A stretch of 64,000 nucleotides of DNA from assembly GCF_024721115.1 (NCBI RefSeq), contig NZ_JAMDHK010000014.1, forward strand, positions 1-64,000. The letters are read 5' to 3'. Origin of the DNA: Salipiger pentaromativorans. Lineage in GTDB: Bacteria > Pseudomonadota > Alphaproteobacteria > Rhodobacterales > Rhodobacteraceae. Below are positions 1-64,000 of this stretch, piece by piece. Below the pieces are notes generated by a model, which worked only from the letters and a program-made list of their open reading frames with translations, was not told the DNA's origin and ran no database searches. Both the position numbers and the translations under genes were made by a program. Position 1 is the first letter of the stretch. Every line of letters starts with the position of its first letter.

Positions 1-57
1 GCTGCTTGGGCATGATGGGGCTTCCTTCTTCGTCCCGCAAAGTCTATACCAAACCCC

Positions 58-1548
58 TCAGAGCGCGAGGTTTTTCAGACCTTCCCTAAGAGTGAAGTAA
101 ACATCTCCATCTATTGTTGTTTGCCACATATTGAAGTCGGACCGAGAGGAAACGCCGGCAAACCCACTGAAGTCGATTTTGTCTTCTCCGATCACAAAAT
201 CCTCAATTCTATCCAGTTGGTCGTTTCTCTCGGCGGTTGTCCCCGAGGTGTTGGCCCAATCTATGAGATGGCCAGTGTTGAACTTGAAGATGTCGGCACC
301 GCCTTGACCCCAAACAATGTCCTGTTCTGTGCCGCCAATAATTGTGTCGGTTCCGGATCCAGCGTAAATTGTGTCTTCACCGACATCACCGTATATCTCA
401 TCATCTCCGTTATCACCGTATATCTCATCATCACCATTTCCTCCGCGTAGATAGTCATTTCCCGCGGCCCCGCGTATGAGATCACCTCCATCTTGACCAC
501 GTACGGTGTCATCTCCCGTCCCAGCTCGAAGCGTATCATTCCCGCTCGCCCCTTCGAGGGAGTCTGAGCCTGTTCCGCCAAAAATGGAATCATTTCCATC
601 TTCGCCATAGATCACGTCATCTTCACTGCCGCCATAGAGGGTGTCATTTCCAGTTCCGCCATAGATAAGATCATCGTCGAGACCCCCCGCGATCATATCG
701 TCACCGCTTCCACCGTAGACAGTATCATGACCGCCATTGGCGTCGATAACATCTCCACCACCGTTCCCGTAGATGGTATTCGAGTCTCCTCCTCCATCGT
801 ATATGCGGTCTGCCGAGCTGGAACCGTTCACAGTTCCTGCGCCCACAGAAATGATATTCAAGGAATTCTCGATATCCTCATAGAGATGGTGCTCAACGTA
901 GTTCAGTTGATCAATGTATGCCACTGTGGGAAGAGAGGCGAGGAGCGCGAGCGAAAATTCAACATCACGGAAATGATCTTCTTCAATGTCACCGGTCGTT
1001 TTACGCGCTCCTTCAAGCGCGTATGCTGCTTTATTGTCGATCACCAACCATTGCTGCCCAAGATGTTCGACGACTCTTACCCCGCTTGGTAGGTTTCCCA
1101 AGTCTAGTTGAGTGCCGCCTATCCAGATGCTGTCCCTTGAGTTGTCAAAGTCATCAATTCTCCCAACAAGCATCCCATCGGCGTATGATCGGTTCTCAAA
1201 TACAAACTGGTCGTTCCCTTGGCCTCCAAACACATGATGTCCGTCCCGGCTTGCCCAGGAGACGTCATTCGTCAAGTCCATAGAAATAGTGTCATCCCCG
1301 CTACCTCCATACATGTGCACTTGTGCACCACTGTCTTTCGATGCAAAGAGATAGTCATTTCCATTCATGCCATACAATCCACCTTTGTGTCCGTCATGGT
1401 AGATATGATCATGACCATTGCCGCCGTAAAGCAAATCGGCGCCACCGTTGCCTCGGATAGTATCATTTCCTCCCAGACCATTGATGGTGTCGTTTGCGGC
1501 ATCCCCAGCCAAGTTGTCCGCGTTGCTCGTTCCATTGATAACAGCCAT
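58..1548 (-). CDS. RTX-type calcium-binding repeat protein
   Basis: 496 residues with many glycine/aspartate nonapeptides of the GGxGxDxUx kind. One block lies at about residues 24-60 (GGNDTIRGNGGADLLYGGNG), an isolated repeat near 105-115, and a long block at about 240-425. Family knowledge: such repeats bind calcium and fold as a beta roll after type I secretion. The C-terminal 40 residues (DFVIGEDKIDFSGF and onward) resemble the serralysin-type C-terminal region that carries the secretion signal. There is no N-terminal signal peptide, as expected for type I export. No catalytic domain is recognisable between the blocks, so it may be a structural or adhesive surface protein. No type I exporter genes are in the window. 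The gene is AT-richer than the chromosome to the right. Confidence 0.9.
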   Translation of the reverse strand: MAVINGTSNADNLAGDAANDTINGLGGNDTIRGNGGADLLYGGNGHDHIYHDGHKGGLYGMNGNDYLFASKDSGAQVHMYGGSGDDTISMDLTNDVSWASRDGHHVFGGQGNDQFVFENRSYADGMLVGRIDDFDNSRDSIWIGGTQLDLGNLPSGVRVVEHLGQQWLVIDNKAAYALEGARKTTGDIEEDHFRDVEFSLALLASLPTVAYIDQLNYVEHHLYEDIENSLNIISVGAGTVNGSSSADRIYDGGGDSNTIYGNGGGDVIDANGGHDTVYGGSGDDMIAGGLDDDLIYGGTGNDTLYGGSEDDVIYGEDGNDSIFGGTGSDSLEGASGNDTLRAGTGDDTVRGQDGGDLIRGAAGNDYLRGGNGDDEIYGDNGDDEIYGDVGEDTIYAGSGTDTIIGGTEQDIVWGQGGADIFKFNTGHLIDWANTSGTTAERNDQLDRIEDFVIGEDKIDFSGFAGVSSRSDFNMWQTTIDGDVYFTLREGLKNLAL

Positions 1549-2001
1549 TTTCCACTCTACTCCATGATTGTTCCGGGAAGAGCAATCTCACGCTCCACCT
1601 AGGGTAGCTTATGCGATTGACGTATACCCTAAAAGTGGTATTTCAAAAAACTTGGTTGAGAAAACTAATACAAGAAGGCGCCGCCTGCCGCCTTGGCTAA
1701 CTCAAACAAGGTACAGGCGTTCGGGTTCGCATTGCTATGCAAAGGTGCTAGAAGGCCAAGCCCCAACGGTTCTACCGGCTGTGTTGGTGGGATGCGAAGA
1801 CATTTGTGTCGAGCTCAGATCGACAGCGGAATGTTCCCACGCACACCTGTAGGACGCGCGAGCGCTATCTGCGGTTCGCCGTCGAAGATGCGTGTGAGTT
1901 GAAGGCCTGATGAATCGTGTCGAGGATAACCTTCCTGCACCGTGACGTTTACGATCTGTTAATATAGTTGCTTTAATTAGGGGGATGAAAGGATATCTGT
2001 A
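1549..2001. other. Intergenic region with an inverted repeat upstream of the RTX gene
   Basis: 453 bases with no convincing gene. It holds the divergent upstream regions of the RTX gene and the small ORF at 2002. An inverted repeat TAGGGTA (1600-1606) / TACCCTA (1625-1631) with an 18-base spacer sits 52-83 bases upstream of the RTX start and could be a regulator site. No regulator gene is adjacent. The segment is AT-rich. Confidence 0.4.
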
Positions 2002-2238
2002 ATGGCCCGAGATGTAACAAATTTGGAAGAACGGATCGTCCAGCTTGAGATCGCGCTATCTGAGTACGTCATGATGTATGGCTTCACAGTTGCAGCTCGA
2101 ATCTGCATGGTTGGACCACAGTCCAAGGGCAAGAACATAGCATGTTCGCTTGTTCGCCCCTATCAAGCGCATGATATTGGATCAGCGGTGCCTGCAAACC
2201 AGAATCGCTTAGAGTTCAGCCCAATGCCTCCCAGCTGA
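2002..2238 (+). CDS. Small hypothetical protein, possibly a truncated gene
   Basis: 78 residues, not recognised. The first 35 residues (LEERIVQLEIALSEYVM) look like a genuine amphipathic helix with heptad spacing. The remainder is irregular, ends in a proline-rich tail and reads like out-of-frame sequence, so this may be the start of a longer gene broken by a frameshift. The start is supported by AAAGGA eight bases before the ATG. It lies in the AT-rich accessory segment between the RTX gene and a convergent two-gene unit. 2239-2376 downstream holds nothing recognisable. Confidence 0.35.
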   Translation: MARDVTNLEERIVQLEIALSEYVMMYGFTVAARICMVGPQSKGKNIACSLVRPYQAHDIGSAVPANQNRLEFSPMPPS

Positions 2239-2376
2239 AGTCATTCTGGGCATTCGATCAACGGTCAGCTTCCGATAGCGGGCTGTAGTATGGTTGTACT
2301 CTAAGAAATTGATCAGTTCTTTTTCAGACGTGGTGATGACACTGGCTGCGCGTCACCGCTATTTCGTTAGCCCCCC

Positions 2377-2952
2377 TCAAGGCTTCAAGGTGGAGGCAAA
2401 AGATCCTACATACCCCGGGCTTTTAATTATATTTGACAGGATATTCGAAAACTCAGAAACCCTGAGCCGCTTTATATTTCCGTTATGCGAGGCGATTTCC
2501 TGAACAATTCCTTCCGAAAATGCGTCGTTGCGCTCATGTATCACCTTGATGCCCCGAACGTTTTGCAGGTCAGGAAATGTTTTCTGGCTCACTGCATTGA
2601 AACCCAGATCTTGCTCACAGGGTTCCGGGTTCGCCAAGACGATCTTCGCAGGAAAGAGCTCAGCCGCAAAAGCGAGGCTGGGCACAACGGCACCGTTGCA
2701 GGCAATGAGGCCGAACTCGTCTGAAACGAACGTTCGAACCATCTCCAGCGCTGCTACGAGTTCCGACACGTTATACGGCTTACTTTCATCAATATAGAGA
2801 TCGATGCAGTTCGCATCTCGGCACTCGATGATACGCTTACGTGCGCGCCAGGCTTTTCTCGTGTCAGCAAAGAGAACGGTTGGACCCCTTCGGGTTCGTT
2901 CAGTCCACGCAAGTTTAATTGCATCTCCAAACTTTAGAACGCTACTCGTCAT
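2377..2952 (-). CDS. Hypothetical protein paired with the glycosyltransferase
   Basis: 191 residues of unknown function. It begins 7 bases after the stop of the glycosyltransferase-sulfotransferase gene, with GGAGGTGA as ribosome site, so the two are surely one transcript. The pattern beta-strand, turn and helix around residues 75-110 (GLIACNGAVVPSLAFAAE, then KIVLANPEP) recalls the nucleophile elbow of an alpha/beta hydrolase, but the GxSxG serine is absent. It may be a degenerate hydrolase fold or a substrate-recognition protein for surface glycan work. No signal peptide or membrane segment is seen. Confidence 0.65.
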   Translation of the reverse strand: MTSSVLKFGDAIKLAWTERTRRGPTVLFADTRKAWRARKRIIECRDANCIDLYIDESKPYNVSELVAALEMVRTFVSDEFGLIACNGAVVPSLAFAAELFPAKIVLANPEPCEQDLGFNAVSQKTFPDLQNVRGIKVIHERNDAFSEGIVQEIASHNGNIKRLRVSEFSNILSNIIKSPGYVGSFASTLKP

Positions 2953-2959
2953 TTTCTCG

Positions 2960-4516
2960 TCACCTCCGAAGATCTTGTTTCAGCATGTCCTCAAGTCGGG
3001 CGAAGAAGCGGGAGGGCTTTTCAGTGTTGAGCGAATATTCTAATAGACGAATTCTTCCGTCCTCAGCCATTTCTCGAACTCTCTTCTCATGAGAGGTCCA
3101 GTCGCTACGCCACTTTTCCAAAACCTCAGCCTCATTGGCCAGACCATGTGCCATCATGTGCTCGGAAATATATTTACCACCCCGAAATCGCTTCCTGCTG
3201 CGTAGCCATTGCTCAACTGGGCGGTAATTAAGGATAAATATTGATGAAGGGAAGTGGCGTAGAATGTACTCAAAATCATAGAAGCCATCATAGATATTTT
3301 CGCCTTTGCTACCGAATGAAATATCGCTGAGCAATTGGTATTGTTCATACCCAATGAACGGTTTTGCATTTCTCTCGATAGCGTCTTTCAAATTCTTCGC
3401 CAATCGACCATGATCCCAGTGGGCGTATGTCATTCCGCGGCGCCCAAACATTGCGCAAATTTCTTTTGTGCCACCCCGATTCATGCCAATCTGAAATATC
3501 TTCTGGTCCTCAGGAATAGCTTCATCGGAAGGGGCAGACATATGCTGGAATTCTTTGCCGCTAGTGACGTACGGGCTCACGAGATTCTCCACGTTCGTCT
3601 TGAAGTCCAGATGTGGTTTAAAAAACTGATCTGGATTTTTCCGGACTACCTGTGAATCTTCTGAAAGAACATTCAATGTCTCAAAGAGCTCACGCACGGC
3701 TACTGACCCGCCTTCCTCGCGTGCCAAGCCATACAGTGAATATCGGCGCTTCGCTTGTTCTGGCATTGTCTCAAAATATGCTTTATCATCAATTCTTCGC
3801 TCGTACTTGTCTCGCCAGTCTTCGATGGAACTTGGAAAAAAGTGCAGCAGAACCGCTTCATTTTGACTTATCGTTACCTCAGGAATATTCTCTCCATCTT
3901 TGCGGACAAAATGAATATTAAATCGCGCCGTTCGGTTTTTGCACCGTTTGAAGCTCTTTCCAACCTCATGTCCCTGAAAGCCATTCCGGAAGAATATTCC
4001 CAGCTCCCCATAAAGTTCCTCACCCCAGCCGCTACTCCACTCGGGCTTGAGCTTGAAGATGCCGTCAAACGATAGCTGACCGGGGGTGGGACATTCTAAG
4101 AACATGCGCTCGGCTGGCAATACGCGCACCGCATCAATTTCCGACGGTACCGCTTTCAGCATATTCGAAATGCTGCCAGCCGCTCTCGGAAGCAAGAATT
4201 CGTCAACGTCAATATGTGCAATCCAGTCGCTCTTACAGAGCTTTCTAGCGGCAAGTTCTGCGTTGTGGGTCTGACGTTGCCGATGTCCGCTCGGGCGGCC
4301 CTTTTTGGGGCGGCTCAAGTTCCAGAAACTCTCATCGCATTCGATGCACACAACCCTTGGGACGCCGGAGAACACCTTAGCCAACCCATCAGAAGGGTCA
4401 TCGAAGAACAAAAATATCTCTTCGGCACCTTGGGCTAGATGGTGCGCGACGAAGGCTTCCACGAGCTTCTTTGGCTCCGCGCATGTCGAGACTACAGACC
4501 AACCTGAATCACTCAT
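2960..4516 (-). CDS. Glycosyltransferase fused to sulfotransferase-like domain
   Basis: 518 residues. The N-terminal half resembles the glycosyltransferase-2/DUF23-like group: VVSTCAEPKKLVEAFVAHH at the start and the metal/nucleotide-sugar motif HIDVDEFLLP at 101-110. After about residue 340 a second domain begins with FQIGMNRGGTK (341-351), which matches the PAPS 5'-phosphosulfate loop of sulfotransferases. FILNYRPVEQWLRSR (427-441) matches the 3'-phosphate-binding strand and helix. I infer an enzyme that adds a sugar and a sulfate to an extracellular glycan. An upstream in-frame start exists at 4582, but the ATG at 4516 follows AGAGGTAGC and the glycosyltransferase fold begins there. It is translationally close to the hypothetical gene that follows. 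Base composition is AT-rich, suggesting transfer. Confidence 0.8.
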   Translation of the reverse strand: MSDSGWSVVSTCAEPKKLVEAFVAHHLAQGAEEIFLFFDDPSDGLAKVFSGVPRVVCIECDESFWNLSRPKKGRPSGHRQRQTHNAELAARKLCKSDWIAHIDVDEFLLPRAAGSISNMLKAVPSEIDAVRVLPAERMFLECPTPGQLSFDGIFKLKPEWSSGWGEELYGELGIFFRNGFQGHEVGKSFKRCKNRTARFNIHFVRKDGENIPEVTISQNEAVLLHFFPSSIEDWRDKYERRIDDKAYFETMPEQAKRRYSLYGLAREEGGSVAVRELFETLNVLSEDSQVVRKNPDQFFKPHLDFKTNVENLVSPYVTSGKEFQHMSAPSDEAIPEDQKIFQIGMNRGGTKEICAMFGRRGMTYAHWDHGRLAKNLKDAIERNAKPFIGYEQYQLLSDISFGSKGENIYDGFYDFEYILRHFPSSIFILNYRPVEQWLRSRKRFRGGKYISEHMMAHGLANEAEVLEKWRSDWTSHEKRVREMAEDGRIRLLEYSLNTEKPSRFFARLEDMLKQDLRR

Positions 4517-4860
4517 TGCTACCTCTGCCACGGTCGGCTGATGACCTTGCTTGATACTTGTCCAGTGAGCCCATCGGGGCACCGACTGAATCTCTGCTAC
4601 CTACTAAGACAGCTCAGATAAGGCACAAAAAGGGCAAAAATAGGGAGTCCCTCGAAGTGTACCGGAAGGCTCGTCGCAAAGACAGCGTAACGTGCTGGCG
4701 ATTTGCCCCCCCCACGGGGCGCGCTGCTCATCAACCATCCCGCGAGTGTACTGTTTTGACAAGGCTGCGGGGGCTCAACGGTACATGCGCTCGATCAGGG
4801 CCGAGCGCGCTTCATCCAGGTTTTTTGTCAAGGGTACCCAAACAGGAGAGAGATGAAAGT
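4517..4860. other. Non-coding stretch between glycosyltransferase and alpA
   Basis: No supported gene. It probably carries the promoter of the glycosyltransferase transcript at its left. Toward the right it grades into a higher-GC sequence that looks like worn phage-derived DNA (see the rejected short frame at 4775-4879). Confidence 0.35.
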
Positions 4861-4891
4861 GGGTGATCGGGCTGTGCACACCCGATCACCC
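4861..4891 (-). terminator. Perfect 11-bp hairpin downstream of alpA
   Basis: GGGTGATCGGG (4861-4871), a nine-base loop, then CCCGATCACCC (4881-4891). It lies just beyond the alpA stop on the minus strand. A smaller inverted repeat CTCCTG/CAGGAG (4894-4908) overlaps the stop itself. There is no good T-run, so it may halt transcription weakly or protect the 3' end. Confidence 0.45.
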
Positions 4892-4901
4892 GGCTCCTGT
4901 A

Positions 4902-5099
4902 TCAGGAGTGTCGGTCAGGCATTTCTCGGCGCGCAAGCCGGTCTTCCAGCCAGTCCAGGACTTCGGCCTCCACCCAGCCCACGCGGTTGACGCCCAGCCG
5001 GACCCGTTGCGGGAATTGGCCGGCTTTCTCCAAGCGAGCAATGTGTTGCGGCGAGTACAGGACCAGCTCCTTGACCTGGCGTTTTGAAAGTATCCTCAT
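4902..5099 (-). CDS. AlpA-family phage-type DNA-binding regulator
   Basis: 65 residues beginning MRILSKRQVKELVLYSPQHI. A single winged helix-turn-helix of the AlpA/MerR-like type fills the protein: K-x-V-x-x-L-V-x-Y-S-x-x-H-I-x-R-L, then FPxRVRLGVNRVGW, the usual AlpA signature, and VLDWLEDRLARR. Family members regulate excision or integrase genes of prophages and integrative islands. The ATG at 5099 is preferred over the upstream methionine at 5126 because the domain starts here. It lies 220 bases from the 3' end of tRNA-Phe, the classic attachment position, but no integrase is present in the window. Confidence 0.85.
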   Translation of the reverse strand: MRILSKRQVKELVLYSPQHIARLEKAGQFPQRVRLGVNRVGWVEAEVLDWLEDRLARREMPDRHS

Positions 5100-5319
5100 C
5101 ACGATGTCTCCATGAGTGAAGAGCATCGCGATGCTCGGGTTTCGACAAGTTTCCCGAGAGGCTTCAAGGCTAGGACAAACGAGCTGCTTACCTCAACGAT
5201 TCGGTGAAATAGGGCACATTTCGACACATAGCTTCGCGCCAAAAAGGGTGGACTAAACGGGGGGCTGAAAAATAAACCAGACGATTTTTTATTTAAAATC
5301 ACAGGGTTGGTGAATATTG

Positions 5320-5394
5320 TGGTGCCCGGGGGCGGAATCGAACCACCGACACGAGGATTTTCAATCCACTGCTCTACCCCTGAGCTACCCGGGC
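5320..5394 (-). tRNA. tRNA-Phe (GAA)
   Basis: A complete 75-base cloverleaf can be drawn: acceptor GCCCGGG/CCCGGGC, D-arm GCTC/GAGC, anticodon loop TTGAAAA with anticodon GAA, T-arm GGTGG/CCGCC with TTCGATT loop, and encoded CCA. The anticodon stem GTGGA/TCCTC has one T-T mismatch at 28-42. Its 3' end points toward the accessory segment, so it is the probable integration site of that segment. Confidence 0.95.
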
Positions 5395-5543
5395 ACCGGA
5401 GAAGGGCGCCGCCCTTCGGGTGCAGGGGGGATAGCCGAGCCATAAGGCGGTGTCCAGAGGGTTTTCACCGAAAAAAACACATGCCCCCGCAGCAGATGCA
5501 ATCCGGCTTCCCTCCGCCCGGCGCGCGCGCTACATCTGCGGGC

Positions 5544-6602
5544 ATGGCGCGCAGCTTTCCGTCCCTCTCCGATTTCCTCAGCCACGGCTTCGATACGGTC
5601 ATCGACGTGCGCAGCCCCGCCGAGTTTGCCGAAGATCACGTGCCCGGCGCCATCAACCTTCCCGTGCTCGACAACGAGGAACGCGCGCGCGTCGGCACCA
5701 TCTACAAGCAGCAAAGCCCCTTTCTCGCGCGCAAGCTCGGCGCCGCGCTGGTGTTCCGCAACGCCGCCGCCCATATCGAGGGGCCGCTGGCACATCACGA
5801 GGGCGGCTGGCGGCCGCTGGTCTATTGCTGGCGCGGCGGGCAGCGCTCGGGCTCTTTCGCCTGGATGCTGCAACAGATCGGCTGGCGCGCCGAGGCGGTC
5901 GAGGGCGGCTATCGCAGCTACCGGAGGCTGGTCACCGGGGCGCTTTACGAGATGCCGCTGCCGCACCGGCTGATTCAGCTCGGCGGCTATACCGGCACCG
6001 CCAAGACCGCGCTGCTGCCGCGGCTCGCGGCGCGCGGGGTGCAGATGGTCGATCTGGAAGGGCTGGCGCGGCACCGCGGATCCTTGCTGGGGGATATGCC
6101 GGGCGGGCAGCCCAGCCAGAAAGCCTTTGAGACCGGGCTCGCGCAGGCGCTGAGCCGACTCGATCCGGCGCGGCCGGTGCTGGTGGAGGCGGAAAGCAGC
6201 AAGATCGGCCAGATCCTGCTGCCGCCATCGCTGTGGGAGGCGATGAAACAGGCGCCCTGGATCGAGGTCTCGGCGCCGCTGGCGGCGCGCGCGGCCTATC
6301 TCGATGCGGCCTATGACGACATTCTGTCCGATGGCGAGCGGCTTCGGGACATGCTCTCGCCGCTGCGCTATCATCGCGGTCATGCGCTGGTGGATCGCTG
6401 GGAAGAGCTGATTGCGTCGGGCGCGCGTCTGGAGCTGTGCCGGTCGCTGGCGGCCGATCACTACGATCCGGCCTATGAGAAATCCATGGCGGCGATGACG
6501 CCGGATGTGCTGCGGCGCTTCGAGACGCCGACGCTGGACGATAGCGGCCTCGACCGGCTGGCGGACCGTATCGCCGAGGCGCTTCAGACGATCGAGATCT
6601 GA
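5544..6602 (+). CDS. mnmH: tRNA 2-selenouridine synthase
   Basis: 352 residues. MnmH (SelU/YbbB) converts 2-thiouridine at the wobble position of Lys, Glu and Gln tRNAs to 2-selenouridine by way of a geranylated intermediate, using selenophosphate. The N-terminal rhodanese domain (1-125) includes FDTVIDVRSPAEFAEDHVPG and the catalytic Cys95 in VYCWRGGQRSG. The C-terminal P-loop domain has GGYTGTAKT (147-155), the variant loop typical of this family. The start is placed at 5544 because family alignment begins MARSFPSLSDFLSHGFD; upstream frame runs through the tRNA. It converges with selD, which makes the selenophosphate, and the two 3' ends overlap by 19 bases. Confidence 0.95.
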   Translation: MARSFPSLSDFLSHGFDTVIDVRSPAEFAEDHVPGAINLPVLDNEERARVGTIYKQQSPFLARKLGAALVFRNAAAHIEGPLAHHEGGWRPLVYCWRGGQRSGSFAWMLQQIGWRAEAVEGGYRSYRRLVTGALYEMPLPHRLIQLGGYTGTAKTALLPRLAARGVQMVDLEGLARHRGSLLGDMPGGQPSQKAFETGLAQALSRLDPARPVLVEAESSKIGQILLPPSLWEAMKQAPWIEVSAPLAARAAYLDAAYDDILSDGERLRDMLSPLRYHRGHALVDRWEELIASGARLELCRSLAADHYDPAYEKSMAAMTPDVLRRFETPTLDDSGLDRLADRIAEALQTIEI

Positions 6603-8761
6603 CCCGGCCAGTCGCCGGCGATGCGGCCGATGACGGCGGCCTCATAGCCCAGAGCCTGCAGTTGGCTGACCGCCGCCGCGCCATCGGGGATGGCGGCGAG
6701 CAGGCCGCCCGAGGTTTGCGGATCGAAGAGCAGATCGAACAGTGGTTGCAGCGCCGGCTCCGAGGGGGTGTCGAGCGACGGGACAGCATCGCGATTCTTG
6801 GGGTAGAGCGTCGAGCGGATGGCTGCCTCTGCCAGCTCCTCGGCGCCGGGCAGCAGCGGGATCGCGTCGAGCACAAGCTCGGCGCTTTTGCCCGAGGCCA
6901 TGCAGATCCCGTGCAGATGGCCGGCGAGGCCGAAGCCCGTGACATCGGTCATCGCATGCGCGCCGGCGAGCAGCGTCGCCGCGTCGCCCTGCGGGCGGGT
7001 CATGCTCGTGAGCGCCTCGGCCACCCAGTCGCCCCTTGCCAGCCCCATCATTTCGGCGGCCATGATCACGCCGGAACCCAGCGGTTTGGTCAGCACCAGA
7101 TCGTCGCCCTCCCGCGCGCCGGATAAGGTGATCGGCGCGGTGTCGCAAAGCCCGGTGATCGTGAAGCCGATGGTCAGTTCGTCGCCCATGGAGGAATGCC
7201 CGCCGACGATCTCGGCGCCCGCGCTGCGCAGGATTTCCGAGGCGGCGGTGAGGATCTCGGTCAGCGTGCGTTCCGCCAGCGGCTCGGACATGCGGGGCAG
7301 GGTGAGGCTGGCGGTGGCGGCCTGCGGCGCGGCGCCCATGGCCCAGATGTCGCCAAGCGCGTGCACGGCGGCGATGCGGGCCATGACCACCGGGTCTGCG
7401 GTGAAGGCGCGCAGATGGTCGGTGGTCAGCACCTGACGGGTGCCGCCGGTGGTCAGCAGCGCGGCGTCGTCGCCGGGCAGGGGGGTGACATCGGCGCGCT
7501 CGGGCGGCGGCAGGTGTGCCAGCGCCGCCGAGAGTGCATCGCGCCCGACCTTGGCGCCGCAGCCGCCGCACATGGGTTTGTCGCCGAGCGCCTCCTTGCT
7601 GCCCGCGGCGCGAGGCGTGGGAAGGGGCGGCGGCTGCATCTGCGGCAGCGCCTGGAATTTCTCCATGAACCGACGGTCGATGCGGTCCTTCCAGCGCCAC
7701 ATCAGCGGGCCCGAGAGCGCCAGGCCGAAGCGGTCGCCAAGGGCGGATCTTTCGCCCAGAGAGATGAGCTTGAGGTAATCCTTTTGCGGGCGATAGGGGC
7801 GGGGCGTGGCGTCGCCGGTCAGTCTGGCGCGCAGGTTGTCGAAGAGGACGGGCGCCTCGCGGACTGCATAGACGCCGGCCTTGGGGCGCGGGCTTTGCGT
7901 CAGATGCGCGCAATCGCCGGCGGCGAAGACATCCGGGTCGGAGCTTTGCAGCGTTGGGGAGACGGCGATGAAGCCCCCGTGCAGGGCGAGCCCGGTGCCG
8001 GCCAGCCAGGGGTGCGGCCAGGCGCCCGCCGCGCCGGTCACGAAGGCGGCGGCGAGATGCGTGCCGTCGGCGAGGGTCAGACCCTCGGCGGTGATCGCGG
8101 TGATGTCCGCCTGTTCGTGCAGGGTGACGCCCTGGCGGGCGAGGGCGCGGCGGAGTTTTTCGGCGGCGGGCGGGCGCAGGGCAGACAGCGCGGCGCTGCG
8201 GTCGAGCAGGTGCACTTCGGCCGCGCGGCCGCGCGTTCTCAGCGCATGGGCCATCGCGGCGGCCAGCTCGGCCCCCGCCACGCCGCCGCCGATCACCGCG
8301 ACCGAGGCGGGGCCGCCGCCATCGCGATAGCGCGCCCAGGCGCTGGCGAAGGGGCCAAGCGGCTTGGCGGGGATGGCGTGGTCTGCAAAGCCCGGCAGAT
8401 CGGGCATGGCCGAGGTGATGCCGATATCGACGGAGGCCACGTCGAAGCCCACCGGCGGGCGTCCGGGGACGTGGATTTCGCGCGCCGCGAGGTCGATGCC
8501 CTCGGCGGCGCCAAGGATCACCCTTGCGCCTGCGAAACGCGCGAGTTTCACCAGGTCGATGTCCAGCGTCTCGCGGTCGTAATGGCCCGCGACAAAGCCT
8601 GGCAGCATGCCGGAATAGGGCGCGGTGGGGCCGGGGTTGATGACGGTGACACGGGCGCCGGGCAGCGGTTTCATCCCCCACATGCGCAGCACCAGCGCAT
8701 GGGTATGCCCGCCTCCGATCAGCACCAGATCGCGGGTCAGGGGCAGGGTGGGGGGCATCAT
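6584..8761 (-). CDS. selD: Selenide, water dikinase fused to FAD/NAD(P) oxidoreductase
   Basis: 725 residues in two parts. Residues 1-370 form a pyridine-nucleotide-disulfide oxidoreductase-like domain: FAD loop LVLIGGGHTHA (13-22), NAD(P) loop AVIGGGVAGAE (155-165) and the second FAD motif VFAAGDCAHL. Residues 390-725 are SelD: CGGCGAK (398-404) holds the catalytic Cys/Lys region, followed by LPGDDAALL and TDVTGFGLAGHLHG. SelD makes selenophosphate from selenide and ATP. The fused oxidoreductase is known in several bacterial groups and may deliver or reduce selenium. The start is supported by AAGGAG nine bases upstream. The neighbour mnmH is the only selenium-using gene in view. Confidence 0.93.
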   Translation of the reverse strand: MMPPTLPLTRDLVLIGGGHTHALVLRMWGMKPLPGARVTVINPGPTAPYSGMLPGFVAGHYDRETLDIDLVKLARFAGARVILGAAEGIDLAAREIHVPGRPPVGFDVASVDIGITSAMPDLPGFADHAIPAKPLGPFASAWARYRDGGGPASVAVIGGGVAGAELAAAMAHALRTRGRAAEVHLLDRSAALSALRPPAAEKLRRALARQGVTLHEQADITAITAEGLTLADGTHLAAAFVTGAAGAWPHPWLAGTGLALHGGFIAVSPTLQSSDPDVFAAGDCAHLTQSPRPKAGVYAVREAPVLFDNLRARLTGDATPRPYRPQKDYLKLISLGERSALGDRFGLALSGPLMWRWKDRIDRRFMEKFQALPQMQPPPLPTPRAAGSKEALGDKPMCGGCGAKVGRDALSAALAHLPPPERADVTPLPGDDAALLTTGGTRQVLTTDHLRAFTADPVVMARIAAVHALGDIWAMGAAPQAATASLTLPRMSEPLAERTLTEILTAASEILRSAGAEIVGGHSSMGDELTIGFTITGLCDTAPITLSGAREGDDLVLTKPLGSGVIMAAEMMGLARGDWVAEALTSMTRPQGDAATLLAGAHAMTDVTGFGLAGHLHGICMASGKSAELVLDAIPLLPGAEELAEAAIRSTLYPKNRDAVPSLDTPSEPALQPLFDLLFDPQTSGGLLAAIPDGAAAVSQLQALGYEAAVIGRIAGDWPGQISIV

Positions 8762-9120
8762 GGGCGCGGCTCCTTGGGAGAATAGGTCGCCTCTAGCATG
8801 GGGGAGCGGGGCTGCCCATGCGCCATGATGCGCGGATGCGGATGGTTTGGGGGGCTGGTGGCGCTGAAGTCGCCCTTGTCACAAGCGCCAAATATGCCGG
8901 GCCCAGCGGTTGCCCGTGGGCTGACGCACTGACCTGTTGAATCCCGTCGTTTATCCCGGCCAGACCCGAAGGACCTCGCAGCTATGCGCTTGCGTTACCA
9001 AAGCGTCAGCCCGCCCGAACGGGCCGCCGCTGGGCCCGGTGCGTTCGGCTTGATTCCGGGCCAGGGGGCAGGGATTGGGTGTTCCATTCGAGAAACCGAC
9101 CGCAAAGCCAAACCCGGAGG
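8762..9120. other. Intergenic region upstream of selD
   Basis: About 360 bases with no gene that I can support. The right-hand part of the selD promoter must lie at about 8770-8900. Short frames on both strands are low-quality and lack ribosome sites. Confidence 0.4.
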
Positions 9121-9181
9121 CCCCGGATCAAGTCCGGGGCGGGAGGAATGCGGATCTGTAGGGTGGGCAATCCTGCCCACC
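9121..9181. repeat. Two small palindromic repeats
   Basis: CCCCGGA-TCAAG-TCCGGGG (9121-9139) and GGTGGGCA-ATCC-TGCCCACC (9162-9181). Both are perfect stem-loops of kinds commonly dispersed in alphaproteobacterial intergenic DNA. They lie 45-105 bases past the end of the ABC operon and may act as its transcript end. Confidence 0.65.
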
Positions 9182-9225
9182 GTGCCCGCAACGTATCGAA
9201 AGGCGCTCTGCGGCCTCACGCCAAC

Positions 9226-10254
9226 TCACCCCCGGATCGCCAGCCCCGCCTTGTCGAAGAGATGCGTCTGACCGTCCTCGAACACCAGCCCGCAGGTGGC
9301 GCCCGGCACCAGTCCGGTCTCGCCATGGCTGCGCACGGTCAGCTTTCCCGCGCCCTCGCAGTCCACGATCACATAGGTGTCGGCGCCGAGATACTCCATC
9401 ACATCCACGATGCCGTCGATTTGCCCGGCCCCCGGTGCGCCCAGCGAAATATGCTCGGGCCTGATGCCGAAATGCTCGGCCTTCGCAGGCAGCGGCGCAT
9501 CGAGCCGCAGCCCGGCGGTCGCCGCCGGAAACACGTTCATCTTGGGCGAGCCGATGAACTGCGCCACGAACAGGTTGCCGGGCCGCTCGTAAAGCTCGCG
9601 GGGCGAACCCACCTGGCTCACCTTGCCCGCCTCCAGCACCACGATGCGGTCGGCAAGCGTCATCGCCTCCACCTGATCGTGGGTCACATAGATCATCGTC
9701 GATTGCAGCGCCTGGTGCAGCTTGGCGATCTCGTAGCGCATCTCGACCCTGAGCGCCGCGTCGAGGTTCGACAGCGGCTCGTCGAAGAGAAACGCCGTCG
9801 GGTCGCGCACGATGGAGCGCCCGATGGCCACCCGCTGGCGCTGCCCGCCGGAAAGATCCTTGGGCCGCCGGTCGAGCAAGGCCTCAAGCTTCAGCACCCG
9901 CGCCGCCTCGTCCACCTTGGCGGCCATTTCGGGTTTGGGCACCCCGGCCGCCTTCAGCGAGAACCCCATATTCTCGCGCACCGACATATGCGGGTAGAGC
10001 GCGTAGCTCTGGAACACCATGGCCAGCCCGCGCCGCGCCGGCGGCTCGGAGGTCGCATCCTTGCCGCCGATCAGGATCTGCCCGCGCGAGGTTTCCTCCA
10101 GCCCGGCGATCATCCGCAGAAGGGTGGATTTCCCGCAGCCCGAGGGGCCGACGAAGATGACGAACTCGCCTTCCTCGATGTCCAGATCGACGCCCTTGAT
10201 GACCTGCGCGTCGCCATACCATTTCTCGACGGCTTTCAGCTCGATGCTTGCCAT
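9226..10254 (-). CDS. Sugar ABC transporter ATP-binding protein (MalK/UgpC type)
   Basis: 342 residues. Walker [10 protein letters not shown] (36-44), signature [14 protein letters not shown] (134-147), Walker B FLFDEP (155-160) and the H-loop in [15 protein letters not shown]. The C-terminal 110 residues form the MalK-type regulatory TOBE region ([21 protein letters not shown]). It is the motor of the carbohydrate importer encoded just upstream on the same strand, and is the last gene of that operon, 5 bases after the glycosidase. The start at 10254 has GGAGGTAAGAGAC in front; the longer start at 10287 lies inside the previous gene. Confidence 0.95.
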
Positions 10255-10259
10255 GTCTC

Positions 10260-11495
10260 TTACCTCCCCGCCCAGGCCAGCCAGCACGCGGCGGTCCAGG
10301 TGAAATTATCGCCACCGCAGGGGGCGGCATCCATCGGATCGAAATATTCGCGAAACCCCGATGCCTCGATCAGCGCCGCGCTTTCCTCGCGCAGCCGCGC
10401 CTCGTCCCAGTCCTTGCCGGCGCTGAGAAACCCCAGGGCGATGAGCGCGTTCATCTGCGGCCAGACCGGCCCGCGCCAGTAGCGCTTGCGCTCGAAGCTC
10501 GCCGCCCCCGGGTCGGACGAGGGCAGCCCGTAGGTCACTGCGTCCCACATGCGGGCGAGATGCGCCTCCATCTCGGGCCTCTCGCAACGCGCCAGCCAGC
10601 AGAGCAGGGCGCCCGAGCCGATCACACCCGCCCATTTGCCGCTGCGCAGATCCTTCGCGTCATAGGCGCCGAGATCCGCGTTCCAGAGCGTCTGCACCCC
10701 CTCGCGGAGCTGCGCCGCCCAGGCCTCGATCTCCGCCACATCCTCGCCGAGCGCGCGCCCGATCGCGGCCAGATCGTCATGGGCGCGGATGAGAATGAAG
10801 GTGATGCCCGGATCGGCCATGAGGAAGGGGCAATCGGCTACGATCCGTGCCTGATCCCAGCCGCACTCCTTGCCGAACCGCACCAGCGCGAGATAGCGGT
10901 CGTATTCCTGCTTGGTGGGGCGCTGGGCGCCATCCACCTGGGCCGCGTCGCGCCGCGCATAGTCGCCCGTGCCGGAGCCATCCACATTGGCCAGCCCGAC
11001 ATCCCAGTCGGGGCAATTGTCGCGGCCCGATTCCCAGGGGTGGCACACCGCCACCGCGCCGGACCCGCAGCGCGTCTCCATCCACCAGCGGTGCCAGGCC
11101 ATCAGCTTCGGATAGAGCGCCCGCATCGGCGCCTCCCCGGCCTCGCGGTCGCCCTCCCAGATCATCCGCGCCAGCGTCGCGGCGACCGGCGGCTGCGAGA
11201 TCCCCGAGGTCGGCACCTCGCCGCCCGCGCCCCAGACCTCCGGCCCCGGAAAATAGCCCGGCGCGTCGTCGTGGAACACCATATGCGGCACCATCCCGTC
11301 CGGCCATTGCGCGGCAAAGAGCGTCTCCAGCTCGCGCCACGCCCGCGCATTGTCGAAGGTGGAAAACCCCCAGGCGGCAAAGGCGCTGTCCCAGTTCCAC
11401 TGGAACGGATAGAGCATGTCGGTCGGCACCGTATAGCCGCCCCGGTCGTTGCCGCGCAGCACGGCGCGGGCCTGATCGTCGAGACTATCGCTCAC
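10260..11495 (-). CDS. GH63-type glycoside hydrolase (mannosyl/glucosylglycerate hydrolase-like)
   Basis: 411 residues of an (alpha/alpha)6-barrel glycosidase. Recognisable motifs are [15 protein letters not shown] near the N-terminus, [31 protein letters not shown] and the C-terminal EYFDP...[10 protein letters not shown], all as in bacterial GH63 enzymes that hydrolyse mannosylglycerate or glucosylglycerate. There is no signal peptide, so it acts in the cytoplasm on imported substrate. A GTG start is used, with GGAGAGGAG six bases before it. Its place inside an ABC importer operon suggests uptake and cleavage of a glycosylated compatible solute or alpha-glucoside. The exact substrate cannot be read from sequence. 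Confidence 0.85.
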
Positions 11496-11589
11496 GGCGC
11501 GCTCCTCTCCACGCCGCGCGGCTGCCCGGCGCGGTCGACATTTGAAACACGCCCCCGGCGTCTTTCATTTTGCGATGCAAACCCATGTC

Positions 11590-12795
11590 TCACCCCTTGA
11601 CGCTCCCCGCCGTCAGCCCCTTGGTCATGAAGCGTTCCAGCCCGAGGAACAGCACCATGATCGGCACCGTGGCGATGACGGCGCCCGCCATCAGATGCTG
11701 GCGCGGCACCTCGGACGAGTTCAGCGAGGCGATCCCCCGCGTCAGGGTGAATTTCGACGGATCGTCGAGCAGCATGAAGGCCAGTAGGAACTCGTTCCAG
11801 GCGATCATGAAGACGTAGAGCGACACCGAGGCCAGCGCCGGCAGCGACAGCGGCAGGGTGATCTGCCAGATCACCTTGAGGCGGCTCAGCCCGTCCATGA
11901 GCCCGGCCTCCTCGATCTCCGCAGGCAGCCCGCGGAAATAGCCCTGAAGCATGTAAAGCGCCACCGGGATCGTCGTCACCGGATAGATGATCACGATGCC
12001 GAAGATGGTGTTGCGCAGCCCCGTCATCGAAAAGGCGATATAGATCGGCAGCGCCAGCACAATCATCGGCACCATGTAGATGAGCAGGATCGAGCGCGCA
12101 AACAGCGCCTGCCCCCGGAACCGCAGCCGCGCCACCGCATAGGCGCCGGGAATGGCGAAGGCCAGCGTGATCAGCACGGTCAGCACCGAGACATAGAACG
12201 AGGTCCAGAGATAGGAGCCGAAACTGTACTCGGTCATCAGCTCGCCATAGCTGCGGAAAAGCGACAGCCCCTGCGTGAGGTCGATGGAGAAATCCAGCGG
12301 GTTGGCCATGAGCTGCGCCTGGTTCTTCAGGCTGGTCATCACCATCACATAGAAGGGGATGAGCACGATGGCGGTGAAGAAGATATAGCCGAAGCCGGTC
12401 AGAAACCGGATCACCGCCTCCTCGAACTCATGCCGGGTGAGCGCGCCGATCCGGCACTCCTCGAGGATCTTGCGCGCCCCCAGCGCGGTGAAGAGCGCCA
12501 CCGCGCCATGACCCAGGGCAAGCGCAACCACACCCGTGCCATCCCCCGAGGCCATCGGGCCGATTCCCAAAACCCCCAGCACAAACACCCCCAGCGCCGC
12601 GCCCCAGAGCGTCACCGCCCCGAAGAGCGCGCCGAACCCGATGCCCGCGCCCCAGAGGAGCGACCAGAGCAGCGCGGGCCGGAACGGCGCGCCGGTGGCA
12701 AAGCTCATCGCCACCGCCAGCGTCACCGCGATGACGAAACACCACAGCGCCCCCAGCACCGGCGCCGTCACGGAACCGTATCTCAGGGTCTTCAT
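11590..12795 (-). CDS. Carbohydrate ABC transporter permease, MalG-like with N-terminal membrane extension
   Basis: 401 residues, about 120 longer than a usual MalG-type permease. The canonical six-helix part begins at about residue 125 (FLTGFGYIFFTAIVLIPFYVMVMTSLKN after a polar turn). The EAA coupling loop is EIEEAGLMDGLSRLKVIWQITLP. Before it lie three or four extra hydrophobic stretches (residues 8-110, e.g. LLWGAGIGFGALFG). Similar long permeases occur in alpha-glucoside importers of the AglG kind. ATG at 12795 is preferred; a TTG at 12825 in frame is possible but has no ribosome site. It is third in the operon, 85 bases after the partner permease. Confidence 0.88.
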   Translation of the reverse strand: MKTLRYGSVTAPVLGALWCFVIAVTLAVAMSFATGAPFRPALLWSLLWGAGIGFGALFGAVTLWGAALGVFVLGVLGIGPMASGDGTGVVALALGHGAVALFTALGARKILEECRIGALTRHEFEEAVIRFLTGFGYIFFTAIVLIPFYVMVMTSLKNQAQLMANPLDFSIDLTQGLSLFRSYGELMTEYSFGSYLWTSFYVSVLTVLITLAFAIPGAYAVARLRFRGQALFARSILLIYMVPMIVLALPIYIAFSMTGLRNTIFGIVIIYPVTTIPVALYMLQGYFRGLPAEIEEAGLMDGLSRLKVIWQITLPLSLPALASVSLYVFMIAWNEFLLAFMLLDDPSKFTLTRGIASLNSSEVPRQHLMAGAVIATVPIMVLFLGLERFMTKGLTAGSVKG

Positions 12796-12880
12796 GCGAC
12801 ACCCCGCATCTTCTTCTCTTTCCAAATACGCAAAAAACCGCCCGCGCGGCCGGGCGCTCCGCCGGTCATGACGCGCGCGC

Positions 12881-14122
12881 TCAAAGCCCTTCCTCCCGGC
12901 TCATCACCTTGAAGAAGAAGAGCGAAAAGAGCAGCAGGCAGCAGAAGATCACCACCGCCACCGCCGCGCCCGCGCCGATGTTCGACAGCGCAAAGGCCTG
13001 TTCGTAGACATTCACCGTCAGCACCCGCGTGCCGGCATTGCCGCCCGTCAGCAGGAAGATGTCGTCGAACTTGTTGAAGGTCCAGATGAAGCGCAGCAGG
13101 AACAGCACCGAGAGGATCCCCAGCAGCTGCGGCAGCGACAGATACCAGAATTTCTGGAAGGGCGAGGCACCGTCCATGTCGGCGGCCTCGTACATGTCGT
13201 GGTCGATGCTCTGCATCCGCGCGAGGATGAAGAGGAACGACAGGGGGAAATAGCGCCAGATCTCGAACAGCGTCACCATCAGCAGCGCCAGCGGCCGCTC
13301 GCCGAAGAAATTGATCGCGCCCTCGCTCACCCCCATCTGGATCAGCAGCGCATTGGCCGAGCCCGAGAACGGATCGAAGAGCAGGATCCAGGCAAAGGCC
13401 ACGGCGATCACCGGAGCCACATAGGGGAAGAGGTAAAGCCCGCGCAGGATGCCCTGACCCTTGAAGCTCTTGTTCAGCAGCATGGCGGCGAACAGCCCCA
13501 TGATCAGCGCGCCGAGCGTGCCGAAGACCGTATAGAACAGCGTCACCCCCAGCACCGACCAGAATTCTCCGCCATCGAAGATCTGGGCGAAATTCTCCAG
13601 CGTGAAGTCAAAGCTCGTCAGGATGTTCCGCGCCTCTCCGCCCATGACCGGATCGCTGTCCGTGGCGCCGGGCCCCGCGAAATAGGCCTCCGTGGCGGTC
13701 ACCGGAATGCGCAGCTGCTCGCGTGCGCCGCCCTCCCAGTCGCCAAATGCACAGGAGAGCCGCCCATCCGCGATGGTGCAGCGCGGGTCCAGTTCGCCCG
13801 CCTCCAGCCCCTCGGGCCAGGCGTCGCTCAGCGTGACCCCCAGAATGGGCTGGTCCTGCGAGGAGTTGCGCAGCCGGTAGCGCAGCGTCGCCTCATCGCC
13901 CGGTGCCGCCAGATCGCCGCGAATATCCTCGCGCACCACCGGGGCGGGCGGGCGCAGATCGGCGAGTCCCACCGGCTTGAAGCTGATCCAGAACACCGCC
14001 AGCAGCGGCAGGATCACCACCAGCGACACCGCCGCCAGCGTCGGAAACAGCAGCCCCCAGGCCAGCCGCGCCTCGCGTCTGGCCAGCGGGCCGGTGCCGG
14101 TGGGGGGCACAGCGTCTGTCAT
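12881..14122 (-). CDS. Carbohydrate ABC transporter permease, MalF-like with inserted extracytoplasmic domain
   Basis: 413 residues. The first helix (20-48) is followed not by the second helix but by a polar insertion at about 50-168. The insertion reads like a beta-sandwich of the DUF11/conserved-repeat kind (EATLRYRLRNSSQDQPILGV, then LRIPVTATEAYFAG) and holds two cysteines near 115 and 124. The remaining five helices follow, with the EAA loop DMYEAADMDGASPFQKFWYLSLP. E. coli MalF also has a large periplasmic loop that touches the binding protein, but between other helices and of different sequence. ATG has GGGAGGTTTTCC before it. Confidence 0.9.
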   Translation of the reverse strand: MTDAVPPTGTGPLARREARLAWGLLFPTLAAVSLVVILPLLAVFWISFKPVGLADLRPPAPVVREDIRGDLAAPGDEATLRYRLRNSSQDQPILGVTLSDAWPEGLEAGELDPRCTIADGRLSCAFGDWEGGAREQLRIPVTATEAYFAGPGATDSDPVMGGEARNILTSFDFTLENFAQIFDGGEFWSVLGVTLFYTVFGTLGALIMGLFAAMLLNKSFKGQGILRGLYLFPYVAPVIAVAFAWILLFDPFSGSANALLIQMGVSEGAINFFGERPLALLMVTLFEIWRYFPLSFLFILARMQSIDHDMYEAADMDGASPFQKFWYLSLPQLLGILSVLFLLRFIWTFNKFDDIFLLTGGNAGTRVLTVNVYEQAFALSNIGAGAAVAVVIFCCLLLFSLFFFKVMSREEGL

Positions 14123-14134
14123 GGAAAACCTCCC

Positions 14135-14172
14135 GTCCCGGACGTGGTCCGGGACCTCCGGTCAGAGGTCCC
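14135..14172 (-). promoter_or_regulatory. Two overlapping, mutually exclusive hairpins between binding-protein and permease genes
   Basis: GTCCCGGA/TCCGGGAC (14135-14155) and GGGACCTC/GAGGTCCC (14151-14172) share GGGAC, so only one can form at a time. They sit between the stop of the binding-protein gene and the start of the permease. Such intercistronic structures usually protect the upstream message and reduce downstream expression. Confidence 0.65.
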
Positions 14173-14187
14173 GGCGCGGGGCGGCGA

Positions 14188-15537
14188 TCAGTCGATCGCG
14201 CCCAGTTCCTCGTTCAGCCTGGCGACGGCGGCGGGGGCGTCGATCTGCCCGTCGATATACTCCCGCACCACCCGGTTCACCGCCTGGCTGTTGATCATCT
14301 TCGAGGCCAGCGCCAGCTGCCCGTCGGCCACGCCCCAGCGCTGCGCCACGTCGAGCCCGGCGACGATCTCGTCGATCATCTCCTGCGGGTAGAGGTCGCC
14401 CAGCGGCGCCTTGCGGTCCACGCCGACCGGCAGTTTCGACCATTCGGTGACGAATTTCTCAGGCGCGTCCGCCGTGCCGCGCCGGATCGGGAACTTGCCC
14501 TCGGGCGCGATGGCCAGCGTCTCCACATAGCCCTGGTCGAGCGAATATTCGACAAAGGCCTCGGCGGCGTCGGTGGCCGCGTCCGAGGTGATGCCGAAGA
14601 AGTTCAGGCTCGCCCAGGCGGCGCCGTCGGGGTTCGAGGGGCCGGAGAAATTGGTCACGATTCCGGTTTTCGAGGCCAGCTCGGTCGAGGTCGGGTCATC
14701 GTTGATGGTGGGCGGCGCGCTGTCGCGCAGGCCCGCCAGCTCGTCGAGGATGAAGGGCGACCAGATGATCATCGCGGCGTTGCCCGAGAAATAGAGCGTG
14801 CGCGACTGGTCCCAGTAGAGATCGCCCGGAGGCGAGGCCTCGGCGATGGTCTTGTAGAACTCCAGCACCTCGGTGGTCTTGGCCTCGTCGAGCGGTGCGA
14901 ACCCGTCCGGCCCCACCGGCGACACGCCATTGGCGAGGAAGACATGTTCCAGCACCTGAGACATGAAGGCCTCGTCGACCTTGGTGGCGGCCACGAAGCC
15001 ATACATCGACGGCGGATTGTGCAGCGCCTCCAGCGCCGTTTCGACGGCGGCGTAAGAGGTCGGCGCCTCCAGCCCCGCAGCGTCGAAGAGATCCTTGCGG
15101 TAAAGGATCATCTGCGTCCAGCCGTCGACCGGCACCGAGGCGTAACCGTCCTCGAAGCTCGCCATCGCCAGCGCGCCGGGCGCGAATGTGTCGGCGCCCA
15201 GATCCTCGATCACGTCGGTGGCGGCCTCCGGGTCGAGAATGCCCGCCTCGGCCCAGGGCAGGGCGTAGGAGAGCGGATGATAGATCACGTCCGGCAGGTC
15301 ACCCGCGGCATAGGCGGCGGTGGCGCGGGTGCCAAGCTCGCTTTCGGTGACGGGGATCACCTCGACCTCATGACCCGACGCCTCGGCAAAGGCCGCCGCC
15401 ATCGCCTCCTGACGGGCCAGCCGCTCGGGCTGCTCTTCGGTGGTCCAGAAGCGGATGGTCTCCGCCCCGGCGGCGCTGGCTGTCAGCGCAAGCGCCATGG
15501 CGGCGCTGCCCAAAAGCGGCATACGAATCGATTTCAT
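14188..15537 (-). CDS. Sugar ABC transporter extracellular solute-binding protein
   Basis: 449 residues of the family 1 solute-binding type. A clear signal peptide (MKSIRMPLLGSAAMALALTA, cleavage near ASAAGA-ET) is followed by TIRFWTTEEQPERLARQEA, the usual start of this fold, and the hallmark segment AYAAGDLPDVIYHPLSYALP. It captures the substrate in the periplasm and delivers it to the two permeases. First gene of a five-gene operon; the start has AGGAGGACCTG directly before it. No lipobox cysteine is present, so it is soluble and periplasmic. Confidence 0.93.
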   Translation of the reverse strand: MKSIRMPLLGSAAMALALTASAAGAETIRFWTTEEQPERLARQEAMAAAFAEASGHEVEVIPVTESELGTRATAAYAAGDLPDVIYHPLSYALPWAEAGILDPEAATDVIEDLGADTFAPGALAMASFEDGYASVPVDGWTQMILYRKDLFDAAGLEAPTSYAAVETALEALHNPPSMYGFVAATKVDEAFMSQVLEHVFLANGVSPVGPDGFAPLDEAKTTEVLEFYKTIAEASPPGDLYWDQSRTLYFSGNAAMIIWSPFILDELAGLRDSAPPTINDDPTSTELASKTGIVTNFSGPSNPDGAAWASLNFFGITSDAATDAAEAFVEYSLDQGYVETLAIAPEGKFPIRRGTADAPEKFVTEWSKLPVGVDRKAPLGDLYPQEMIDEIVAGLDVAQRWGVADGQLALASKMINSQAVNRVVREYIDGQIDAPAAVARLNEELGAID

Positions 15538-15727
15538 CAGGTCCTCCTGTCACAAAGCGTCGGAAACGCACGGGTCGCCCGGCGGTCCCACGGGGGCCGG
15601 ACGGTCAAAAAACGCGGATCTGGAGTGTCTGCCCCCGTGCCTGCGGCGCTTTCACCGCTTGGCCCCGCGCCCTCGGGCACGGGATCTGTGGCACGTCCTC
15701 GGTTCTCTGCCTTTGGCAGCATGCAAA

Positions 15728-15751
15728 CAATTCTCCCGAGCGGGAGAATTG
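15728..15751. promoter_or_regulatory. Perfect 24-base palindrome upstream of the sugar ABC operon
   Basis: CAATTCTCCCG, two bases, CGGGAGAATTG. It lies 191 bases upstream of the binding-protein ATG and 75 bases past the urtE stop. There is no T-run, so an operator for the sugar operon is somewhat more likely than a terminator for urt. No regulator gene is adjacent. Confidence 0.5.
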
Positions 15752-15825
15752 GCGCTCAAAGCGATTTGGGCAAGCGGAAAATCCGCCGCGCCGCAGCAAT
15801 TTAGCCGGGATCGCTCACCCGTGGC

Positions 15826-16521
15826 TCAGATCGAAACCTTGGCCAAAAGCGCCTCGCGGTCGATCTCGCCCGCCTTGCCCGCCAGCGAGACGGCGCCGCG
15901 CTGCACGGCGACAAAGCTGTCGGCAAGCTCCCACATGAAATCGAAATACTGTTCCACGAGGATGATCGCCATGCCGCCCTGATCGCGCAGCTGCGAGATC
16001 ACCCGCCCGATCTGCTGGATGATATTGGGCTGGATGCCCTCGGTCGGCTCGTCGAGCAGCAGCACGCGGGGCTTGGTGATCAGGGCGCGGGCGATGGCCA
16101 GCTGCTGCTGCTGCCCGCCCGAGAGATCGCCGCCCCGGCGGTGCAGGAAATCCTTGAGGATCGGGAACAGCTCGAAGATGTGGTCGGGCACCTTGTGCTC
16201 GGATTTCGGCAGGCAGGCAAAGCCGGTCTCGAGGTTCTCCTGCACCGTCATCAGCGGGAACACCTCGCGCCCCTGCGGCACATAGGCGATGCCCGCGCGC
16301 CCCGCCTGAAAGGCGTTGAGATGGTTGAGCGGCGCGCCGTCGAGCGTGATGGCGCCGCCGCTGTAAGGGTGGCGGCCCGCGATGGCCTTCAGCAGCGAGG
16401 TCTTGCCCACGCCGTTGGTGCCGGTCACGGCGGTGACCTTGCCGGGTTCCGCCGTCAGCGAGATGCCGTGCAGGATCTGGCTCTGGCCGTAATGCAGGGT
16501 GAGGTTGTCGACGCTCAGCAT
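15826..16521 (-). CDS. urtE: Urea ABC transporter ATP-binding protein UrtE
   Basis: 231 residues, LivF-like. Walker A TGTNGVGKTSLL (33-44), YVPQGREVFPLMTVQENLETG typical of UrtE, signature LSGGQQQQLAIARAL and Walker B VLLLDEPTEGIQPNI. One of two ATPases of the high-affinity urea importer and the last gene of urtABCDE, 73 bases after urtD. CGGAGGTCCCTC precedes the ATG. Confidence 0.95.
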   Translation of the reverse strand: MLSVDNLTLHYGQSQILHGISLTAEPGKVTAVTGTNGVGKTSLLKAIAGRHPYSGGAITLDGAPLNHLNAFQAGRAGIAYVPQGREVFPLMTVQENLETGFACLPKSEHKVPDHIFELFPILKDFLHRRGGDLSGGQQQQLAIARALITKPRVLLLDEPTEGIQPNIIQQIGRVISQLRDQGGMAIILVEQYFDFMWELADSFVAVQRGAVSLAGKAGEIDREALLAKVSI

Positions 16522-16594
16522 GAGGGACCTCCGGGCGCGGGGGCTTTGCGCGGCAGTGGCGCATCGTTCCGTCGGGATGTGCGGGGCGCCATGA

Positions 16595-17335
16595 TCAGCG
16601 CCCCAGATAGACTTCGATGACCTCGGGATTCGAGGTCACGTGATCGAGCGAGCCTTCCGCCAGCACCGACCCTTCGCAGAGCACCGTCACCTTGCAGTCG
16701 AGCCGCCGGATGAACTCCATGTCGTGCTCGACCACCACCACCGCGTGTTTCTCGGCGGCGCGCTTCAGCAGGTCGGTGGTGTGTTCGCGCTCGGCGGGGG
16801 TCATGCCGGCCGCCGGCTCATCCACCAGCAAAAGGCGCGGGTCCTGCGCCAGCAGCATGCCGATCTCCAGCCATTGCTTTTGCCCGTGGCTCAGCTCGCC
16901 CGCGATGCGCGGCAGGCTGTCGGTCAGGCCGATGGTCTCGGCCAGCTCCTCTATCCGCGCGGCACCGCGCTTGGTCTTGTGGTAAAGCAACACGTCGAAG
17001 GGCCCGCGCTTGTTCTTCAGCGCCATGGCGAGGTTCTCGCGCACGGTCTGCGCCTCGAAGACGGTGGGTTTCTGGAACTTGCGCCCGACGCCCGCCATGG
17101 CGATCTGGCTTTCGCTCATCTTCAAGAGCGAGATGGATTTCTCGCCATAGATCACCTTGCCCTCGTCGGGCCGGGTCTTGCCGGTGATGATGTCCATGAA
17201 GGTGGTCTTGCCCGCGCCGTTGGGGCCGATGATGGCGCGCAGCTCCGGCTCGCCGATCTGGAAGCTCAGGTTGTTGATCGCCTTGAACCCGTCGAAGCTG
17301 ACGGAGACACCGGACATTTCGAGAAGCGTTTTCAT
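16595..17335 (-). CDS. urtD: Urea ABC transporter ATP-binding protein UrtD
   Basis: 246 residues, LivG-like. Walker A GPNGAGKTTF (37-46), the Q-loop region VGRKFQKPTVFEAQTVRENLA that marks UrtD, signature LSHGQKQWLEIGM and Walker B LLLVDEPAAGMTPAE. The signature LSHGQ instead of LSGGQ is normal for UrtD. The start codon overlaps the urtC stop by four bases (ATGA), showing translational coupling. Confidence 0.95.
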   Translation of the reverse strand: MKTLLEMSGVSVSFDGFKAINNLSFQIGEPELRAIIGPNGAGKTTFMDIITGKTRPDEGKVIYGEKSISLLKMSESQIAMAGVGRKFQKPTVFEAQTVRENLAMALKNKRGPFDVLLYHKTKRGAARIEELAETIGLTDSLPRIAGELSHGQKQWLEIGMLLAQDPRLLLVDEPAAGMTPAEREHTTDLLKRAAEKHAVVVVEHDMEFIRRLDCKVTVLCEGSVLAEGSLDHVTSNPEVIEVYLGR

Positions 17336-18519
17336 TTCTTCTCTCCTCCTTCAGCGCTGCCGCGCGTCGCGATCAGGTCGAACAGCCCGCCGATGCCCTT
17401 GGGGGCGAGCAGGGTGACGGCGACAAAGCTCACGCCCAGCAGCACAAGCCACCAGTCGGTCCACTGGATCGTGTAGAAACCCAGCGGGATGTTGGGCGCG
17501 CCGCCGCTGGTGAACCAGCTCGACAGCAGCGAGACGAAGGCCGCGCCAAGCGCCGCGCCGTAAAGCCGCCCGCGCCCGCCGATGGCGACCCAGACCGCCA
17601 GGTAGATCGAGGCGATGGGCGCGATCTCGTTGGGGTTGATGATGCCCGCCTGCGGGTAATAAAGCGCGCCCGCGATGCCCGCGACGATGCCGGTCAGGGT
17701 GAAGACGAAAAGCTTGTAGCTCTCCACATGGTAGCCGAGGAAGCGCACCCGGCTTTCATTGTCGCGAATGCCCCGGATCACCGATCCCATCTTGCCCGAG
17801 ACCACCCAGGCAAAGAGCACATAGCCCGCCCCCAGCGCCACGGCCGAGGCCCAGAAGAAGGCGATGGAGATCTGCGCCTGCGGCACCGCGTCGAGGCCGG
17901 GCAGGTTCTGCAGCCCCGAAAGGCCGTTGTTGCCGCGCAGTCCGGATTCGTTCTGGAACAGGTACAGCGACAGCGCCAGCGTCATGGCCTGCGTCAGGAT
18001 CGACAGGTAGACGCCGGTCACCCGCGAGCGGAAGGCGAGCCAGCCGAAGACCAGCGCAAGCAGGCCCGGCACCAGCACCACCATGGCGATCTGCAGCCAG
18101 AAACTATGCGCGAAGATCCAGATCGGCGGAAAGTCCGAGCTGCCCACCACGCCGAAGATCTGCGTGCCGATGGCGTCGTGGATCTCTTCCGGGGTGGGCG
18201 GGATGGCGGCGGCGCGCAGGCTTTCGGTGATGATGATCTCGATGCGCGCATACATCAGCCACATGCCGATCATATAGCCGCCGAGCCCGAAAAACGCCAT
18301 GTGGCCCAGCGACAGGATGCCGGTGTAGCCCCAGACCACATCCATGGCGATGGCCACCAGCATCAGGCAGAGCGTCTTGCCCAGCGTCTTGACGAAGCTC
18401 GTGGAGATCATGCCGTTGCCGGTCGCTTCCGACAGCACGGTGACGATCAGCACGAAGACCGCGAGCGAAAGCAGGAACCAGAAGACCGAGCGGTTCTGGG
18501 ACAGGAAACTGCCGTTCAT
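17332..18519 (-). CDS. urtC: Urea ABC transporter permease UrtC
   Basis: 395 residues, LivM-like with about ten hydrophobic segments. Family landmarks: MDVVWGYTGILSLGHMAFFGLGGYMIGMW, GVYLSILTQAMTLALSLYLFQNE and GLRGNNGLSGLQNLPG. An inserted polar loop at about 110-150 is usual for UrtC. The start is set at MNGSFLSQNRS, which has AGGGAGATCC before it; the longer frame to 18573 is not needed. It pairs with UrtB in the inner membrane. Confidence 0.95.
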   Translation of the reverse strand: MNGSFLSQNRSVFWFLLSLAVFVLIVTVLSEATGNGMISTSFVKTLGKTLCLMLVAIAMDVVWGYTGILSLGHMAFFGLGGYMIGMWLMYARIEIIITESLRAAAIPPTPEEIHDAIGTQIFGVVGSSDFPPIWIFAHSFWLQIAMVVLVPGLLALVFGWLAFRSRVTGVYLSILTQAMTLALSLYLFQNESGLRGNNGLSGLQNLPGLDAVPQAQISIAFFWASAVALGAGYVLFAWVVSGKMGSVIRGIRDNESRVRFLGYHVESYKLFVFTLTGIVAGIAGALYYPQAGIINPNEIAPIASIYLAVWVAIGGRGRLYGAALGAAFVSLLSSWFTSGGAPNIPLGFYTIQWTDWWLVLLGVSFVAVTLLAPKGIGGLFDLIATRGSAEGGEKK

Positions 18520-18582
18520 GACTGGATCTCCCTGAAGGCGGGGCGGGGCAGGGAGGCCGCCGCGCCGCCGCAAATCTTCCCT

Positions 18583-18650
18583 GAGTATTTGGGGAAAGAT
18601 GAAAGACGATCCCTCCCCCTGCTTTCATCTTTCCGGAAAATACTCCCGCC
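18583..18650. repeat. Inverted pair of a dispersed GTATTTT/GGAAAGATGAAAG repeat
   Basis: GAGTATTTGGGGAAAGATG onward (18583-18605) and its inverted copy (18622-18650, reading GGGAGTATTTTCCGGAAAG on the minus strand) face each other across 16 bases. They can form a long hairpin between urtB and urtC. Single copies of the same element occur at 54287 and 63858. Confidence 0.7.
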
Positions 18651-18706
18651 GGAGGCAGGCCGGAACGCGGGGCCGGGTGCGGCTTGGCAGAAAGGCGTAT
18701 CCATGC

Positions 18707-20665
18707 TCAATCCCCCGCCGCGCGGCCCTTGAGGGCGACGATGCCCTTGGGGCGGAACTGGATGAAGAGGATGATGAAGAGGATCATATAGGTCTGCGCC
18801 GCCAGCGTGTTGGACGGGTTGAAATACTCGATCCCTTTCTGGAGGATGCCGATCAGCCCGGCGCCCGCCAGCGTGCCCCAGACATTGCCGACGCCGCCCA
18901 CGACCACGGTCATGAAGCTCTGCACGATGTAATCGGCGCCCATCTCCGAGGTGACCTTGGCATAAAGCCCGATGGCCACCCCCGCGATGCCGGCGATGCC
19001 CGAGCCGAGGCCGAAGGTCAGCATGTTGATCTTGTCGGGGTTGATGCCCATGGAGGCCGCCATGCCGGGGTTCTGCGTCACCGCGCGTACCTCCAGACCC
19101 AGCCGGGTCTTGTTCAGCACGAAGAGGATGAGCCCGAGAAAGATCAGCGCCAGCACGAAGATCGCGATGCGGATATTGGCGATGCCCACCACATCGTTCA
19201 GCACCCAGGCGCCGTCGAGCCAGGAGGGCGAGGTCAGCGGCCGGGCCTGCGTGCCGAAGATGTTTTTGGCCAGCTGCTGCAGCGCGATGGAGATGCCGAA
19301 GGTGGCCAGCAGCGTTTCCAGCGGGCGGTGGTAGAGCCAGCGGATCACCAGCCGCTCCATCGCCACGCCCGCGCCAAAGGTCACCGCGAAGGCGAGCGGC
19401 AGGGCGACGATGATGCTGACGGTGTAGTCGGGGATGATCTGCTGCACCACATAGCCGGTATAGGCGCCCATCATGATGAACTCGCCATGGGCCATGTTGA
19501 TCACGCCCATCACCCCGAAGGTGATGGCGAGCCCGATGGCGGCGAGGAAATAGATCGAGGCCAGCGACAGCGCGTCGAGCCCGAGATCGAGCATCTGGTT
19601 GAAGAACACGCGGGTCTCCACCTCGTCGAGCGCCTCGCGGGCGGCCGAGGTGATGCTGGCGTCCGTCTCGTCGTATTCCTCGTAAAACACATGGGCGCTG
19701 ACGGCGGTCGCCTCATCCGCCTTTGTGACCAGCGGCGGCACGGTGCCTGCGGCGGCCAGCGCCGCATAGGCGCGGTCGCGGCCGTCTTCGCTGACAAGCT
19801 GGCCCAGCGGCACGCCGCCCACCGCGCCATCGGCGATGTTCTCGGTCAGCGCGGCCTTGATCTGGTCGCGGCTCCAGATGGCGGGCGCGAGGCCGGCCTC
19901 GACAAGCCGGGCATAGGCCTCGTCTTCGGTCAGATCCTTGCCGGGCGTTAGGGTGCGGGCGATGTTGGCGTTCTCGGGCAGCGCCGTGGCCACGCCGGGT
20001 TTGGTGGTGAGGATCTGGTTCAGCACCGCGCGCACATCCACCGACAGCGCGCCGGACAGCGCCTCGATGGCGGCGATGCGCTCGTCTGCCGTATCGCCGA
20101 AGCGGGCGGCGAGCATGCCCGCCAGCCGCTCCTTGCGGGCCAGCAGCTCTGGATCGGTCTCGCCCGCGATGGAGTTGCGCAGCGGCTCCAGCTGGTCGGG
20201 TTCGGGGCTGCGGGCGATGGCGTCGAGCGCGGCGCTGCGGCGGGTAATGTCGGGATCGGAAAGCTGGAACTGCACCAGCGCGGTGGCGATGACCCGGCGG
20301 ACGCCGCCATTGGGGCGGATCTGGGTCATCTCGGAGCCGGGCGCGGTGCCGGCGGGGGCGCCGCTGGCAATATCGCTCAGCGCATAATCGTCGCCCTGTT
20401 TCTCTGCGAAATAGAACAGCCCGTCGCTGCTGCGCTGATAGACGCCACGGTCGGCCCAGCGTTCGAGAAACAGCGGCACCGAAGGAAGGCCCGAGGCGGT
20501 CAGGGCCTCGATGAGCGTGCCGACGCTTTGCCGCCCGGGGCTGGCGACCTCTTCGGCCTGGGTCTGGAGGATCGTCTGAAGATCCTGATCCTGTGCCCGT
20601 GCCGGTCCCGCCGGCATGCAGAGACACAGAACGAGCGCGAAGGCGAGAAGAAGCGCACGCAACAT
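18707..20665 (-). CDS. urtB: Urea ABC transporter permease UrtB
   Basis: 652 residues. A signal peptide (MLRALLLAFALVLCLCMPA) leads a periplasmic N-terminal region of about 330 residues that is helical and repeat-like and contains LDAIARSPEPDQLEPLRNSI. This long extension is usual for UrtB but absent from plain LivH permeases. The LivH-like membrane part starts near residue 350 and includes GVMGVINMAHGEFIMMGAYT, LLATFGISIALQQLAKNIFG and VVVGGVGNVWGT. It forms the urea channel with UrtC. Separated from urtA by 83 bases that contain a strong hairpin. Confidence 0.95.
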   Translation of the reverse strand: MLRALLLAFALVLCLCMPAGPARAQDQDLQTILQTQAEEVASPGRQSVGTLIEALTASGLPSVPLFLERWADRGVYQRSSDGLFYFAEKQGDDYALSDIASGAPAGTAPGSEMTQIRPNGGVRRVIATALVQFQLSDPDITRRSAALDAIARSPEPDQLEPLRNSIAGETDPELLARKERLAGMLAARFGDTADERIAAIEALSGALSVDVRAVLNQILTTKPGVATALPENANIARTLTPGKDLTEDEAYARLVEAGLAPAIWSRDQIKAALTENIADGAVGGVPLGQLVSEDGRDRAYAALAAAGTVPPLVTKADEATAVSAHVFYEEYDETDASITSAAREALDEVETRVFFNQMLDLGLDALSLASIYFLAAIGLAITFGVMGVINMAHGEFIMMGAYTGYVVQQIIPDYTVSIIVALPLAFAVTFGAGVAMERLVIRWLYHRPLETLLATFGISIALQQLAKNIFGTQARPLTSPSWLDGAWVLNDVVGIANIRIAIFVLALIFLGLILFVLNKTRLGLEVRAVTQNPGMAASMGINPDKINMLTFGLGSGIAGIAGVAIGLYAKVTSEMGADYIVQSFMTVVVGGVGNVWGTLAGAGLIGILQKGIEYFNPSNTLAAQTYMILFIILFIQFRPKGIVALKGRAAGD

Positions 20666-20703
20666 ATGGCAGCCTTTACGGAAAATCCGGAGGGGAGGAG
20701 AGG

Positions 20704-20732
20704 GGCGGGCGCGAAGGGAGACCGCGCCCGCC
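20704..20732 (-). promoter_or_regulatory. Intercistronic hairpin between urtA and urtB
   Basis: GGCGGGCGCG (20704-20713) and CGCGCCCGCC (20723-20732) form a 10-bp GC-only stem with a nine-base loop, 17 bases after the urtA stop. It has no T-run, so it should protect urtA mRNA and lower expression of the membrane genes rather than stop all transcription. Confidence 0.7.
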
Positions 20733-20748
20733 GCCGGAGTGGCTCAGA

Positions 20749-22038
20749 TCAGTAGTTCGACTTGATCTGGACGCAGGTCGAGGTCTCGGTGTTGTACATG
20801 CCGCACTCGAGCTCTTTCCAGTCGGACTTGAGCGGAGCGGATTCCGGCAGGTAGTCGGTCCAGGCGTCGCCGGGGACCGGCTCGGTCTGCGAGATGATGT
20901 CGAACTGACCGTCGGCGCGGATCTCGCCGATCAGCACCGGCTTGGACAGGTGGTGGTTGGTGCCCATCACCGCCATGCCGCCGGTCAGGTTCGGGAACTC
21001 GAGGCCCCACATGTTTTCGCGCACGGCGTCAACGTCGGTGGTGCCGGCGGCTTCGACGGCCTTCACCCACATGTTGAAGCCGATGTAATGCGCTTCCATG
21101 GGGTCGTTGGTCACGCGCTTGTCGTCGCCGATGAACTCATGCCATTCCTTGATGAACTCGGCGTTTTCCGGCGTGTCGGCGGTCATGAAGTAGTTCCATG
21201 CAGCCAGGTGGCCGACGAGGTTCGAGGTGTCGAGGCCCGACAGCTCTTCTTCACCCACCGAGAAGGCCACGACCGGGATGTCGTCTGCCGACACATTCGC
21301 CGCCGCGAGTTCCTTGTAGAACCCGATGTTGGCATCGCCGTTGATGGTCGAGATCACGCCGACCTGCTTGCCGTCTTCGCCCAGGGCGACGACGTCGGCC
21401 ACGATGGTCGACCAGTCGGATTGACCGAAGGGCGTGTAGTTCACGAAGATGTCCTCTTCGGCAATGCCCTTGTCCTTGAGGTAGGATTCCAGAATGTTGT
21501 TCGTGGTGCGCGGATAGACATAGTCTGTGCCGAGCAGCGCGAATTTCTCGACGCCCAGTTCGTCAAGGAAGTAATCGACGGCAGGGATCGCCTGCTGGTT
21601 CGGGGCGGCGCCGGTGTAGAACACGTTCTTAGAGGATTCCTCGCCCTCATACTGCACCGGGTAGAAATAGAGCGCGTTGAGTTCTTCGAGGACAGGCAGA
21701 ACGGCTTTGCGGCTCGACGAGGTCCAGGAGCCGAAGGTCACGTCGACCTCGTCGTTCGAAATCAGCTCACGCGCCTTTTCCGCGAACAGCGGCCAGTCGG
21801 AGGCCGGATCCTTGACCACGGCTTCCAGCTCGCAGCCCAGCAGGCCACCGGCGGCGTTCTGCTTGGCGATCAGCATCAGCATCGTGTCTTTCAGCGTGGT
21901 CTCCGAGATCGCCATCGTGCCGGACAGCGAGTGCAGAACGCCCACCTTGATCGGGCAGGTCACGTCTTGTGCCGAGGCTGCGCCAGCGGCGAACAGCGCC
22001 GCGGCGGCCACGCCCGAAAGTTTCAGCGTTTTAATCAT
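20749..22038 (-). CDS. urtA: Urea ABC transporter substrate-binding protein UrtA
   Basis: 429 residues. Signal peptide at 1-23 (cleavage near ASAQD). The mature protein begins TCPIKVGVLHSLSGTMAISE and includes DPASDWPLFAEKARELI, TFGSWTSSSRKAVLPV and LFYPVQYEGEESSKN-like sequence, all characteristic of UrtA/FmdD-type binding proteins. It binds urea (or short amides) in the periplasm. The open frame continues far upstream to 23958, but that part is antisense to the next gene. ATG at 22038 has AAGGGATG as ribosome site and begins the signal peptide. First gene of urtABCDE. Confidence 0.95.
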   Translation of the reverse strand: MIKTLKLSGVAAAALFAAGAASAQDVTCPIKVGVLHSLSGTMAISETTLKDTMLMLIAKQNAAGGLLGCELEAVVKDPASDWPLFAEKARELISNDEVDVTFGSWTSSSRKAVLPVLEELNALYFYPVQYEGEESSKNVFYTGAAPNQQAIPAVDYFLDELGVEKFALLGTDYVYPRTTNNILESYLKDKGIAEEDIFVNYTPFGQSDWSTIVADVVALGEDGKQVGVISTINGDANIGFYKELAAANVSADDIPVVAFSVGEEELSGLDTSNLVGHLAAWNYFMTADTPENAEFIKEWHEFIGDDKRVTNDPMEAHYIGFNMWVKAVEAAGTTDVDAVRENMWGLEFPNLTGGMAVMGTNHHLSKPVLIGEIRADGQFDIISQTEPVPGDAWTDYLPESAPLKSDWKELECGMYNTETSTCVQIKSNY

Positions 22039-22281
22039 TAGGTAACATCCCTTGTGCGCGGCGCGATCCTCCCGTCGCCGCCCCGCCTGTTCGGCCGGGC
22101 GGGGCAGAAAATGACTGCTCGCCGCTTCGTTGTTGTTGCGCCCCGACCGTGCTTGCACGTTTTCGTGCCGTGCCGGGGCATCCCCGTTTTTGCACTCCTC
22201 CCGGAGCACGCCCCTTTGATTAGCGGAGCGTCGGGGTGCCTCCACGTCAATTTCCGGAAGGTGCCGGGCCCGGGGAATTTT

Positions 22282-22298
22282 TGCACATTTTGCGTGCA
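22282..22298. promoter_or_regulatory. NtrC-type binding site upstream of urtA
   Basis: TGCAC-ATTTTGC-GTGCA, a 17-base match to the NtrC consensus TGCAC-N7-GTGCA. It lies 244 bases upstream of the urtA start, inside the 474-base region 22039-22512 shared with the divergent ATP-grasp gene. A weaker version with a six-base spacer is at 22154-22169. I could not place a good sigma-54 promoter. Confidence 0.65.
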
Positions 22299-22512
22299 TG
22301 TTTTGGGTTGTGTGTGTATTTTTTGGGCGCTGATTTGCGTCAGTTTCGTGGCATAGGGGAGAATACGGCCCGGAAATCGCGACTTCGGGATTCGTATGCC
22401 GGCGTTGCCTAAGTTTTGGGCTTTGGCCTCGTGGGGGACAAAATTTTGCCTGGGGGGCCTTTTCCTTATGCCCGGAAAGTTGGAGTTTGAGGCGCAGAGC
22501 GAAGGGAATACA

Positions 22513-23937
22513 ATGAGCGCCAAGCAAGCCCCGATCTTCAACGAAATGATGAACGGCGGAGACGTTCGCGCCGCCTATCGAAATCTCGAACAATGGTATC
22601 GCTCCATGCCTGCGGAGCTCCGAAGCCTCAAGCAATCCGAGGCCGAGGCGCTGTTCCGGCGGGTGGGGATCACCTTTGCCGTCTATGGTGAAGGCGGCGA
22701 CCCGGAGCGGCTGATCCCGTTCGACATGTTCCCGCGGGTGCTGACCGATACCGAATGGCGCAAGCTCGACCGCGGCATCCGCCAGCGGGCCGCGGCGCTC
22801 AACGCCTTTCTCTGCGATGTCTACGGGCGGCGCGAGATCATCCGCGCGGGCCGCATTCCCGAACATCTGGTCACCAATAACGAGGCCTATGAAAAGGCCG
22901 CCGTGGGCTTCATGCCGCCCAAGGGCGTGTTCAGCCATATCGTCGGCGTCGATCTGGTGCGCACCGGGCCCGACCAGTTCTATGTGTTGGAAGACAACTG
23001 CCGGACGCCCTCGGGTGTGAGCTACATGCTCCAGAACCGCGAGATCATGATGCGCATGTTCCCGCAGCTCTTCATGGAGAACCGCATTGCGCCGGTCGAC
23101 GGCTATGCCGGGCTTCTGAAAAAGACGCTGGCCTCGGTGGCGCCCAAGAAATGCATGAGCGAGCCGAATATCGTGATCCTCACGCCCGGCCAGTTCAACT
23201 CTGCCTATTACGAACATTCCTTCCTGGCCGATCTCATGGGGGTCGAGCTGGTCGAGGGGCAGGATCTTTTCGTCGAGGGCGATTTCGTCTGGATGAAGAC
23301 CACCGAGGGCCCCAAGAAGGTGGATGTGATCTATCGCCGGATCGACGACAGTTTCCTCGATCCGCTGTGCTTCCGCCCGGATTCGATGCTGGGCGTGCCG
23401 GGGCTGATGGATGTCTACCGCTCGGGCGGCGTGACGATCTGCTCGGCGCCGGGCGCGGGCGTGGCCGACGACAAGGCGATCTACACCTATGTGCCCGAGA
23501 TGGTCCGCTTTTATCTCGGCGAGGAGCCGGTGCTGGAAAACGTGCCCACCTGGCAATGCGCCAAGAAGGACGATTGCAAATACGTGCTCGAACACCTGCC
23601 GGAGCTGGTGGTGAAAGAGGTGCACGGATCGGGCGGCTACGGTATGCTGGTGGGGCCGAAATCGGACAAATCCACCATCGAGGCCTTCGAGGCCAAGATC
23701 CGCGAGAACCCCGAGAACTACATCGCGCAGCCGACGCTCTCGCTTTCGGCCTGCCCGACCTTCGTGGAGGAGGGCATCGCGCCGCGCCATGTGGACCTGC
23801 GCCCCTATTGTCTCGTGGGCGAAAAGATCGAACTCGTGCCGGGCGGGCTGACCCGCGTGGCGCTGACCGAAGGGTCGCTGGTGGTGAACTCCTCGCAGGG
23901 CGGGGGCGTGAAAGACACCTGGATCCTGGCGGAGTGA
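22513..23937 (+). CDS. Circularly permuted ATP-grasp protein (type 2)
   Basis: 474 residues of the DUF404/DUF407 circularly permuted ATP-grasp group. Typical segments: FAVYGEGGDPERLIPFDMFP, GVDLVRTGPDQFYVLEDNCR, VILTPGQFNSAYYEHSFLA, VVKEVHGSGGYGMLVGP and PRHVDLRPYCL. ATP-grasp enzymes join a carboxylate to an amine, so a peptide or amide ligase role is expected; the substrate is unknown. First gene of a four-gene set with an alpha-E protein, a transglutaminase-like protease and the Anbu peptidase. The start at 22513 follows GAAGGGAATAC; the upstream methionine at 22396 lies in low-quality sequence. Confidence 0.92.
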   Translation: MSAKQAPIFNEMMNGGDVRAAYRNLEQWYRSMPAELRSLKQSEAEALFRRVGITFAVYGEGGDPERLIPFDMFPRVLTDTEWRKLDRGIRQRAAALNAFLCDVYGRREIIRAGRIPEHLVTNNEAYEKAAVGFMPPKGVFSHIVGVDLVRTGPDQFYVLEDNCRTPSGVSYMLQNREIMMRMFPQLFMENRIAPVDGYAGLLKKTLASVAPKKCMSEPNIVILTPGQFNSAYYEHSFLADLMGVELVEGQDLFVEGDFVWMKTTEGPKKVDVIYRRIDDSFLDPLCFRPDSMLGVPGLMDVYRSGGVTICSAPGAGVADDKAIYTYVPEMVRFYLGEEPVLENVPTWQCAKKDDCKYVLEHLPELVVKEVHGSGGYGMLVGPKSDKSTIEAFEAKIRENPENYIAQPTLSLSACPTFVEEGIAPRHVDLRPYCLVGEKIELVPGGLTRVALTEGSLVVNSSQGGGVKDTWILAE

Positions 23938-23944
23938 ACAAGAC

Positions 23945-24898
23945 ATGCTGAGCCGCACCGCAGATCACCTTTACTGGATGGCCCGCTATCTCGAGCGCGC
24001 CGAAACCACCGCGCGCCTGCTCGAAGTGGGCGCCCGCAACGCTTTGCTGCCCGATCCCTCGGGCGGCTATCGCAACGACTGGGAGGCCGTGCTTCAGGCC
24101 AAGGGCACGCTGGAAGAGTTCAAGGAAAAATACGGCGAGCCCAACCAGCGCAATATCGAAACCTGGCTGTTCTTCGATGCCGAGAACCCGTCCTCTGTGC
24201 TCTCCTGCATCAACGCCGCGCGCGAGAATGCCCGCGTGGTGCGCACCGCGCTGACCGCGCCGGTCTGGGATGCGATCAACTCTGCATTCCAGGAGCTCAA
24301 GCAGCTTCAGCGCACCGAGCGCAGCAAGCTCATGCTGAGCGATCTCAGCGAATGGACGCTGCGCATCTGTCATCTCGTGCGGGGCTGCATTCAGGCCACG
24401 CAACTGCGCAATGACGGCTACGACTTCATGGGCATCGGGACCTCTGTCGAGCGTGCCGACAACACCGCGCGGCTGATCGACGTGAAATATTACGTGCTGC
24501 TGCCGTCGCTCTCCTATGTCGGCTCCGGCCTCGATCAGAGCCAGTGGGCGCTGCTCTTGCAGTCGATGACCGCGCAGCGCGCCTTCAACTGGACCTATAC
24601 CGGCGAGATCACCGCGCAGAAGATCGCGCATCTGCTGATCCTCAACCGCAAGTTCCCGCGCTCGCTTTTGTCCTGTGTGCATTGGACCTGCGAGCATCTC
24701 GACAATATCGCCGAGAATTACCAGACCGGCACCCGCGCGCAGGATGTGGCGCATCAGCTTCTCGACGATCTGAACCGCGCCTCGGTCGAGGACATCTTCG
24801 ACGAAGGGCTGCACGAGTTCCTGGCGCGCTTCATGGCGCGCAACGCGGGGCTCGCGACCACGGTTCAGGATGTCTATCTGCATGGGATCCCGGCATGA
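23945..24898 (+). CDS. Alpha-E domain-containing protein
   Basis: 317 residues, almost all helical. It starts MLSRTADHLYWMARYLERAE, the hallmark of the alpha-E (DUF403) family, and has FMGIGTSVERADNTARLIDV in the middle. No catalytic motif is known for this family. It nearly always travels with a circularly permuted ATP-grasp gene and a transglutaminase-like gene, as here, and is thought to serve as partner or scaffold of the ligase. It starts 7 bases after the ATP-grasp stop. Confidence 0.93.
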   Translation: MLSRTADHLYWMARYLERAETTARLLEVGARNALLPDPSGGYRNDWEAVLQAKGTLEEFKEKYGEPNQRNIETWLFFDAENPSSVLSCINAARENARVVRTALTAPVWDAINSAFQELKQLQRTERSKLMLSDLSEWTLRICHLVRGCIQATQLRNDGYDFMGIGTSVERADNTARLIDVKYYVLLPSLSYVGSGLDQSQWALLLQSMTAQRAFNWTYTGEITAQKIAHLLILNRKFPRSLLSCVHWTCEHLDNIAENYQTGTRAQDVAHQLLDDLNRASVEDIFDEGLHEFLARFMARNAGLATTVQDVYLHGIPA

Positions 24899-25728
24899 AA
24901 CTGAGCGTGCGCCACACCACCCGTTACCGTTTCGACCATCCCGTGCGCGGGGTGGTGCAATCCTTGCGTCTCTGGCCCGCCGACTGTGCTTCGCAAAAGG
25001 TGCTGTCCTGGGAGGTGAAAACCGAGGGCGCGCTGCGCGGAGCGGAATTCACCGATGGCGCGGGCGACCGCACCGCGCTCGCTAGCTGGCGCGGCCCGCT
25101 TGACGAGCTGAGCGTCGTCGTGACCGGCGAGGTCGAGACCGTCGATCTTTTCGGCGTGCTGCGCGATCACCGCGAAAAGGGGCCGGCCTCGCTCTATCTG
25201 CGCTCCACCAAGTTCATCCGCCCCGACAACGACCTGCGCGCGTTGTCGGCCTCGGCGCTGGACGGGATGAAAGCGGCCTCCGATCTCGACCGGGCGCACG
25301 CGCTGTCGGGCGCCGTAGCCGAGGCCATCGACTATGCGCCGGGCGAGACCAAGCCGCACACCACCGCCGCCGAGGCGCTGTCGGGCGGCAAGGGCGTGTG
25401 TCAGGACCACGCGCATGCGCTCATCGCCGTGGCGCATGTGGCCGGCATTCCCGCGCGCTACGTCACCGGCTATTTGCAGGCGGACGAGGACGGCAAGCCG
25501 CATGAGGCCAGCCACGCCTGGGCCGAGCTGTTCGTGCCGGATCTCGGCTGGGTCGGTTTCGACCCGTCGAACCGCTGCTGCCCGGACGAGCGTTATATCC
25601 GCCTCGGCTCGGGCTTTGACGCGCAGGACGCGGCACCGATCCGGGGGGTGGTCCAGGGCAGCACGCCCGACGAGCATCTGACCGTCGAGGTCATCGTGAC
25701 CGCCGAACAGGGCCAGCAACAGCAGTAA
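24895..25728 (+). CDS. Transglutaminase-like cysteine protease
   Basis: 277 residues. N-terminal beta domain MKLSVRHTTRYRFDHPVRGVVQSLRLWP, then the papain-like fold with Cys169 in GGKGVCQDHAH, His208 in EASHAWAELF and Asp223 in WVGFDPSN, giving an intact catalytic triad. Family members are cytoplasmic peptidases or peptide-bond-rearranging enzymes. The start overlaps the alpha-E stop (ATGA), so the two are translationally coupled. A glutamine-rich tail (QGQQQQ) ends the protein. Confidence 0.93.
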   Translation: MKLSVRHTTRYRFDHPVRGVVQSLRLWPADCASQKVLSWEVKTEGALRGAEFTDGAGDRTALASWRGPLDELSVVVTGEVETVDLFGVLRDHREKGPASLYLRSTKFIRPDNDLRALSASALDGMKAASDLDRAHALSGAVAEAIDYAPGETKPHTTAAEALSGGKGVCQDHAHALIAVAHVAGIPARYVTGYLQADEDGKPHEASHAWAELFVPDLGWVGFDPSNRCCPDERYIRLGSGFDAQDAAPIRGVVQGSTPDEHLTVEVIVTAEQGQQQQ

Positions 25729-25819
25729 ACGGCGGCATCTGCGCCGTTCGGGCCCATTGCCCGGCGGGCCGCGCGGCTCTATAGCCGATGCGGGGCAGGG
25801 TGCTTTCAGGGGATTCGGG

Positions 25820-26542
25820 ATGACCTATTGCGTGGGATTGCTGTTGGATGCGGGCATGGTTCTGCTCTCCGACACGCGCACCAATGCGGGGCTCGACAAC
25901 ATCGCGACCTATCGCAAGATGTTTCTCTTCGAGACCCCGGGCGAGCGGGCCATCGGCATCATGACCGCCGGTTCGCTGTCGATCACCCAGACCACCATGG
26001 CGCGGCTGACCGATGCCAATGACGATCCGGAAAGCGACCGGTCGATCCTGCGGGCGCCGACCATGTTGCAGGTGGCGGAGATCGTCGGCGGTATGCTGTC
26101 GGACGTCACCACCGAAGTCTCGGCCAAGATGGAACGCATGAGCCAAGGCGCCACCGCCTCGATGATCGTGGCGGGGCAGCGCAAAGGCGGCCCGATGCGC
26201 ATGTTCCTGGTCTATCCCGAGGGCAATTTCATCGAGGCGACGCAGGACACGCCGTTCCTGCAGATCGGCGAGCACAAATATGGCAAGCCGATCCTCGACC
26301 GGGTGATCGAGCCCGGTACCTCGCTGGCCGATGCCGAGAAGGCGGTGCTGCTGTCGATGGATTCCACCCTGCGGTCGAACCTCAGCGTCGGCATGCCGCT
26401 GGATATGGCGATCATCGAAACCGATGCGCTTCAGATCAGCCGGCGTCGCCGGATCGAAGCCGATGACGAGGGCTTTGCCCGGATGAGCGCCGCCTGGTCC
26501 GAGGCGCTGCGCAACGCCTTCCAGCAGATCGACCCGATCTGA
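25820..26542 (+). CDS. Anbu, proteasome-like peptidase
   Basis: 240 residues. MTYCVGLLLDAGMVLLSDTRTNAG is the signature of Anbu, the ancestral beta-subunit of bacteria: after removal of Met, Thr2 should be the N-terminal nucleophile, with Asp and Lys equivalents in LLSDTRTNAG and YRKMFLF. Residues 80-160 contain the extra segment with SAKMERMSQGATASMIVAGQ. Structures of homologues show an open helical ring rather than a closed barrel. It lies 91 bases after the transglutaminase gene and completes the known association. The upstream methionine at 25757 is rejected because Thr2 must follow the initiator. Confidence 0.93.
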   Translation: MTYCVGLLLDAGMVLLSDTRTNAGLDNIATYRKMFLFETPGERAIGIMTAGSLSITQTTMARLTDANDDPESDRSILRAPTMLQVAEIVGGMLSDVTTEVSAKMERMSQGATASMIVAGQRKGGPMRMFLVYPEGNFIEATQDTPFLQIGEHKYGKPILDRVIEPGTSLADAEKAVLLSMDSTLRSNLSVGMPLDMAIIETDALQISRRRRIEADDEGFARMSAAWSEALRNAFQQIDPI

Positions 26543-26555
26543 AGGGCGCCTGAGG

Positions 26556-27086
26556 TCAGAACAGCGTGATCTCGCCATGGGCGGGGCGCGGCGCGGGGGG
26601 GATCACCGGCGCCACCGCCTCCACCTCGCCGGGGACGATGAACTGCTTGACCCGCCCGTCGGTCGGCCAGAAGCGAATGCGCCGCGCGGCGTTGCCGCCG
26701 GTGCTTTGCGAGGCGAGCGGAATGCCTTCGTTTTGCAGAAACTCCTTTGCGAAGGCGACATTGGACACGCCGATGTCGCGCAGCTGGGTGATCATCTTGG
26801 CGCCGCCGAAGAGCTTGGCGATCATCCGGTTCTTGCGGGCGCCGCGTTTCAGCAGCCCGTTGATCAGCAGCTCCATGGAATAGGCGCCATAACGCACATC
26901 CTCGCCATCCTTGCCGGCGCGGTGCGGCAAGAGGAAATGATTCATGCCGCCGACCCGGGCAACCGGATCGGTCAGGCAGACGGCGGCGCAGGATCCCAGC
27001 ACCGTGGACAGCACGCACTGCGGATCGTCCGAGATGTGGTATTCGCCCTGGATGACGTTCACGAGTTTTTCCGTTTGATCCATCAT
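26556..27086 (-). CDS. cheD: Chemoreceptor glutamine deamidase CheD
   Basis: 176 residues. CheD deamidates glutamines of chemoreceptors and can be drawn off by CheC/CheY. The catalytic Cys33 lies in STVLGSCAAVCLTDP and His50 in GGMNHFLLPH; the third motif is KNRMIAKLFGGAKM. Its ATGATG start overlaps the cheB stop by four bases. It is the last gene of the chemotaxis operon. The longer frame upstream is antisense-quality sequence inside cheB. Confidence 0.94.
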   Translation of the reverse strand: MMDQTEKLVNVIQGEYHISDDPQCVLSTVLGSCAAVCLTDPVARVGGMNHFLLPHRAGKDGEDVRYGAYSMELLINGLLKRGARKNRMIAKLFGGAKMITQLRDIGVSNVAFAKEFLQNEGIPLASQSTGGNAARRIRFWPTDGRVKQFIVPGEVEAVAPVIPPAPRPAHGEITLF

Positions 27087-28141
27087 TTTGCTGTCGCCCT
27101 CTGGCTGGCCTGGGTCTGGCCGGCGGCGCAGGCGCGCAACAGCGCCGGGCCGATCCTGGGCAGGGCCAGGCTGGATTGCGCCGCGCCGATCTGCATCGCG
27201 GCGCGCGGCATCCCGTAGACGATGCTGGTGGCCTTGTCCTGAGCGATGGTGACGGCGCCGGCATCGCGCAGTGCCTTCATCCCCTCGGCCCCGTCGCGGC
27301 CCATGCCGGTCAGCAGTGCCACGACTGCCCGTCTGGCCCCGGGCACGGCGGAGTGGAACAGCGCATCGACCGAAGGCATATGGCCCGAGATCGGAGCGCC
27401 GGCCTCCAGTGCGATGCGCATCGGCTTGCCGCCCGCCAGGCGCATATGCGCGCGACTGCCCGCGGCCAGAACGATCTCGCCATGATCCACGGTATCGCCG
27501 TCGCGCGCGGGACGCACCCGCGCCGCGCATTGCCGGTCGAGCAGGCGGGTGAGGCTTTCTCCGAACCCGCCGCCGGTGTGCTGCACGATGAAGGTCGGCG
27601 GGCAATCCGCGGGAAAGCTGGACAGCACACAGAGCAGCGCATCGACCCCGCCGGTGGAGGCGCCGATCAGGATGAAGCGATTGCTGCGCCCGGCGGCAGG
27701 GGCCTCGGGAGCCGCGGCCGGGCGCAGCGCGGCCGGGGGGGCTGTGGCGGGGCCCAGACGCCGGGCGGCGCGGGTCACGCTGCGCAGGGTTTCGACGAGC
27801 CGTTCCGCAGAGACGCCGGTGTCCACCGCGAAGAGATCGGAGGTCCGGCCCCAGGGCGAGTCCGCATCGCGGCCGCCGGCGTCGGGGGAGCCGGTGATCA
27901 CCAGCCAGCGCACATCGAGCGCGGCGAACAACGCGCGCATCACCTCGAATTCCGGCGCCCGGGCGAGCGCCCCGGCGATCAGCACCGCCATGGGCTCGCG
28001 TTCTTCGACCTCGGCATAGGTGGTCATCAGGTCGTGGGTCTCGGCCACAACGTCGATCACGGGCGAGGCGCCCATTTCCTGCGACAGACGGCGGCGCAAG
28101 GCCCTGTCCGGAATGGCGATGATCAGCGAGATCGGACGCAT
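27083..28141 (-). CDS. cheB: Chemotaxis methylesterase CheB with degenerate receiver domain
   Basis: 352 residues. The C-terminal esterase domain (from about 153) is intact: Ser162 in LIGASTGGVDAL, His188 in FIVQHTGGGFGESL and Asp283 in LTGMGRDGAEGM. It removes methyl groups from receptors. The N-terminal 125 residues have the length and pattern of a receiver domain, but the acidic pair reads IIAIPDRA and the phosphoacceptor strand reads AVLIAGALARAP, without Asp. Phosphorylation in the usual way is therefore unlikely. ATG at 28141 has AAAGGGGC before it; 28142-28262 upstream is a 121-base gap. Coupled to cheD by ATGA. Confidence 0.92.
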   Translation of the reverse strand: MRPISLIIAIPDRALRRRLSQEMGASPVIDVVAETHDLMTTYAEVEEREPMAVLIAGALARAPEFEVMRALFAALDVRWLVITGSPDAGGRDADSPWGRTSDLFAVDTGVSAERLVETLRSVTRAARRLGPATAPPAALRPAAAPEAPAAGRSNRFILIGASTGGVDALLCVLSSFPADCPPTFIVQHTGGGFGESLTRLLDRQCAARVRPARDGDTVDHGEIVLAAGSRAHMRLAGGKPMRIALEAGAPISGHMPSVDALFHSAVPGARRAVVALLTGMGRDGAEGMKALRDAGAVTIAQDKATSIVYGMPRAAMQIGAAQSSLALPRIGPALLRACAAGQTQASQRATAK

Positions 28142-28262
28142 CGACGCCCCTTTCGATATGCTGGCCAGGCGTGCGGGGCACGGCGGCGGAGAGGGAACGG
28201 GCCGGTGCCCCTTGGGCCGCGGGAGAGACGGCGGCGGTGCTGGCCCGGGCGGGTGGCGGCGC

Positions 28263-28619
28263 TCAGAACAGTTCGGGCGCGTTTGCGGCAAGATCCTCCT
28301 GTGTTGCGCCGCTCAGGCGGCGGCTGAGGGTGCGCAGCGGAATGGCGGAGAGCTCTGACGACAGGTCGAGCACCGTGTCTGCATCGACCCGGAGCGAGAG
28401 TTTTTCCACATAGGCGGCCAGCGCATCGGTGGATTGCGCCAGCATGTCGAGCTCTTGCAGCGCCGTGACCGCCACCGTCCCCAGCCGCCCGTTTCTGGCG
28501 GCATAGAAATGTTCCATCCCGTGTTCCAGCCGCTCCAGCCGGTGCTGCAAATGGCGGATTTCTCTCGACAGCAGGCGGGTCGCATCGGCGGGGGTGAGGT
28601 GGATGTCAGTCAGTCGCAT
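28263..28619 (-). CDS. Small helical protein of unknown function in the che operon
   Basis: 118 residues, not recognised. It looks mostly helical, with a likely coiled coil at about 15-45 (LLSREIRHLQHRLERLEHGM) and a hydrophobic amphipathic second half ending EDLAANAPELF. The operon lacks any recognisable CheZ, CheC or CheX phosphatase, and a small all-helical protein beside a CheY is a reasonable place to look for one, but no phosphatase motif such as DxxxQ is evident. It begins one base after the cheY stop, so it is certainly co-transcribed. Confidence 0.8.
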   Translation of the reverse strand: MRLTDIHLTPADATRLLSREIRHLQHRLERLEHGMEHFYAARNGRLGTVAVTALQELDMLAQSTDALAAYVEKLSLRVDADTVLDLSSELSAIPLRTLSRRLSGATQEDLAANAPELF

Positions 28620-28620
28620 G

Positions 28621-29007
28621 TCACAGCTTTCCCACCACGCTCTCGATGCATTGCTTCATCGCCAGCGAGGTGAAAGGTTTCTTGATCATGTTGTTGAGGC
28701 CCCATTTTTTGGCCGCGGCGACCATGTCGGGGGTGGGTTTACCGGTGACGAGGATAAAGCCCATGCGCTGCGTCGCCTTGTTCTGACGCACGGCCTGGAG
28801 CAGCGCCAGCCCGTCCATGTTGGGCATGTTGAAATCCGACAGCACCAGATGCACCGGGCTGGCGGCCAGACGCGCCAGCGCCTTCTGGCCGTCGTTCTCG
28901 GTCTGGTAATTCGCGATGCCGATCTCGTCGAGCGCCTGGGTGATCAGACCGCGGCTCGTGGCCATGTCATCGACCACCATCACGCGCAGGGAATCTTTCA
29001 GACTCAT
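28621..29007 (-). CDS. cheY: Chemotaxis response regulator CheY
   Basis: 128 residues, a single receiver domain. Asp13-Asp14 in VMVVDDMATSRG, phosphoacceptor Asp58 in LVLSDFNMPNMDG, Thr88 in FILVTGKP and Lys110 in MIKKPF are all in place. As a stand-alone receiver it should bind the flagellar switch or serve as phosphate sink. AGGAGACGAGA precedes the start. One of two CheY genes in the operon, sharing perhaps a third of residues with the other. Confidence 0.93.
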   Translation of the reverse strand: MSLKDSLRVMVVDDMATSRGLITQALDEIGIANYQTENDGQKALARLAASPVHLVLSDFNMPNMDGLALLQAVRQNKATQRMGFILVTGKPTPDMVAAAKKWGLNNMIKKPFTSLAMKQCIESVVGKL

Positions 29008-29016
29008 TCTCGTCTC

Positions 29017-29883
29017 CTAAGTCGCGACAGCGCCACCCGATGCGGGCTTCTTGCGGTAGGTGGTGACCCCTGCGGTGGCGAGCGTCTGCAGTGCCGGGCC
29101 GGACACGCGCTCCGAATGGCCGATGAACAGAAACCCGTCGTCGCGCAGCATGGTGGCGAAACGCCCCCAAAGCGTCTGCTGGGTGTCCTGATCGAAATAG
29201 ATCGCCACGTTACGGCAGAAGATGGCGTCGAACGGGCCATGAAAGGGCCAGGGGTCGATCAGGTTCAGCTCGGCGAAGGAGATCATCTGGCGCGGCGCCG
29301 CGGCCATCTCGAACTGATCTGCGCGGGCGCCGAGGCCGATCCAGCTTCGGCGCAGCTCGCTGGGGATCGTTTCGACCTCTTCCTGGGTATATTGTGCCGC
29401 CTTCGCCCGGCGCACGATGGCCGGGTCGATGTCGGTGGCGAGGATGCGGATGTCGCGTTGTGCGGCGTCGGGCAGCGCGTCGAGGATCGTCATGGCGATC
29501 GAGAACGGCTCTTGCCCCGAGGAACAGCCGGCCGACCAGATCCGGACGCGGGACTGCTGCGGAAAATCGGGAATCAACGCCTGCCTGAGCGTCTCGAAAT
29601 GGTGTTTCTCGCGGAAGAAACTGGTCACATTGGTGGTGAGCGCCGAGATCAGTTCGAGCCGTTCGTCGGCCGCGTCGGGGGTTCCGAGAAGCGCCATGTA
29701 GTCTTGGAACCGGCTGATCTCACGCGCCCGCAGGCGCCGTGCGAGCCGGGAATAGACCAGCGGCTTCTTGCTTTCGGCGAGGCTGAGGCCGAATTCGGCG
29801 CGGGCCAGCCGCGCGAGCGCCCGGAAATCCTCGTCGGTAAAGCGGAAGTCCCGCGCCCCCGGTTCTGACGGAGCCGGGATCAT
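29017..29883 (-). CDS. cheR: Chemoreceptor methyltransferase CheR
   Basis: 288 residues. CheR methylates receptor glutamates with S-adenosylmethionine. N-terminal helical domain (15-85) with SRLARRLR, then the SAM-binding fold: IWSAGCSSGQEPFSIAM (116-132), ILATDIDPAIVRRAK and DAIFCRNVAIYFD. Start overlaps the cheW stop by four bases (ATGA). Opposes CheB in receptor adaptation. Confidence 0.95.
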   Translation of the reverse strand: MIPAPSEPGARDFRFTDEDFRALARLARAEFGLSLAESKKPLVYSRLARRLRAREISRFQDYMALLGTPDAADERLELISALTTNVTSFFREKHHFETLRQALIPDFPQQSRVRIWSAGCSSGQEPFSIAMTILDALPDAAQRDIRILATDIDPAIVRRAKAAQYTQEEVETIPSELRRSWIGLGARADQFEMAAAPRQMISFAELNLIDPWPFHGPFDAIFCRNVAIYFDQDTQQTLWGRFATMLRDDGFLFIGHSERVSGPALQTLATAGVTTYRKKPASGGAVAT

Positions 29884-30347
29884 CCCGCCGTTCCCATGTC
29901 ATTGTCGAGCACCGCATCGAGATTGACCACGCGCACCATGTTTTCGCCCACGGAGATCACGCCGAGGATGGCCTGCCGCGCGGCTTCGGATTTGATGTCG
30001 GGGGTTTCCTGGATCGCGGATTTGTCTACCGAGAGGATCTCCGAGACCGATTCCACCAGCAGCCCGATGGTGGTGCCGCCGGCGGCGGCGACGATCACGA
30101 CATTGCGTTCGTTGTCCGGTGTGGTGCCAAGCCCGAAGCGGGCCGCCAGATCGAAGATCGGGATCACCGCACCGCGCAGGTTCATCACGCCCAGCACATC
30201 GTCCGGCGTGTGCGGCAGCTTCGTCACCGGAGTCCAGCGGCGGATCTCGCGGATCTGAGTGATCTCGAGGCAGAAGCTCTGGTTACCCGCCGAAAAGGTG
30301 ATGAACTCGAACTGGGTTTCGGTCGGGGCTTCGATAACATCAAGCAT
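29880..30347 (-). CDS. cheW: Chemotaxis coupling protein CheW
   Basis: 155 residues, one CheW domain: FITFSAGNQSFCLEITQIRE, VMNLRGAVIPIFDLAARFGL and GLLVESVSEILSVD. It links CheA to the chemoreceptors. Overlaps the end of cheA by eight bases and the start of cheR by four, so translation is tightly coupled. Confidence 0.95.
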   Translation of the reverse strand: MLDVIEAPTETQFEFITFSAGNQSFCLEITQIREIRRWTPVTKLPHTPDDVLGVMNLRGAVIPIFDLAARFGLGTTPDNERNVVIVAAAGGTTIGLLVESVSEILSVDKSAIQETPDIKSEAARQAILGVISVGENMVRVVNLDAVLDNDMGTAG

Positions 30348-32466
30348 GGCGCAGCTCCAATCTGGGGGTCGATGCGAGCGGCAGGAAGGGCGCCGCGGGG
30401 TTGAGTTTCACAAGCTCGTCGGGATCGAGAATGAGGGCGATCTTGCCGTCGCCGAGAATCGTGGCAGCGGACACGCCCGGAATGGCGCCGTAGTTGCTTT
30501 CGAGGCTCTTGATCACCACCTGGCGCTGATCGTGGATCGCGCCGACGCGCAGTGCGGTGAGGCCCTGGCTCTCGGTGCTGACCAGCAGAAGCACGCCGCT
30601 TCCGGTGGTCGTCTCGCCACCCGACAGGCCGAGATTGCGCGCCACATCGACGATCGGGACGTAGGAGCCGCGCACCGAAATGACCTGGCCGTCGGTGCCG
30701 ATGCAATGCAGGTCCTTGCGGTTCGGACGGATCGTCTCGATGATCGAGGCGATGGGGATCACCATGGTCTGATCCGAGATCGAGATGACGAACCCGTCCA
30801 TCACCGCCAGCGTGAGCGGCAGCACGATGGTGAAGGTGGTTCCGCTGCCGGGCACCGAGGCGATGGACACGCGCCCGCCCAGCGCCGCGACCGCGTTCTT
30901 CACCACATCCATCCCAACTCCGCGCCCCGAGAGGTTGGACACCTCGGCGGCGGTGGAGAAGCCCGGCAGGAAGAGCAGGTTGTCGATTTCCTGTTCGGAG
31001 AGCTCGGCCTCGGGCGAGACCAGCCCCTTCTCGATGGCTTTCTCGAGGATGCGCGCGCGGTTCAGCCCGGCGCCGTCATCGGCGATCTCGATGAAGACGC
31101 TGCCCGAACGGTGCGAGGCCGAGAGCCGGATCGCGCCGACGGGGTCCTTGCCGGCGTCCTCGCGTTTCGCGGGCGGCTCCAGCCCGTGATCGACCGCGTT
31201 GCGCACCATGTGGGTAAGCGGATCGGCCAGCCGTTCGATCACGGTCTTGTCGACCTCGGTCGAGTCGCCCACCGTGACCAGCTTGGCCTTTTTGCCGGTC
31301 GCCTCGGAGGCTTCGCGGACGATCCGGGACATGCGCTGGAAGAGCGGCTTCACCGGCTGGGCGCGGATCGCCATCACCCCTTCCTGGATGTCGCGGGCCA
31401 GCAGTTTGTAGGCTTCGAGCTCGTTGGTGAGATGCGCGACCGCCGGCAGTTCCAGCTCTTCGATGCGCTGCGAGATCATCGCCTGGTTGATGATCAGTTC
31501 GCCCACCGTGTTGATCAGCCGGTCCACCCGCTCGAGATCGACGCGCAGCGTCGGGCGCGGCCCGCGGGGTTCGTCGCGCGGCGCGCTTTGCTTGGGCGGG
31601 GTCTTGGCTTCGGGCGGTTCGGTGGTCTTGGCCACGACAGGCGCCGCGGTCTCTGTCACGGGTTCCGCGGCCTCGGGGGGGGCGGGGCTCTCCTCCGGTG
31701 GCATCGGCGCGGGGGCGTCCTCGTCGCGCACCGAGATTTCCAGATCGCAGAGCGCATCGACGAATTCGAAAATCTCGTGCAGCACGGTCTCGTCCTCGCT
31801 GGTCTCCAGCGAGAGCTGCCAGTCGATCACCGCATCATTGGGATCGAAGGCATCGAATTCGGGCAGATGGCTCAGATCGGCCTGTACTGTCAATGTCCCC
31901 AGCTCCGCCAGCGCGTCGAAGAGCAGCAGCGGTTCGTGCCCGTTGGCGTAGAGCATCGGGGTGGGGTGAAAGCGGATGTCGAACCGGCGCAGCGTCGGCT
32001 CGGGCTCGGGCAGGTCGATGGGCATGGGCGCCGCGTCGAAATCGAGTGTCACCGCGTCGAAGGAGAAGGCTTCCTCGCGGTCCGCATCGCCGAGATGAGC
32101 CTCGAGCTCCTTGAGGATCGTGGCTTCGGATTCGGCGTTGGGTTCGCGGTCGTCGCGGGCAGCCTCGACGAGATCGGCAAGCTGGTCGCCGGAGCGGTGA
32201 AAGAGCAGCATCAGCTCTTCATCGACCTTCAGCTCATGCGAGCGGACCTTGTCCATGACCGTCTCGAAGGTATGGGCGAAGCTGACCAGCCGGTCGAGCG
32301 CAAAGGCGCCGGCGCCGCCCTTGATCGAATGCACCGCACGGAAGACCGCGTTGACCACATCCATATCCTCGGCGTTTTCTTCCATCGCCGAGAGCCCTTC
32401 GACAAGCGCTTCGAGCAGCTCCTCGCATTCTTCGAAAAACGTATCGCGGATCGAGTTTGTCGACAT
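30340..32466 (-). CDS. cheA: Chemotaxis histidine kinase CheA
   Basis: 708 residues. P1 phosphotransfer domain with His46 in FRAVHSIKGGAGAF; a long acidic and then proline/alanine-rich linker (about 130-315) that would hold P2; dimerisation helices (LRVDLERVDRLINTVGELII); kinase domain with N-box HMVRNAVDHGLE, G1 EIADDGAGLN, F-box FLPGFSTA and G2 GRGVGMDVVK; and a CheW-like P5 domain at the end. The membrane receptors it serves are not in the window. The start is set at 32466 (MSTNSIRDTFFEEC); the frame continues to 32541 but overlaps the upstream cheY. Confidence 0.95.
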   Translation of the reverse strand: MSTNSIRDTFFEECEELLEALVEGLSAMEENAEDMDVVNAVFRAVHSIKGGAGAFALDRLVSFAHTFETVMDKVRSHELKVDEELMLLFHRSGDQLADLVEAARDDREPNAESEATILKELEAHLGDADREEAFSFDAVTLDFDAAPMPIDLPEPEPTLRRFDIRFHPTPMLYANGHEPLLLFDALAELGTLTVQADLSHLPEFDAFDPNDAVIDWQLSLETSEDETVLHEIFEFVDALCDLEISVRDEDAPAPMPPEESPAPPEAAEPVTETAAPVVAKTTEPPEAKTPPKQSAPRDEPRGPRPTLRVDLERVDRLINTVGELIINQAMISQRIEELELPAVAHLTNELEAYKLLARDIQEGVMAIRAQPVKPLFQRMSRIVREASEATGKKAKLVTVGDSTEVDKTVIERLADPLTHMVRNAVDHGLEPPAKREDAGKDPVGAIRLSASHRSGSVFIEIADDGAGLNRARILEKAIEKGLVSPEAELSEQEIDNLLFLPGFSTAAEVSNLSGRGVGMDVVKNAVAALGGRVSIASVPGSGTTFTIVLPLTLAVMDGFVISISDQTMVIPIASIIETIRPNRKDLHCIGTDGQVISVRGSYVPIVDVARNLGLSGGETTTGSGVLLLVSTESQGLTALRVGAIHDQRQVVIKSLESNYGAIPGVSAATILGDGKIALILDPDELVKLNPAAPFLPLASTPRLELRHA

Positions 32467-32468
32467 CG

Positions 32469-32843
32469 TCACACCACATGTCCGGTGAGGCGGCGCAGCA
32501 CCGAGACCAGCGAGGAATCGTCGAAGGGTTTCACGATCCATCCGGTGGCGCCGGCGGTGCGCGCGCGCGCCTTGAGATCGGCGCCGCTTTCGGTGGTGAG
32601 CACGATGATCGGCACGGTGGTGCGGTTGGGGCCGTTGCGCAGCGTCTCGATCACGCCGAACCCGTCCATGTTGGGCATGTTGATGTCGGTGATCACGACA
32701 TCGGGTTCGACATCGGCGAATTGCTCGACCCCTTCGACCCCGTCGCAGGCCGAATGATATTCGAACCCGGCGCCTTCCAGCGAGACGCGCAGCAGGTTTC
32801 GGATGGTTCGGGAATCGTCGATCGCGAGGACTTTGGTGGTCAT
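32469..32843 (-). CDS. cheY: Chemotaxis response regulator CheY (first copy in operon)
   Basis: 124 residues. Receiver domain with Asp9-Asp10 (VLAIDDSRTIRN), Asp53 (VVITDINMPNMDG), Thr83-84 (IVLTTESG) and Lys105 (WIVKPFDD). It stands between the STAS gene and cheA, 2 bases before the cheA start and overlapping the STAS stop by four bases. Its sequence is of the CheY type that is usually encoded directly in front of cheA. Confidence 0.93.
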   Translation of the reverse strand: MTTKVLAIDDSRTIRNLLRVSLEGAGFEYHSACDGVEGVEQFADVEPDVVITDINMPNMDGFGVIETLRNGPNRTTVPIIVLTTESGADLKARARTAGATGWIVKPFDDSSLVSVLRRLTGHVV

Positions 32844-33124
32844 TGCAGCGGGTCCTTGTCGAAGTGATCGGAGGCGAGGCCGAGCCGCTCGAGCCCGGCG
32901 CGGAAGGTGCCGTTGGTGTCGGTCAGGAGGAAGGGCAGCCCTTCGCTGGCCCATTGCTTCTCGGCCACGAGAAGGATTTGCAGCCGGTGCGAATCGAGAC
33001 GCGCCACGTCGCGGGCCGAGATCGTCACCGGGCCGTGGCGGGCCCCGAGCAGGAAGGGCACAAGCGCATCCTCGCCATTGCGGTTCCGCGCGGGTTCGAG
33101 AACGTGATAGTGAACGTCGGTCAT
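32840..33124 (-). CDS. STAS-domain protein heading the chemotaxis operon
   Basis: 94 residues. The pattern GPVTISARDVARLDSHRLQILLVAEKQWASEGLPFLLTD (shown in part) fits a small STAS domain of the anti-sigma-factor-antagonist type: short strand, D-S turn, long helix, then strand. Proteins of this kind often head chemotaxis operons in alphaproteobacteria. Role unknown; it may act as a phospho-switch or receptor-array partner. The position that holds the phosphorylated Ser in SpoIIAA is Ser46 within LDSHRL. Start at 33124 is the first ATG of this domain. 33125-33318 upstream is the shared promoter region with the divergent TPP enzyme. Confidence 0.8.
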   Translation of the reverse strand: MTDVHYHVLEPARNRNGEDALVPFLLGARHGPVTISARDVARLDSHRLQILLVAEKQWASEGLPFLLTDTNGTFRAGLERLGLASDHFDKDPLQ

Positions 33125-33318
33125 CGTGGGATCGGCACCTTTGGCAGCGTTGCGAGGTCGCGGGTCAATGCGCCCGGCAGGCCAAATCCCCCGCCGGATC
33201 AGCAAGACAAATACGGGCCGGGTCTTAACAAAGCGTTCTGGCGGGTGGTGATTTCGGCCCCGCTTGCGGCGCGGCTTCGAATTCTCCACAAACGGCGTAG
33301 CGGCGGAAGGAGAGCGGC

Positions 33319-34974
33319 ATGGCACGCAACGGTGGGCAACTGGTGGTGGATTGTCTGATCGCGCTGGGCGCGCGGCGGGCCTTCGGGGTGCCGGGCGAAA
33401 GCTATCTGGCGGTGCTCGACGCGATGCATGACAGCAAGGGCCGGCTCGATTTCGTCAATTGCCGGCAGGAGGGCGGGGCGGCTTTCATGGCGGCGGCGCA
33501 TGGCAAGCTGACGGGGACCCCCGGCATCTGCATGGTGACGCGCGGACCGGGCGCGACCAATGCCTCGATCGGGGTGCATACGGCGATGCAGGACAGCGCG
33601 CCGATGCTGCTGTTGGTGGGGCAGATTGCCACTGGGATGCGCGGGCGCGAGGCGTTTCAGGAGGTCGATTACCGCGCCGTCTTCGGCACCATGGCGAAAT
33701 GGGCGGTGGAGATCGACGATGTGGCGCGCGTGCCCGAGATCCTGTCGCGCGCCTGGACCGTGGCCACCACCGGCCGCCCCGGCCCTGTGGTGATCGCGCT
33801 GCCCGAGGACATGCTGATGGCCAAGGCCGAAGTGGCGCCGCTCGACGGCCCTGTGCCGGTTTTCCCGCCCGAACCCGCGCCGGGCGCGGTGGTCGAGGCG
33901 CTTGAGATGCTGGAGCGCGCCGAGCGTCCGCTGATCGTGATGGGTGGCGCGCCCTGGGACCGTGCGGCCAGCGCGGCGCTGCAACGTTTTGCCGAAGGCT
34001 CGGATATTCCCGTGGCGACGGCCTTTCGCTATCAGGACCAGTTCGACAATCGCTCGCCCTGCTTTTGCGGCGATGCCGGGGTGGGGATGAGCGCGGCGGT
34101 CAAGGGGATTCTGCGCGATGCGGATGTGATTCTGGCGCTAGGCATCCGCTTTGGCGAGAACATGACCGATGGTTATACGCTGCTGCGGGTGCCGGACCCG
34201 GTTCAGAAGATCGTGCATGTCCATGCGTCCGATCGTGAAATCGGCAAGGTCTACCGTCCGGCGCTGGGCATTCACGCCTCGCCCGAGCGCTTTGCGCTGG
34301 CGCTTTCCGAAGCGGTGACGGGCGGCTGGGCGGGCTGGCGCGAATCCGCGCGCGCGGCCTATCTGGGCTTTATCGACAAGGCGCCGGCGCAGCCGGGGCC
34401 GGTGGATATGGTGGCGGTCTGCGCGCATTTGCGGGCGCGGCTCGCCGAGGACGAGCTGGTGCTGACCAATGGTGCGGGCAATTTCACCGTCTGGCCGACG
34501 CGGTTCTTCCGGTTCCGCCCGGGGATGCGGCTGTTGGGGCCGCAATCGGGGGCGATGGGATATGGTCTGCCCGCCGCGGTGGCGGCCAAGCTGGAGCGGC
34601 CGGAGGCGGTGGTCCTGTGTTTTGCCGGCGATGGCGATCTCCAGATGACCCTTCAGGAACTGGCCACCGCGCGGCAGGCCGGTGCGGCGGTGATCGTGAT
34701 CGTGGTCAACAATGGCAGCTACGGCACGATCCGCGCGCATCAGGAGCGGGAATTTCCCGCCCGGGTCAGCGGCACCGATCTGCAAAACCCCGACTTCGCG
34801 GGCATCGCGCGGGCCTGCGGGCTGCATGGCGAGCTGGTCTCGGAGACGGCCCAGTTCGCCGACGCCTTCGAACGCGCGCTGGCCTCGCCCAGCGGCGCGC
34901 TGCTCGAGCTGACGGTCGATGCCGAGGCGCTGACGCCTTACCGGACGCTCAGCCAGATCCGCGCGGGCGTGTGA
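33319..34974 (+). CDS. Thiamine-diphosphate-dependent enzyme, acetolactate-synthase-like
   Basis: 551 residues with the three-domain layout of the acetolactate synthase/benzoylformate decarboxylase superfamily. Glu51 in NCRQEGGAAFMA is the conserved activator of thiamine diphosphate. GDGDLQMTLQELATA with VVNNGSYG some 30 residues later is the cofactor-binding GDG...NN motif. The middle domain (about 190-330) lacks an obvious FAD-specific motif. It is not next to an ilvH-like small subunit, so a role in branched-chain synthesis is unlikely; a catabolic carboligase or decarboxylase is more plausible. AAGGAGAGCGGC precedes the ATG. Confidence 0.85.
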   Translation: MARNGGQLVVDCLIALGARRAFGVPGESYLAVLDAMHDSKGRLDFVNCRQEGGAAFMAAAHGKLTGTPGICMVTRGPGATNASIGVHTAMQDSAPMLLLVGQIATGMRGREAFQEVDYRAVFGTMAKWAVEIDDVARVPEILSRAWTVATTGRPGPVVIALPEDMLMAKAEVAPLDGPVPVFPPEPAPGAVVEALEMLERAERPLIVMGGAPWDRAASAALQRFAEGSDIPVATAFRYQDQFDNRSPCFCGDAGVGMSAAVKGILRDADVILALGIRFGENMTDGYTLLRVPDPVQKIVHVHASDREIGKVYRPALGIHASPERFALALSEAVTGGWAGWRESARAAYLGFIDKAPAQPGPVDMVAVCAHLRARLAEDELVLTNGAGNFTVWPTRFFRFRPGMRLLGPQSGAMGYGLPAAVAAKLERPEAVVLCFAGDGDLQMTLQELATARQAGAAVIVIVVNNGSYGTIRAHQEREFPARVSGTDLQNPDFAGIARACGLHGELVSETAQFADAFERALASPSGALLELTVDAEALTPYRTLSQIRAGV

Positions 34975-35034
34975 CTGGCGGTCTCAAAATATGACGTTAT
35001 ATCATATGGTTGCGATTGGATCTTGACGTGCTCC

Positions 35035-37071
35035 TCAAAGCGTCCGTAGCAGCCGCAGCGCATCGTAGATCGCGGCATGGGTGTTGCGCGCCGAAACCGC
35101 GTCGCCGATGCGGAAAAGCTGGTATTGGCCCTCCGGGTTGTGCACCAGCTCTTGCGGCCGCAGCGCGATCAGCGCCTCGTAATCCACCTCGCCCTGATTG
35201 CGCGCGCCGGGTTTCAGCTCGAAATACAGCTCGTCGAGCGGGCGGGTGCCGCGGTTGACCACGACCTGATCCACCAGCCGTTCGGCGGTCGCCGGGCTGT
35301 AGTCGCTGCCAAGCGTGGCGCGCAGCCCATTGCCCTCGCGCGTGACCGCGTCGAGCCTCCAGGTCACCGTGAAGCGCAGGTCGCGGCCCTGCAACGCGCG
35401 CAGCGAGGGGGTGAGCGACATCGACATGACCTCGGAGGCGATGTTGCGGTCGCGGGTCACGATCTCGACGCTGGCGCCGGCGGCGGTGAGTTTCTCCGCC
35501 GCCTGAAGCGCCGCGAAATCGCCGGCGTCGTCGAAGATCAGCACATTGCTGCCGGGCTGCGCATCGCCCGACAGGATGTCCCAGGCGGTGACCACCAGCG
35601 CATCGCCCGTGTCGAGCCCCTCGGCATGGGGCAGCCCGCCGGTGGCGACGATCACCACGTCCGGCGCCTCGGCCAATACCGTCTCGGCATCGGCGAAGCT
35701 GTTGAAATGAAAGCGCACACCCATGCGCTCGCATTCCGCGAAACGCCAGTCGATAAGCGACATCATCTCGGCCCGGCGCGGGGTCTGCGCGGTCAGCCGC
35801 ACCTGGCCGCCGGGATCGTTCGCCGCCTCGTGCACCACCACCTCATGGCCGCGCAGCGCCGCCACCCGCGCGGCTTCGAGCCCCGCCGGCCCGGCGCCCA
35901 CGATCACCACGCGGCGTGCGGTCTCTGCCGGGGCGATGTCATGCGGCATTTCCAGTTCGCGCCCGGTCGAGGGGTTGTGCAGGCAGAGCGCCCCGCCGCC
36001 CATATAGATCCGGTCGAGACAGTAATTGGCGCCGACACAGGGGCGGATGCGGTCCTCTTCGCCGCGCAGGATCTTGGCGACGATATGCGGATCGGCCATA
36101 TGCGCGCGGGTCATGCCGACCATGTCGAGCTTGCCGCTGGCGATGGCGTGGCGCGCGGTGGCGACATCCTGGATCTTGGCGGCGTGGAAGGTGGGCAGAT
36201 CGCTCGCGGCGCGGATCTCGCCGGCAAAATCCAGATGCGGCGCGCTGCGCATCCCCTGCACGGGGATCACATCGGTCAGCGCCGCGTCGGTGTCGATGCG
36301 GCCCCGGATCACGTTGAGGAAATCCACCAGCCCGCTGGCCTTGAGCCGCCGGGTGATCTCGAGCCCCTCGTCCGGGGTGATGCCGGTCCGGGCGCATTCA
36401 TCGGCCGAATAGCGGATGCCGACAATGAACGTCTCGCCCACGCGCTTGCGGATCGCGCCCAGCACCTCCATGGCAAAGCGCATGCGGTTGTCGAGCGACC
36501 CGCCCCAGGGCGCCTCCATCTCGTTGACCATCGGGGTCCAGAACTGGTCCATCAGATGGCCATAGGCTTCGAGCTCGATACCGTCGAGCCCCGCCGCCTG
36601 CATGCGCTCGGCGGCGCTGGCATAGTCCTCGATCAGCCGCGCGATATCCCAGTCCTCGGCGCGCTTGGGAAAGGCGCGGTGCGCCACCTCGCGGTCATGG
36701 CCGGCCGAGAGCGAGGGCAGCCAGTCGCCCTTGTCCCAGCGGGTGCGGCGGCCGAGATGGGTGAGCTGGATCATCACCGCGCAGCCATGCTCGTGGCAGG
36801 CGTCGCCAAGCGCGCGCATCCAGTCCACCACCTCGTCCTTCCAGGCCAGGATGTTGTTGAAGGCAGGCGGGCTGTCGCGCGAGACGCTGGCCGAGCCCGC
36901 CGTCATCGTCAGCGCGATCCCGGCGCGGGCGCGTTCCACATGATAGGCCCGGTAACGCGCCTTGGGCATCCCGTCTTCGGCATAGGCCGGTTCATGCGAG
37001 GACAGCATCAGGCGGTTCTTCAGCACCAGGTGTTTGAGGCGATAGGGCTGCAACAGCGGATCGGTGGACAT
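35035..37071 (-). CDS. NADH:flavin oxidoreductase / FAD protein, trimethylamine-dehydrogenase-like demethylase
   Basis: 678 residues in the TMADH/2,4-dienoyl-CoA reductase layout. Residues 1-340 are an FMN TIM barrel of the old-yellow-enzyme type (IQLTHLGRRT, GLDGIELEAYGHLMDQFWTP, DNRMRFAMEVL). Then comes the iron-sulfur segment, and from about 385 an FAD/NAD-binding part (VVIVGAGPAGLEAARVAALRG). Of the four cluster cysteines only three remain: Cys345, Cys351 and Cys363, while position 348 is Ala (CVGANYC). Close family members act on N-methylated substrates such as N-methylproline or methylamines. Divergent from a TetR regulator that probably controls it. AAGGAGTCCGGCC precedes the ATG. Confidence 0.85.
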   Translation of the reverse strand: MSTDPLLQPYRLKHLVLKNRLMLSSHEPAYAEDGMPKARYRAYHVERARAGIALTMTAGSASVSRDSPPAFNNILAWKDEVVDWMRALGDACHEHGCAVMIQLTHLGRRTRWDKGDWLPSLSAGHDREVAHRAFPKRAEDWDIARLIEDYASAAERMQAAGLDGIELEAYGHLMDQFWTPMVNEMEAPWGGSLDNRMRFAMEVLGAIRKRVGETFIVGIRYSADECARTGITPDEGLEITRRLKASGLVDFLNVIRGRIDTDAALTDVIPVQGMRSAPHLDFAGEIRAASDLPTFHAAKIQDVATARHAIASGKLDMVGMTRAHMADPHIVAKILRGEEDRIRPCVGANYCLDRIYMGGGALCLHNPSTGRELEMPHDIAPAETARRVVIVGAGPAGLEAARVAALRGHEVVVHEAANDPGGQVRLTAQTPRRAEMMSLIDWRFAECERMGVRFHFNSFADAETVLAEAPDVVIVATGGLPHAEGLDTGDALVVTAWDILSGDAQPGSNVLIFDDAGDFAALQAAEKLTAAGASVEIVTRDRNIASEVMSMSLTPSLRALQGRDLRFTVTWRLDAVTREGNGLRATLGSDYSPATAERLVDQVVVNRGTRPLDELYFELKPGARNQGEVDYEALIALRPQELVHNPEGQYQLFRIGDAVSARNTHAAIYDALRLLRTL

Positions 37072-37110
37072 GGCCGGACTCCTTCGGGGCTGCGGCGACG
37101 CTGCGAGAAA

Positions 37111-37137
37111 TGTTCACTTATGTCAAGTTTGTGTTCA
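37111..37137. promoter_or_regulatory. Candidate promoter/operator between demethylase and TetR genes
   Basis: TGTTCA occurs twice as direct repeats 21 bases apart (37111 and 37132), that is two helical turns. Between them is an imperfect palindrome ACTT-ATGTC-AAGT (37116-37128) that contains TTGACA on the minus strand (37121-37126), a good -35 for the demethylase. A TetR site overlapping the promoter is the natural reading. Confidence 0.45.
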
Positions 37138-37188
37138 TGACTGTCCATTTCCCTTGTTCCAAGAGGGGGCGGCGGCTAGACCGGGCGC

Positions 37189-37830
37189 ATGACAGGGCAG
37201 ACGGATGAGGATGCGGCCGCGAAGGCGGCGGGCTGGCGCGGATCGCGCGAGCTGTGGCTGGAGGCGGCCAAGCAAGCCTTTGTCGATGGCGGGCTCGAGG
37301 CGGTGAAGATCCAGCCTTTGGGGGCGCGGCTGAACCTCTCGCGCACCAGTTTCTATTGGTTTTTCAAGGATCGCGGCGCCTTGCTCGACGCGCTTCTGGC
37401 GCATTGGGAGGCGCAGAACACCGGCGCCATCGTGACCGCCTGCGCCGCCTATGCCGAGACCTTGCCCGAGGCGGTGCTGTCGCTGATCGGGGCGTTTCTG
37501 GACGAGACCGGCTTCGAGCCGCGCTTCGATTTCGCGGTGCGCGGCTGGGCGCATGGGGATGCGGGCGTCGCGGCGCAGGTGCAGGCGGCGGACGAGGCGC
37601 GGCTGGCGGCGATTCGCGAGATGTTCCGGCGGTTCGGGGTGACAGAGGCCGAGGCGGATGTCCGGGCGCGCACGGTCTATCTGACCCAGATGGGATATAT
37701 CTCGATGCAGGTGCGCGAAACGCTGGAGACGCGGCTGTTGCGCGTCGCCGATTACGTCACGATCTTTGCGGGCCAACCACCGACGCCGGCGGATATGGCG
37801 CGGTTCCGCGCCCGGTTCGGCGTGGCCTGA
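37189..37830 (+). CDS. TetR-family transcriptional regulator
   Basis: 213 residues. N-terminal helix-turn-helix at about 18-65 (AAKQAFVDGGLEAVKIQPLG, then LNLSRTSFYWFFKDRGALLDALLAHWE). The C-terminal ligand domain is not assignable. Divergently transcribed from the TMADH-like gene with a 117-base shared upstream region, so it most likely represses that gene until an N-methylated substrate or similar ligand appears. Confidence 0.9.
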   Translation: MTGQTDEDAAAKAAGWRGSRELWLEAAKQAFVDGGLEAVKIQPLGARLNLSRTSFYWFFKDRGALLDALLAHWEAQNTGAIVTACAAYAETLPEAVLSLIGAFLDETGFEPRFDFAVRGWAHGDAGVAAQVQAADEARLAAIREMFRRFGVTEAEADVRARTVYLTQMGYISMQVRETLETRLLRVADYVTIFAGQPPTPADMARFRARFGVA

Positions 37831-37894
37831 CAGGCGTTAGGGCAGGGGCGCGCAACGCGCCGCCGCCCAGGCGCGTGCCGGGCAGGGCGCCGGC

Positions 37895-39088
37895 TCAGCC
37901 CACAAGCTCCACCGCGACGGCGGTGGCCTCGCCGCCGCCGATGCAGAGGCAGGCGATGCCGCGGCGCAGCCCGCGGGCGCGCAGCGCATGCAGCAGCGTG
38001 ACCAGGATGCGGGCCCCGGTCGCGCCGATGGGATGCCCCAGGGCGCAGGCGCCGCCGTTCACGTTGAGACGGTCGCGCGGAATGCCGATCTCTTGCGCAG
38101 CGGCCATCGAGACCACTGCAAAGGCTTCGTTGATCTCGAACAGATCGACCTCTGCCGCCGCCCAGCCGAGCTGGTCCAGCAGTTTGCGGATCGCCGGAAT
38201 CGGCGCGGTGGTGAACCAGGCGGGTTCTTGCGAATGGGTCGCGTGGCCAAGGATGCGCGCCATCACGGGCATATCCTCGGCCACCGCCGTGGCCTCCGTG
38301 GTCAGCACCAGCGCCGCCGCGCCATCGGCATTGGCCGAGGAGCTCGCCGCGGTGATCGTCCCGCCCTCGCCGAAGGCGCTGCGCAGGCCGGGGATCTTGT
38401 CGGGAGCGATCTGCAAGGGGCGCTCGTCGCGCACGACCGTGACCTCGCCCTTGCGGGTACGGACCGTGACCGCAGCGCATTCCGCGTCGAAGGCGCCGCG
38501 TTCCACCGCCTGGCGCGCTCGCGTCAGCGTCTCGATGGCATAGCTGTCCTGATCCTCGCGGCTAAAGCCGTAGCGCTCTGCCGTGGCCTCGCCGAAAAGC
38601 CCCATGGGGCGACCCCGGTCATAGGCGTCTTCGAGCCCGTCCTTCATCATGTGGTCGAGCAGCTCGGAACTGCCCGCCTTGCGGCCCTTGCGCATCTCCG
38701 AAAGCAGAAAGGGCGCACCCGACATCGCCTCCATCCCGCCGGCGACGACGATTCCGGCGCTGCCCGCCCGGAGCAGGTCGTGGCCGATCATCACCGCCTT
38801 CATGCCCGATCCGCAGACCTTGTTCACCGTCGTGGCGCCGGTGGCATCCGCCAGCCCCGCGCCCCGCGCGGCCTGCCGCGCCGGCGCCTGCCCGAGCCCC
38901 GCCGGCAGCACGCAGCCCATGAGCACCTCCGACACCCGGTCGGGCGCCAGACCCGCATCGGAAACCGCCGCGCGGATCGCCGCCGTGCCGAGCTCTGTCG
39001 CGCTGACCCCCGACAGGGCCCCCATGAAGGCACCCAGCGGGGTGCGGCGCGCGGCGGAAATGACGATCGGGTTCGGGTCTCTGGGCAT
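37895..39088 (-). CDS. Acetyl-CoA acetyltransferase (thiolase)
   Basis: 397 residues. Thiolases condense two acyl-CoA molecules or cleave 3-ketoacyl-CoA. Nucleophile Cys92 in TVNKVCGSGMKAV, His near 352 in GGACALGHPIGATGAR and Cys382 in CIGGGEA complete the active site. The GHP motif is typical of the biosynthetic/degradative class II enzymes. It stands alone opposite a TetR gene whose operators overlap its promoter, so it is inducible rather than housekeeping. GAGGAG precedes the ATG. Confidence 0.94.
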   Translation of the reverse strand: MPRDPNPIVISAARRTPLGAFMGALSGVSATELGTAAIRAAVSDAGLAPDRVSEVLMGCVLPAGLGQAPARQAARGAGLADATGATTVNKVCGSGMKAVMIGHDLLRAGSAGIVVAGGMEAMSGAPFLLSEMRKGRKAGSSELLDHMMKDGLEDAYDRGRPMGLFGEATAERYGFSREDQDSYAIETLTRARQAVERGAFDAECAAVTVRTRKGEVTVVRDERPLQIAPDKIPGLRSAFGEGGTITAASSSANADGAAALVLTTEATAVAEDMPVMARILGHATHSQEPAWFTTAPIPAIRKLLDQLGWAAAEVDLFEINEAFAVVSMAAAQEIGIPRDRLNVNGGACALGHPIGATGARILVTLLHALRARGLRRGIACLCIGGGEATAVAVELVG

Positions 39089-39114
39089 GGGGGGCTCCTC
39101 TTGGTGTTGCCGTT

Positions 39115-39164
39115 AGATTATGATCGTAATCATTCTTGTCAACATTAAGATTATGACTGTAATT
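39115..39164. promoter_or_regulatory. Two TetR-type operators overlapping the thiolase promoter
   Basis: GATTATGATCGTAATC (39116-39131) and GATTATGACTGTAATT (39149-39164) are two copies of a GATTA-N6-TAATC palindrome, 33 bases apart. On the minus strand TTGACA (39137-39142), 16 bases and TAATCT (39115-39120) form a strong promoter whose -10 lies inside the first operator. The second operator sits between that promoter and the divergent TetR gene, fitting repression of both. Confidence 0.8.
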
Positions 39165-39192
39165 TAACGATGAGCGAAAAGGGGGGATGCCC

Positions 39193-39753
39193 ATGCGCAT
39201 GAGCCGGAGCGATGCGGCGAAGAACCGGGAGCGCGTGGTCGCGACCGCAAGCGAGATGTTTCGTGCCGAAGGTTATGACGGCATCGGAATCGCCGGGCTG
39301 ATGCAGGCGGCGGGGCTGACCAACGGGGCCTTCTACAAGCAGTTCGACAGCAAGGAAGCGCTGATCGCGGAGGCGACGGCCGAGGCGCTTGCCCGGAACG
39401 CAGAGGCCTGGCAGGCGGTGCTCGACTCGGCGCAGGGCGATCCGCTCGCCGCCGTTTCGGAGTGGTATCTTTCCGCGCCTCACATTGCCCATCGCGAGAA
39501 GGGATGCGCCTATGCGGCGCTGGCCAGCGAGGCGCCACGCCACGACGCGCGCGTGGGGAGGGCGTTCGAGGACGGGCTCCGGCACACGCTGTCGCTGATT
39601 TCCGGGGCGGCGGACGGTGACGATACCATGGCCATCCGTCTGCTGAGCCGGCTGATCGGCGCGCTGATGCTCGCCCGCGCGGTCCGCGACCCGGAGCTGG
39701 CGGCGTCGATCGTCGCGGCCAACAGGGCACCGGAGGCGCCCAGGGGGTCCTGA
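39193..39753 (+). CDS. TetR-family transcriptional regulator
   Basis: 186 residues. N-terminal helix-turn-helix VVATASEMFRAEGYDGIGIA, then LTNGAFYKQFDSKEALIAEA, followed by a helical ligand domain of the kind seen in TetR proteins with a TetR_C_33-like core. Three in-frame ATGs lie close together (39187, 39193, 39199); the middle one has best spacing to a run of six Gs. Divergent from the thiolase gene, with two matching operators between them, so it is the likely repressor of the thiolase and of itself. Confidence 0.9.
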   Translation: MRMSRSDAAKNRERVVATASEMFRAEGYDGIGIAGLMQAAGLTNGAFYKQFDSKEALIAEATAEALARNAEAWQAVLDSAQGDPLAAVSEWYLSAPHIAHREKGCAYAALASEAPRHDARVGRAFEDGLRHTLSLISGAADGDDTMAIRLLSRLIGALMLARAVRDPELAASIVAANRAPEAPRGS

Positions 39754-39837
39754 GCGGGTCCGGCTGTCCCAAGGAGATCATGCGCCGGGCGAGGGAAGCC
39801 CGCGCTCTCGGGGTCGGTATGGGTGGGTGTTTGAAGA

Positions 39838-39912
<75 letters not shown>

Positions 39913-40012
39913 GCCGGGACGCCTTGATGGCGTGGGCGGCTGATTAGACGCAAATCGAATCCGGTGCAAGCGCAATCTGGACGGTTTTTCGCCCCTGCTT
40001 TAAAGAAGGTCC

Positions 40013-40171
40013 ATGGAGCGCAAGACAGGCAGCCAGAAACCCAAGGCGGATGATCGCGATGCGCGGCTGAAAGCGGCGCTGAAGGCGAATCTCGCGCGGC
40101 GAAAACAACAGGCCAGAGCGCGCGGAGCGGAGAAAGCCGCGCCGGGGCAGAGCAGTGAAAAGGATCAGTAG
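40013..40171 (+). CDS. Small basic protein upstream of murA
   Basis: 52 residues (MERKTGSQKPKADDRDARLK at the start), highly charged and rich in Lys, Arg and Ala, ending in a hydrophilic tail. Most of it should be one long helix (ARLKAALKANLARRKQQARA). No known function; small proteins of this look are found in front of murA in relatives. AAGAAGGT precedes the ATG, and its stop is only 3 bases from the murA start, so it is the first gene of the murA transcript. Confidence 0.75.
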   Translation: MERKTGSQKPKADDRDARLKAALKANLARRKQQARARGAEKAAPGQSSEKDQ

Positions 40172-40174
40172 GAC

Positions 40175-41446
40175 ATGGATTCCATCGTCGTCACCGGGAA
40201 TGGCCCGCTTTCGGGCCAGATCCCCATCGCGGGTGCCAAGAACGCCTGCCTGACCCTCATGCCGGCGACGCTGCTGTCGGACGAGCCGCTGACGCTGACC
40301 AACGCGCCGCGGCTGTCGGACATCCGTACCATGACGCTGCTGCTGCAATCGCTGGGCGCCGAGGTGCAGGGGTTGCAGGAGGATCAGGTTCTGGCGATGT
40401 CGAGCCACAGCCTGACCAGCACCCGCGCCGAATACGACATCGTGCGCAAGATGCGCGCCTCGATCCTGGTGCTCGGCCCGCTGCTGGCGCGGCACGGCCA
40501 TGCCGAGGTCTCGCTGCCCGGCGGCTGCGCCATCGGTGCGCGGCCCGTCGATCTGCACCTGAAGGCGCTGGAGGCCATGGGCGCCGAGCTCGAGCTGAAA
40601 GAGGGCTATGTCCACGCCAAGGCGCCTGCCGGAGGCTTGCGGGGCGGGGTGGTGGAGTTTCCCTTCGTCACCGTGGGCGCGACCGAGAACGCGCTGATGG
40701 CCGCGACACTGGCCAAGGGCACCACGGTGCTGAAGAACGCCGCGCGCGAGCCCGAGATTGTCGATCTGGCGCAATGCCTGCGCAAGATGGGGGCGCAGAT
40801 CGCGGGTGAGGGCACCGATACCATCGAGATCCAGGGCGTCGACCGGCTTGGCGGGGCGACTCACCGGGTGGTGACCGACCGGATCGAGCTGGGCACCTAT
40901 ATGCTGGCCCCGGCGATCTGCGGCGGCGAGGTGGAGTGCCTCGGCGGCACGATCGCGCTGGTCGAGAGCTTTTGCGAAAAGCTCGACGCGGCGGGGGTCG
41001 GCGTGGAGGAGACGGCGACCGGTCTCAAGGTCAGCCGCAAGAACGGGCGGGTGCGCGCGGTGGATGTGGTGACCGAGCCCTTCCCGGGCTTTCCGACCGA
41101 TCTTCAGGCGCAGATGATGGCGCTGCTCTGCACCGCCGAGGGAACCTCGGTGCTCGAGGAGAAGATTTTCGAGAATCGCTTCATGCACGCGCCGGAACTG
41201 ATACGCATGGGCGCCCAGATCGACGTGCATGGCGGCACCGCGACGGTGACGGGGGTCGAGAAGCTCAAGGGCGCGCCGGTGATGGCCACCGATCTGCGCG
41301 CCAGCGTCTCGCTGATTCTGGCGGGACTCGCCGCCGAGGGCGAAACGGTGGTAAGCCGGGTCTATCACCTCGATCGCGGCTATGAGCATGTGGTGCGCAA
41401 GCTGCGCGGGGTCGGGGCCAAGATCGAACGGGTGAAGGGCGATTGA
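40175..41446 (+). CDS. murA: UDP-N-acetylglucosamine 1-carboxyvinyltransferase
   Basis: 423 residues. MurA transfers enolpyruvate to UDP-GlcNAc, the first committed step of peptidoglycan synthesis. Begins [24 protein letters not shown]; the catalytic, fosfomycin-reactive Cys118 lies in [17 protein letters not shown]; the lid and C-terminal motifs [14 protein letters not shown] and [14 protein letters not shown] are intact. Length is normal. Confidence 0.97.
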
Positions 41447-41907
41447 CGGACGCACGGTTTGAAGACGCAGGCGGCGGGCCGCTGAATCTCGGGGCGATGG
41501 ACCCCGAGGATTTGCAGGTGCTCTCCGCGCTGCTGCAGGATGCGGTGCTGACCGCGGGCGATATTTCCTGGCAAAAACGGCACCGGCGGCTGGCGCTGCT
41601 GGTGAACCGTGTGCGGCGCGAGGACGGGGTGCACACCGTGCCGCCCGAGCGTGTGCGGGCGCTGGTCTCGGTCGAGAATGTGCAGGCGGTGGCCAGCCAG
41701 GGCGTTGCCCGTGGCGATGGAGAAACCGTGCTGTCGCTTCTCTCGGTGCAGTTCGAACCCGGAGAAGAGGGCGCGGGGTTTGTCGTCTTTACCCTGGCCG
41801 GCGACGGCGCGCTGCGGGCGCAGGTCGAAGCTCTGGAGCTTCGCCTGCGCGACGTGACCCGGCCGTATCGTGCCGTTTCCGGAAAACTGCCGGATCACGA
41901 AGGCTAG
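41443..41907 (+). CDS. DUF2948 family protein
   Basis: 154 residues. [20 protein letters not shown] and [19 protein letters not shown] are hallmarks of the DUF2948 family, found next to murA/hisD in alphaproteobacteria; function unknown. It starts at a TTG that overlaps the murA stop (TTGA), with GAAGGGC ahead, so it is translationally coupled to murA. It converges with the cytochrome gene 9 bases further. Confidence 0.85.
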
Positions 41908-41916
41908 TCCGGCGGT

Positions 41917-42312
41917 TTACGGCGCCTGGATCGACTCGAGGAAATAGGCGAGCGACAGGATGCGCCCGCGGACCTCGATCTCGCTGCCGTAGCTGCCCAT
42001 CTCCTCTGCGCTGTCCTTGAACCGCTGCCCCCAGACCGGCATCGGGTATCCGTGCCCGCGCACCCCGGTCCGCCCGTCGATCACCTGGATCATCGCGAGC
42101 ATGGGAAAGGCGCCGTCGTTCCTGGCCGAGATCTGCGTGAGATCGGGCACCGGAACCGTCATCATCTCGGCCAGCGGGCCATCGCCCGTGCCCGAGACGC
42201 CGTGACAGGCGGCACAATGGTTCAGGTATTCGGCTTCCCCTGCCTGGTCGGCCTGTGCCGACAAGGGCAGGATGAGTGCCAGAACGGCACCCATGGCTGC
42301 AAAGGCTCTCAT
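41917..42312 (-). CDS. Small c-type cytochrome
   Basis: 131 residues. Signal peptide at 1-21 (LALILPLSAQA-DQ). One haem-binding motif CAACH (33-37) follows the usual EAEYLNHCAACHG start, and Met in GYPMPVWG near residue 91 is the likely sixth ligand. It is periplasmic and should carry single electrons. An FNR-type site 69 bases upstream of the start suggests control by oxygen. It is a lone gene, with no oxidase beside it. Confidence 0.9.
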   Translation of the reverse strand: MRAFAAMGAVLALILPLSAQADQAGEAEYLNHCAACHGVSGTGDGPLAEMMTVPVPDLTQISARNDGAFPMLAMIQVIDGRTGVRGHGYPMPVWGQRFKDSAEEMGSYGSEIEVRGRILSLAYFLESIQAP

Positions 42313-42380
42313 GTGAGTCCTCCTCCCTTTGCGTGGTCTCCCCGTCCTTCGGAATGTTAGCGCTACGAATTTTACCGGCC

Positions 42381-42394
42381 TTGACCGGGATCAA
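42381..42394. promoter_or_regulatory. FNR/FnrL-type binding site
   Basis: TTGAC-CGGG-ATCAA, nine of ten positions of the consensus TTGAT-N4-ATCAA. It lies 69 bases upstream of the cytochrome c start and 73 bases upstream of hisD on the other strand. The cytochrome is the more likely target. Confidence 0.65.
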
Positions 42395-42466
42395 GGCGGC
42401 GCGCAGGTGCTTGAGGCAAGGGCGGGCAGCGGGTAAGAGGCGAAGGACACGCACAAGGACCTTGCC

Positions 42467-43768
42467 ATGCCCGTCTTTCTCGACACGACCGAGCCGGATT
42501 TCGAGATCGAATTCGCCCGGCTCCTGAGCGCCAAGCGCGAGGACAGTCCCGATGTGGACGACATCGTCGCGGGGATCATCGCCGAGGTTCGGGCGGGGGG
42601 CGACGCGGCGCTGATCGAGCTGACGGCGAAATTCGACCGGCTGGAGCTGAGCCCGGAACGGCTTGCCTTCACGCGCGAAGAGATCGACGCCTATTGCGCG
42701 CAGGTGCCCGCCTCGGAACGGGCGGCGCTGGAGACGGCGGCGGAGCGCATCCGCGCCTACCATGTCCGCCAGATGCCCGAGAACGCGCTCTGGACCGATC
42801 CCGACGGCGCCACGCTGGGTTGGCGCTGGACGCCGGTCTCGGCGGCGGGGCTCTATGTGCCGGGCGGGCTGGCGAGCTATCCGTCCTCGGTTCTGATGAA
42901 CGCCATTCCCGCCAAGGTGGCCGGTGTCGAGCGGATCTGCATCACCGTGCCCACCCCCGATGGCGAGGTGAATCCGCTGGTGCTGCTGGCGGCGCGGATC
43001 GCCGGGGTGGACGAGATCTACCGGCTGGGCGGGGCCCAGGCGATTGCGGCCTTGGCCTATGGCACGGAAACCGTGCGCCCGGTGGACAAGATCACCGGCC
43101 CGGGCAACGCCTTTGTCGCGGCGGCCAAGCGGCGGGTCTTCGGCAAGGTCGGCATCGACATGATCGCAGGCCCCTCCGAAATCCTGGTGATCGCCGACGC
43201 GGAGAACGATCCGGAATTCCTCGCCCTCGATCTGATGAGCCAGGCCGAGCATGACGAAAGCGCGCAGGCGATCCTGGTCACCACCGATGCGGCATTCGGA
43301 CGGGCGGTGGCGGCCGAGGTCGACCGTCAGCTCGAGGTGCTGGAGCGCAGCGCCATCGCCGGCGCGAGCTGGCGCGATTTCGGCGCGGTGATCGTGGCGC
43401 GGGATCTCGACGAGGCGGCGGCGCTCTCGGACCGGGTGGCGCCGGAGCATCTGGAGCTGTGTGTCGCCGATCCGCAGGCGCTGTCCGAAAAGATCCACCA
43501 TGCGGGCGCGATCTTTCTCGGCCAGTGGACGCCCGAGGCCATCGGGGATTACGTCGGAGGGCCGAACCATGTGCTGCCCACGGCCCGGTCCGCGCGGTTT
43601 TCGTCGGGGCTGTCGGTGCTGGATTTCCTCAAGCGCACCACGCTGGCGCAGATGTCGCCGCAGGCGCTGCGCGCCATCGGGCCCGCCGCCGAGGTGCTGG
43701 CGCAGTCGGAAAGCCTCGAAGCGCATGGGCTGAGCGTCACCGCGCGGCTGCGCAAGCTCAACCGCTGA
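42467..43768 (+). CDS. hisD: Histidinol dehydrogenase
   Basis: 433 residues. HisD carries out the last two oxidations of histidine synthesis, histidinol to histidine, with NAD and zinc. Landmarks: SAAGLYVPGGLASYPSSVLMNAIPAKVAG-region, YRLGGAQAIAALAYGTE, VDKITGPGNAFVAAAK, GPSEILVIAD and the zinc/catalytic EHDESAQ and APEHLEL. Full length with a clear ribosome site (AAGGACCTTGCC). Other his genes are not in the window. Confidence 0.97.
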   Translation: MPVFLDTTEPDFEIEFARLLSAKREDSPDVDDIVAGIIAEVRAGGDAALIELTAKFDRLELSPERLAFTREEIDAYCAQVPASERAALETAAERIRAYHVRQMPENALWTDPDGATLGWRWTPVSAAGLYVPGGLASYPSSVLMNAIPAKVAGVERICITVPTPDGEVNPLVLLAARIAGVDEIYRLGGAQAIAALAYGTETVRPVDKITGPGNAFVAAAKRRVFGKVGIDMIAGPSEILVIADAENDPEFLALDLMSQAEHDESAQAILVTTDAAFGRAVAAEVDRQLEVLERSAIAGASWRDFGAVIVARDLDEAAALSDRVAPEHLELCVADPQALSEKIHHAGAIFLGQWTPEAIGDYVGGPNHVLPTARSARFSSGLSVLDFLKRTTLAQMSPQALRAIGPAAEVLAQSESLEAHGLSVTARLRKLNR

Positions 43769-43784
43769 TCCCCCGCTCCCGCGC

Positions 43785-44993
43785 TCAGCCGCGCAGCCCG
43801 GCCACCGGGCGCGGTCCGGCGCCGACCGGGTCGTCCGGCAGCGGCGGCAGCGCCGTGACCGGCTGCACCAGCATCAGAACCGCTGTCTCGCAGCGGTAAT
43901 AGGCTTCGTGGATGCGGGTCAGTTCCAGCGTGTGCATGCCTTTGGGCAGGGTCGGGGCGACGGCGCCGGGAAACAGCATGTCATAGCTCGGCCCCGGCGC
44001 GCCGTCTTTGCCGAAACGGCGCGGTACGGGCACTTTCGAGCCCATGAAATCCTTGGGAAACACCACGTCGACCCACGAGCGGACACGGGTCTCCGAGGTG
44101 TAGAACTTGGCGATCTCCTGCTCGACCAGCGGTTCCTGCTGCGCCAGCATCCCCAGGGCCGATCCCCAGGTGAACAGGACGACGCGTTCCAGAAGATCGC
44201 CGCATTCGGCCAGCGCATCCACCGCGATGGCGCCGCCCAGCGAATGGCCCACGACATAGATCTCGTCATAGGCCTTGTCGCCGTGCACATCGGCAACCTG
44301 ATCGAGAACCTCCAGCACCCGGTGCCGCGCCTTGGCGCGCAGCCCGACATCGTCGTCGCCAAGCGCCTCGTCGCGCAGATAGGCCTTGGTGTAGGCCGAG
44401 ATGTTGGAAAACTGCTCGAGCCATCCCAGGCTCCAGATCCACAGCATGATCAGCGCAAAGACCGAACCGCCGATCGTGGCGGTCCAGCCGGTCAGGCAGT
44501 TCCAGACGGTCTGAACGACGGGGATCTGTGTCAGCGAGTCCGGCAGGGTGATCGTGCCGTTGCCGATGGCCTGCATCAGAAAGATCGCCACCACGATCCA
44601 CCACAGGATCAGCAGAAACGCCGCGATCACCATCGCCCAGGCCGCGCGCGGCGGGGCTTCGCCCCGGGCCAGCCAGCCGCGCACGCCGCCGGTCAGCCAG
44701 TAACGGATCAGGAAGAAGCCCCGCTTGAACCGCGCCCAGGGGGATTCGTTGCTCCAGTCGGGGACCAGATCGCCCCAATAGGCCTCGTAGACGTCGATTT
44801 CGCGGGTTTCGCCGCCCGCGCGCGCCGCGGCGGTCAGCCCGATGGCGCCGGTTGTCGGGCCGTCGCCCTCGTCGGTCTGTTCGACCCGCCAGCCGTCGGT
44901 GTAGTGCTGCAACGCCCTGACCAGCCGGTCGCGGGACTGGTGCCGCTCCTTGCGGGAAAAGCCGGGGACAAGAATGATGGCACGCCGGGACAT
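43785..44993 (-). CDS. Membrane-anchored alpha/beta-hydrolase-like protein
   Basis: 402 residues. It starts with a hydrolase-like first strand (RRAIILVPGFSRKERHQSRD). At about 118-142 and 168-192 there are two strong membrane segments (MVIAAFLLILWWIVVAIFLM and a second near WTATIGGSVFALIML). After them comes the nucleophile elbow VVGHSLGGAIAVDAL with Ser251, and a late His near 365-370. The membrane hairpin is thus inserted inside the hydrolase fold. Substrate unknown; a lipid or ester is plausible. It converges with hisD (16-base gap) and diverges from UPF0262. Confidence 0.8.
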   Translation of the reverse strand: MSRRAIILVPGFSRKERHQSRDRLVRALQHYTDGWRVEQTDEGDGPTTGAIGLTAAARAGGETREIDVYEAYWGDLVPDWSNESPWARFKRGFFLIRYWLTGGVRGWLARGEAPPRAAWAMVIAAFLLILWWIVVAIFLMQAIGNGTITLPDSLTQIPVVQTVWNCLTGWTATIGGSVFALIMLWIWSLGWLEQFSNISAYTKAYLRDEALGDDDVGLRAKARHRVLEVLDQVADVHGDKAYDEIYVVGHSLGGAIAVDALAECGDLLERVVLFTWGSALGMLAQQEPLVEQEIAKFYTSETRVRSWVDVVFPKDFMGSKVPVPRRFGKDGAPGPSYDMLFPGAVAPTLPKGMHTLELTRIHEAYYRCETAVLMLVQPVTALPPLPDDPVGAGPRPVAGLRG

Positions 44994-45140
44994 GGCCGCG
45001 CTCCTGAAAATTCATCTAACCAATGAATCAGCATAGCATAAATACTCCTATGCGGGAAACGCGTCTCATCATCGCAGCCCCGCATTGCAGTGCCCGGCGC
45101 GGCACGCTAAGCCTTTCGGGCCCGCTGAAGGACTACGCCC

Positions 45141-45620
45141 ATGAGCCATATCTCTCAGATCGACCTGGACGACGCCAACCTGCCGCCGCCCACGCCCGAG
45201 ATCGAGCAGGAACGCCGTGTCGCCATGTTCGACCTCATGGAAGAGAACAGCTTTTCCCTGCCCGCGCGCGACGACCGCGCGGTGCCGCCCGGCCCCTACA
45301 AGCTGGGGCTGGCGATCCGCGAAAAGCGTCTGGTGTTCGACGTGTCCACCGAGGCCGATGAGAAAGCGGCGGAGTTTCATCTCTCGCTCTCGCCCTTCCG
45401 GCAGGTGGTGAAGGATTACTTTCAGATTTGCAAAAGCTATTTCGACGCGGTGAAAACCGCCGCGCCCAGCCAGATCGAGACCATCGACATGGCCCGCCGC
45501 GGCATCCACAACGAGGGCGCGCGCATCCTCCAGGAGCGGCTGGAGGGCAAGGCCGAGGTCGATGACGACACCGCGCGCCGGCTCTTTACCCTCATCTGCG
45601 TGCTGCATTTCGGGGGCTGA
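45141..45620 (+). CDS. UPF0262 family protein
   Basis: 159 residues. LSPFRQVVKDYFQICKSYFD and ETIDMARRGIHNEGARIL, with the end CVLHFGG, are characteristic of UPF0262, a conserved alphaproteobacterial family without known function that usually sits near hisD, as here. GAAGGACTACGCCC precedes the ATG. It is first in a five-gene string running to the acetyltransferase. Confidence 0.92.
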   Translation: MSHISQIDLDDANLPPPTPEIEQERRVAMFDLMEENSFSLPARDDRAVPPGPYKLGLAIREKRLVFDVSTEADEKAAEFHLSLSPFRQVVKDYFQICKSYFDAVKTAAPSQIETIDMARRGIHNEGARILQERLEGKAEVDDDTARRLFTLICVLHFGG

Positions 45621-45623
45621 GGC

Positions 45624-46070
45624 TTGGCGGACCTGCCGCAATCGGTGCTTTTCTGCTGCGATCACAACGCGGTACGCTCTCCCATGGCCGAGGGGATCAT
45701 GAAGAAGCTCTACGGCTTCGACACCTATGTGCAATCCGTCGGCGTGGTGAACGACCTCGAGGTGGACGGGTTCGCCATCGCGGTCTGCAAGGAGATCGGC
45801 GTCGAGCTGAGCAAACACCGTGCCCGCAGCTTCGAGGAGCTGGAGGAGATGGGCGAGGCGCTCTCGGGGTTCGACCTGATCGTCGCCATGTCACCGGCCT
45901 CGCAGCGCGCGGCGCTGGATCTCACGCGGTTTTACCACTTGACGGTGGAGTACTGGCCGATCATGGACCCGACCGGGCTGGGCGAGACCCGCGAGATGAA
46001 ACTCAACGCCTATCGCCAGACCCGCGATCAGATTATGGACAAGCTCAAGAGCCGATGGGGAGACAGATGA
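45624..46070 (+). CDS. Low-molecular-weight protein-tyrosine-phosphatase-like protein
   Basis: 148 residues. P-loop C12-DHNAV-R18 with following SPMAEGIMKK is the CX5R motif of low-molecular-weight phosphatases and arsenate reductases, and WPIMDPTG near 115 supplies the acid Asp. In relatives it is encoded beside UPF0262. A role in protein dephosphorylation is more likely than arsenate reduction because no ars genes are near. It uses a TTG start 3 bases after the UPF0262 stop. Confidence 0.88.
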   Translation: MADLPQSVLFCCDHNAVRSPMAEGIMKKLYGFDTYVQSVGVVNDLEVDGFAIAVCKEIGVELSKHRARSFEELEEMGEALSGFDLIVAMSPASQRAALDLTRFYHLTVEYWPIMDPTGLGETREMKLNAYRQTRDQIMDKLKSRWGDR

Positions 46071-46465
46071 GCGCCACCGACACCCTCCAGCGCTATTTCG
46101 ACGCCTTCAATGCCAAGGACACCGAGGCGATGCTGGCCTGCCTCGCCACCGACGTGGCGCATCACGTCAACGAAGGGCAGATCCGCAGCGGCAAGACCAA
46201 ATTCGCCGAATTCTGCGCCCACATGTCCCACTGCTATGACGAAACCCTCACCGATATGGTGGTGTTCGAGGCCGAGGACGGCACCCGTGGCGCCGCCGAG
46301 TACATCGTCAACGGCACATACCTGAACACCGATGCCGGGCTGCCCGAGGCGCATGGCCAGACCTACCGGCTGCCGGCGGGGTCGTTCTTTACCCTCAAGG
46401 ACGGCAAGATCACTCGCGTGGTGACCTATTACAACCTCGCGGACTGGATCCGGCAGGTCAGCTGA
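46067..46465 (+). CDS. Ketosteroid-isomerase-like (NTF2/SnoaL) protein
   Basis: 132 residues with the NTF2-like cone fold pattern: TLQRYFDAFNAKDTEAMLAC, then DVAHHVNEGQIRSG and the final strands FFTLKDGKITRVVTYYNL. Members include isomerases, hydratases and binding proteins; substrate cannot be told. The start overlaps the phosphatase stop (ATGA), and its own stop overlaps the next start (TGATG). Confidence 0.88.
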   Translation: MSATDTLQRYFDAFNAKDTEAMLACLATDVAHHVNEGQIRSGKTKFAEFCAHMSHCYDETLTDMVVFEAEDGTRGAAEYIVNGTYLNTDAGLPEAHGQTYRLPAGSFFTLKDGKITRVVTYYNLADWIRQVS

Positions 46466-47046
46466 TGCGCGTCGAGGTGCTGACCGGCGCGGCGCTCGAC
46501 GCCGCGCTCGACGATGTGGCGCGGCTGCGCATCGCGGTGTTCCGCGACTTTCCCTATCTCTACGATGGCGATGTCGCCTATGAGCGCCGCTATCTTCAGA
46601 CCTATCGCGACAGCTCCGGTGCCGTGCTGGTCGGCGCCTTCGACGGCCCCCGGCTTGTGGGCGCCGCCACCGGCACGCCGATGGAGGATCACGCCGAGGA
46701 TTTCGCCGCAGCCTTCGCGGGCACGGGCTACGATCTGGCGGAGGTCTTCTACTGCGCCGAATCCGTGCTGCTGCCCGCCTATCGGGGGCGGGGGATCGGG
46801 CACAGGTTCTTCGATCTGCGCGAGGGACATGCCCGCGCGCTGGGGCGCCGGCACGCGGCCTTCTGCGGCGTGCTGCGCGCGCCCGATCACCCGGCGCGCC
46901 CGGCCGATTATGCACCGCTAGACCCGTTCTGGCGTAAGCGCGGCTATGAAAAGCTCGATGGTGCACTTGCACATTTTCGATGGAAAGACCTCGGGGATAC
47001 CGATCAATCGGACCATTCCTTGCAGTTCTGGATCAAATCGCTCTGA
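46465..47046 (+). CDS. GNAT-family N-acetyltransferase
   Basis: 193 residues. The acetyl-CoA-binding segment is ESVLLPAYRGRGIGHRFFDLREGHA with the R-G-x-G-I-G loop, and the C-terminus has DPFWRKRGYEKLDG, as in GNAT enzymes. Substrate unknown. Starts on TGATG overlap with the NTF2-like gene, so both are read together with the carbon-nitrogen hydrolase that follows 79 bases later. Confidence 0.88.
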   Translation: MRVEVLTGAALDAALDDVARLRIAVFRDFPYLYDGDVAYERRYLQTYRDSSGAVLVGAFDGPRLVGAATGTPMEDHAEDFAAAFAGTGYDLAEVFYCAESVLLPAYRGRGIGHRFFDLREGHARALGRRHAAFCGVLRAPDHPARPADYAPLDPFWRKRGYEKLDGALAHFRWKDLGDTDQSDHSLQFWIKSL

Positions 47047-47125
47047 TTCCCGGTTTTCCATTGGCTCTAAATATCCCGGGGTCCGGGGCAGCGCCCCGGC
47101 CTTCGCCTGCAACAAGGACGACGCC

Positions 47126-48010
47126 ATGAAACTCGCCGCCGCCGCTTACAAGATGGATTTCCTCGACAACTGGGAGGCTTACGCCGCGAAGCTCACGGAA
47201 TGGGTGGGCGAGGCCGCAGGGCAGGGCGCCGATCTGCTGGTCTTCCCGGAATACGGTGCGATGGAGCTGGCCACGCTGGCGGGCCGCGACGTGGCGCTGG
47301 ATCTCGAAGCCTCGCTGCACGCGGTCTCGGAGGTCATTCCGCAGGTGGATGCGCTGCACTCGGAACTGGCAAAGACATATGACGTGCATATCCTCGCCGC
47401 CTCCGCCCCGGTCTTCGATGCCGGGATCGGCCCGCGCCCGGTGAACCGCGCGCGGTTCTTTGCACCCTCCGGTGCCATGGGCCATCAGGACAAGCAGATC
47501 ATGACCCGCTTCGAGCGCGAGGAGTGGGACGTGGTGGGCGGCGGGCCGCTGACGCTTTTCGACACGGCGCTGGGCAAGATCGGCATCCTGATCTGCTATG
47601 ACAGCGAATATCCGCTGCTGGCCCGCGCGCTGTCGGAGGCCGATCTGATCCTCGTGCCCTCCTGCACCGAGGCGGCGCATGGCTATCACCGGGTGCGAAT
47701 CGGCGCGATGGCGCGAGCGCTGGAACAGCAATGCGTGACGGTGATGGCCTCGACCGTGGGCACCTGCGACTGGTCCGAGGCGGTGGACACAAATAGCGGC
47801 ATGGGCGGGGTTTTCGGGCCGCCCGACACAGGCTTTCCCGCCAGCGGGGTGCTTGCCGAGGGCACAATGAACCGTCCCGGCTGGACCTATGCGGAGCTTG
47901 ATCTTGACGCGGTCGCGCGGGTTCGCAAGGATGGGGTCGTGCTCAACCGCACCCACTGGGACGAGCAGGCCGGGCGTGACCGCCCCGCCGTCTTGCGGAG
48001 CCTTTCCTGA
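47126..48010 (+). CDS. Carbon-nitrogen hydrolase (nitrilase superfamily)
   Basis: 294 residues. The Glu-Lys-Cys triad is complete: Glu42 in [11 protein letters not shown], Lys123 in [11 protein letters not shown] and Cys157 in [10 protein letters not shown]. The enzyme should hydrolyse an amide such as an omega-amide or N-carbamoyl compound; the exact substrate is open. The frame extends upstream to 46946 through the end of the acetyltransferase gene, but family homology begins at [16 protein letters not shown], where a ribosome site (AAGGACGACGCC) lies. Confidence 0.92.
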
Positions 48011-48107
48011 TTTGCAGGGCAGATGTGCCCTTGAAAAAGGCGTCGTTTGGGCGCATATCGTTGTGCGTTCCGCAAACCAGCGCGGAATGGCACACACAGG
48101 AGATACC

Positions 48108-48326
48108 ATGGCCAAGGAAGACATTCTCGAATTCCCCGGCGTCGTGAAGGAACTCCTGCCCAATGCGACATTCCGGGTCGAGCTCGAGAACGGCCATGAG
48201 ATCATCGCACATACGGCAGGAAAGATGCGCAAGAACCGCATCCGGGTTCTGGCAGGCGACCGCGTTCAGGTGGAAATGACCCCCTACGATCTGACCAAGG
48301 GTCGGATCAACTATCGCTTCAAGTAA
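48108..48326 (+). CDS. infA: Translation initiation factor IF-1
   Basis: 72 residues, one OB-fold: [20 protein letters not shown], then [21 protein letters not shown] and [15 protein letters not shown]-1 binds the ribosomal A site during initiation. Essential gene. ACAGGAGATACC precedes the ATG. Confidence 0.98.
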
Positions 48327-48392
48327 GCCCCGCATGGGCCTGACATCACCGGAAGATTCCGCATCGCGGATCGAAACCGCACGGGCCCGCGC

Positions 48393-48968
48393 ATGAAACT
48401 TGTCCTCGGCTCCGGCAGCCCCCGCCGCCGCGAATTGCTCGCGCAGCTGGGTGTGACCCCCGCCGACATCCGCCCTCCCGACATCGACGAGGATCCCCGC
48501 AAGGGCGAGCTTCCGCGTCCCTATTGCGTGCGTCTCGCCCGCGAGAAGGCCGAGGCGATTCCCTGCGGGCCCGACGAGATCGTGCTCTCCGCCGACACCA
48601 CCGTCGCGCTGGGCCGCCGAATCCTCGGCAAACCGGCCGACGAGAAGGAAGCGGCGGCGTTTCTGGTCGCCCTGTCCGGGCGCCGTCATCGTGTGATCAC
48701 AGCCGTGGCCGTCAAACGCGGCGACCGGATCTGGGAGCGCGATGTCGTCACCCAGGTGCAGATGAAAAGCCTGTCGAACGAAGAGCTGAACGCCTATCTG
48801 CAAAGCGGCGACTGGCATGGCAAGGCGGGCGGCTATGGCATTCAGGGGCCTGCGGGCGCGTTTATTCCCTGGATCAACGGCAGTTTCACCGCCGTCGTCG
48901 GGCTGCCGCTGGCGGAAACCGCCGGGCTGCTGATCGCGGCGGGCTATCCTCTCTACAAGGCAGCATAG
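48393..48968 (+). CDS. maf: Maf-family nucleoside triphosphate pyrophosphatase
   Basis: 191 residues. [18 protein letters not shown] at the N-terminus, [20 protein letters not shown] and [13 protein letters not shown] are Maf landmarks. The enzymes hydrolyse non-canonical nucleoside triphosphates and affect septum formation. Follows infA by 66 bases and precedes the RNase E/G gene by 9, the usual alphaproteobacterial order. Confidence 0.95.
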
Positions 48969-48977
48969 GGCAGCGTC

Positions 48978-49994
48978 ATGAAGGGCCGCACCATCGCACT
49001 GGACGAGCTGGACGGGACGGAAGCCGCCGCGCTGATCGTCGATGGCCAGCTTCAGGATCTGCTGATCGACAGCGATCATCCGCGCCCCGGCACGATCTAC
49101 CGCGCGACCGCGCTGCGCCCGATGAAGGGGCAGGGCGGCATGTTCCTGCAAACCCCGGACGGCACCGCCTTTCTGCGGCAGGTCAAGGGGCTGGCGCCGG
49201 GCGACGCGCTGCTGGTGCAGGTCACGGGCTATGCCGAGCCCGGCAAGGCGATCCCGGTCACCACGCGGCTGCTGTTCAAGTCGCGCTATGCCATCGTCAC
49301 CCCCGGCGCGCCGGGCATCAACGTGTCGCGCCAGATCAAGGACGACGATCTGCGCGACGAGCTGCTGGCCATCGCCCATGAGGTGATGGAGGGCGATCAC
49401 GGGCTGATCCTGCGCTCTTCCTGCGCGGGCGCCCATGCCCAGGACATCGCCGAGGACATCGAGGCCATGGCCCGGCTGGCGGCGCAGGTGTTGCAGGACA
49501 GCGCGGGCGAGCCTGAAACGCTGGTCGAGGGCGACGGGCCGCATGCGCTGGCCTGGCGGGAATGGGATACCGGCGATCTCGACGCCGCGCCCGGCAGCTT
49601 TGAGCGCCATAATGTGCATGACATGATCGACGCGCTGCGCAGCCCGCTGGTGCCGCTTGCGGGCGGCGGGTCGATGTGTATCGAGCCGACCCGCGCGCTG
49701 GTGGCCGTTGATATCAACACCGGCGGCGATACCTCGCCCGCGGCGGGGCTCAAGGCCAATATGTCGGCGCTGCGCGAGCTGCCCCGGCAGCTTCGGCTGC
49801 GGGGGCTGGGCGGGCAAATCCTGGTCGATCCCGCGCCCGCGCCCAAGAAGGACCGCCGCCAGATGGAGCAGGTGCTGCGCGCCGCGCTGCGTCAGGACGA
49901 GACCGAGACCATTCTCGCGGGCTGGACCCAGCTCGGTCTGATGGAATTGCAGCGCAAGCGCGAGCGCGTGCCGCTGCGGGAGGTGCTGACATGA
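48978..49994 (+). CDS. Ribonuclease E/G family protein (RNase G-like)
   Basis: 338 residues, shorter than E. coli RNase G (about 490). After an S1-like part with MKGQGGMFLQTPDG, the RNase H-like region has RSSCAGAH, and the catalytic Asp lies in ALVAVDINTGGD. GLGGQILVDPAPAPKKDRRQ matches the second metal region. The Zn-link cysteines of the large RNase E are not obvious. This short form is common beside maf and yacG in Rhodobacteraceae. It probably processes rRNA or tRNA. Confidence 0.9.
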   Translation: MKGRTIALDELDGTEAAALIVDGQLQDLLIDSDHPRPGTIYRATALRPMKGQGGMFLQTPDGTAFLRQVKGLAPGDALLVQVTGYAEPGKAIPVTTRLLFKSRYAIVTPGAPGINVSRQIKDDDLRDELLAIAHEVMEGDHGLILRSSCAGAHAQDIAEDIEAMARLAAQVLQDSAGEPETLVEGDGPHALAWREWDTGDLDAAPGSFERHNVHDMIDALRSPLVPLAGGGSMCIEPTRALVAVDINTGGDTSPAAGLKANMSALRELPRQLRLRGLGGQILVDPAPAPKKDRRQMEQVLRAALRQDETETILAGWTQLGLMELQRKRERVPLREVLT

Positions 49995-50179
49995 GCTGTC
50001 CGATTTGCGGCAAACCCACCGAAGTCAAATACCGCCCCTTCTGTTCGAAACGCTGCGCCGATGTGGATCTGGCGAAATGGGTCTCGGGCAGCTACGCCAT
50101 CCCCTCGACCGATCCCGAGGATATGGAAGAGGCCATCGAGGCCGCCGAAAAGGCCCGGCAAGAGGAAACCCGACATTGA
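49991..50179 (+). CDS. yacG: DNA gyrase inhibitor YacG
   Basis: 62 residues. Four zinc-binding cysteines at 3, 6, 18 and 22 (CPIC, then FCSKRC), followed by VDLAKWVSGSYAIP. YacG binds GyrB and blocks DNA binding. Start overlaps the RNase gene stop by four bases (ATGA). An acidic helical tail follows. Confidence 0.96.
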   Translation: MSCPICGKPTEVKYRPFCSKRCADVDLAKWVSGSYAIPSTDPEDMEEAIEAAEKARQEETRH

Positions 50180-51426
50180 CTGCCATCACGCCCGAACTGC
50201 TCGAGACCATCCGCGCGAAATTCGCCTATGTGGAGGACTGCCCCTTCACCGGCCCGCGGATCTTTTTCGAAAACGCGGGCGGGGCGCTGACGCTGAAATC
50301 GGTGGTCGAGACCTCGGCGCGCTTTGCCGCGATTCCCGACAACCAGGGCCGCGACAACCCCGCCTCGGCGGCGCTGGGCGAGATCATCGCCAAGGCGCGC
50401 GAGGATGCGGCGCTGTTTCTGGGGGCGGAGACGGGCAAGGTGCTGCTGGGAGAAAGCGGGACGGAGCTGCTGTTCCGGCTGATCGCGGATGCCTGTCTTG
50501 GCACGCCGGAGGGTGTGGTGCTGGGCTCGACCGTGGAACATCCCGCCTCGCGCAGCGCCTGTGCACGCTGGGCCGAGGTGGCGGGCAAGCGCCATGTGCT
50601 GGTCCCGCATGACGACGCCACGGGCGTGGTGACGGCAGAGGCCTATGCGGCGGCGGTGACCGAAGATGTGCGCGTGGCGACGATCCTGCACACCTCGCCG
50701 GTGACCGGCATGGGCATGGATGTGCCCGCCATCGTCGCGGCGATCCGTTCCAAGGCGCCCGAGGCGCTGATCATCGTGGACGGCATCCAGCACGCCTGCC
50801 ACGGCGGCATCGACATCGCGGGCTATGACATCGACGGCTATGTGATCTCGCCCTACAAGGTGTTTTCGCGCCATGGCTACGGGCTCGCCTGGGCCTCGGA
50901 CCGGCTGTCGGCGCTGCCGCATGACGCGCTGATCGGCGGGCCTGCGGGCAGCTGGGAGCTTGGGACGCGCGATACCGGCGCCTATGCGACCTTTTCCGAT
51001 GTGGTCGAGTATTTCGAATGGCTGGGCGGCGCGGTCTCGGACGAGACCGAGCCGCGCGCCCGCATCGCGGCGGCGGGCCGGGCGATCCACGATCACGAGG
51101 CGGCGCTGACCCGGGCCATGCTGCACGGCACCGGCAATCTGGCGGGGCTGGCCGAGATGCCGGGCGTGACGATCGTCGGCGGTGTGGACAACCCCGCGCG
51201 CGAGGGGCTGGTGAGCTTTTACGCGGAGGGGCGGGCCTCGGTCGATCTGGTCGCGGCGCTGTCGGGCGAGGGGATCCGGGTGCACAGCCGCAAGGCGGAT
51301 CACTATTCGGGCAATATCCTGACCCCGCTGGGGCAGGCGGATTGCGTGCGCGTGTCGCTCTGCCATTACAATTCGGAGGCCGAGGTGGCGGCGTTTCTCG
51401 CCGCGATGACGCGGGTTTTGGGGTAA
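50176..51426 (+). CDS. Class V aminotransferase / cysteine-desulfurase-like protein
   Basis: 416 residues. PLP fold type I of class V: IFFENAGGALT near the N-terminus, Asp202 and His206 in IIVDGIQHACHGG, and the PLP lysine Lys228 in VISPYKVFSRHG. The segment after it (GLAWASDRLSALP) supports the assignment. It lacks the cysteine loop of a true desulfurase as far as I can see, so lyase or aminotransferase activity is as likely. It starts at a TTG overlapping the yacG stop. 51427-51687 downstream holds no gene. Confidence 0.85.
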   Translation: MTAITPELLETIRAKFAYVEDCPFTGPRIFFENAGGALTLKSVVETSARFAAIPDNQGRDNPASAALGEIIAKAREDAALFLGAETGKVLLGESGTELLFRLIADACLGTPEGVVLGSTVEHPASRSACARWAEVAGKRHVLVPHDDATGVVTAEAYAAAVTEDVRVATILHTSPVTGMGMDVPAIVAAIRSKAPEALIIVDGIQHACHGGIDIAGYDIDGYVISPYKVFSRHGYGLAWASDRLSALPHDALIGGPAGSWELGTRDTGAYATFSDVVEYFEWLGGAVSDETEPRARIAAAGRAIHDHEAALTRAMLHGTGNLAGLAEMPGVTIVGGVDNPAREGLVSFYAEGRASVDLVAALSGEGIRVHSRKADHYSGNILTPLGQADCVRVSLCHYNSEAEVAAFLAAMTRVLG

Positions 51427-51687
51427 AGGTCGCCCGGGTCGGTCTTGGGCGGACCTTGCCCGCGCGAAGTCTAGGTCTTACCTGCAACCTCCGTGCCTCT
51501 GGTCCGGAAACAAGTCTCCGTCTTGGTCAAGATGGGTTTGGCGACCACCCGCCGCCGCTTTTCCACCCGCCGGGTGCCATCTGCGATGAGCCGGTTTCCC
51601 GCAAGATCGCCAGACGCTCCAGCCGGCTTGCAGCGGGCGCCGGGATTGTTCATGTTCAAACGGATTTTACCTGACAGGGCCGGGGCC

Positions 51688-52428
51688 ATGACGCTGGAAT
51701 CCACCAGCTTTCCGATCATTCGCACCGTTGGCATCGACGGTATGCTGGTCAGCTTCGGCGACCGGCTGAGCGAGCCTGCGAACCGCGCCGCGCTGGCCTT
51801 TCGCGCCGAAGTCGAGCATGCGGGCTGGGACGGGGTGGAGGAAAGCTCCTCCTCGCTGGTCTCCTGCTATTTGCGCTTCGATCCGCTCTACCTGACCCAT
51901 GAGACGCTCGAGGCCGAGCTGCGCGCTCTGATCCAGAGCCGCGACTGGCTTCAGGCGGAATTGCCGCATGGCCGGCGGCTGCACCGGATTCCCACCGTCT
52001 ATGGCGGTGCCCTGGCCCCGCAGCTCGGCGAGGCGGCGGCGGCGGCGGGGATGTCGGAGGCCGAGGCGCTGGCCTCGCTCTCGACCGCGCGGGTACGGGT
52101 GACGGCGCTGGGATTCGCGCCGGGGCAGCCCTATCTGGGCGAACTGCCCGAACGCTGGAACATTCCGCGCCAGCAGGCGCTGACGCCGCAGGTGCCGAAA
52201 GGCGCGCTGGTGCTGGCGATCCGGCAATTCGTGATCTTCTCGGTCACCGCGCCCACCGGCTGGCGCCATGTCGGGCAGACCGCCGCGCCGCTGTTCCGGT
52301 TGGGCCACGAGCGGCCCTTCCTGCTGGCGCCCGGCGACGAGGTGGCGTTTCCGCCGGTCTCGGAGGAGGTCTTTGCCAATCTCGCCGGCGATCCGGAGGG
52401 CGGTGCCACATGGGAGGCGCTGTCATGA
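51688..52428 (+). CDS. pxpB: 5-oxoprolinase subunit PxpB
   Basis: 246 residues. The KipI/PxpB signature GFAPGQPYLGELPERWNIPR and the TPRVP-like ALTPQVPKGALVLA are clear. With PxpA and PxpC it forms the ATP-dependent 5-oxoprolinase that converts pyroglutamate to glutamate. The start is placed at MTLESTSFPIIRTVGID; the open frame to 51493 upstream is poor sequence. Coupled to pxpC. Confidence 0.93.
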   Translation: MTLESTSFPIIRTVGIDGMLVSFGDRLSEPANRAALAFRAEVEHAGWDGVEESSSSLVSCYLRFDPLYLTHETLEAELRALIQSRDWLQAELPHGRRLHRIPTVYGGALAPQLGEAAAAAGMSEAEALASLSTARVRVTALGFAPGQPYLGELPERWNIPRQQALTPQVPKGALVLAIRQFVIFSVTAPTGWRHVGQTAAPLFRLGHERPFLLAPGDEVAFPPVSEEVFANLAGDPEGGATWEALS

Positions 52429-53438
52429 GCCGCGCATTGATCGTGCATCGGGCGGGTCCCGCGTTGACCCTGCAGGACGCCGGCCGCCCGGGCTGGATTA
52501 CCTATGGCCTGTCGCGCGGCGGCGCGATGGACCGGCTGGCGCTTGCCGAGGGGGAGGCGCTGCTGGGTAGGCGCGGCGCCGTCGCGCTCGAGATGGGCGG
52601 TATGGGCGGGCAGTTCGAGGCCACCGAGGAGATGCGCATCGCGCTGACCGGCGCGCCGATGCGGGCCACGCTCGACGGGGCGCCGCTGCTCTGGCACGCC
52701 TCGCATCTGCTGCCGAAGGGCGCGCGGCTCGAGATCGGCCCGGCGACCAGCGGGGCCTATGGCTATCTGCATGTGGGGGGAGGTTTTGCCGAGCCCGAGA
52801 TCCTGCACGCGCAATCGGCGCATCTGACCGCCAATCTCGGCGCGCCGGTGGCGGCGGGCACGCGGCTCGCGGTCGCTCCTGACCGGGGCGGCGAGACCGG
52901 GCGCAAGCTGGCGGCCGAGAACCGCTTCGCGGGCGGTACGCTGCGGGTGGTGGAAAGCCTTCAGACGGCGTTTTTCCCGCCGGAGCAGCGCGCGCGCTTC
53001 GGGCGCGAGGGGTTCACGCGGGACAACCGCGCCAACCGCATGGGGGTCAAGGTCGTGCCGGACGGCGCGGGCTATGGCGTCGAGGGCGGGCTGTCGGTGG
53101 TGTCCGAGGTGATCTCGCCCGGCGACATCCAGATCACCGGCGACGGCGCCCCCTTCGTGCTGCTGGCCGAATGCCAGACCACTGGCGGCTACCCGCGGCT
53201 GGGCACCGTCATTCCGGCGGATCTGCCGCGCATCGCGCAGGCCCCGGCGGGGGCGCGGCTGAGCTTCCGCTTCGTCTCGCTTCCGGAGGCGCTGGCCGCC
53301 GAGGCGGCCTATCGCCGGCAGATTGCCGAGCTGCCGCGCAAGGTCGTGCCGGTGGTGCGCGATCCGGCGGATGTGCCCGATCTGCTGTCCCACAAGCTCG
53401 TCAGCGGGTTTTCCAGCGGCGATCATCACGACCATTAG
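52425..53438 (+). CDS. pxpC: 5-oxoprolinase subunit PxpC
   Basis: 337 residues. KipA/PxpC family: ALTLQDAGRPGWITYGLSRGGAMD at the start, and FTRDNRANRMGVK with GDIQITGDGAPFVLLAECQT in the middle. The name 'biotin-dependent carboxyltransferase' is sometimes attached to the fold, but next to pxpA and pxpB the 5-oxoprolinase role is the natural one. It starts inside the pxpB stop (ATGA). Confidence 0.93.
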   Translation: MSRALIVHRAGPALTLQDAGRPGWITYGLSRGGAMDRLALAEGEALLGRRGAVALEMGGMGGQFEATEEMRIALTGAPMRATLDGAPLLWHASHLLPKGARLEIGPATSGAYGYLHVGGGFAEPEILHAQSAHLTANLGAPVAAGTRLAVAPDRGGETGRKLAAENRFAGGTLRVVESLQTAFFPPEQRARFGREGFTRDNRANRMGVKVVPDGAGYGVEGGLSVVSEVISPGDIQITGDGAPFVLLAECQTTGGYPRLGTVIPADLPRIAQAPAGARLSFRFVSLPEALAAEAAYRRQIAELPRKVVPVVRDPADVPDLLSHKLVSGFSSGDHHDH

Positions 53439-53447
53439 GAGGATGCC

Positions 53448-54224
53448 ATGACATCTGTCGATCTGAATGCGGATATGGGCGAGAGCCACGGCCCCTGGGT
53501 GATGGGGCAGGATGCGGATCTGCTCGAGGTGATCACCTCGGCCAATATCGCCTGCGGCTTCCATGCGGGCGACTGGGACGTGATGGCCGCGACCATGGCG
53601 GTGGCAGTGGCGCGCGGGACGGGCATCGGGGCGCATCCGGGCTTTCCCGATCTTCAGGGCTTTGGCCGGCGGCGGATGCAGATCTCCGGCGACAGCCTGC
53701 GCAACCTGGTGGCCTACCAGCTTGGCGCGGCCCGGGCGATGGCACAGGCGGCGGGCGGTCAGGTGCGCCATCTCAAGCTGCACGGGGCACTGGCCAATAT
53801 GTGCGCCGAGGATGCCGGTCTGGCGCAGGCGGCCTATGAGGGCGCGCTGTCGGTCGATCCCGACATCATCGTCATGGTGCTGGCGGCCACCGCGCAGCAG
53901 GAGGCGGTGGAGGGACTGGGCTGCCGCTGGGCGGGAGAGATCTTTGCCGACCGGGCCTATAACGACGACGCGACGCTGGTCGATCGTTCGCAGCCGGGCG
54001 CGGTGATCCACGATCCGGATCTGGCCGCGCAGCGCATGGTGGCGATGGTGCAGGCGGGGGCGATCATCACCGAGAGCGGCCGGCATATCCCGGCGGCCAC
54101 GGATACGATCTGTCTGCATGGCGACGGCAAGACCGCGCTGCAGATCGCGCGGACGGTCCGCTCGGCGCTGGAAGAGGCCGGGGTTGCGCTGAAGACCTTC
54201 GAGGGACGCACCGGCGCGGTCTGA
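53448..54224 (+). CDS. pxpA: 5-oxoprolinase subunit PxpA (LamB/YcsF)
   Basis: 258 residues. VDLNADMGESHGPW at the start, SANIACGFHAGD with the metal-binding His, HPGFPDLQGFGRR and LKLHGALAN are all family hallmarks. Catalytic subunit of the pyroglutamate-hydrolysing complex. AGGAGGATGCC precedes the ATG, 9 bases after pxpC. Last gene of the operon. Confidence 0.95.
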   Translation: MTSVDLNADMGESHGPWVMGQDADLLEVITSANIACGFHAGDWDVMAATMAVAVARGTGIGAHPGFPDLQGFGRRRMQISGDSLRNLVAYQLGAARAMAQAAGGQVRHLKLHGALANMCAEDAGLAQAAYEGALSVDPDIIVMVLAATAQQEAVEGLGCRWAGEIFADRAYNDDATLVDRSQPGAVIHDPDLAAQRMVAMVQAGAIITESGRHIPAATDTICLHGDGKTALQIARTVRSALEEAGVALKTFEGRTGAV

Positions 54225-54286
54225 GGTCGGTGCGGAGGGGGGGAGGAGGGGGCGCTGCCCCCTCGCGCGCCGGAGCGCGCTTTCCC

Positions 54287-54313
54287 CCGGAGTATTTTGC
54301 GGAAAGATGAAAG
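54287..54313. repeat. Copy of the GTATTTT/GGAAAGATGAAAG repeat
   Basis: CCGGAGTATTTTGCGGAAAG followed by ATGAAAG. It lies 9 bases past the znuA stop (on the minus strand), between the convergent ends of pxpA and znuA. The same element is found at 18583-18650 and 63858-63881. Confidence 0.7.
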
Positions 54314-54322
54314 AGCCGGGGC

Positions 54323-55315
54323 TCAATGCGCCGCGCAGGTTGCGATGCGCTCTGCCAGATCCTCGATCAGCGCGGGATAGAAGCCGGCGCCCGGCGCCAG
54401 CGCCAGGCCCAGCGGGTCCAGCTCGGCGACCTTGGTCTCGGCGCCCTCGGTGATGGCGGCGATCAGGCGCGGGTCGAATTGCGGCTCGGCGAAGACGCAG
54501 GTGGCGCCGCTTTCGGCGACCGCGTCGCGCAGCGCATCGAGCCGGGCGGGGCTGGGATCGGTGGCATCCGACAGCTTGATTGCGCCGATCACATGCAGGC
54601 CGAAGGCGCGTTCGTAATATTGATAGGCGTCGTGGAACACCACGAAGCGGTCTTCCTGCACGGGCGCGAGCCGCGCCGCCGCGCGGGCGACGGCGTCGTC
54701 GAGCGCGGCTTGCGCCGCGGCGGCATTGGCGCGGTAGGCGGCGGCGTTCACCGGATCGGCTTTGGCCAGGGCGCCGGCAATCGCCGGCAGCCAGTTGGCG
54801 GCGTTTTCGGGGGACAGCCAGAGATGCGGGTCGCCGCCCGCATGGTCGTGATCGTCGTGGTCCTCGTGACCGGCGTCTTCGGCGTGATCGTGGTCGTCAT
54901 GCGCGTCGGCGGCATCCGCCTCGTCATGATCGTGATCGTCCTCATCGGCCGGCACACGTTCGTCGAAGAGAACGTGATCGCGCGAGGCCAGATGCAGTGT
55001 GCCTGGCTGTTCGGACAGCACCACCGTTGCGGCGTCGCCCGCGATGGCCTCGATCTTGCGCCCGATTCCCGGCGTCAGATCGGGGCCGATCCAGAATACC
55101 AGCTCTGCGTCCTGCAGCGCCCGCGCCTCCGACGGGGTGAGCGCGTGCGAATGCGGCGAGGCGCCCTTGGGCACCAGCACGTCAGGGGTGCCCAGATCGC
55201 CCATCACCGCGGCGACAAGGCCCTGAACGGGGCCGATGTCGGTGACGGTGCGGGGCGCCTCGGCCCAGAGCGGGGTGGCCAGCAGCAGCGCGGCGGGAAG
55301 CAGCGGTTTCAGCAT
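54323..55315 (-). CDS. znuA: Zinc ABC transporter substrate-binding protein ZnuA
   Basis: 330 residues. Signal peptide (MLKPLLPAALLLATPLWAEA). Zinc ligands are His55/57 region in GASPHSHALTP, His in VVFHDAYQYYERAFGLHVIG and Asp in CVFAEPQFDPRL-type end. A His/Asp-rich loop at about 124-161 (HDHDEADAADAHDDHDHAED and further) is typical of ZnuA and distinguishes it from manganese binders. The start at 55315 follows AGGAAGACC; the methionine at 55342 would sit in the Zur box. Divergent from zur. Confidence 0.95.
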   Translation of the reverse strand: MLKPLLPAALLLATPLWAEAPRTVTDIGPVQGLVAAVMGDLGTPDVLVPKGASPHSHALTPSEARALQDAELVFWIGPDLTPGIGRKIEAIAGDAATVVLSEQPGTLHLASRDHVLFDERVPADEDDHDHDEADAADAHDDHDHAEDAGHEDHDDHDHAGGDPHLWLSPENAANWLPAIAGALAKADPVNAAAYRANAAAAQAALDDAVARAAARLAPVQEDRFVVFHDAYQYYERAFGLHVIGAIKLSDATDPSPARLDALRDAVAESGATCVFAEPQFDPRLIAAITEGAETKVAELDPLGLALAPGAGFYPALIEDLAERIATCAAH

Positions 55316-55326
55316 AGAGGTCTTCC

Positions 55327-55374
55327 TGTTATGATATAACATTCACCGGGCTTGATAATCGTGATGCTATAACA
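55327..55374. promoter_or_regulatory. Two Zur boxes between znuA and zur-znuCB
   Basis: TGTTAT-GAT-ATAACA (55327-55341) is a perfect palindrome and matches known alphaproteobacterial Zur sites. A second, weaker copy CGTGAT-GCT-ATAACA (55360-55374) matches in 10 of 12 arm positions and lies closer to zur. The first is 12 bases from the znuA start and should repress it; the second should repress zur-znuC-znuB. Confidence 0.85.
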
Positions 55375-55402
55375 TATCAACCCCTAGATTACGGAGGTTG
55401 CC

Positions 55403-55882
55403 ATGGACACGCTCGGCTTTTCCTCGCACGACCATCGCCACTGCATCGCGCAGGCGCTGGGCGCGGCGGAAGACACCTGTGCCGCGCAGGGGCTGCAATT
55501 GACGCCGCAACGCCGGCGGGTGCTTGAGATCCTGTTGCGGGAACATCGCGCCATGGGGGCCTATGAGCTGCTCGACGTGCTGCGCGCCGAGGGGCAGGGG
55601 GCACAGCCGCCCACGGTGTACCGGGCGCTGGATTTCCTCGTCAGCCACGGCTTCGCGCACAAGATCGAGCGGCTGAACGCCTTTGTGGCCTGCGCCCATC
55701 CGGGCGAGCGCCACGCGCCGGCCTTTCTCATCTGCTCGGGCTGCGGAACGGTGGCCGAGATGCCCTCGCGCGAGATTGCCCAGGCGGTGCGCAGCGCCGC
55801 GGCGGGGCTGAATTTCGAGGTGGCGCGCATGGTCGTCGAGGCCGAGGGGCTTTGCCCGAAGTGCCGGGAGGCCCGGGCATGA
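55403..55882 (+). CDS. zur: Zinc uptake regulator Zur (Fur family)
   Basis: 159 residues. Winged helix with LTPQRRRVLEILLREHRAMGAYELLDVL and TVYRALDFLVSHGFAHKIE; metal sites include FVACAHPGERH, the pair CSGCGTVAE and CPKCREARA at the end. Fur family repressor that binds DNA when loaded with zinc. Its position among znu genes with Zur boxes fixes the identity. The stop overlaps znuC. Confidence 0.95.
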   Translation: MDTLGFSSHDHRHCIAQALGAAEDTCAAQGLQLTPQRRRVLEILLREHRAMGAYELLDVLRAEGQGAQPPTVYRALDFLVSHGFAHKIERLNAFVACAHPGERHAPAFLICSGCGTVAEMPSREIAQAVRSAAAGLNFEVARMVVEAEGLCPKCREARA

Positions 55883-56646
55883 CGCTGATCGAGGCCACGG
55901 GGCTGCATGTCTCGCTGGGCGGTCACGAGGTTTTGCAGGGGGTCGATTTCGCCATCGCACCGGGCGAGATCGTCACCATCGTCGGCCCCAACGGCTCTGG
56001 CAAATCGACGCTGCTGCGCACGCTGATCGGGGCGCTGAAACCCAGTGCGGGGCGCATCCGGCGCAAGCCCGGGCTGCGGCTGGGCTATGTGCCGCAAAAG
56101 CTCCTGATGGATCCGACGCTGCCGATGACGGTCATGCGCTTCCTGTCGCTGCCCCGGCGGGTGCCCGCCGAAGAGCGCCGGGCCGCGCTTGCGGAGGCGG
56201 GGGCCGAGGCGCTGGGCGAGCGGCCGATGTCGGGCCTGTCGGGCGGCCAGTTCCAGCGGGTGATGCTGGCGCGCGCGCTGCTGACCCGGCCCGAGCTGCT
56301 GCTGCTCGACGAGCCGACGCAGGGGCTCGATCAGCCGGGATCGGCGGCGTTCTATCAGCAGATCGAGCATATTCGGGAACATCTGGGCTGCGCGGTGGTG
56401 ATGGTCAGCCATGAATTGCATGTGGTGATGAGCGCCTCGGACCGCGTGGTGTGCCTGAATGGCCATGTCTGCTGCCAGGGGCATCCGGAAATCGTGGCGC
56501 AGGCGGCGGAGTACCGGGCGCTGTTCGGCACCGGCACACATGGCGCGCTGGCGCTTTACCGGCACGAGCACAGCCATGTGCATGACGAGACCTGCGGCCA
56601 CGACCATGCGGCGGCGCAGGCGCCGAAAGCGGCGGAGGCGGGGTGA
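55879..56646 (+). CDS. znuC: Zinc ABC transporter ATP-binding protein ZnuC
   Basis: 255 residues. Walker A VGPNGSGKSTLL (35-46), signature LSGGQFQRVMLARALL, Walker B ELLLLDEPTQGLD. The C-terminal tail is His-rich (RHEHSHVHDETCGHDH), which could bind zinc and modulate activity. ATGA overlap with zur; it is followed by znuB with overlapping start. Confidence 0.95.
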   Translation: MTLIEATGLHVSLGGHEVLQGVDFAIAPGEIVTIVGPNGSGKSTLLRTLIGALKPSAGRIRRKPGLRLGYVPQKLLMDPTLPMTVMRFLSLPRRVPAEERRAALAEAGAEALGERPMSGLSGGQFQRVMLARALLTRPELLLLDEPTQGLDQPGSAAFYQQIEHIREHLGCAVVMVSHELHVVMSASDRVVCLNGHVCCQGHPEIVAQAAEYRALFGTGTHGALALYRHEHSHVHDETCGHDHAAAQAPKAAEAG

Positions 56647-57434
56647 TGCTCGACGATTTTCTGGTGCGCGCGGCGCTTGCCGGGCTGGGGCTTGCGCTGG
56701 CGGCGGCCCCGCTGGGCTGTTTCGTGGCCTGGCGGCGGATGGCCTATTTCGGCGATGCCACCGCCCATGCGGCGATTCTGGGGGTGGCGTTGTCGCTGGC
56801 GTTGTCGCTGCCCATCGTGGCGGGCACGTTGGGGGTGGCGTTGATCATGGCGCTGCTGGTCGCCACGCTGTCCGAGCGCGGGCTGGGGATGGATACGGTG
56901 CTGGGGGTGCTGGCCCATAGCGCGCTGGCCTTCGGGCTTGTGGCGGTGACCTTCGTGCCCGGCGTGCGGCTCGACCTGTCGGCCTATCTCTTCGGCGATA
57001 TTCTGGCGGTGACGCGCGGCGATCTGGCGGTGATCTGGAGCGGGGCCGCGGCGGTCATCGCCTTGCTGGCTTGGCGCTGGCAGGCGCTTTTGACGGCGAC
57101 CGTCTCGCCCGATCTGGCCTGGGCCAGCGGCATTGATCCGCGCCGCGAACAGCGCATCCTGACGCTGGCGCTGGCGCTGGCGGTGGCCGTGGCGATCAAG
57201 GTGGTGGGGGCGCTGCTGGTCAGCGCCATGCTGCTGATCCCGGCCGCTGCCGCGCGCCCCTTCGCGCGCAGCCCCGAAGCCATGGCGGGGATCGCCGCCG
57301 GGCTCGGCGCGCTTGCGGCGCTGGGCGGGCTTTGGGGGGCCTATGTGTTCGACACGCCCGCCGGGCCTTCCATGGTCTGCGCCGCGGCGATTCTCTTTGC
57401 GGTGACCACGGTGTTGCGCCGGCTGACCGGCTGA
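56646..57434 (+). CDS. znuB: Zinc ABC transporter permease ZnuB
   Basis: 262 residues, about eight hydrophobic segments. Family motifs: GCFVAWRRMAYFGDATAHAAILGVAL and LGVLAHSALAFGLV, then ALLVSAMLLIPAAAARPFA. Inner-membrane channel for zinc. Start at ATG 56646 (a GTG at 56643 is equally in frame). It overlaps the znuC stop. Confidence 0.94.
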   Translation: MLDDFLVRAALAGLGLALAAAPLGCFVAWRRMAYFGDATAHAAILGVALSLALSLPIVAGTLGVALIMALLVATLSERGLGMDTVLGVLAHSALAFGLVAVTFVPGVRLDLSAYLFGDILAVTRGDLAVIWSGAAAVIALLAWRWQALLTATVSPDLAWASGIDPRREQRILTLALALAVAVAIKVVGALLVSAMLLIPAAAARPFARSPEAMAGIAAGLGALAALGGLWGAYVFDTPAGPSMVCAAAILFAVTTVLRRLTG

Positions 57435-57563
57435 CACCGCGCGGTCAGCCGCTGCGGCGCTTTCGCCAGCGCGCCCCGCGACATCTGGTCCGGGCGGCCA
57501 GCCTTGCGCCTCTCTCAGAAATCATATGCAAAACGCATGAGAGTTGCGAGGCGTGGGCGTGTC

Positions 57564-58973
57564 ATGAGCCAGAAAATCAGGTTTTCGGGAAAATCCGCGC
57601 TGGTCGCGGCGGTGGTCGCGGTGGCGCTGGGGCTGGCGCTGATGCCGCCGGCGGCGCTGAGCGCCGAGCAATCGCGGATTCTGGGCATTGTGCTCGTCAC
57701 GCTGTCGCTCTGGGGGACGGGGGTGGTGCCGGGCTATCTGGCCAGCCTGATCTTCTTCGCGGTGGTGCTGATCCTCGGGCTGGCGCCGGCAGAGCTGGTG
57801 TTTCAGGGCTTCGGCTCGACGGCGACCTGGCTGATCGTCTCGGGCTTTGTGATCGGTGCGGCGATCACGGTGTCGGGGCTGGGCCGCCGGCTGGCCGAAT
57901 TCATGGGGCCAGTGCTGACCCACAGCTATCCCAGGCTCATCGGCGGGCTGATGCTGGTGGCGATGGCGCTGGGCTTTGTGATGCCCTCGTCGCTGGGGCG
58001 GGCGGTGGTGCTGGTGCCGATCGGCATGGCGCTGGCAGAGCGCTGCGGGTTCGGGCGCGGGTCGAACGGGCGGATCGGCATCGCGGCGGTGCTGGCGATT
58101 GGCTGCAACATGCCGAGCTTTGCCATTCTGCCCTCGAACATTCCCAACATGATTCTCGCCGGCGGGGCCGAGACCATCTACGGCACTCATTTCGGTTATA
58201 CCGAGTATCTCGCGCTGCATTATCCCGTTCTTGGGATCGTGAAATCGGCGCTGGCGGTAATTGTGGTGCTGTGGCTGTTCCCGGACCGGATCGGCGCGCC
58301 GCTCGATACGGAGGCGGTGCCCGGTGCAGCGGGCGCGGCGGGGCCGGTGGACCGCTTTGCGCAATTGCGCACCTCCGCGATCTTGCTGGTGACGCTGTGT
58401 CTGTGGATGACCGACAGCCTGCACGGCGTCAGCCCTGCCTGGGTCGGGCTGGGCGCGGCGGTGCTGCTTCTCCTGCCGGGGATCGGGGTGGTGACGCCGC
58501 CGGCGTTCAAATCCTCCGTCGATTTCGGGATGCTGCTGTTCGTCGTCGGGGCGCTGGCGCTGGGGGCGCTGGTCAATGCCTCGGGGCTTGGAGCGATGAT
58601 TGGGCGCGGACTTGCGGCGGCGTTGCCGCTGGGGCCGGGACGCGATTTTGCCAATTTTCTCTCGCTGACGGGGATGGGGATGGTGACCGGGTTGTTCACC
58701 ACGATTCCCGGGGTGCCGGCGGTGTTGACGCCCTTGGCGCAGGATCTGTCGGAACTGACGGGGTTCGGGCTCGAGACGGTGCTGATGACGCAGGTCGTGG
58801 CCTTTTCGACGGTGGTCTTGCCCTATCAGGCGGGGCCGCTGGTGGTGGCGATGCAGCTTTCGGGGGAACGGCTGGGGCATCTCGCCAAGGCGACGGTCAG
58901 CCTGAGCCTGCTGACGCTGCTGCTTCTGCTGCCGCTCGATTACCTGTGGTGGCGTCTGCTGGGCTGGTTCTGA
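57564..58973 (+). CDS. SLC13-family anion transporter
   Basis: 469 residues with twelve or so hydrophobic segments. The pattern GFGSTATWLIVSGFVIGAAI, FVMPSSLGRAVVLVPIGMAL and, in the second half, TGLFTTIPGVPAVLTPLAQD resembles the DASS (divalent anion:sodium symporter, SLC13/ArsB-like) fold with its two inverted-repeat SNT-type motifs (here SSLGRA and TTIPGV). Substrate is probably a dicarboxylate or sulfate-like anion but cannot be fixed. The start at 57564 is chosen because the first helix follows it; ATGs at 57504 and 57537 are possible. Confidence 0.8.
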   Translation: MSQKIRFSGKSALVAAVVAVALGLALMPPAALSAEQSRILGIVLVTLSLWGTGVVPGYLASLIFFAVVLILGLAPAELVFQGFGSTATWLIVSGFVIGAAITVSGLGRRLAEFMGPVLTHSYPRLIGGLMLVAMALGFVMPSSLGRAVVLVPIGMALAERCGFGRGSNGRIGIAAVLAIGCNMPSFAILPSNIPNMILAGGAETIYGTHFGYTEYLALHYPVLGIVKSALAVIVVLWLFPDRIGAPLDTEAVPGAAGAAGPVDRFAQLRTSAILLVTLCLWMTDSLHGVSPAWVGLGAAVLLLLPGIGVVTPPAFKSSVDFGMLLFVVGALALGALVNASGLGAMIGRGLAAALPLGPGRDFANFLSLTGMGMVTGLFTTIPGVPAVLTPLAQDLSELTGFGLETVLMTQVVAFSTVVLPYQAGPLVVAMQLSGERLGHLAKATVSLSLLTLLLLLPLDYLWWRLLGWF

Positions 58974-59294
58974 GGCAGCCATCCGCCCGGCGCTGCAAGG
59001 GCCAAGGGCAGGGTGTGGCGGGCGGTCGCGAGGGACCGGCGGCAATCTGCCATAGGGGCAGAGGGCAGCTAACGATTGCGTTCAGGTTCTGGCGCTTTAT
59101 GCCGGGGGCTCAGGGCCCCGGCGTATCCCTCCAGATCGGGGCCGGGGAAGCTGGCGGGCGGCGGTGCAGAGATGCGCGGGCACCCGCCGGCTTCCCGCCT
59201 CGCTGCATCCTCTGTCATGACGCAAGCGCGCAATGCGCCCGACCGCAGCCTGACCGTCTCTGCCAGTCCGGGAAAATTGGATCTCTGGGGGAGA
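58974..59294. other. Intergenic stretch between transporter and tRNA-His
   Basis: 321 bases. No gene, strong hairpin or recognisable promoter was found. The end of the SLC13 transcript should lie here. Confidence 0.4.
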
Positions 59295-59371
59295 TGGTAC
59301 CGCCTCCCCGGCTCGAACGGGGGACCTCTTGATCCACAATCAAGCGCTCTAACCTACTGAGCTAAGGCGGC
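59295..59371 (-). tRNA. tRNA-His (GTG) without the extra 5' G
   Basis: 77-base cloverleaf with acceptor GCCGCCT/AGGCGGT, D-arm GCTC/GAGC, anticodon stem CTTGA/TCAAG and loop TTGTGGA (anticodon GTG), T-arm CCCCG/CGGGG, encoded CCA. The base before position 1 is T, not G, and the discriminator is A, not C, so the G-1:C73 pair of normal tRNA-His is absent. The first pair is G-T. Confidence 0.96.
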
Positions 59372-59424
59372 ACGCCCGCGGGAGATAGCGCCGCGGTCCG
59401 GCGATTGCAAGCCAAAATCCGGCC

Positions 59425-59907
59425 TTAGAGCACGCGGTCCCAATGCTGCTCGACCAGCGCCACGCCGAAGCTGTGCACCGGTTTTGCGCTGATGCAGTCA
59501 AAGCCGTTGCGGGCATAGAGCGCGCAGGCCGCGCGGTGGCTTTCATGGGTCCAGAGCGTCATGCGGCGATAGCCCTTGTCGCGGGCAAAGCCCATGCAGG
59601 TCTCGAGCAGACGCTGCCCCAGCCCCTTGCCCCGCGCCTCTGGCTCCAGCAGAAACAGCCGCAGTTTGGCGGTCTCGTCGTCGAGCCGCACGCAGAAGAT
59701 GCTGCCGAGCCGCGCTGTGCCCTCCCAGGCGATCCAGCCGCGCTCGCAGGCGGGGTCGTGTTCGGCCTCGAAGCTGCGGAGGATGTCATCGACCAGCGCC
59801 GGAAAGCTGTCGTCGAACCCCTCGTCCCGGGCGTAGAGCCGGCCATGGGCGGCAACGAGCCAGGGGCGGTCGGCGGCGGTATAGGGTTTCAGGACGGGCA
59901 GTGTCAT
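59425..59907 (-). CDS. GNAT-family N-acetyltransferase
   Basis: 160 residues. Acetyl-CoA loop LRLFLLEPEARGKGLGQRLL (the R-G-K-G-L-G pattern) and YRRMTLWTHESHRAACALYARNGF near the end are typical of GNAT enzymes of the MarR-associated or amino-acid-acetylating group. Substrate unknown. A single gene after tRNA-His on the same strand. Confidence 0.92.
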   Translation of the reverse strand: MTLPVLKPYTAADRPWLVAAHGRLYARDEGFDDSFPALVDDILRSFEAEHDPACERGWIAWEGTARLGSIFCVRLDDETAKLRLFLLEPEARGKGLGQRLLETCMGFARDKGYRRMTLWTHESHRAACALYARNGFDCISAKPVHSFGVALVEQHWDRVL

Positions 59908-60012
59908 GGCGGGAGGGTTTCACCGGGCCGCTTGCAAATCAAGCGTGCCGGAGCTACTTCGCAGAAATGCCGCAGCCGCGCAGGCGGGCGGCAGGGGATG
60001 AAGGGCCGCGAC

Positions 60013-60207
60013 ATGAGCATCAACACCGAACGCGACATCGAAGCGAATCTGCAGATCGGCCCGACCGATCACGGCATGGTGCGGCTGTACGTCAGCGCCG
60101 GCGATCTCGAGGTGCCGATGGATTTCGACCCCGAAGAGGCCGAGGAGATCGCCGAGGAGCTCCGCGCGGCCGCCGCCGCCGCCCGCAAGGTCAAGCCGCG
60201 CCGGTGA
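60013..60207 (+). CDS. Small conserved protein (DUF6324-like)
   Basis: 64 residues, MSINTERDIEANLQIGPTDHG, then MVRLYVSAGDLEVPMDFDPE and a helical end. Resembles the small DUF6324 family of Rhodobacteraceae; function unknown. A single beta-hairpin region plus one helix is predicted. An alternative start is 59998. Two perfect palindromes follow the stop. Confidence 0.75.
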   Translation: MSINTERDIEANLQIGPTDHGMVRLYVSAGDLEVPMDFDPEEAEEIAEELRAAAAAARKVKPRR

Positions 60208-60214
60208 CGCCGCG

Positions 60215-60260
60215 TTGCAACTCTCTTTGAAGAGAGTTGCAAATTCCTTCGAAGGAATTT
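60215..60260. terminator. Two tandem perfect palindromes between convergent genes
   Basis: The first (60215-60242) has arms TTGCAACTCTCTT / AAGAGAGTTGCAA around TG; the second (60241-60260) is AAATTCCTTCGAAGGAATTT. They lie between the stops of the DUF6324-like gene and mmcB and most likely terminate both, although the T-runs are short. They are alternative partners for each other's AA/TT ends. Confidence 0.6.
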
Positions 60261-60266
60261 GTCCGC

Positions 60267-60731
60267 TCAGCCCCAACCGTCCAGAACCGCCCCGGGGTCG
60301 CGCAGCGTCTGCAACCGCCGCGCGGCATGCTGCGCGAACCGTCGGATAAGCGCATTGCGCCGGGCGCCGGAAAGTTTGCTCTCGGGGCCCATGCGCAGGA
60401 TCTCCGCATCGTAGCCATCGGCGATGATCAGCCCCGTGCCCTCGGGCAGCAGATCGGTGGGAAACGCCTCGTCCACGGCCCAGAAATAGCGGTCGCACCA
60501 TTCGAGATAGCCCTGCCACTTGCCGTCCGACAGGAAATCCGCGCGGCTGCTCTTGCACTCCACGACCCAAAGTTCCCCCTTCGGCCCCAGCGCCATCACA
60601 TCCACGCGTTTGCCGCGCTCGGGCACAAATTCCTCGACCACGGCGAAACCATGCCCCGCCGAAAGATGGCGGCACACGCCGCGGGCCAGCCATTGCCCGG
60701 GCATCAGGGGGGGATCGGGAGACAGACTCAT
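60267..60731 (-). CDS. mmcB: MmcB-family DNA repair protein
   Basis: 154 residues. MmcB is a small endonuclease-like protein of alphaproteobacteria needed for tolerance to mitomycin C. The PD-(D/E)XK core is visible: Asp44 in GKRVDVMALG and Glu58-x-Lys60 in LWVVECKSSRADF, followed by GYLEWCDRYFWAVDE. The start is 60731, since the methionine at 60767 lies upstream of the LexA box. The LexA box 14 bases in front shows SOS control. Confidence 0.9.
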   Translation of the reverse strand: MSLSPDPPLMPGQWLARGVCRHLSAGHGFAVVEEFVPERGKRVDVMALGPKGELWVVECKSSRADFLSDGKWQGYLEWCDRYFWAVDEAFPTDLLPEGTGLIIADGYDAEILRMGPESKLSGARRNALIRRFAQHAARRLQTLRDPGAVLDGWG

Positions 60732-60744
60732 GAGGGGAAAGTAT

Positions 60745-60759
60745 GAACATTTCATGAAC
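60745..60759 (-). promoter_or_regulatory. LexA (SOS) box of mmcB
   Basis: On the minus strand GTTC-ATGAAAT-GTTC, an exact match to the alphaproteobacterial LexA consensus GTTC-N7-GTTC. It lies 14 bases before the mmcB start, where LexA would block the promoter or first transcribed bases. Confidence 0.9.
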
Positions 60760-60840
60760 AAATGCAAGCCATGCGATCTCCGGTCAGGATTTGCATGCGG
60801 CCCCCTTGCCGAGCCGCGCTGCGCAGCCTATCTCGCGATC

Positions 60841-61055
60841 AGGCGGGTTCTGCCCTTCTCGTGACATGGTTGCATTCCGGTGGCCTTAAGCAATTCCGAG
60901 GGAGCTGGCTCTGTCCGGGCCCTGGTCCGGTTACCTGGCGCCCACCTGTATATACAGGTCCTCGGGAATGAGATAACCCCACGGTTGGCGTGGTTCCCGC
61001 CGCAACGCCGCTTTCCGACCCCGGACAATAAAAAAGCGCCCTGAGGGGCGCTTTT
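60841..61055 (+). ncRNA. Candidate structured RNA (possibly 6S RNA-like)
   Basis: No ORF of quality, yet the stretch folds well and ends at a strong terminator. Outer stem GTTGC (60869) / GCAAC (61002) continues as GGTGG/CCGCC with a bulge; then an unpaired left side and a small right hairpin CCACG-GTTGG-CGTGG; then a second stem ATTCCGAGG/CCTCGGGAAT enclosing further hairpins, one of them the 16-base palindrome at 60944-60959. A closing stem, central bubble and apical arm is the 6S RNA layout. A possible promoter is TTGCCG-17-TATCTC (60806-60834). No sequence match to 6S could be tested here. Confidence 0.4.
61032..61055. terminator. Strong bidirectional rho-independent terminator
   Basis: AAAAGCGCCC-TGAG-GGGCGCTTTT. 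A perfect stem with A-run and T-run on opposite sides, so it works on both strands: for the candidate RNA on the plus strand and for the membrane-protein gene on the minus strand. Confidence 0.9.
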
Positions 61056-61080
61056 GGCTGTGTCGGCGATGTCGTGGGGC

Positions 61081-61413
61081 TCAGATCAGGCGGCGGGCCT
61101 TGCCGTTGCCCCGGGCCTGCGCCTCGACCGGAATACGAGCGGGTTGCGGAGCCTGCACACGGGCGCGCTTGCCGCCGGCGGGTGGGGTGCCGTTGTCCTG
61201 CATCCGCATGATGGTGATGGCGAATTGCACGCCGGCGAAGACCAGGCCGTTGAACAGCCAGAGCAGGAAGACGGCCAGCATCCCCGCATCGGAATGGGTC
61301 ACCAGATGATAGAGATTGGCGACGTTCTGCCAGAGCAGGAGACCGACGAAGACCGTCGACAGCGCGAAGCCGGCCAGGATTTGCAGGATGTAAAGGCGCA
61401 CGAGGCGAGGCAT
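61081..61413 (-). CDS. Small inner-membrane protein of unknown function
   Basis: 110 residues. Two membrane segments at about 8-30 (YILQILAGFALSTVFVGLLL) and 44-68 (LAVFLLWLFNGLVFAGVQFA), then a basic, proline-rich cytoplasmic tail rich in Arg and Lys. Not recognised. A strong ribosome site AAGGAGAATACGTC precedes the ATG, and a terminator follows, so it is a real single-gene transcript. 61414-61589 upstream holds its promoter and nothing else I can name. Confidence 0.8.
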   Translation of the reverse strand: MPRLVRLYILQILAGFALSTVFVGLLLWQNVANLYHLVTHSDAGMLAVFLLWLFNGLVFAGVQFAITIMRMQDNGTPPAGGKRARVQAPQPARIPVEAQARGNGKARRLI

Positions 61414-61589
61414 GACGTATTCTCCTTGCTGCGCGATAAAGGGTATCGCACTGCGTCGGTTTGGCAAGCGCAAAGCGGCATTGCCCTTGTTTGCATCCTT
61501 AAATTGGAATGTATCTGGGCAAAGGACAAGTGGCGTAGGGTCGCAGGGCGCAGCCGGAGCGATGCCGCGGCGCTTTGGCCGACGAGGGC

Positions 61590-62081
61590 TCAGAAGCTCT
61601 CGGGCTTGGCCTCGCGCGCCATGTGGTCGAGCACCGCATTGACGAATTTCGGCTCGCGACCCTCGGGAAAGAAGGCGCGGGCGACATCGACATATTCGGT
61701 GATCGCCACCCGGGGCGGCGTGTCGAGCGCAACCAGCTCGGCGCCGGCGGCGCGGAACAGCGCGCGCAGCGTCGGGTCGATCCGGTCGATTGGCCATTTC
61801 GCCACCAGCGCCCGATCGGTCATCTGGTCGATCCGCGCCTGCCAGTTCACCGCTTCCGAGGTGATCTTGCCGAACAGCTCGACATCGCCCTCGATCATCT
61901 CGACGCCTTCCTCGATCTCCGCTCCGAAGCGATGGTCGAGGAACTCGTGCTGCACCTTCTCGACGGTCAGCCCCGCCAGTTCCATCTGGTAGAGCGCCTG
62001 GACGGCATAGAGCCGCGAGGCGGATTTCATCCGCCGTTTCTGATTGCCGGAAGGCGCCGGGCTGGGGGCCGGGGTGGTCAT
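61590..62081 (-). CDS. nusB: Transcription antitermination factor NusB
   Basis: 163 residues, all helical. SASRLYAVQALYQMELAG at 24-41, LVAKWPIDRIDPTLRALFRA and ITEYVDVARAFFPEGREPKFVNAVLD are NusB landmarks. NusB with NusE (S10) binds boxA RNA and supports rRNA transcription. ATGA overlap with ribH; this gene order is widespread. An alanine/proline-rich N-terminus precedes the fold. Confidence 0.95.
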   Translation of the reverse strand: MTTPAPSPAPSGNQKRRMKSASRLYAVQALYQMELAGLTVEKVQHEFLDHRFGAEIEEGVEMIEGDVELFGKITSEAVNWQARIDQMTDRALVAKWPIDRIDPTLRALFRAAGAELVALDTPPRVAITEYVDVARAFFPEGREPKFVNAVLDHMAREAKPESF

Positions 62082-62629
62082 GCGCTGTCTTTTCCCTGCG
62101 AAGCGCCCGCCACCTGATATTCGTCGCGGGCGGGAACGAATCCCACCCCTTTGCGGGCGCCGCCCCACCTACGGGCCAGCGCGATCAGATGCAAGGCCGC
62201 CGCCGCCGCGCCGCCACCCTTGTTCTGCCCGGCCGCCTCGGCGCGGACGCGGGCCTGTTCGTAATTCTCGACGGTCAGGATGCCGTTGCCGATGCAGAGC
62301 CCCTGTAGCCCCAGCAGCGTCAGCGCGCGCGAGCTGTCGTTGCAGACCGTGTCGTAATGGGTGGTCTCGCCGCGGATCACGCAGCCGAGCGCTACGTAGC
62401 CGTCGAAATTCGACATCCGCTCGGCGATGCCGATGGCGCTGGGGATCTCCAGCGCACCGGGCACCTCGACCACTTCGTGAAAACCGCCGGCCGCCTCGAT
62501 TTCGTCGATGGCGCCCTTCACCAGCTCGTTGGCGATGTCCTTGTAATAGGGCGCCACGACGACGAGGATCTTGACCGGCTTGTCGAATTCCGGGCGGGGC
62601 AGGGTGTAATGCGCTTCATTCGAGGCCAT
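62078..62629 (-). CDS. ribH: 6,7-dimethyl-8-ribityllumazine synthase
   Basis: 183 residues. VVAPYYKDIANELVKGAIDE, then EVPGALEIPSAI and GCVIRGETTHYDTVCNDSSRAL with the catalytic His are standard RibH motifs; the C-terminus has GILTVENYEQARVRA. It condenses the ribityl-uracil with the butanone phosphate made by RibB. Starts in a TGATG overlap with the ribBA stop. Confidence 0.96.
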   Translation of the reverse strand: MASNEAHYTLPRPEFDKPVKILVVVAPYYKDIANELVKGAIDEIEAAGGFHEVVEVPGALEIPSAIGIAERMSNFDGYVALGCVIRGETTHYDTVCNDSSRALTLLGLQGLCIGNGILTVENYEQARVRAEAAGQNKGGGAAAAALHLIALARRWGGARKGVGFVPARDEYQVAGASQGKDSA

Positions 62630-63753
62630 CAGGCACCTCCGATCTTGCGGGTGCCCACGATCTCGAGCCCATAGGCTTCGAGCCCGACAACTTTCGGGAT
62701 GGGCGAATTGGTGAGCAGGACAAGCTGCGACAGACCCAGCGAGGAGAGGATCTGCGCGCCAAGCCCGTATTGCCGCAGCGTCTTGGGCGAGCTGCCCTCC
62801 TGCGGGTCGAGCTTCATGGCGGTGTCGCGCAGCAGCACGACCACGCCGCGGCCCTCGGCGGCCACGTCCTGCATGGCCTGGCGGAATTCATCGGCGCGGC
62901 CGGTATGGCCGGTGCCGACGATGTCCATCATCGGATCCATGGCATGCATCCGCACCAGCACCGGGCCGGGGGCGCAAAGATCGCCCTTGCTCAGCACGAT
63001 ATGTTCGTCGCCATGGGTGGTGTCGGTGTAGATCCGCATCTGCCAGTCACCGCCGAATTCCGAGGTGATGCTCTCTTCCTTCTCGACGCGCACGAGGTTG
63101 TCGTTGCGGCGGCGGTAGGAGATGAGGTCGGAAATCGTGCCGATCTTGAGCCCGTGTTTCTGGGCGAAGGCCACCAGCTCGGGCAGCCGCGACATGGTGC
63201 CGTCCTCGTTCATGATCTCGCAGATCACGCCGGCCGGGTTGAGGCCGGCGAGACGCGAGACGTCGACCGCCGCCTCGGTATGGCCCGCGCGCACCAGCAC
63301 GCCGCCGGATTTCGCGCGCAGCGGAAAGACATGGCCGGGCGTGGCGATGTCGGCGGCGCCTTTCGAGGCGTCGATGGCCACGGCGATGGTCTTGGCGCGG
63401 TCGGCGGCGGAGATGCCGGTGGTCACGCCTTCGCGGGCTTCGATCGAGGTGGTGAAGGCGGTTTCATGGCGCGAGCTGTTGTTCGTCGACATGAGCTGCA
63501 GCCCGAGCTTGTCGCAGCGGTCCGGCGTCATCGACAGGCAGATGAGCCCGCGCCCGTGGGTGGCCATGAAATTGATCGCGTCGGGGGTGGCCCATTGCGC
63601 GGGGATGACCAGATCGCCCTCGTTCTCGCGGTCTTCGTGGTCGACGAGGATGAACATCCGCCCGTTGCGGGCGTCCTCGATGATTTCCTCGACCGAGGAA
63701 ATCGCATCTTTCCAGTTCGCCTCGACGGGCCCCGGGTTTTCGTAATCCGCCAT
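62629..63753 (-). CDS. ribBA: 3,4-dihydroxy-2-butanone-4-phosphate synthase with degenerate GTP cyclohydrolase II domain
   Basis: 374 residues. RibB part (15-220): FILVDHEDRENEGDLVIPAQ, FMATHGRGLICLSMT, SRHETAFTTSIEAREGVTTG and RAGHTEAAVDVSRLAG, all active-site motifs. The C-terminal part (about 225-374) resembles RibA/GTP cyclohydrolase II, but the three zinc cysteines (C-x10-C-x-C) are missing: the corresponding stretch reads VRMHAMDPMMDIVGTGHTGR. It is thus the RibBX type, with only butanone phosphate synthase activity expected. ATG at 63753 has GAGAGGTG in front. First gene of ribBA-ribH-nusB. Confidence 0.92.
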   Translation of the reverse strand: MADYENPGPVEANWKDAISSVEEIIEDARNGRMFILVDHEDRENEGDLVIPAQWATPDAINFMATHGRGLICLSMTPDRCDKLGLQLMSTNNSSRHETAFTTSIEAREGVTTGISAADRAKTIAVAIDASKGAADIATPGHVFPLRAKSGGVLVRAGHTEAAVDVSRLAGLNPAGVICEIMNEDGTMSRLPELVAFAQKHGLKIGTISDLISYRRRNDNLVRVEKEESITSEFGGDWQMRIYTDTTHGDEHIVLSKGDLCAPGPVLVRMHAMDPMMDIVGTGHTGRADEFRQAMQDVAAEGRGVVVLLRDTAMKLDPQEGSSPKTLRQYGLGAQILSSLGLSQLVLLTNSPIPKVVGLEAYGLEIVGTRKIGGA

Positions 63754-63857
63754 ATCGACACCTCTCATCTCGTCTCTGCCAGATAAGAGATGCGGCGGCG
63801 CTTGGCTAGGGCGGTTTTGAGCACAGCCGCTTTGCGGGCGGGGGCGCTGCGCCATTT

Positions 63858-63881
63858 CGAGTCTTTGCGGAAAGATGAAAG
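63858..63881. repeat. Copy of the GTATTTT/GGAAAGATGAAAG repeat
   Basis: CGAGTCTTTGCGGAAAGATG followed by AAAG. It lies 7 bases past the stop of the last, partial gene, on the side downstream of that gene, as at 54287. One base change from the other copies (GTC for GTA). Confidence 0.6.
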
Positions 63882-63888
63882 GGCGGGG

Positions 63889-64000
63889 TCAGTCGAAGAT
63901 GTCGTCGAGCAGATCGAAAAGCCCCTTGGCGGCTTTCTTGCCGAGGGATTTCTTTTTCTTCTTCGCCTTACGTTGCGCCTTTTCGCGTTTCGTCCGGTCT
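63889..64000 (-). CDS. C-terminal part of an unknown Lys-rich protein (partial)
   Basis: Only the last 36 codons are in the window, and the gene continues beyond it. The tail is strongly basic (RTKREKAQRKAKKKKKS) and ends with an acidic amphipathic helix, KGLFDLLDDIFD. It resembles the tails of small nucleic-acid-associated or membrane-bound proteins, but identity cannot be given from this piece. Confidence 0.6.
   Translation of the reverse strand, partial: DRTKREKAQRKAKKKKKSLGKKAAKGLFDLLDDIFD

Follow-up and report, generated by a model that had tools for sequence, protein, structure and literature searches.

Anbu, named in 2008 and proposed to be a relic of the proteasome ancestor, has posed the question of its role ever since (PMC5666114). 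In Pseudomonas putida (PP_2685-PP_2688) and Yersinia bercovieri, the Anbu gene lies in an operon of four genes in conserved order, which also encodes an ATP-grasp, an Alpha-E and a transglutaminase-fold protein (PMC6376114). The excerpts at hand of PMC5666114 and PMC6376114 describe assays in which Anbu displayed no peptidase activity, and those of PMC6376114 also report a pull-down with Anbu as bait that gave no specific partner, as well as Pi release from ATP by the Yersinia ATP-grasp protein. The partial texts available mention neither a ligase product nor hydrolysis by Anbu.

According to the available sections of PMC8050072, PMC7801951 and PMC3325844, the P. putida operon is induced under nitrogen limitation. 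On nitrate versus ammonium, log2 changes of +4.44 for PP_2685 (Anbu) and +3.99 for PP_2688 (ATP-grasp) stand next to +4.37 for urtA and +4.38 for ureD (PMC8050072). A second P. putida study gives a value of 1.12 for Anbu in the first column of its excerpted table, interpreted by us as wild type, and 11 to 15 for the other three genes (PMC7801951). The excerpt of PMC5491218 lists changes of -8.2, -9.4 and -9.4 for ATP-grasp, Alpha-E and transglutaminase in a Burkholderia cenocepacia ntrC mutant, and that of PMC3597751 an association of the operon with urea domains in marine metagenomes.

The four-gene locus of Salipiger pentaromativorans

The window, a stretch of 64,000 nucleotides, contains ATP-grasp, Alpha-E, transglutaminase and Anbu genes in this order at 22513-26542, all on the forward strand, with outer limits agreeing with the gene ends and intergenic distances of +7, -4 and +91 nt. 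Judged by sequence, this is the known Anbu operon, an already described gene association. Its immediate neighbours are urt and chemotaxis genes.

The first gene (22513..23937, 474 aa) encodes a circularly permuted type 2 ATP-grasp protein that scores above the Pfam cut-off (PF14403, E 2.6e-163) and matches 3n6x across its length (E 3.1e-192), the only solved ATP-grasp structure found by sequence, whose record bears the name "putative glutathionylspermidine synthase". In a scripted alignment, K368, G374/G375, D428 and N459 of the presumed ATP/metal site are all in place, placing the protein in CP_ATPgrasp_2; the roles of the single residues are those we assume from general ATP-grasp knowledge. 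The reading frame stays open upstream of 22513, and an ATG occupies the aligned position in three relatives. Alpha-E (23945..24898, 317 aa; PF04168, E 2e-88) is a tandem duplication of a unit of about 150 residues (unit 1 at ~1-150, unit 2 at ~151-317), with the ER motifs E17, R18, E169 and R170 invariant in A2 and A3. A sequence search for a solved Alpha-E structure found none, and the duplication indicates what such a structure should look like.

The transglutaminase-fold protein (24895..25728, 277 aa), whose gene overlaps that of Alpha-E by 4 nt, matches Bact_transglu_N (5.1e-20) and Transglut_core (1.8e-23) in the Pfam profile search, and with C169, H207 and D223 it has the Cys-His-Asp residues of a bacterial transglutaminase-like cysteine hydrolase. 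Anbu (25820..26542, 240 aa), a proteasome-like Ntn-hydrolase, passes the general proteasome model PF00227 narrowly (8.9e-5, 22.7 bits, cut-off 22.4), yet its identity as Anbu is firm by sequence, with five distinct matches among solved chains at E values from 8.6e-78 to 5.7e-56, including 5loy ("Designed Anbu Protein", 8.6e-78), 5nyj ("Anbu", 2.5e-70) and 5lox ("Peptidase", 5.7e-56), the last of which we take to be P. aeruginosa Anbu. The Thr beside the start Met, Asp17 and Lys32/33 in mature numbering are present as T2, D18 and K33. These residues correspond to the active site published in the sections available of PMC5666114 and PMC6376114. The initial annotation had described four intact members in a known association, with a complete triad in the transglutaminase member and Thr2 in the proteasome-like one, which the profile and structure matches, the residues checked and the correspondence with the P. 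putida and Y. bercovieri operons bear out.

Unequal conservation of the four genes

All four genes occur in the order of the window in 98 of the 136 relatives' loci with enough flank (97/135 distinct; of two loci duplicated under two ids, L083/L157 and L109/L193, only the latter falls within the 136), which argues against a chance arrangement. ATP-grasp lies upstream of Alpha-E in 136/136 scored loci, although these were fetched via Alpha-E and any ranking of conservation is conditional on that. Anbu is found downstream in 107 of them, comprising 98 with all four genes nearby, six scored without transglutaminase and three with Anbu farther off, while the scanned flank of the other 29/136 operons contained none; on sequence evidence Anbu is conserved but dispensable. 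Where it is present, its catalytic residues are well kept: the start pattern, which itself requires Thr, fits 114/116 matches in relatives (of the two exceptions, L090 reads MTYG and L219 is without the start region), Asp18 is retained in 115/115 (the window included, and one locus counted twice), and K33 in at least 95 %.

The catalytic Cys of the transglutaminase is absent from 13/132 operon copies of relatives, so its catalysis is evidently dispensable in some lineages. Two bond-breaking enzymes, as proposed in the initial annotation, are thus not supported as the general logic of the system, given this loss and the lack of Anbu peptidase activity in the excerpts of PMC5666114 and PMC6376114; the turnover of a peptide tag, also suggested there, is speculative. 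We also considered whether Cys loss is tied to absence of Anbu (6/11 vs 11/117, Fisher 0.0007), which we did not accept with just two independent pairs on well-supported branches. Since ATP-grasp precedes Alpha-E throughout and both Anbu and the transglutaminase Cys are less constant, the core of the system is the near-absolute ATP-grasp/Alpha-E pair. The resulting ranking, ATP-grasp/Alpha-E before Anbu before transglutaminase chemistry, tells which activity to assay first.

ATP-grasp and Alpha-E are moreover joined into one protein in 33 paralogs, the ATP-grasp part of which has by alignment lost the presumed metal-site residues D428 and N459 in 33/33 and K368 in 25/33. Among the conserved neighbours of the operon are genes recognised by eye as peptidase-like (15 loci) and transferase-like (6 loci), which look like local synteny and were set aside.

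Urea genes and regulation

Divergent from the operon, on the reverse strand, lies a complete urea importer, urtABCDE, each gene of which scores above the cut-off of its model: the urea-binding protein urtA (20749..22041, TIGR03407, start codon provisional), the permeases urtB (18707..20665, TIGR03409) and urtC (17332..18573, TIGR03408, just above cut-off, start codon provisional), and the ATPases urtD (16595..17335, TIGR03411) and urtE (15826..16521, TIGR03410). Relatives show five arrangements of urt or urease genes beside the operon. In the first, which the window shares with Citreicella, Salipiger marinus and G162, urt and ATP-grasp are divergent; the others are urtABCDE followed by ATP-grasp to Anbu on one strand (G356), the four genes followed by ureD to ureG on one strand (G214), urease, one intervening gene and ATP-grasp on one strand (G101), and ATP-grasp divergent from urease (G165). 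Neither the urtABCDE adjacency nor the recurrent urea-gene link had been remarked on in the initial annotation; also new are the Alpha-E duplication, the ATP-grasp/Alpha-E pairing count, the residue loss in the fused paralog, and the conservation of Anbu Asp18 as compared with the transglutaminase Cys.

Within 20 kb of Alpha-E, ureC was found in 4/64 pairs of the family sample versus 0.66 expected by random placement (P 0.005; pair counts without the second piece of Alpha-E in G117), and in 4/89 pairs from three genomes of the phylum sample versus 0.79 expected (P 0.009; without the second Alpha-E of the window's genome). These P values are modest, and all of the proximity statistics ignore the relatedness of the genomes. 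The excess weakens when the window's genome is removed, to 3 versus 0.62 expected in the family (P 0.025) and, counted by genomes, to 3 versus 0.77 in the phylum (P 0.04), and urtA falls within this distance in only 2/50 family pairs (P 0.09). In the family sample, the controls recA (0/68 pairs versus 0.70 expected) and amt, the ammonium transporter gene that is also NtrC-controlled (1/97 versus 0.99), were not enriched; for amt, 118 places were counted, made up of those above the cut-off and 14 just below it, and weaker ones were left out, among them a match of 88 bits that lies about 18.5 kb from Alpha-E in G121. The co-occurrence of Alpha-E and ureC may in part be an effect of genome size, and the majority of operon copies lie away from urea genes.

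The intergenic region between urtA and ATP-grasp (22042..22512) carries a palindrome TGCAC-N7-GTGCA at 22282-22298, which we rejected both as an NtrC site, with 51 matches in the window versus a mean of 42.7 in shuffles, and as a conserved site, as it is missing from Citreicella, S. marinus and G162. Simple consensus scans revealed no conserved NtrC site in the upstream regions (5/148 scoring at least 10, where 6756 control windows predict about 4) and no excess of sigma54-like sites (19 versus 27.6 expected, none within this intergenic region); NtrC/sigma54 control in the divergent region was therefore set aside.

Proposed function and comparison with known systems

Because the operon repeatedly adjoins urea-uptake or urease genes and is co-induced with urea genes in the published nitrogen-limitation data, we tentatively propose, at slightly less than even chances, a cycle of amide ligation and hydrolysis within the urea/nitrogen-starvation response. 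ATP-grasp and Alpha-E would form one obligate ligase unit coupling a carboxylate to an amine at the expense of ATP, giving a small peptide or amide that the transglutaminase-fold protein would bind, transfer or cleave and that Anbu would hydrolyse via its conserved Thr. The net result would be a reversible amide store or modification in nitrogen limitation, during urea import and hydrolysis. Gene order, active-site residues, the constant ATP-grasp/Alpha-E pairing, fused paralogs, the five urea layouts, the ureC excess, published induction, the ntrC-mutant and marine-metagenome data and Yersinia Pi release all speak for this nitrogen-scavenging cycle. Against it stand the location of most copies away from urea genes, the weaker ureC excess without the window's genome, the missing NtrC/sigma54 site, the loss of the transglutaminase Cys and, in the literature excerpts, the low Anbu value of PMC7801951, the pull-down without partner and the lack of reports on a ligase product or Anbu hydrolysis.

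Induction under nitrogen limitation would also suit general starvation proteolysis, with Anbu breaking down proteins for nitrogen, the other genes helping indirectly and the urea link reflecting merely common NtrC control; the authors of PMC5666114, in the sections available, favour a degradation role. We consider this unlikely, as ATP-grasp and Alpha-E rather than Anbu are the most constant members, conditional on retrieval by Alpha-E, and the likewise NtrC-controlled amt is unlinked. Synthesis of a small peptide or natural product, such as a glutathionylspermidine-like conjugate, a metallophore or an osmolyte, with the hydrolases as maturation enzymes, would be enzymatically plausible at every step and fits the record name of 3n6x. 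That name is annotation only, however, and among the neighbours, most of them unannotated, no transport family other than ABC ATPases recurs widely; a gene that by eye resembles a TRAP-type transporter lies near the operon in five loci. We regard this reading as improbable as well. Protein tagging, in which ATP-grasp and Alpha-E would conjugate a peptide to proteins, editing would fall to the transglutaminase, and Anbu would either degrade the tagged proteins or strip them of the tag, draws on the proteasome family membership of Anbu, its conserved Thr and Asp18 and the ligase gene beside hydrolase genes, but is quite unlikely given the 29 operons without Anbu in the scanned flank, the immediate neighbours, which are urt and chemotaxis genes with no unfoldase gene among them, and the absence of peptidase activity or a partner in the excerpts of PMC5666114 and PMC6376114. 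Ubiquitin-like tagging goes back to proposals of others as told in PMC6376114; the comparison with Pup is our own.

More speculative still, and in our estimate a long shot, is an ammonia buffer in urea-fed cells, in which ATP-grasp and Alpha-E would fix urease-derived ammonia or another amine on a peptide carboxylate and so store it as an amide, to be released by the transglutaminase-fold protein and by Anbu acting as amidase, not protease. If true, it would account for a bond-maker beside bond-breakers, for the absent peptidase activity and for the urt/ure adjacency. Urea-gene adjacency, taken with the published co-induction, indicates under which growth condition to study the operon and suggests isotope labelling as a test.

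With HslV and the 20S proteasome beta subunit, the window's Anbu shares the proteasome family match, the N-terminal Thr, the Asp and the Lys, but it differs in that no AAA+ partner or unfoldase gene lies among its immediate neighbours and that the published Anbu assays, in the excerpts at hand, are without peptidase activity. A second copy in the window's genome, the fused ATP-grasp/Alpha-E and transglutaminase-DUF2126 cluster on contig C8, has the same domains as the Anbu operon and urease genes about 9 kb downstream, whereas it adjoins DUF2126, a "putative amidoligase", and its ATP-grasp part is without D428 and N459. In P. putida the locus numbers of PP_2685-2688 are far from those of urt (PP_4841-4845), whereas the operon in the window's clade lies divergent from urtABCDE.

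Operon architecture and conservation

The operon comprises four plus-strand genes with spacings of +7, -4 and +91 nt, which encode an ATP-grasp protein (22513-23937, 474 aa), Alpha-E (23945-24898, 317 aa), a transglutaminase-fold protein (24895-25728, 277 aa) and Anbu (25820-26542, 240 aa). The first three are strong family matches and Anbu narrowly passes the general proteasome model; among solved chains it matched five of Anbu type (E 8.6e-78 to 5.7e-56). No NCBIfam model matched any of the four proteins at E 0.001, and sequence searching found no solved structure for Alpha-E, whose closest named relatives are in Citreicella sp. C3M06 (86%) and Salipiger marinus (85%). The window thus probably belongs to this part of the Rhodobacter/Roseobacter group. 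PMC6376114 cites Iyer et al. as the 2009 source for the system.

To judge the constancy of the gene set, we read 160 loci chosen for carrying Alpha-E or an Alpha-E fusion and scored the 136 unfused ones with adequate flank, which are mainly alphaproteobacterial and non-independent, one being counted twice under two ids. ATP-grasp lies upstream of Alpha-E in all 136, and the full set is clustered in 98. Anbu is absent from the flank in 20 and lies at greater distance in three, while nine hold ATP-grasp and Alpha-E alone. The transglutaminase was scored absent in six, among them locus L084, which does carry it and whose Alpha-E match is split in two pieces. ATP-grasp, Alpha-E and transglutaminase also occur on a contig titled Pelagibacteraceae (SAR11; L159, 10001-10930), with Anbu absent from the flank read.

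Active sites, Alpha-E repeat and fused paralog

Among 151 aligned unfused ATP-grasps including the window's, K368, G374, G375, D428 and N459, which we take to be ATP- and metal-binding residues, are kept in all 149 sequences ungapped at these sites. Anbu Asp18 is found in 115/115 aligned sequences, as is Thr2, although Thr is a requirement of the search pattern by which the start was located; of two Anbu matches outside this pattern, one has the Thr and the other lacks the start region. The window transglutaminase has its complete catalytic residues. The catalytic Cys is lost in 13 of the 132 copies directly behind Alpha-E (L105, L107, L116, L130, L170, L172, L174-L176, L187, L194, L202 and L207), and its distribution on the tree requires at least five changes, two of them forced by well-supported branches. 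Four of these Cys-less proteins have a Q/S-rich stretch at the site.

Judged from its sequence, Alpha-E is a tandem duplication. Profiles for the N-terminal 150 and the C-terminal 167 residues align over their whole length (E 2.1e-20 with 17 sequences, 4.2e-17 with 44), and a repeat run gave E 1.5e-18 against 0.07 for the reversed control and 0.07-0.85 for ten column-shuffled controls. Each half holds one ER motif (E17-R18 and E169-R170), invariant in both alignments.

A second Alpha-E of the same genome is fused behind an ATP-grasp domain in a 757-aa protein on another contig, C8 (locus L002, 59060-62902), one of 33 fused relatives in all. In all 33 both D428 and N459 are lost, the former position never being D or E and the latter never N, D or E, and K368 is kept in eight. 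Pfam still assigns ATP-grasp to the window genome's fused copy. Because the presumed metal-site residues are gone, the fused version has probably lost ligase activity and been retained as Alpha-E's partner. The C8 gene is flanked by a second transglutaminase and by a transglutaminase-DUF2126 protein; DUF2126, a putative amidoligase according to Pfam, may supply the chemistry. Among the matches listed for the phylum sample, 115 genomes carry Alpha-E, and at least 17 of them have an unfused and a fused copy at most 15 kb apart; the loci of 15 of the 17 were read, and that of one more, G042, as L122.

Linkage to urea genes

The urea importer genes urtA, urtB, urtC, urtD and urtE (15826-22041, all over NCBIfam cut-offs) lie on the opposite strand, 471 bp from the operon, and this divergent arrangement recurs in Citreicella, S. 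marinus and G162. UrtB (18707-20665, minus strand) carries about 360 extra residues N-terminal to the model match. The urtA/ATP-grasp intergenic region holds an NtrC-like palindrome, TGCAC-N7-GTGCA (22282-22298), for which conservation was absent in three relatives. Other relatives show different layouts. In G356, urtA-urtB-urtC-urtD-urtE and then the four operon genes follow on one strand, with urease genes divergent from urtA. In G214 all genes run on one strand, the operon first and then ureD, ureA, ureB, ureC, ureE and ureG, the ureD frame abutting the end of Anbu, with the ureD start codon unsettled. In G101 a single gene separates ATP-grasp from urease genes upstream on its strand, and in G165 urease genes diverge from ATP-grasp. 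In the window genome the fused cluster, too, has urease genes nearby: ureD, A, B, C, E and G lie on its strand some 9 kb further downstream. Urease genes are also close to the fused cluster in G039 and G298, as are ureE/ureG matches in G327.

Proximity was assessed for same-genome pairs at most 20 kb from Alpha-E in samples of 80 family and 199 phylum genomes, assuming uniform random placement and ignoring relatedness. In the family, ureC was near Alpha-E in 4/64 pairs against 0.66 expected (P 0.005), or 3/60 against 0.62 without the window genome (P 0.025); the values were 2/50 against 0.51 for urtA (P 0.09), 0/68 against 0.70 for the recA control and 1/97 against 0.99 for the ammonium transporter control. 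Among the matches listed for the phylum, leaving out one hand-added row, ureC was near in 4/89 pairs from three genomes against 0.79 expected (P 0.009), or 4/87 against 0.77 without the window genome (P 0.008; counted as three genomes, P 0.04). Alpha-E was present in 60/77 genomes with ureC against 55/122 without (odds ratio 4.3, P 4e-6, among the matches listed), to which genome size may contribute. The class sample of 96 genomes held Alpha-E in 35 and a full-score urtA in 19. Among the 10 listed of 339 papers that name at least two of Anbu, urease and urea transporter, none concerned this system judging by title and opening lines of the abstract; the physical linkage is possibly known elsewhere.

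Elsewhere in the window, a minus-strand chemotaxis cluster lies downstream of the operon, with CheA as best match, under its model's cut-off, and the other members identified by eye. A minus-strand gene (6584-8761) joins a pyridine nucleotide oxidoreductase domain to a following SelD (selenide, water dikinase). The window's start is low in G+C (50% vs about 66%) and holds a minus-strand RTX-repeat protein (58-1548) with eight repeat stretches.

Proposed function and published systems

The initial annotation had suggested synthesis and turnover of a peptide tag or small peptide. We infer most strongly that a single machine is made up of ATP-grasp and Alpha-E, since they are always adjacent in the scored loci, are fused in the paralog, and occur in unfused and fused form close together in the same genomes. 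Anbu is a putative accessory whose active site is retained whenever it is present, and transglutaminase chemistry is dispensable in certain lineages. Combined with nitrogen control and the link to urea genes, these points speak for a putative small amide, made and broken when nitrogen is short, rather than for a general protein tag.

In published data, Anbu, ATP-grasp, urtA and ureD of P. putida rise similarly on nitrate versus ammonium (PMC8050072). Under nitrogen limitation the genes for the other three proteins, PP_2686-2688, go up 11 to 15 fold together with urtABCD, and Anbu (PP_2685) stands at 1.12 in the first column, by our reading the wild type (PMC7801951); the values for Anbu in a separate study are 11.1 and 4.0 (PMC3325844). 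In a B. cenocepacia ntrC mutant the ATP-grasp, Alpha-E and transglutaminase genes are down by log2 8 to 9, and urea genes less steeply (PMC5491218). Operon domains are associated with urea domains in marine metagenomes (PMC3597751). Anbu bound epoxomicin, but none of the substrates assayed was cleaved (PMC5666114), and the Yersinia ATP-grasp released phosphate from ATP (PMC6376114).
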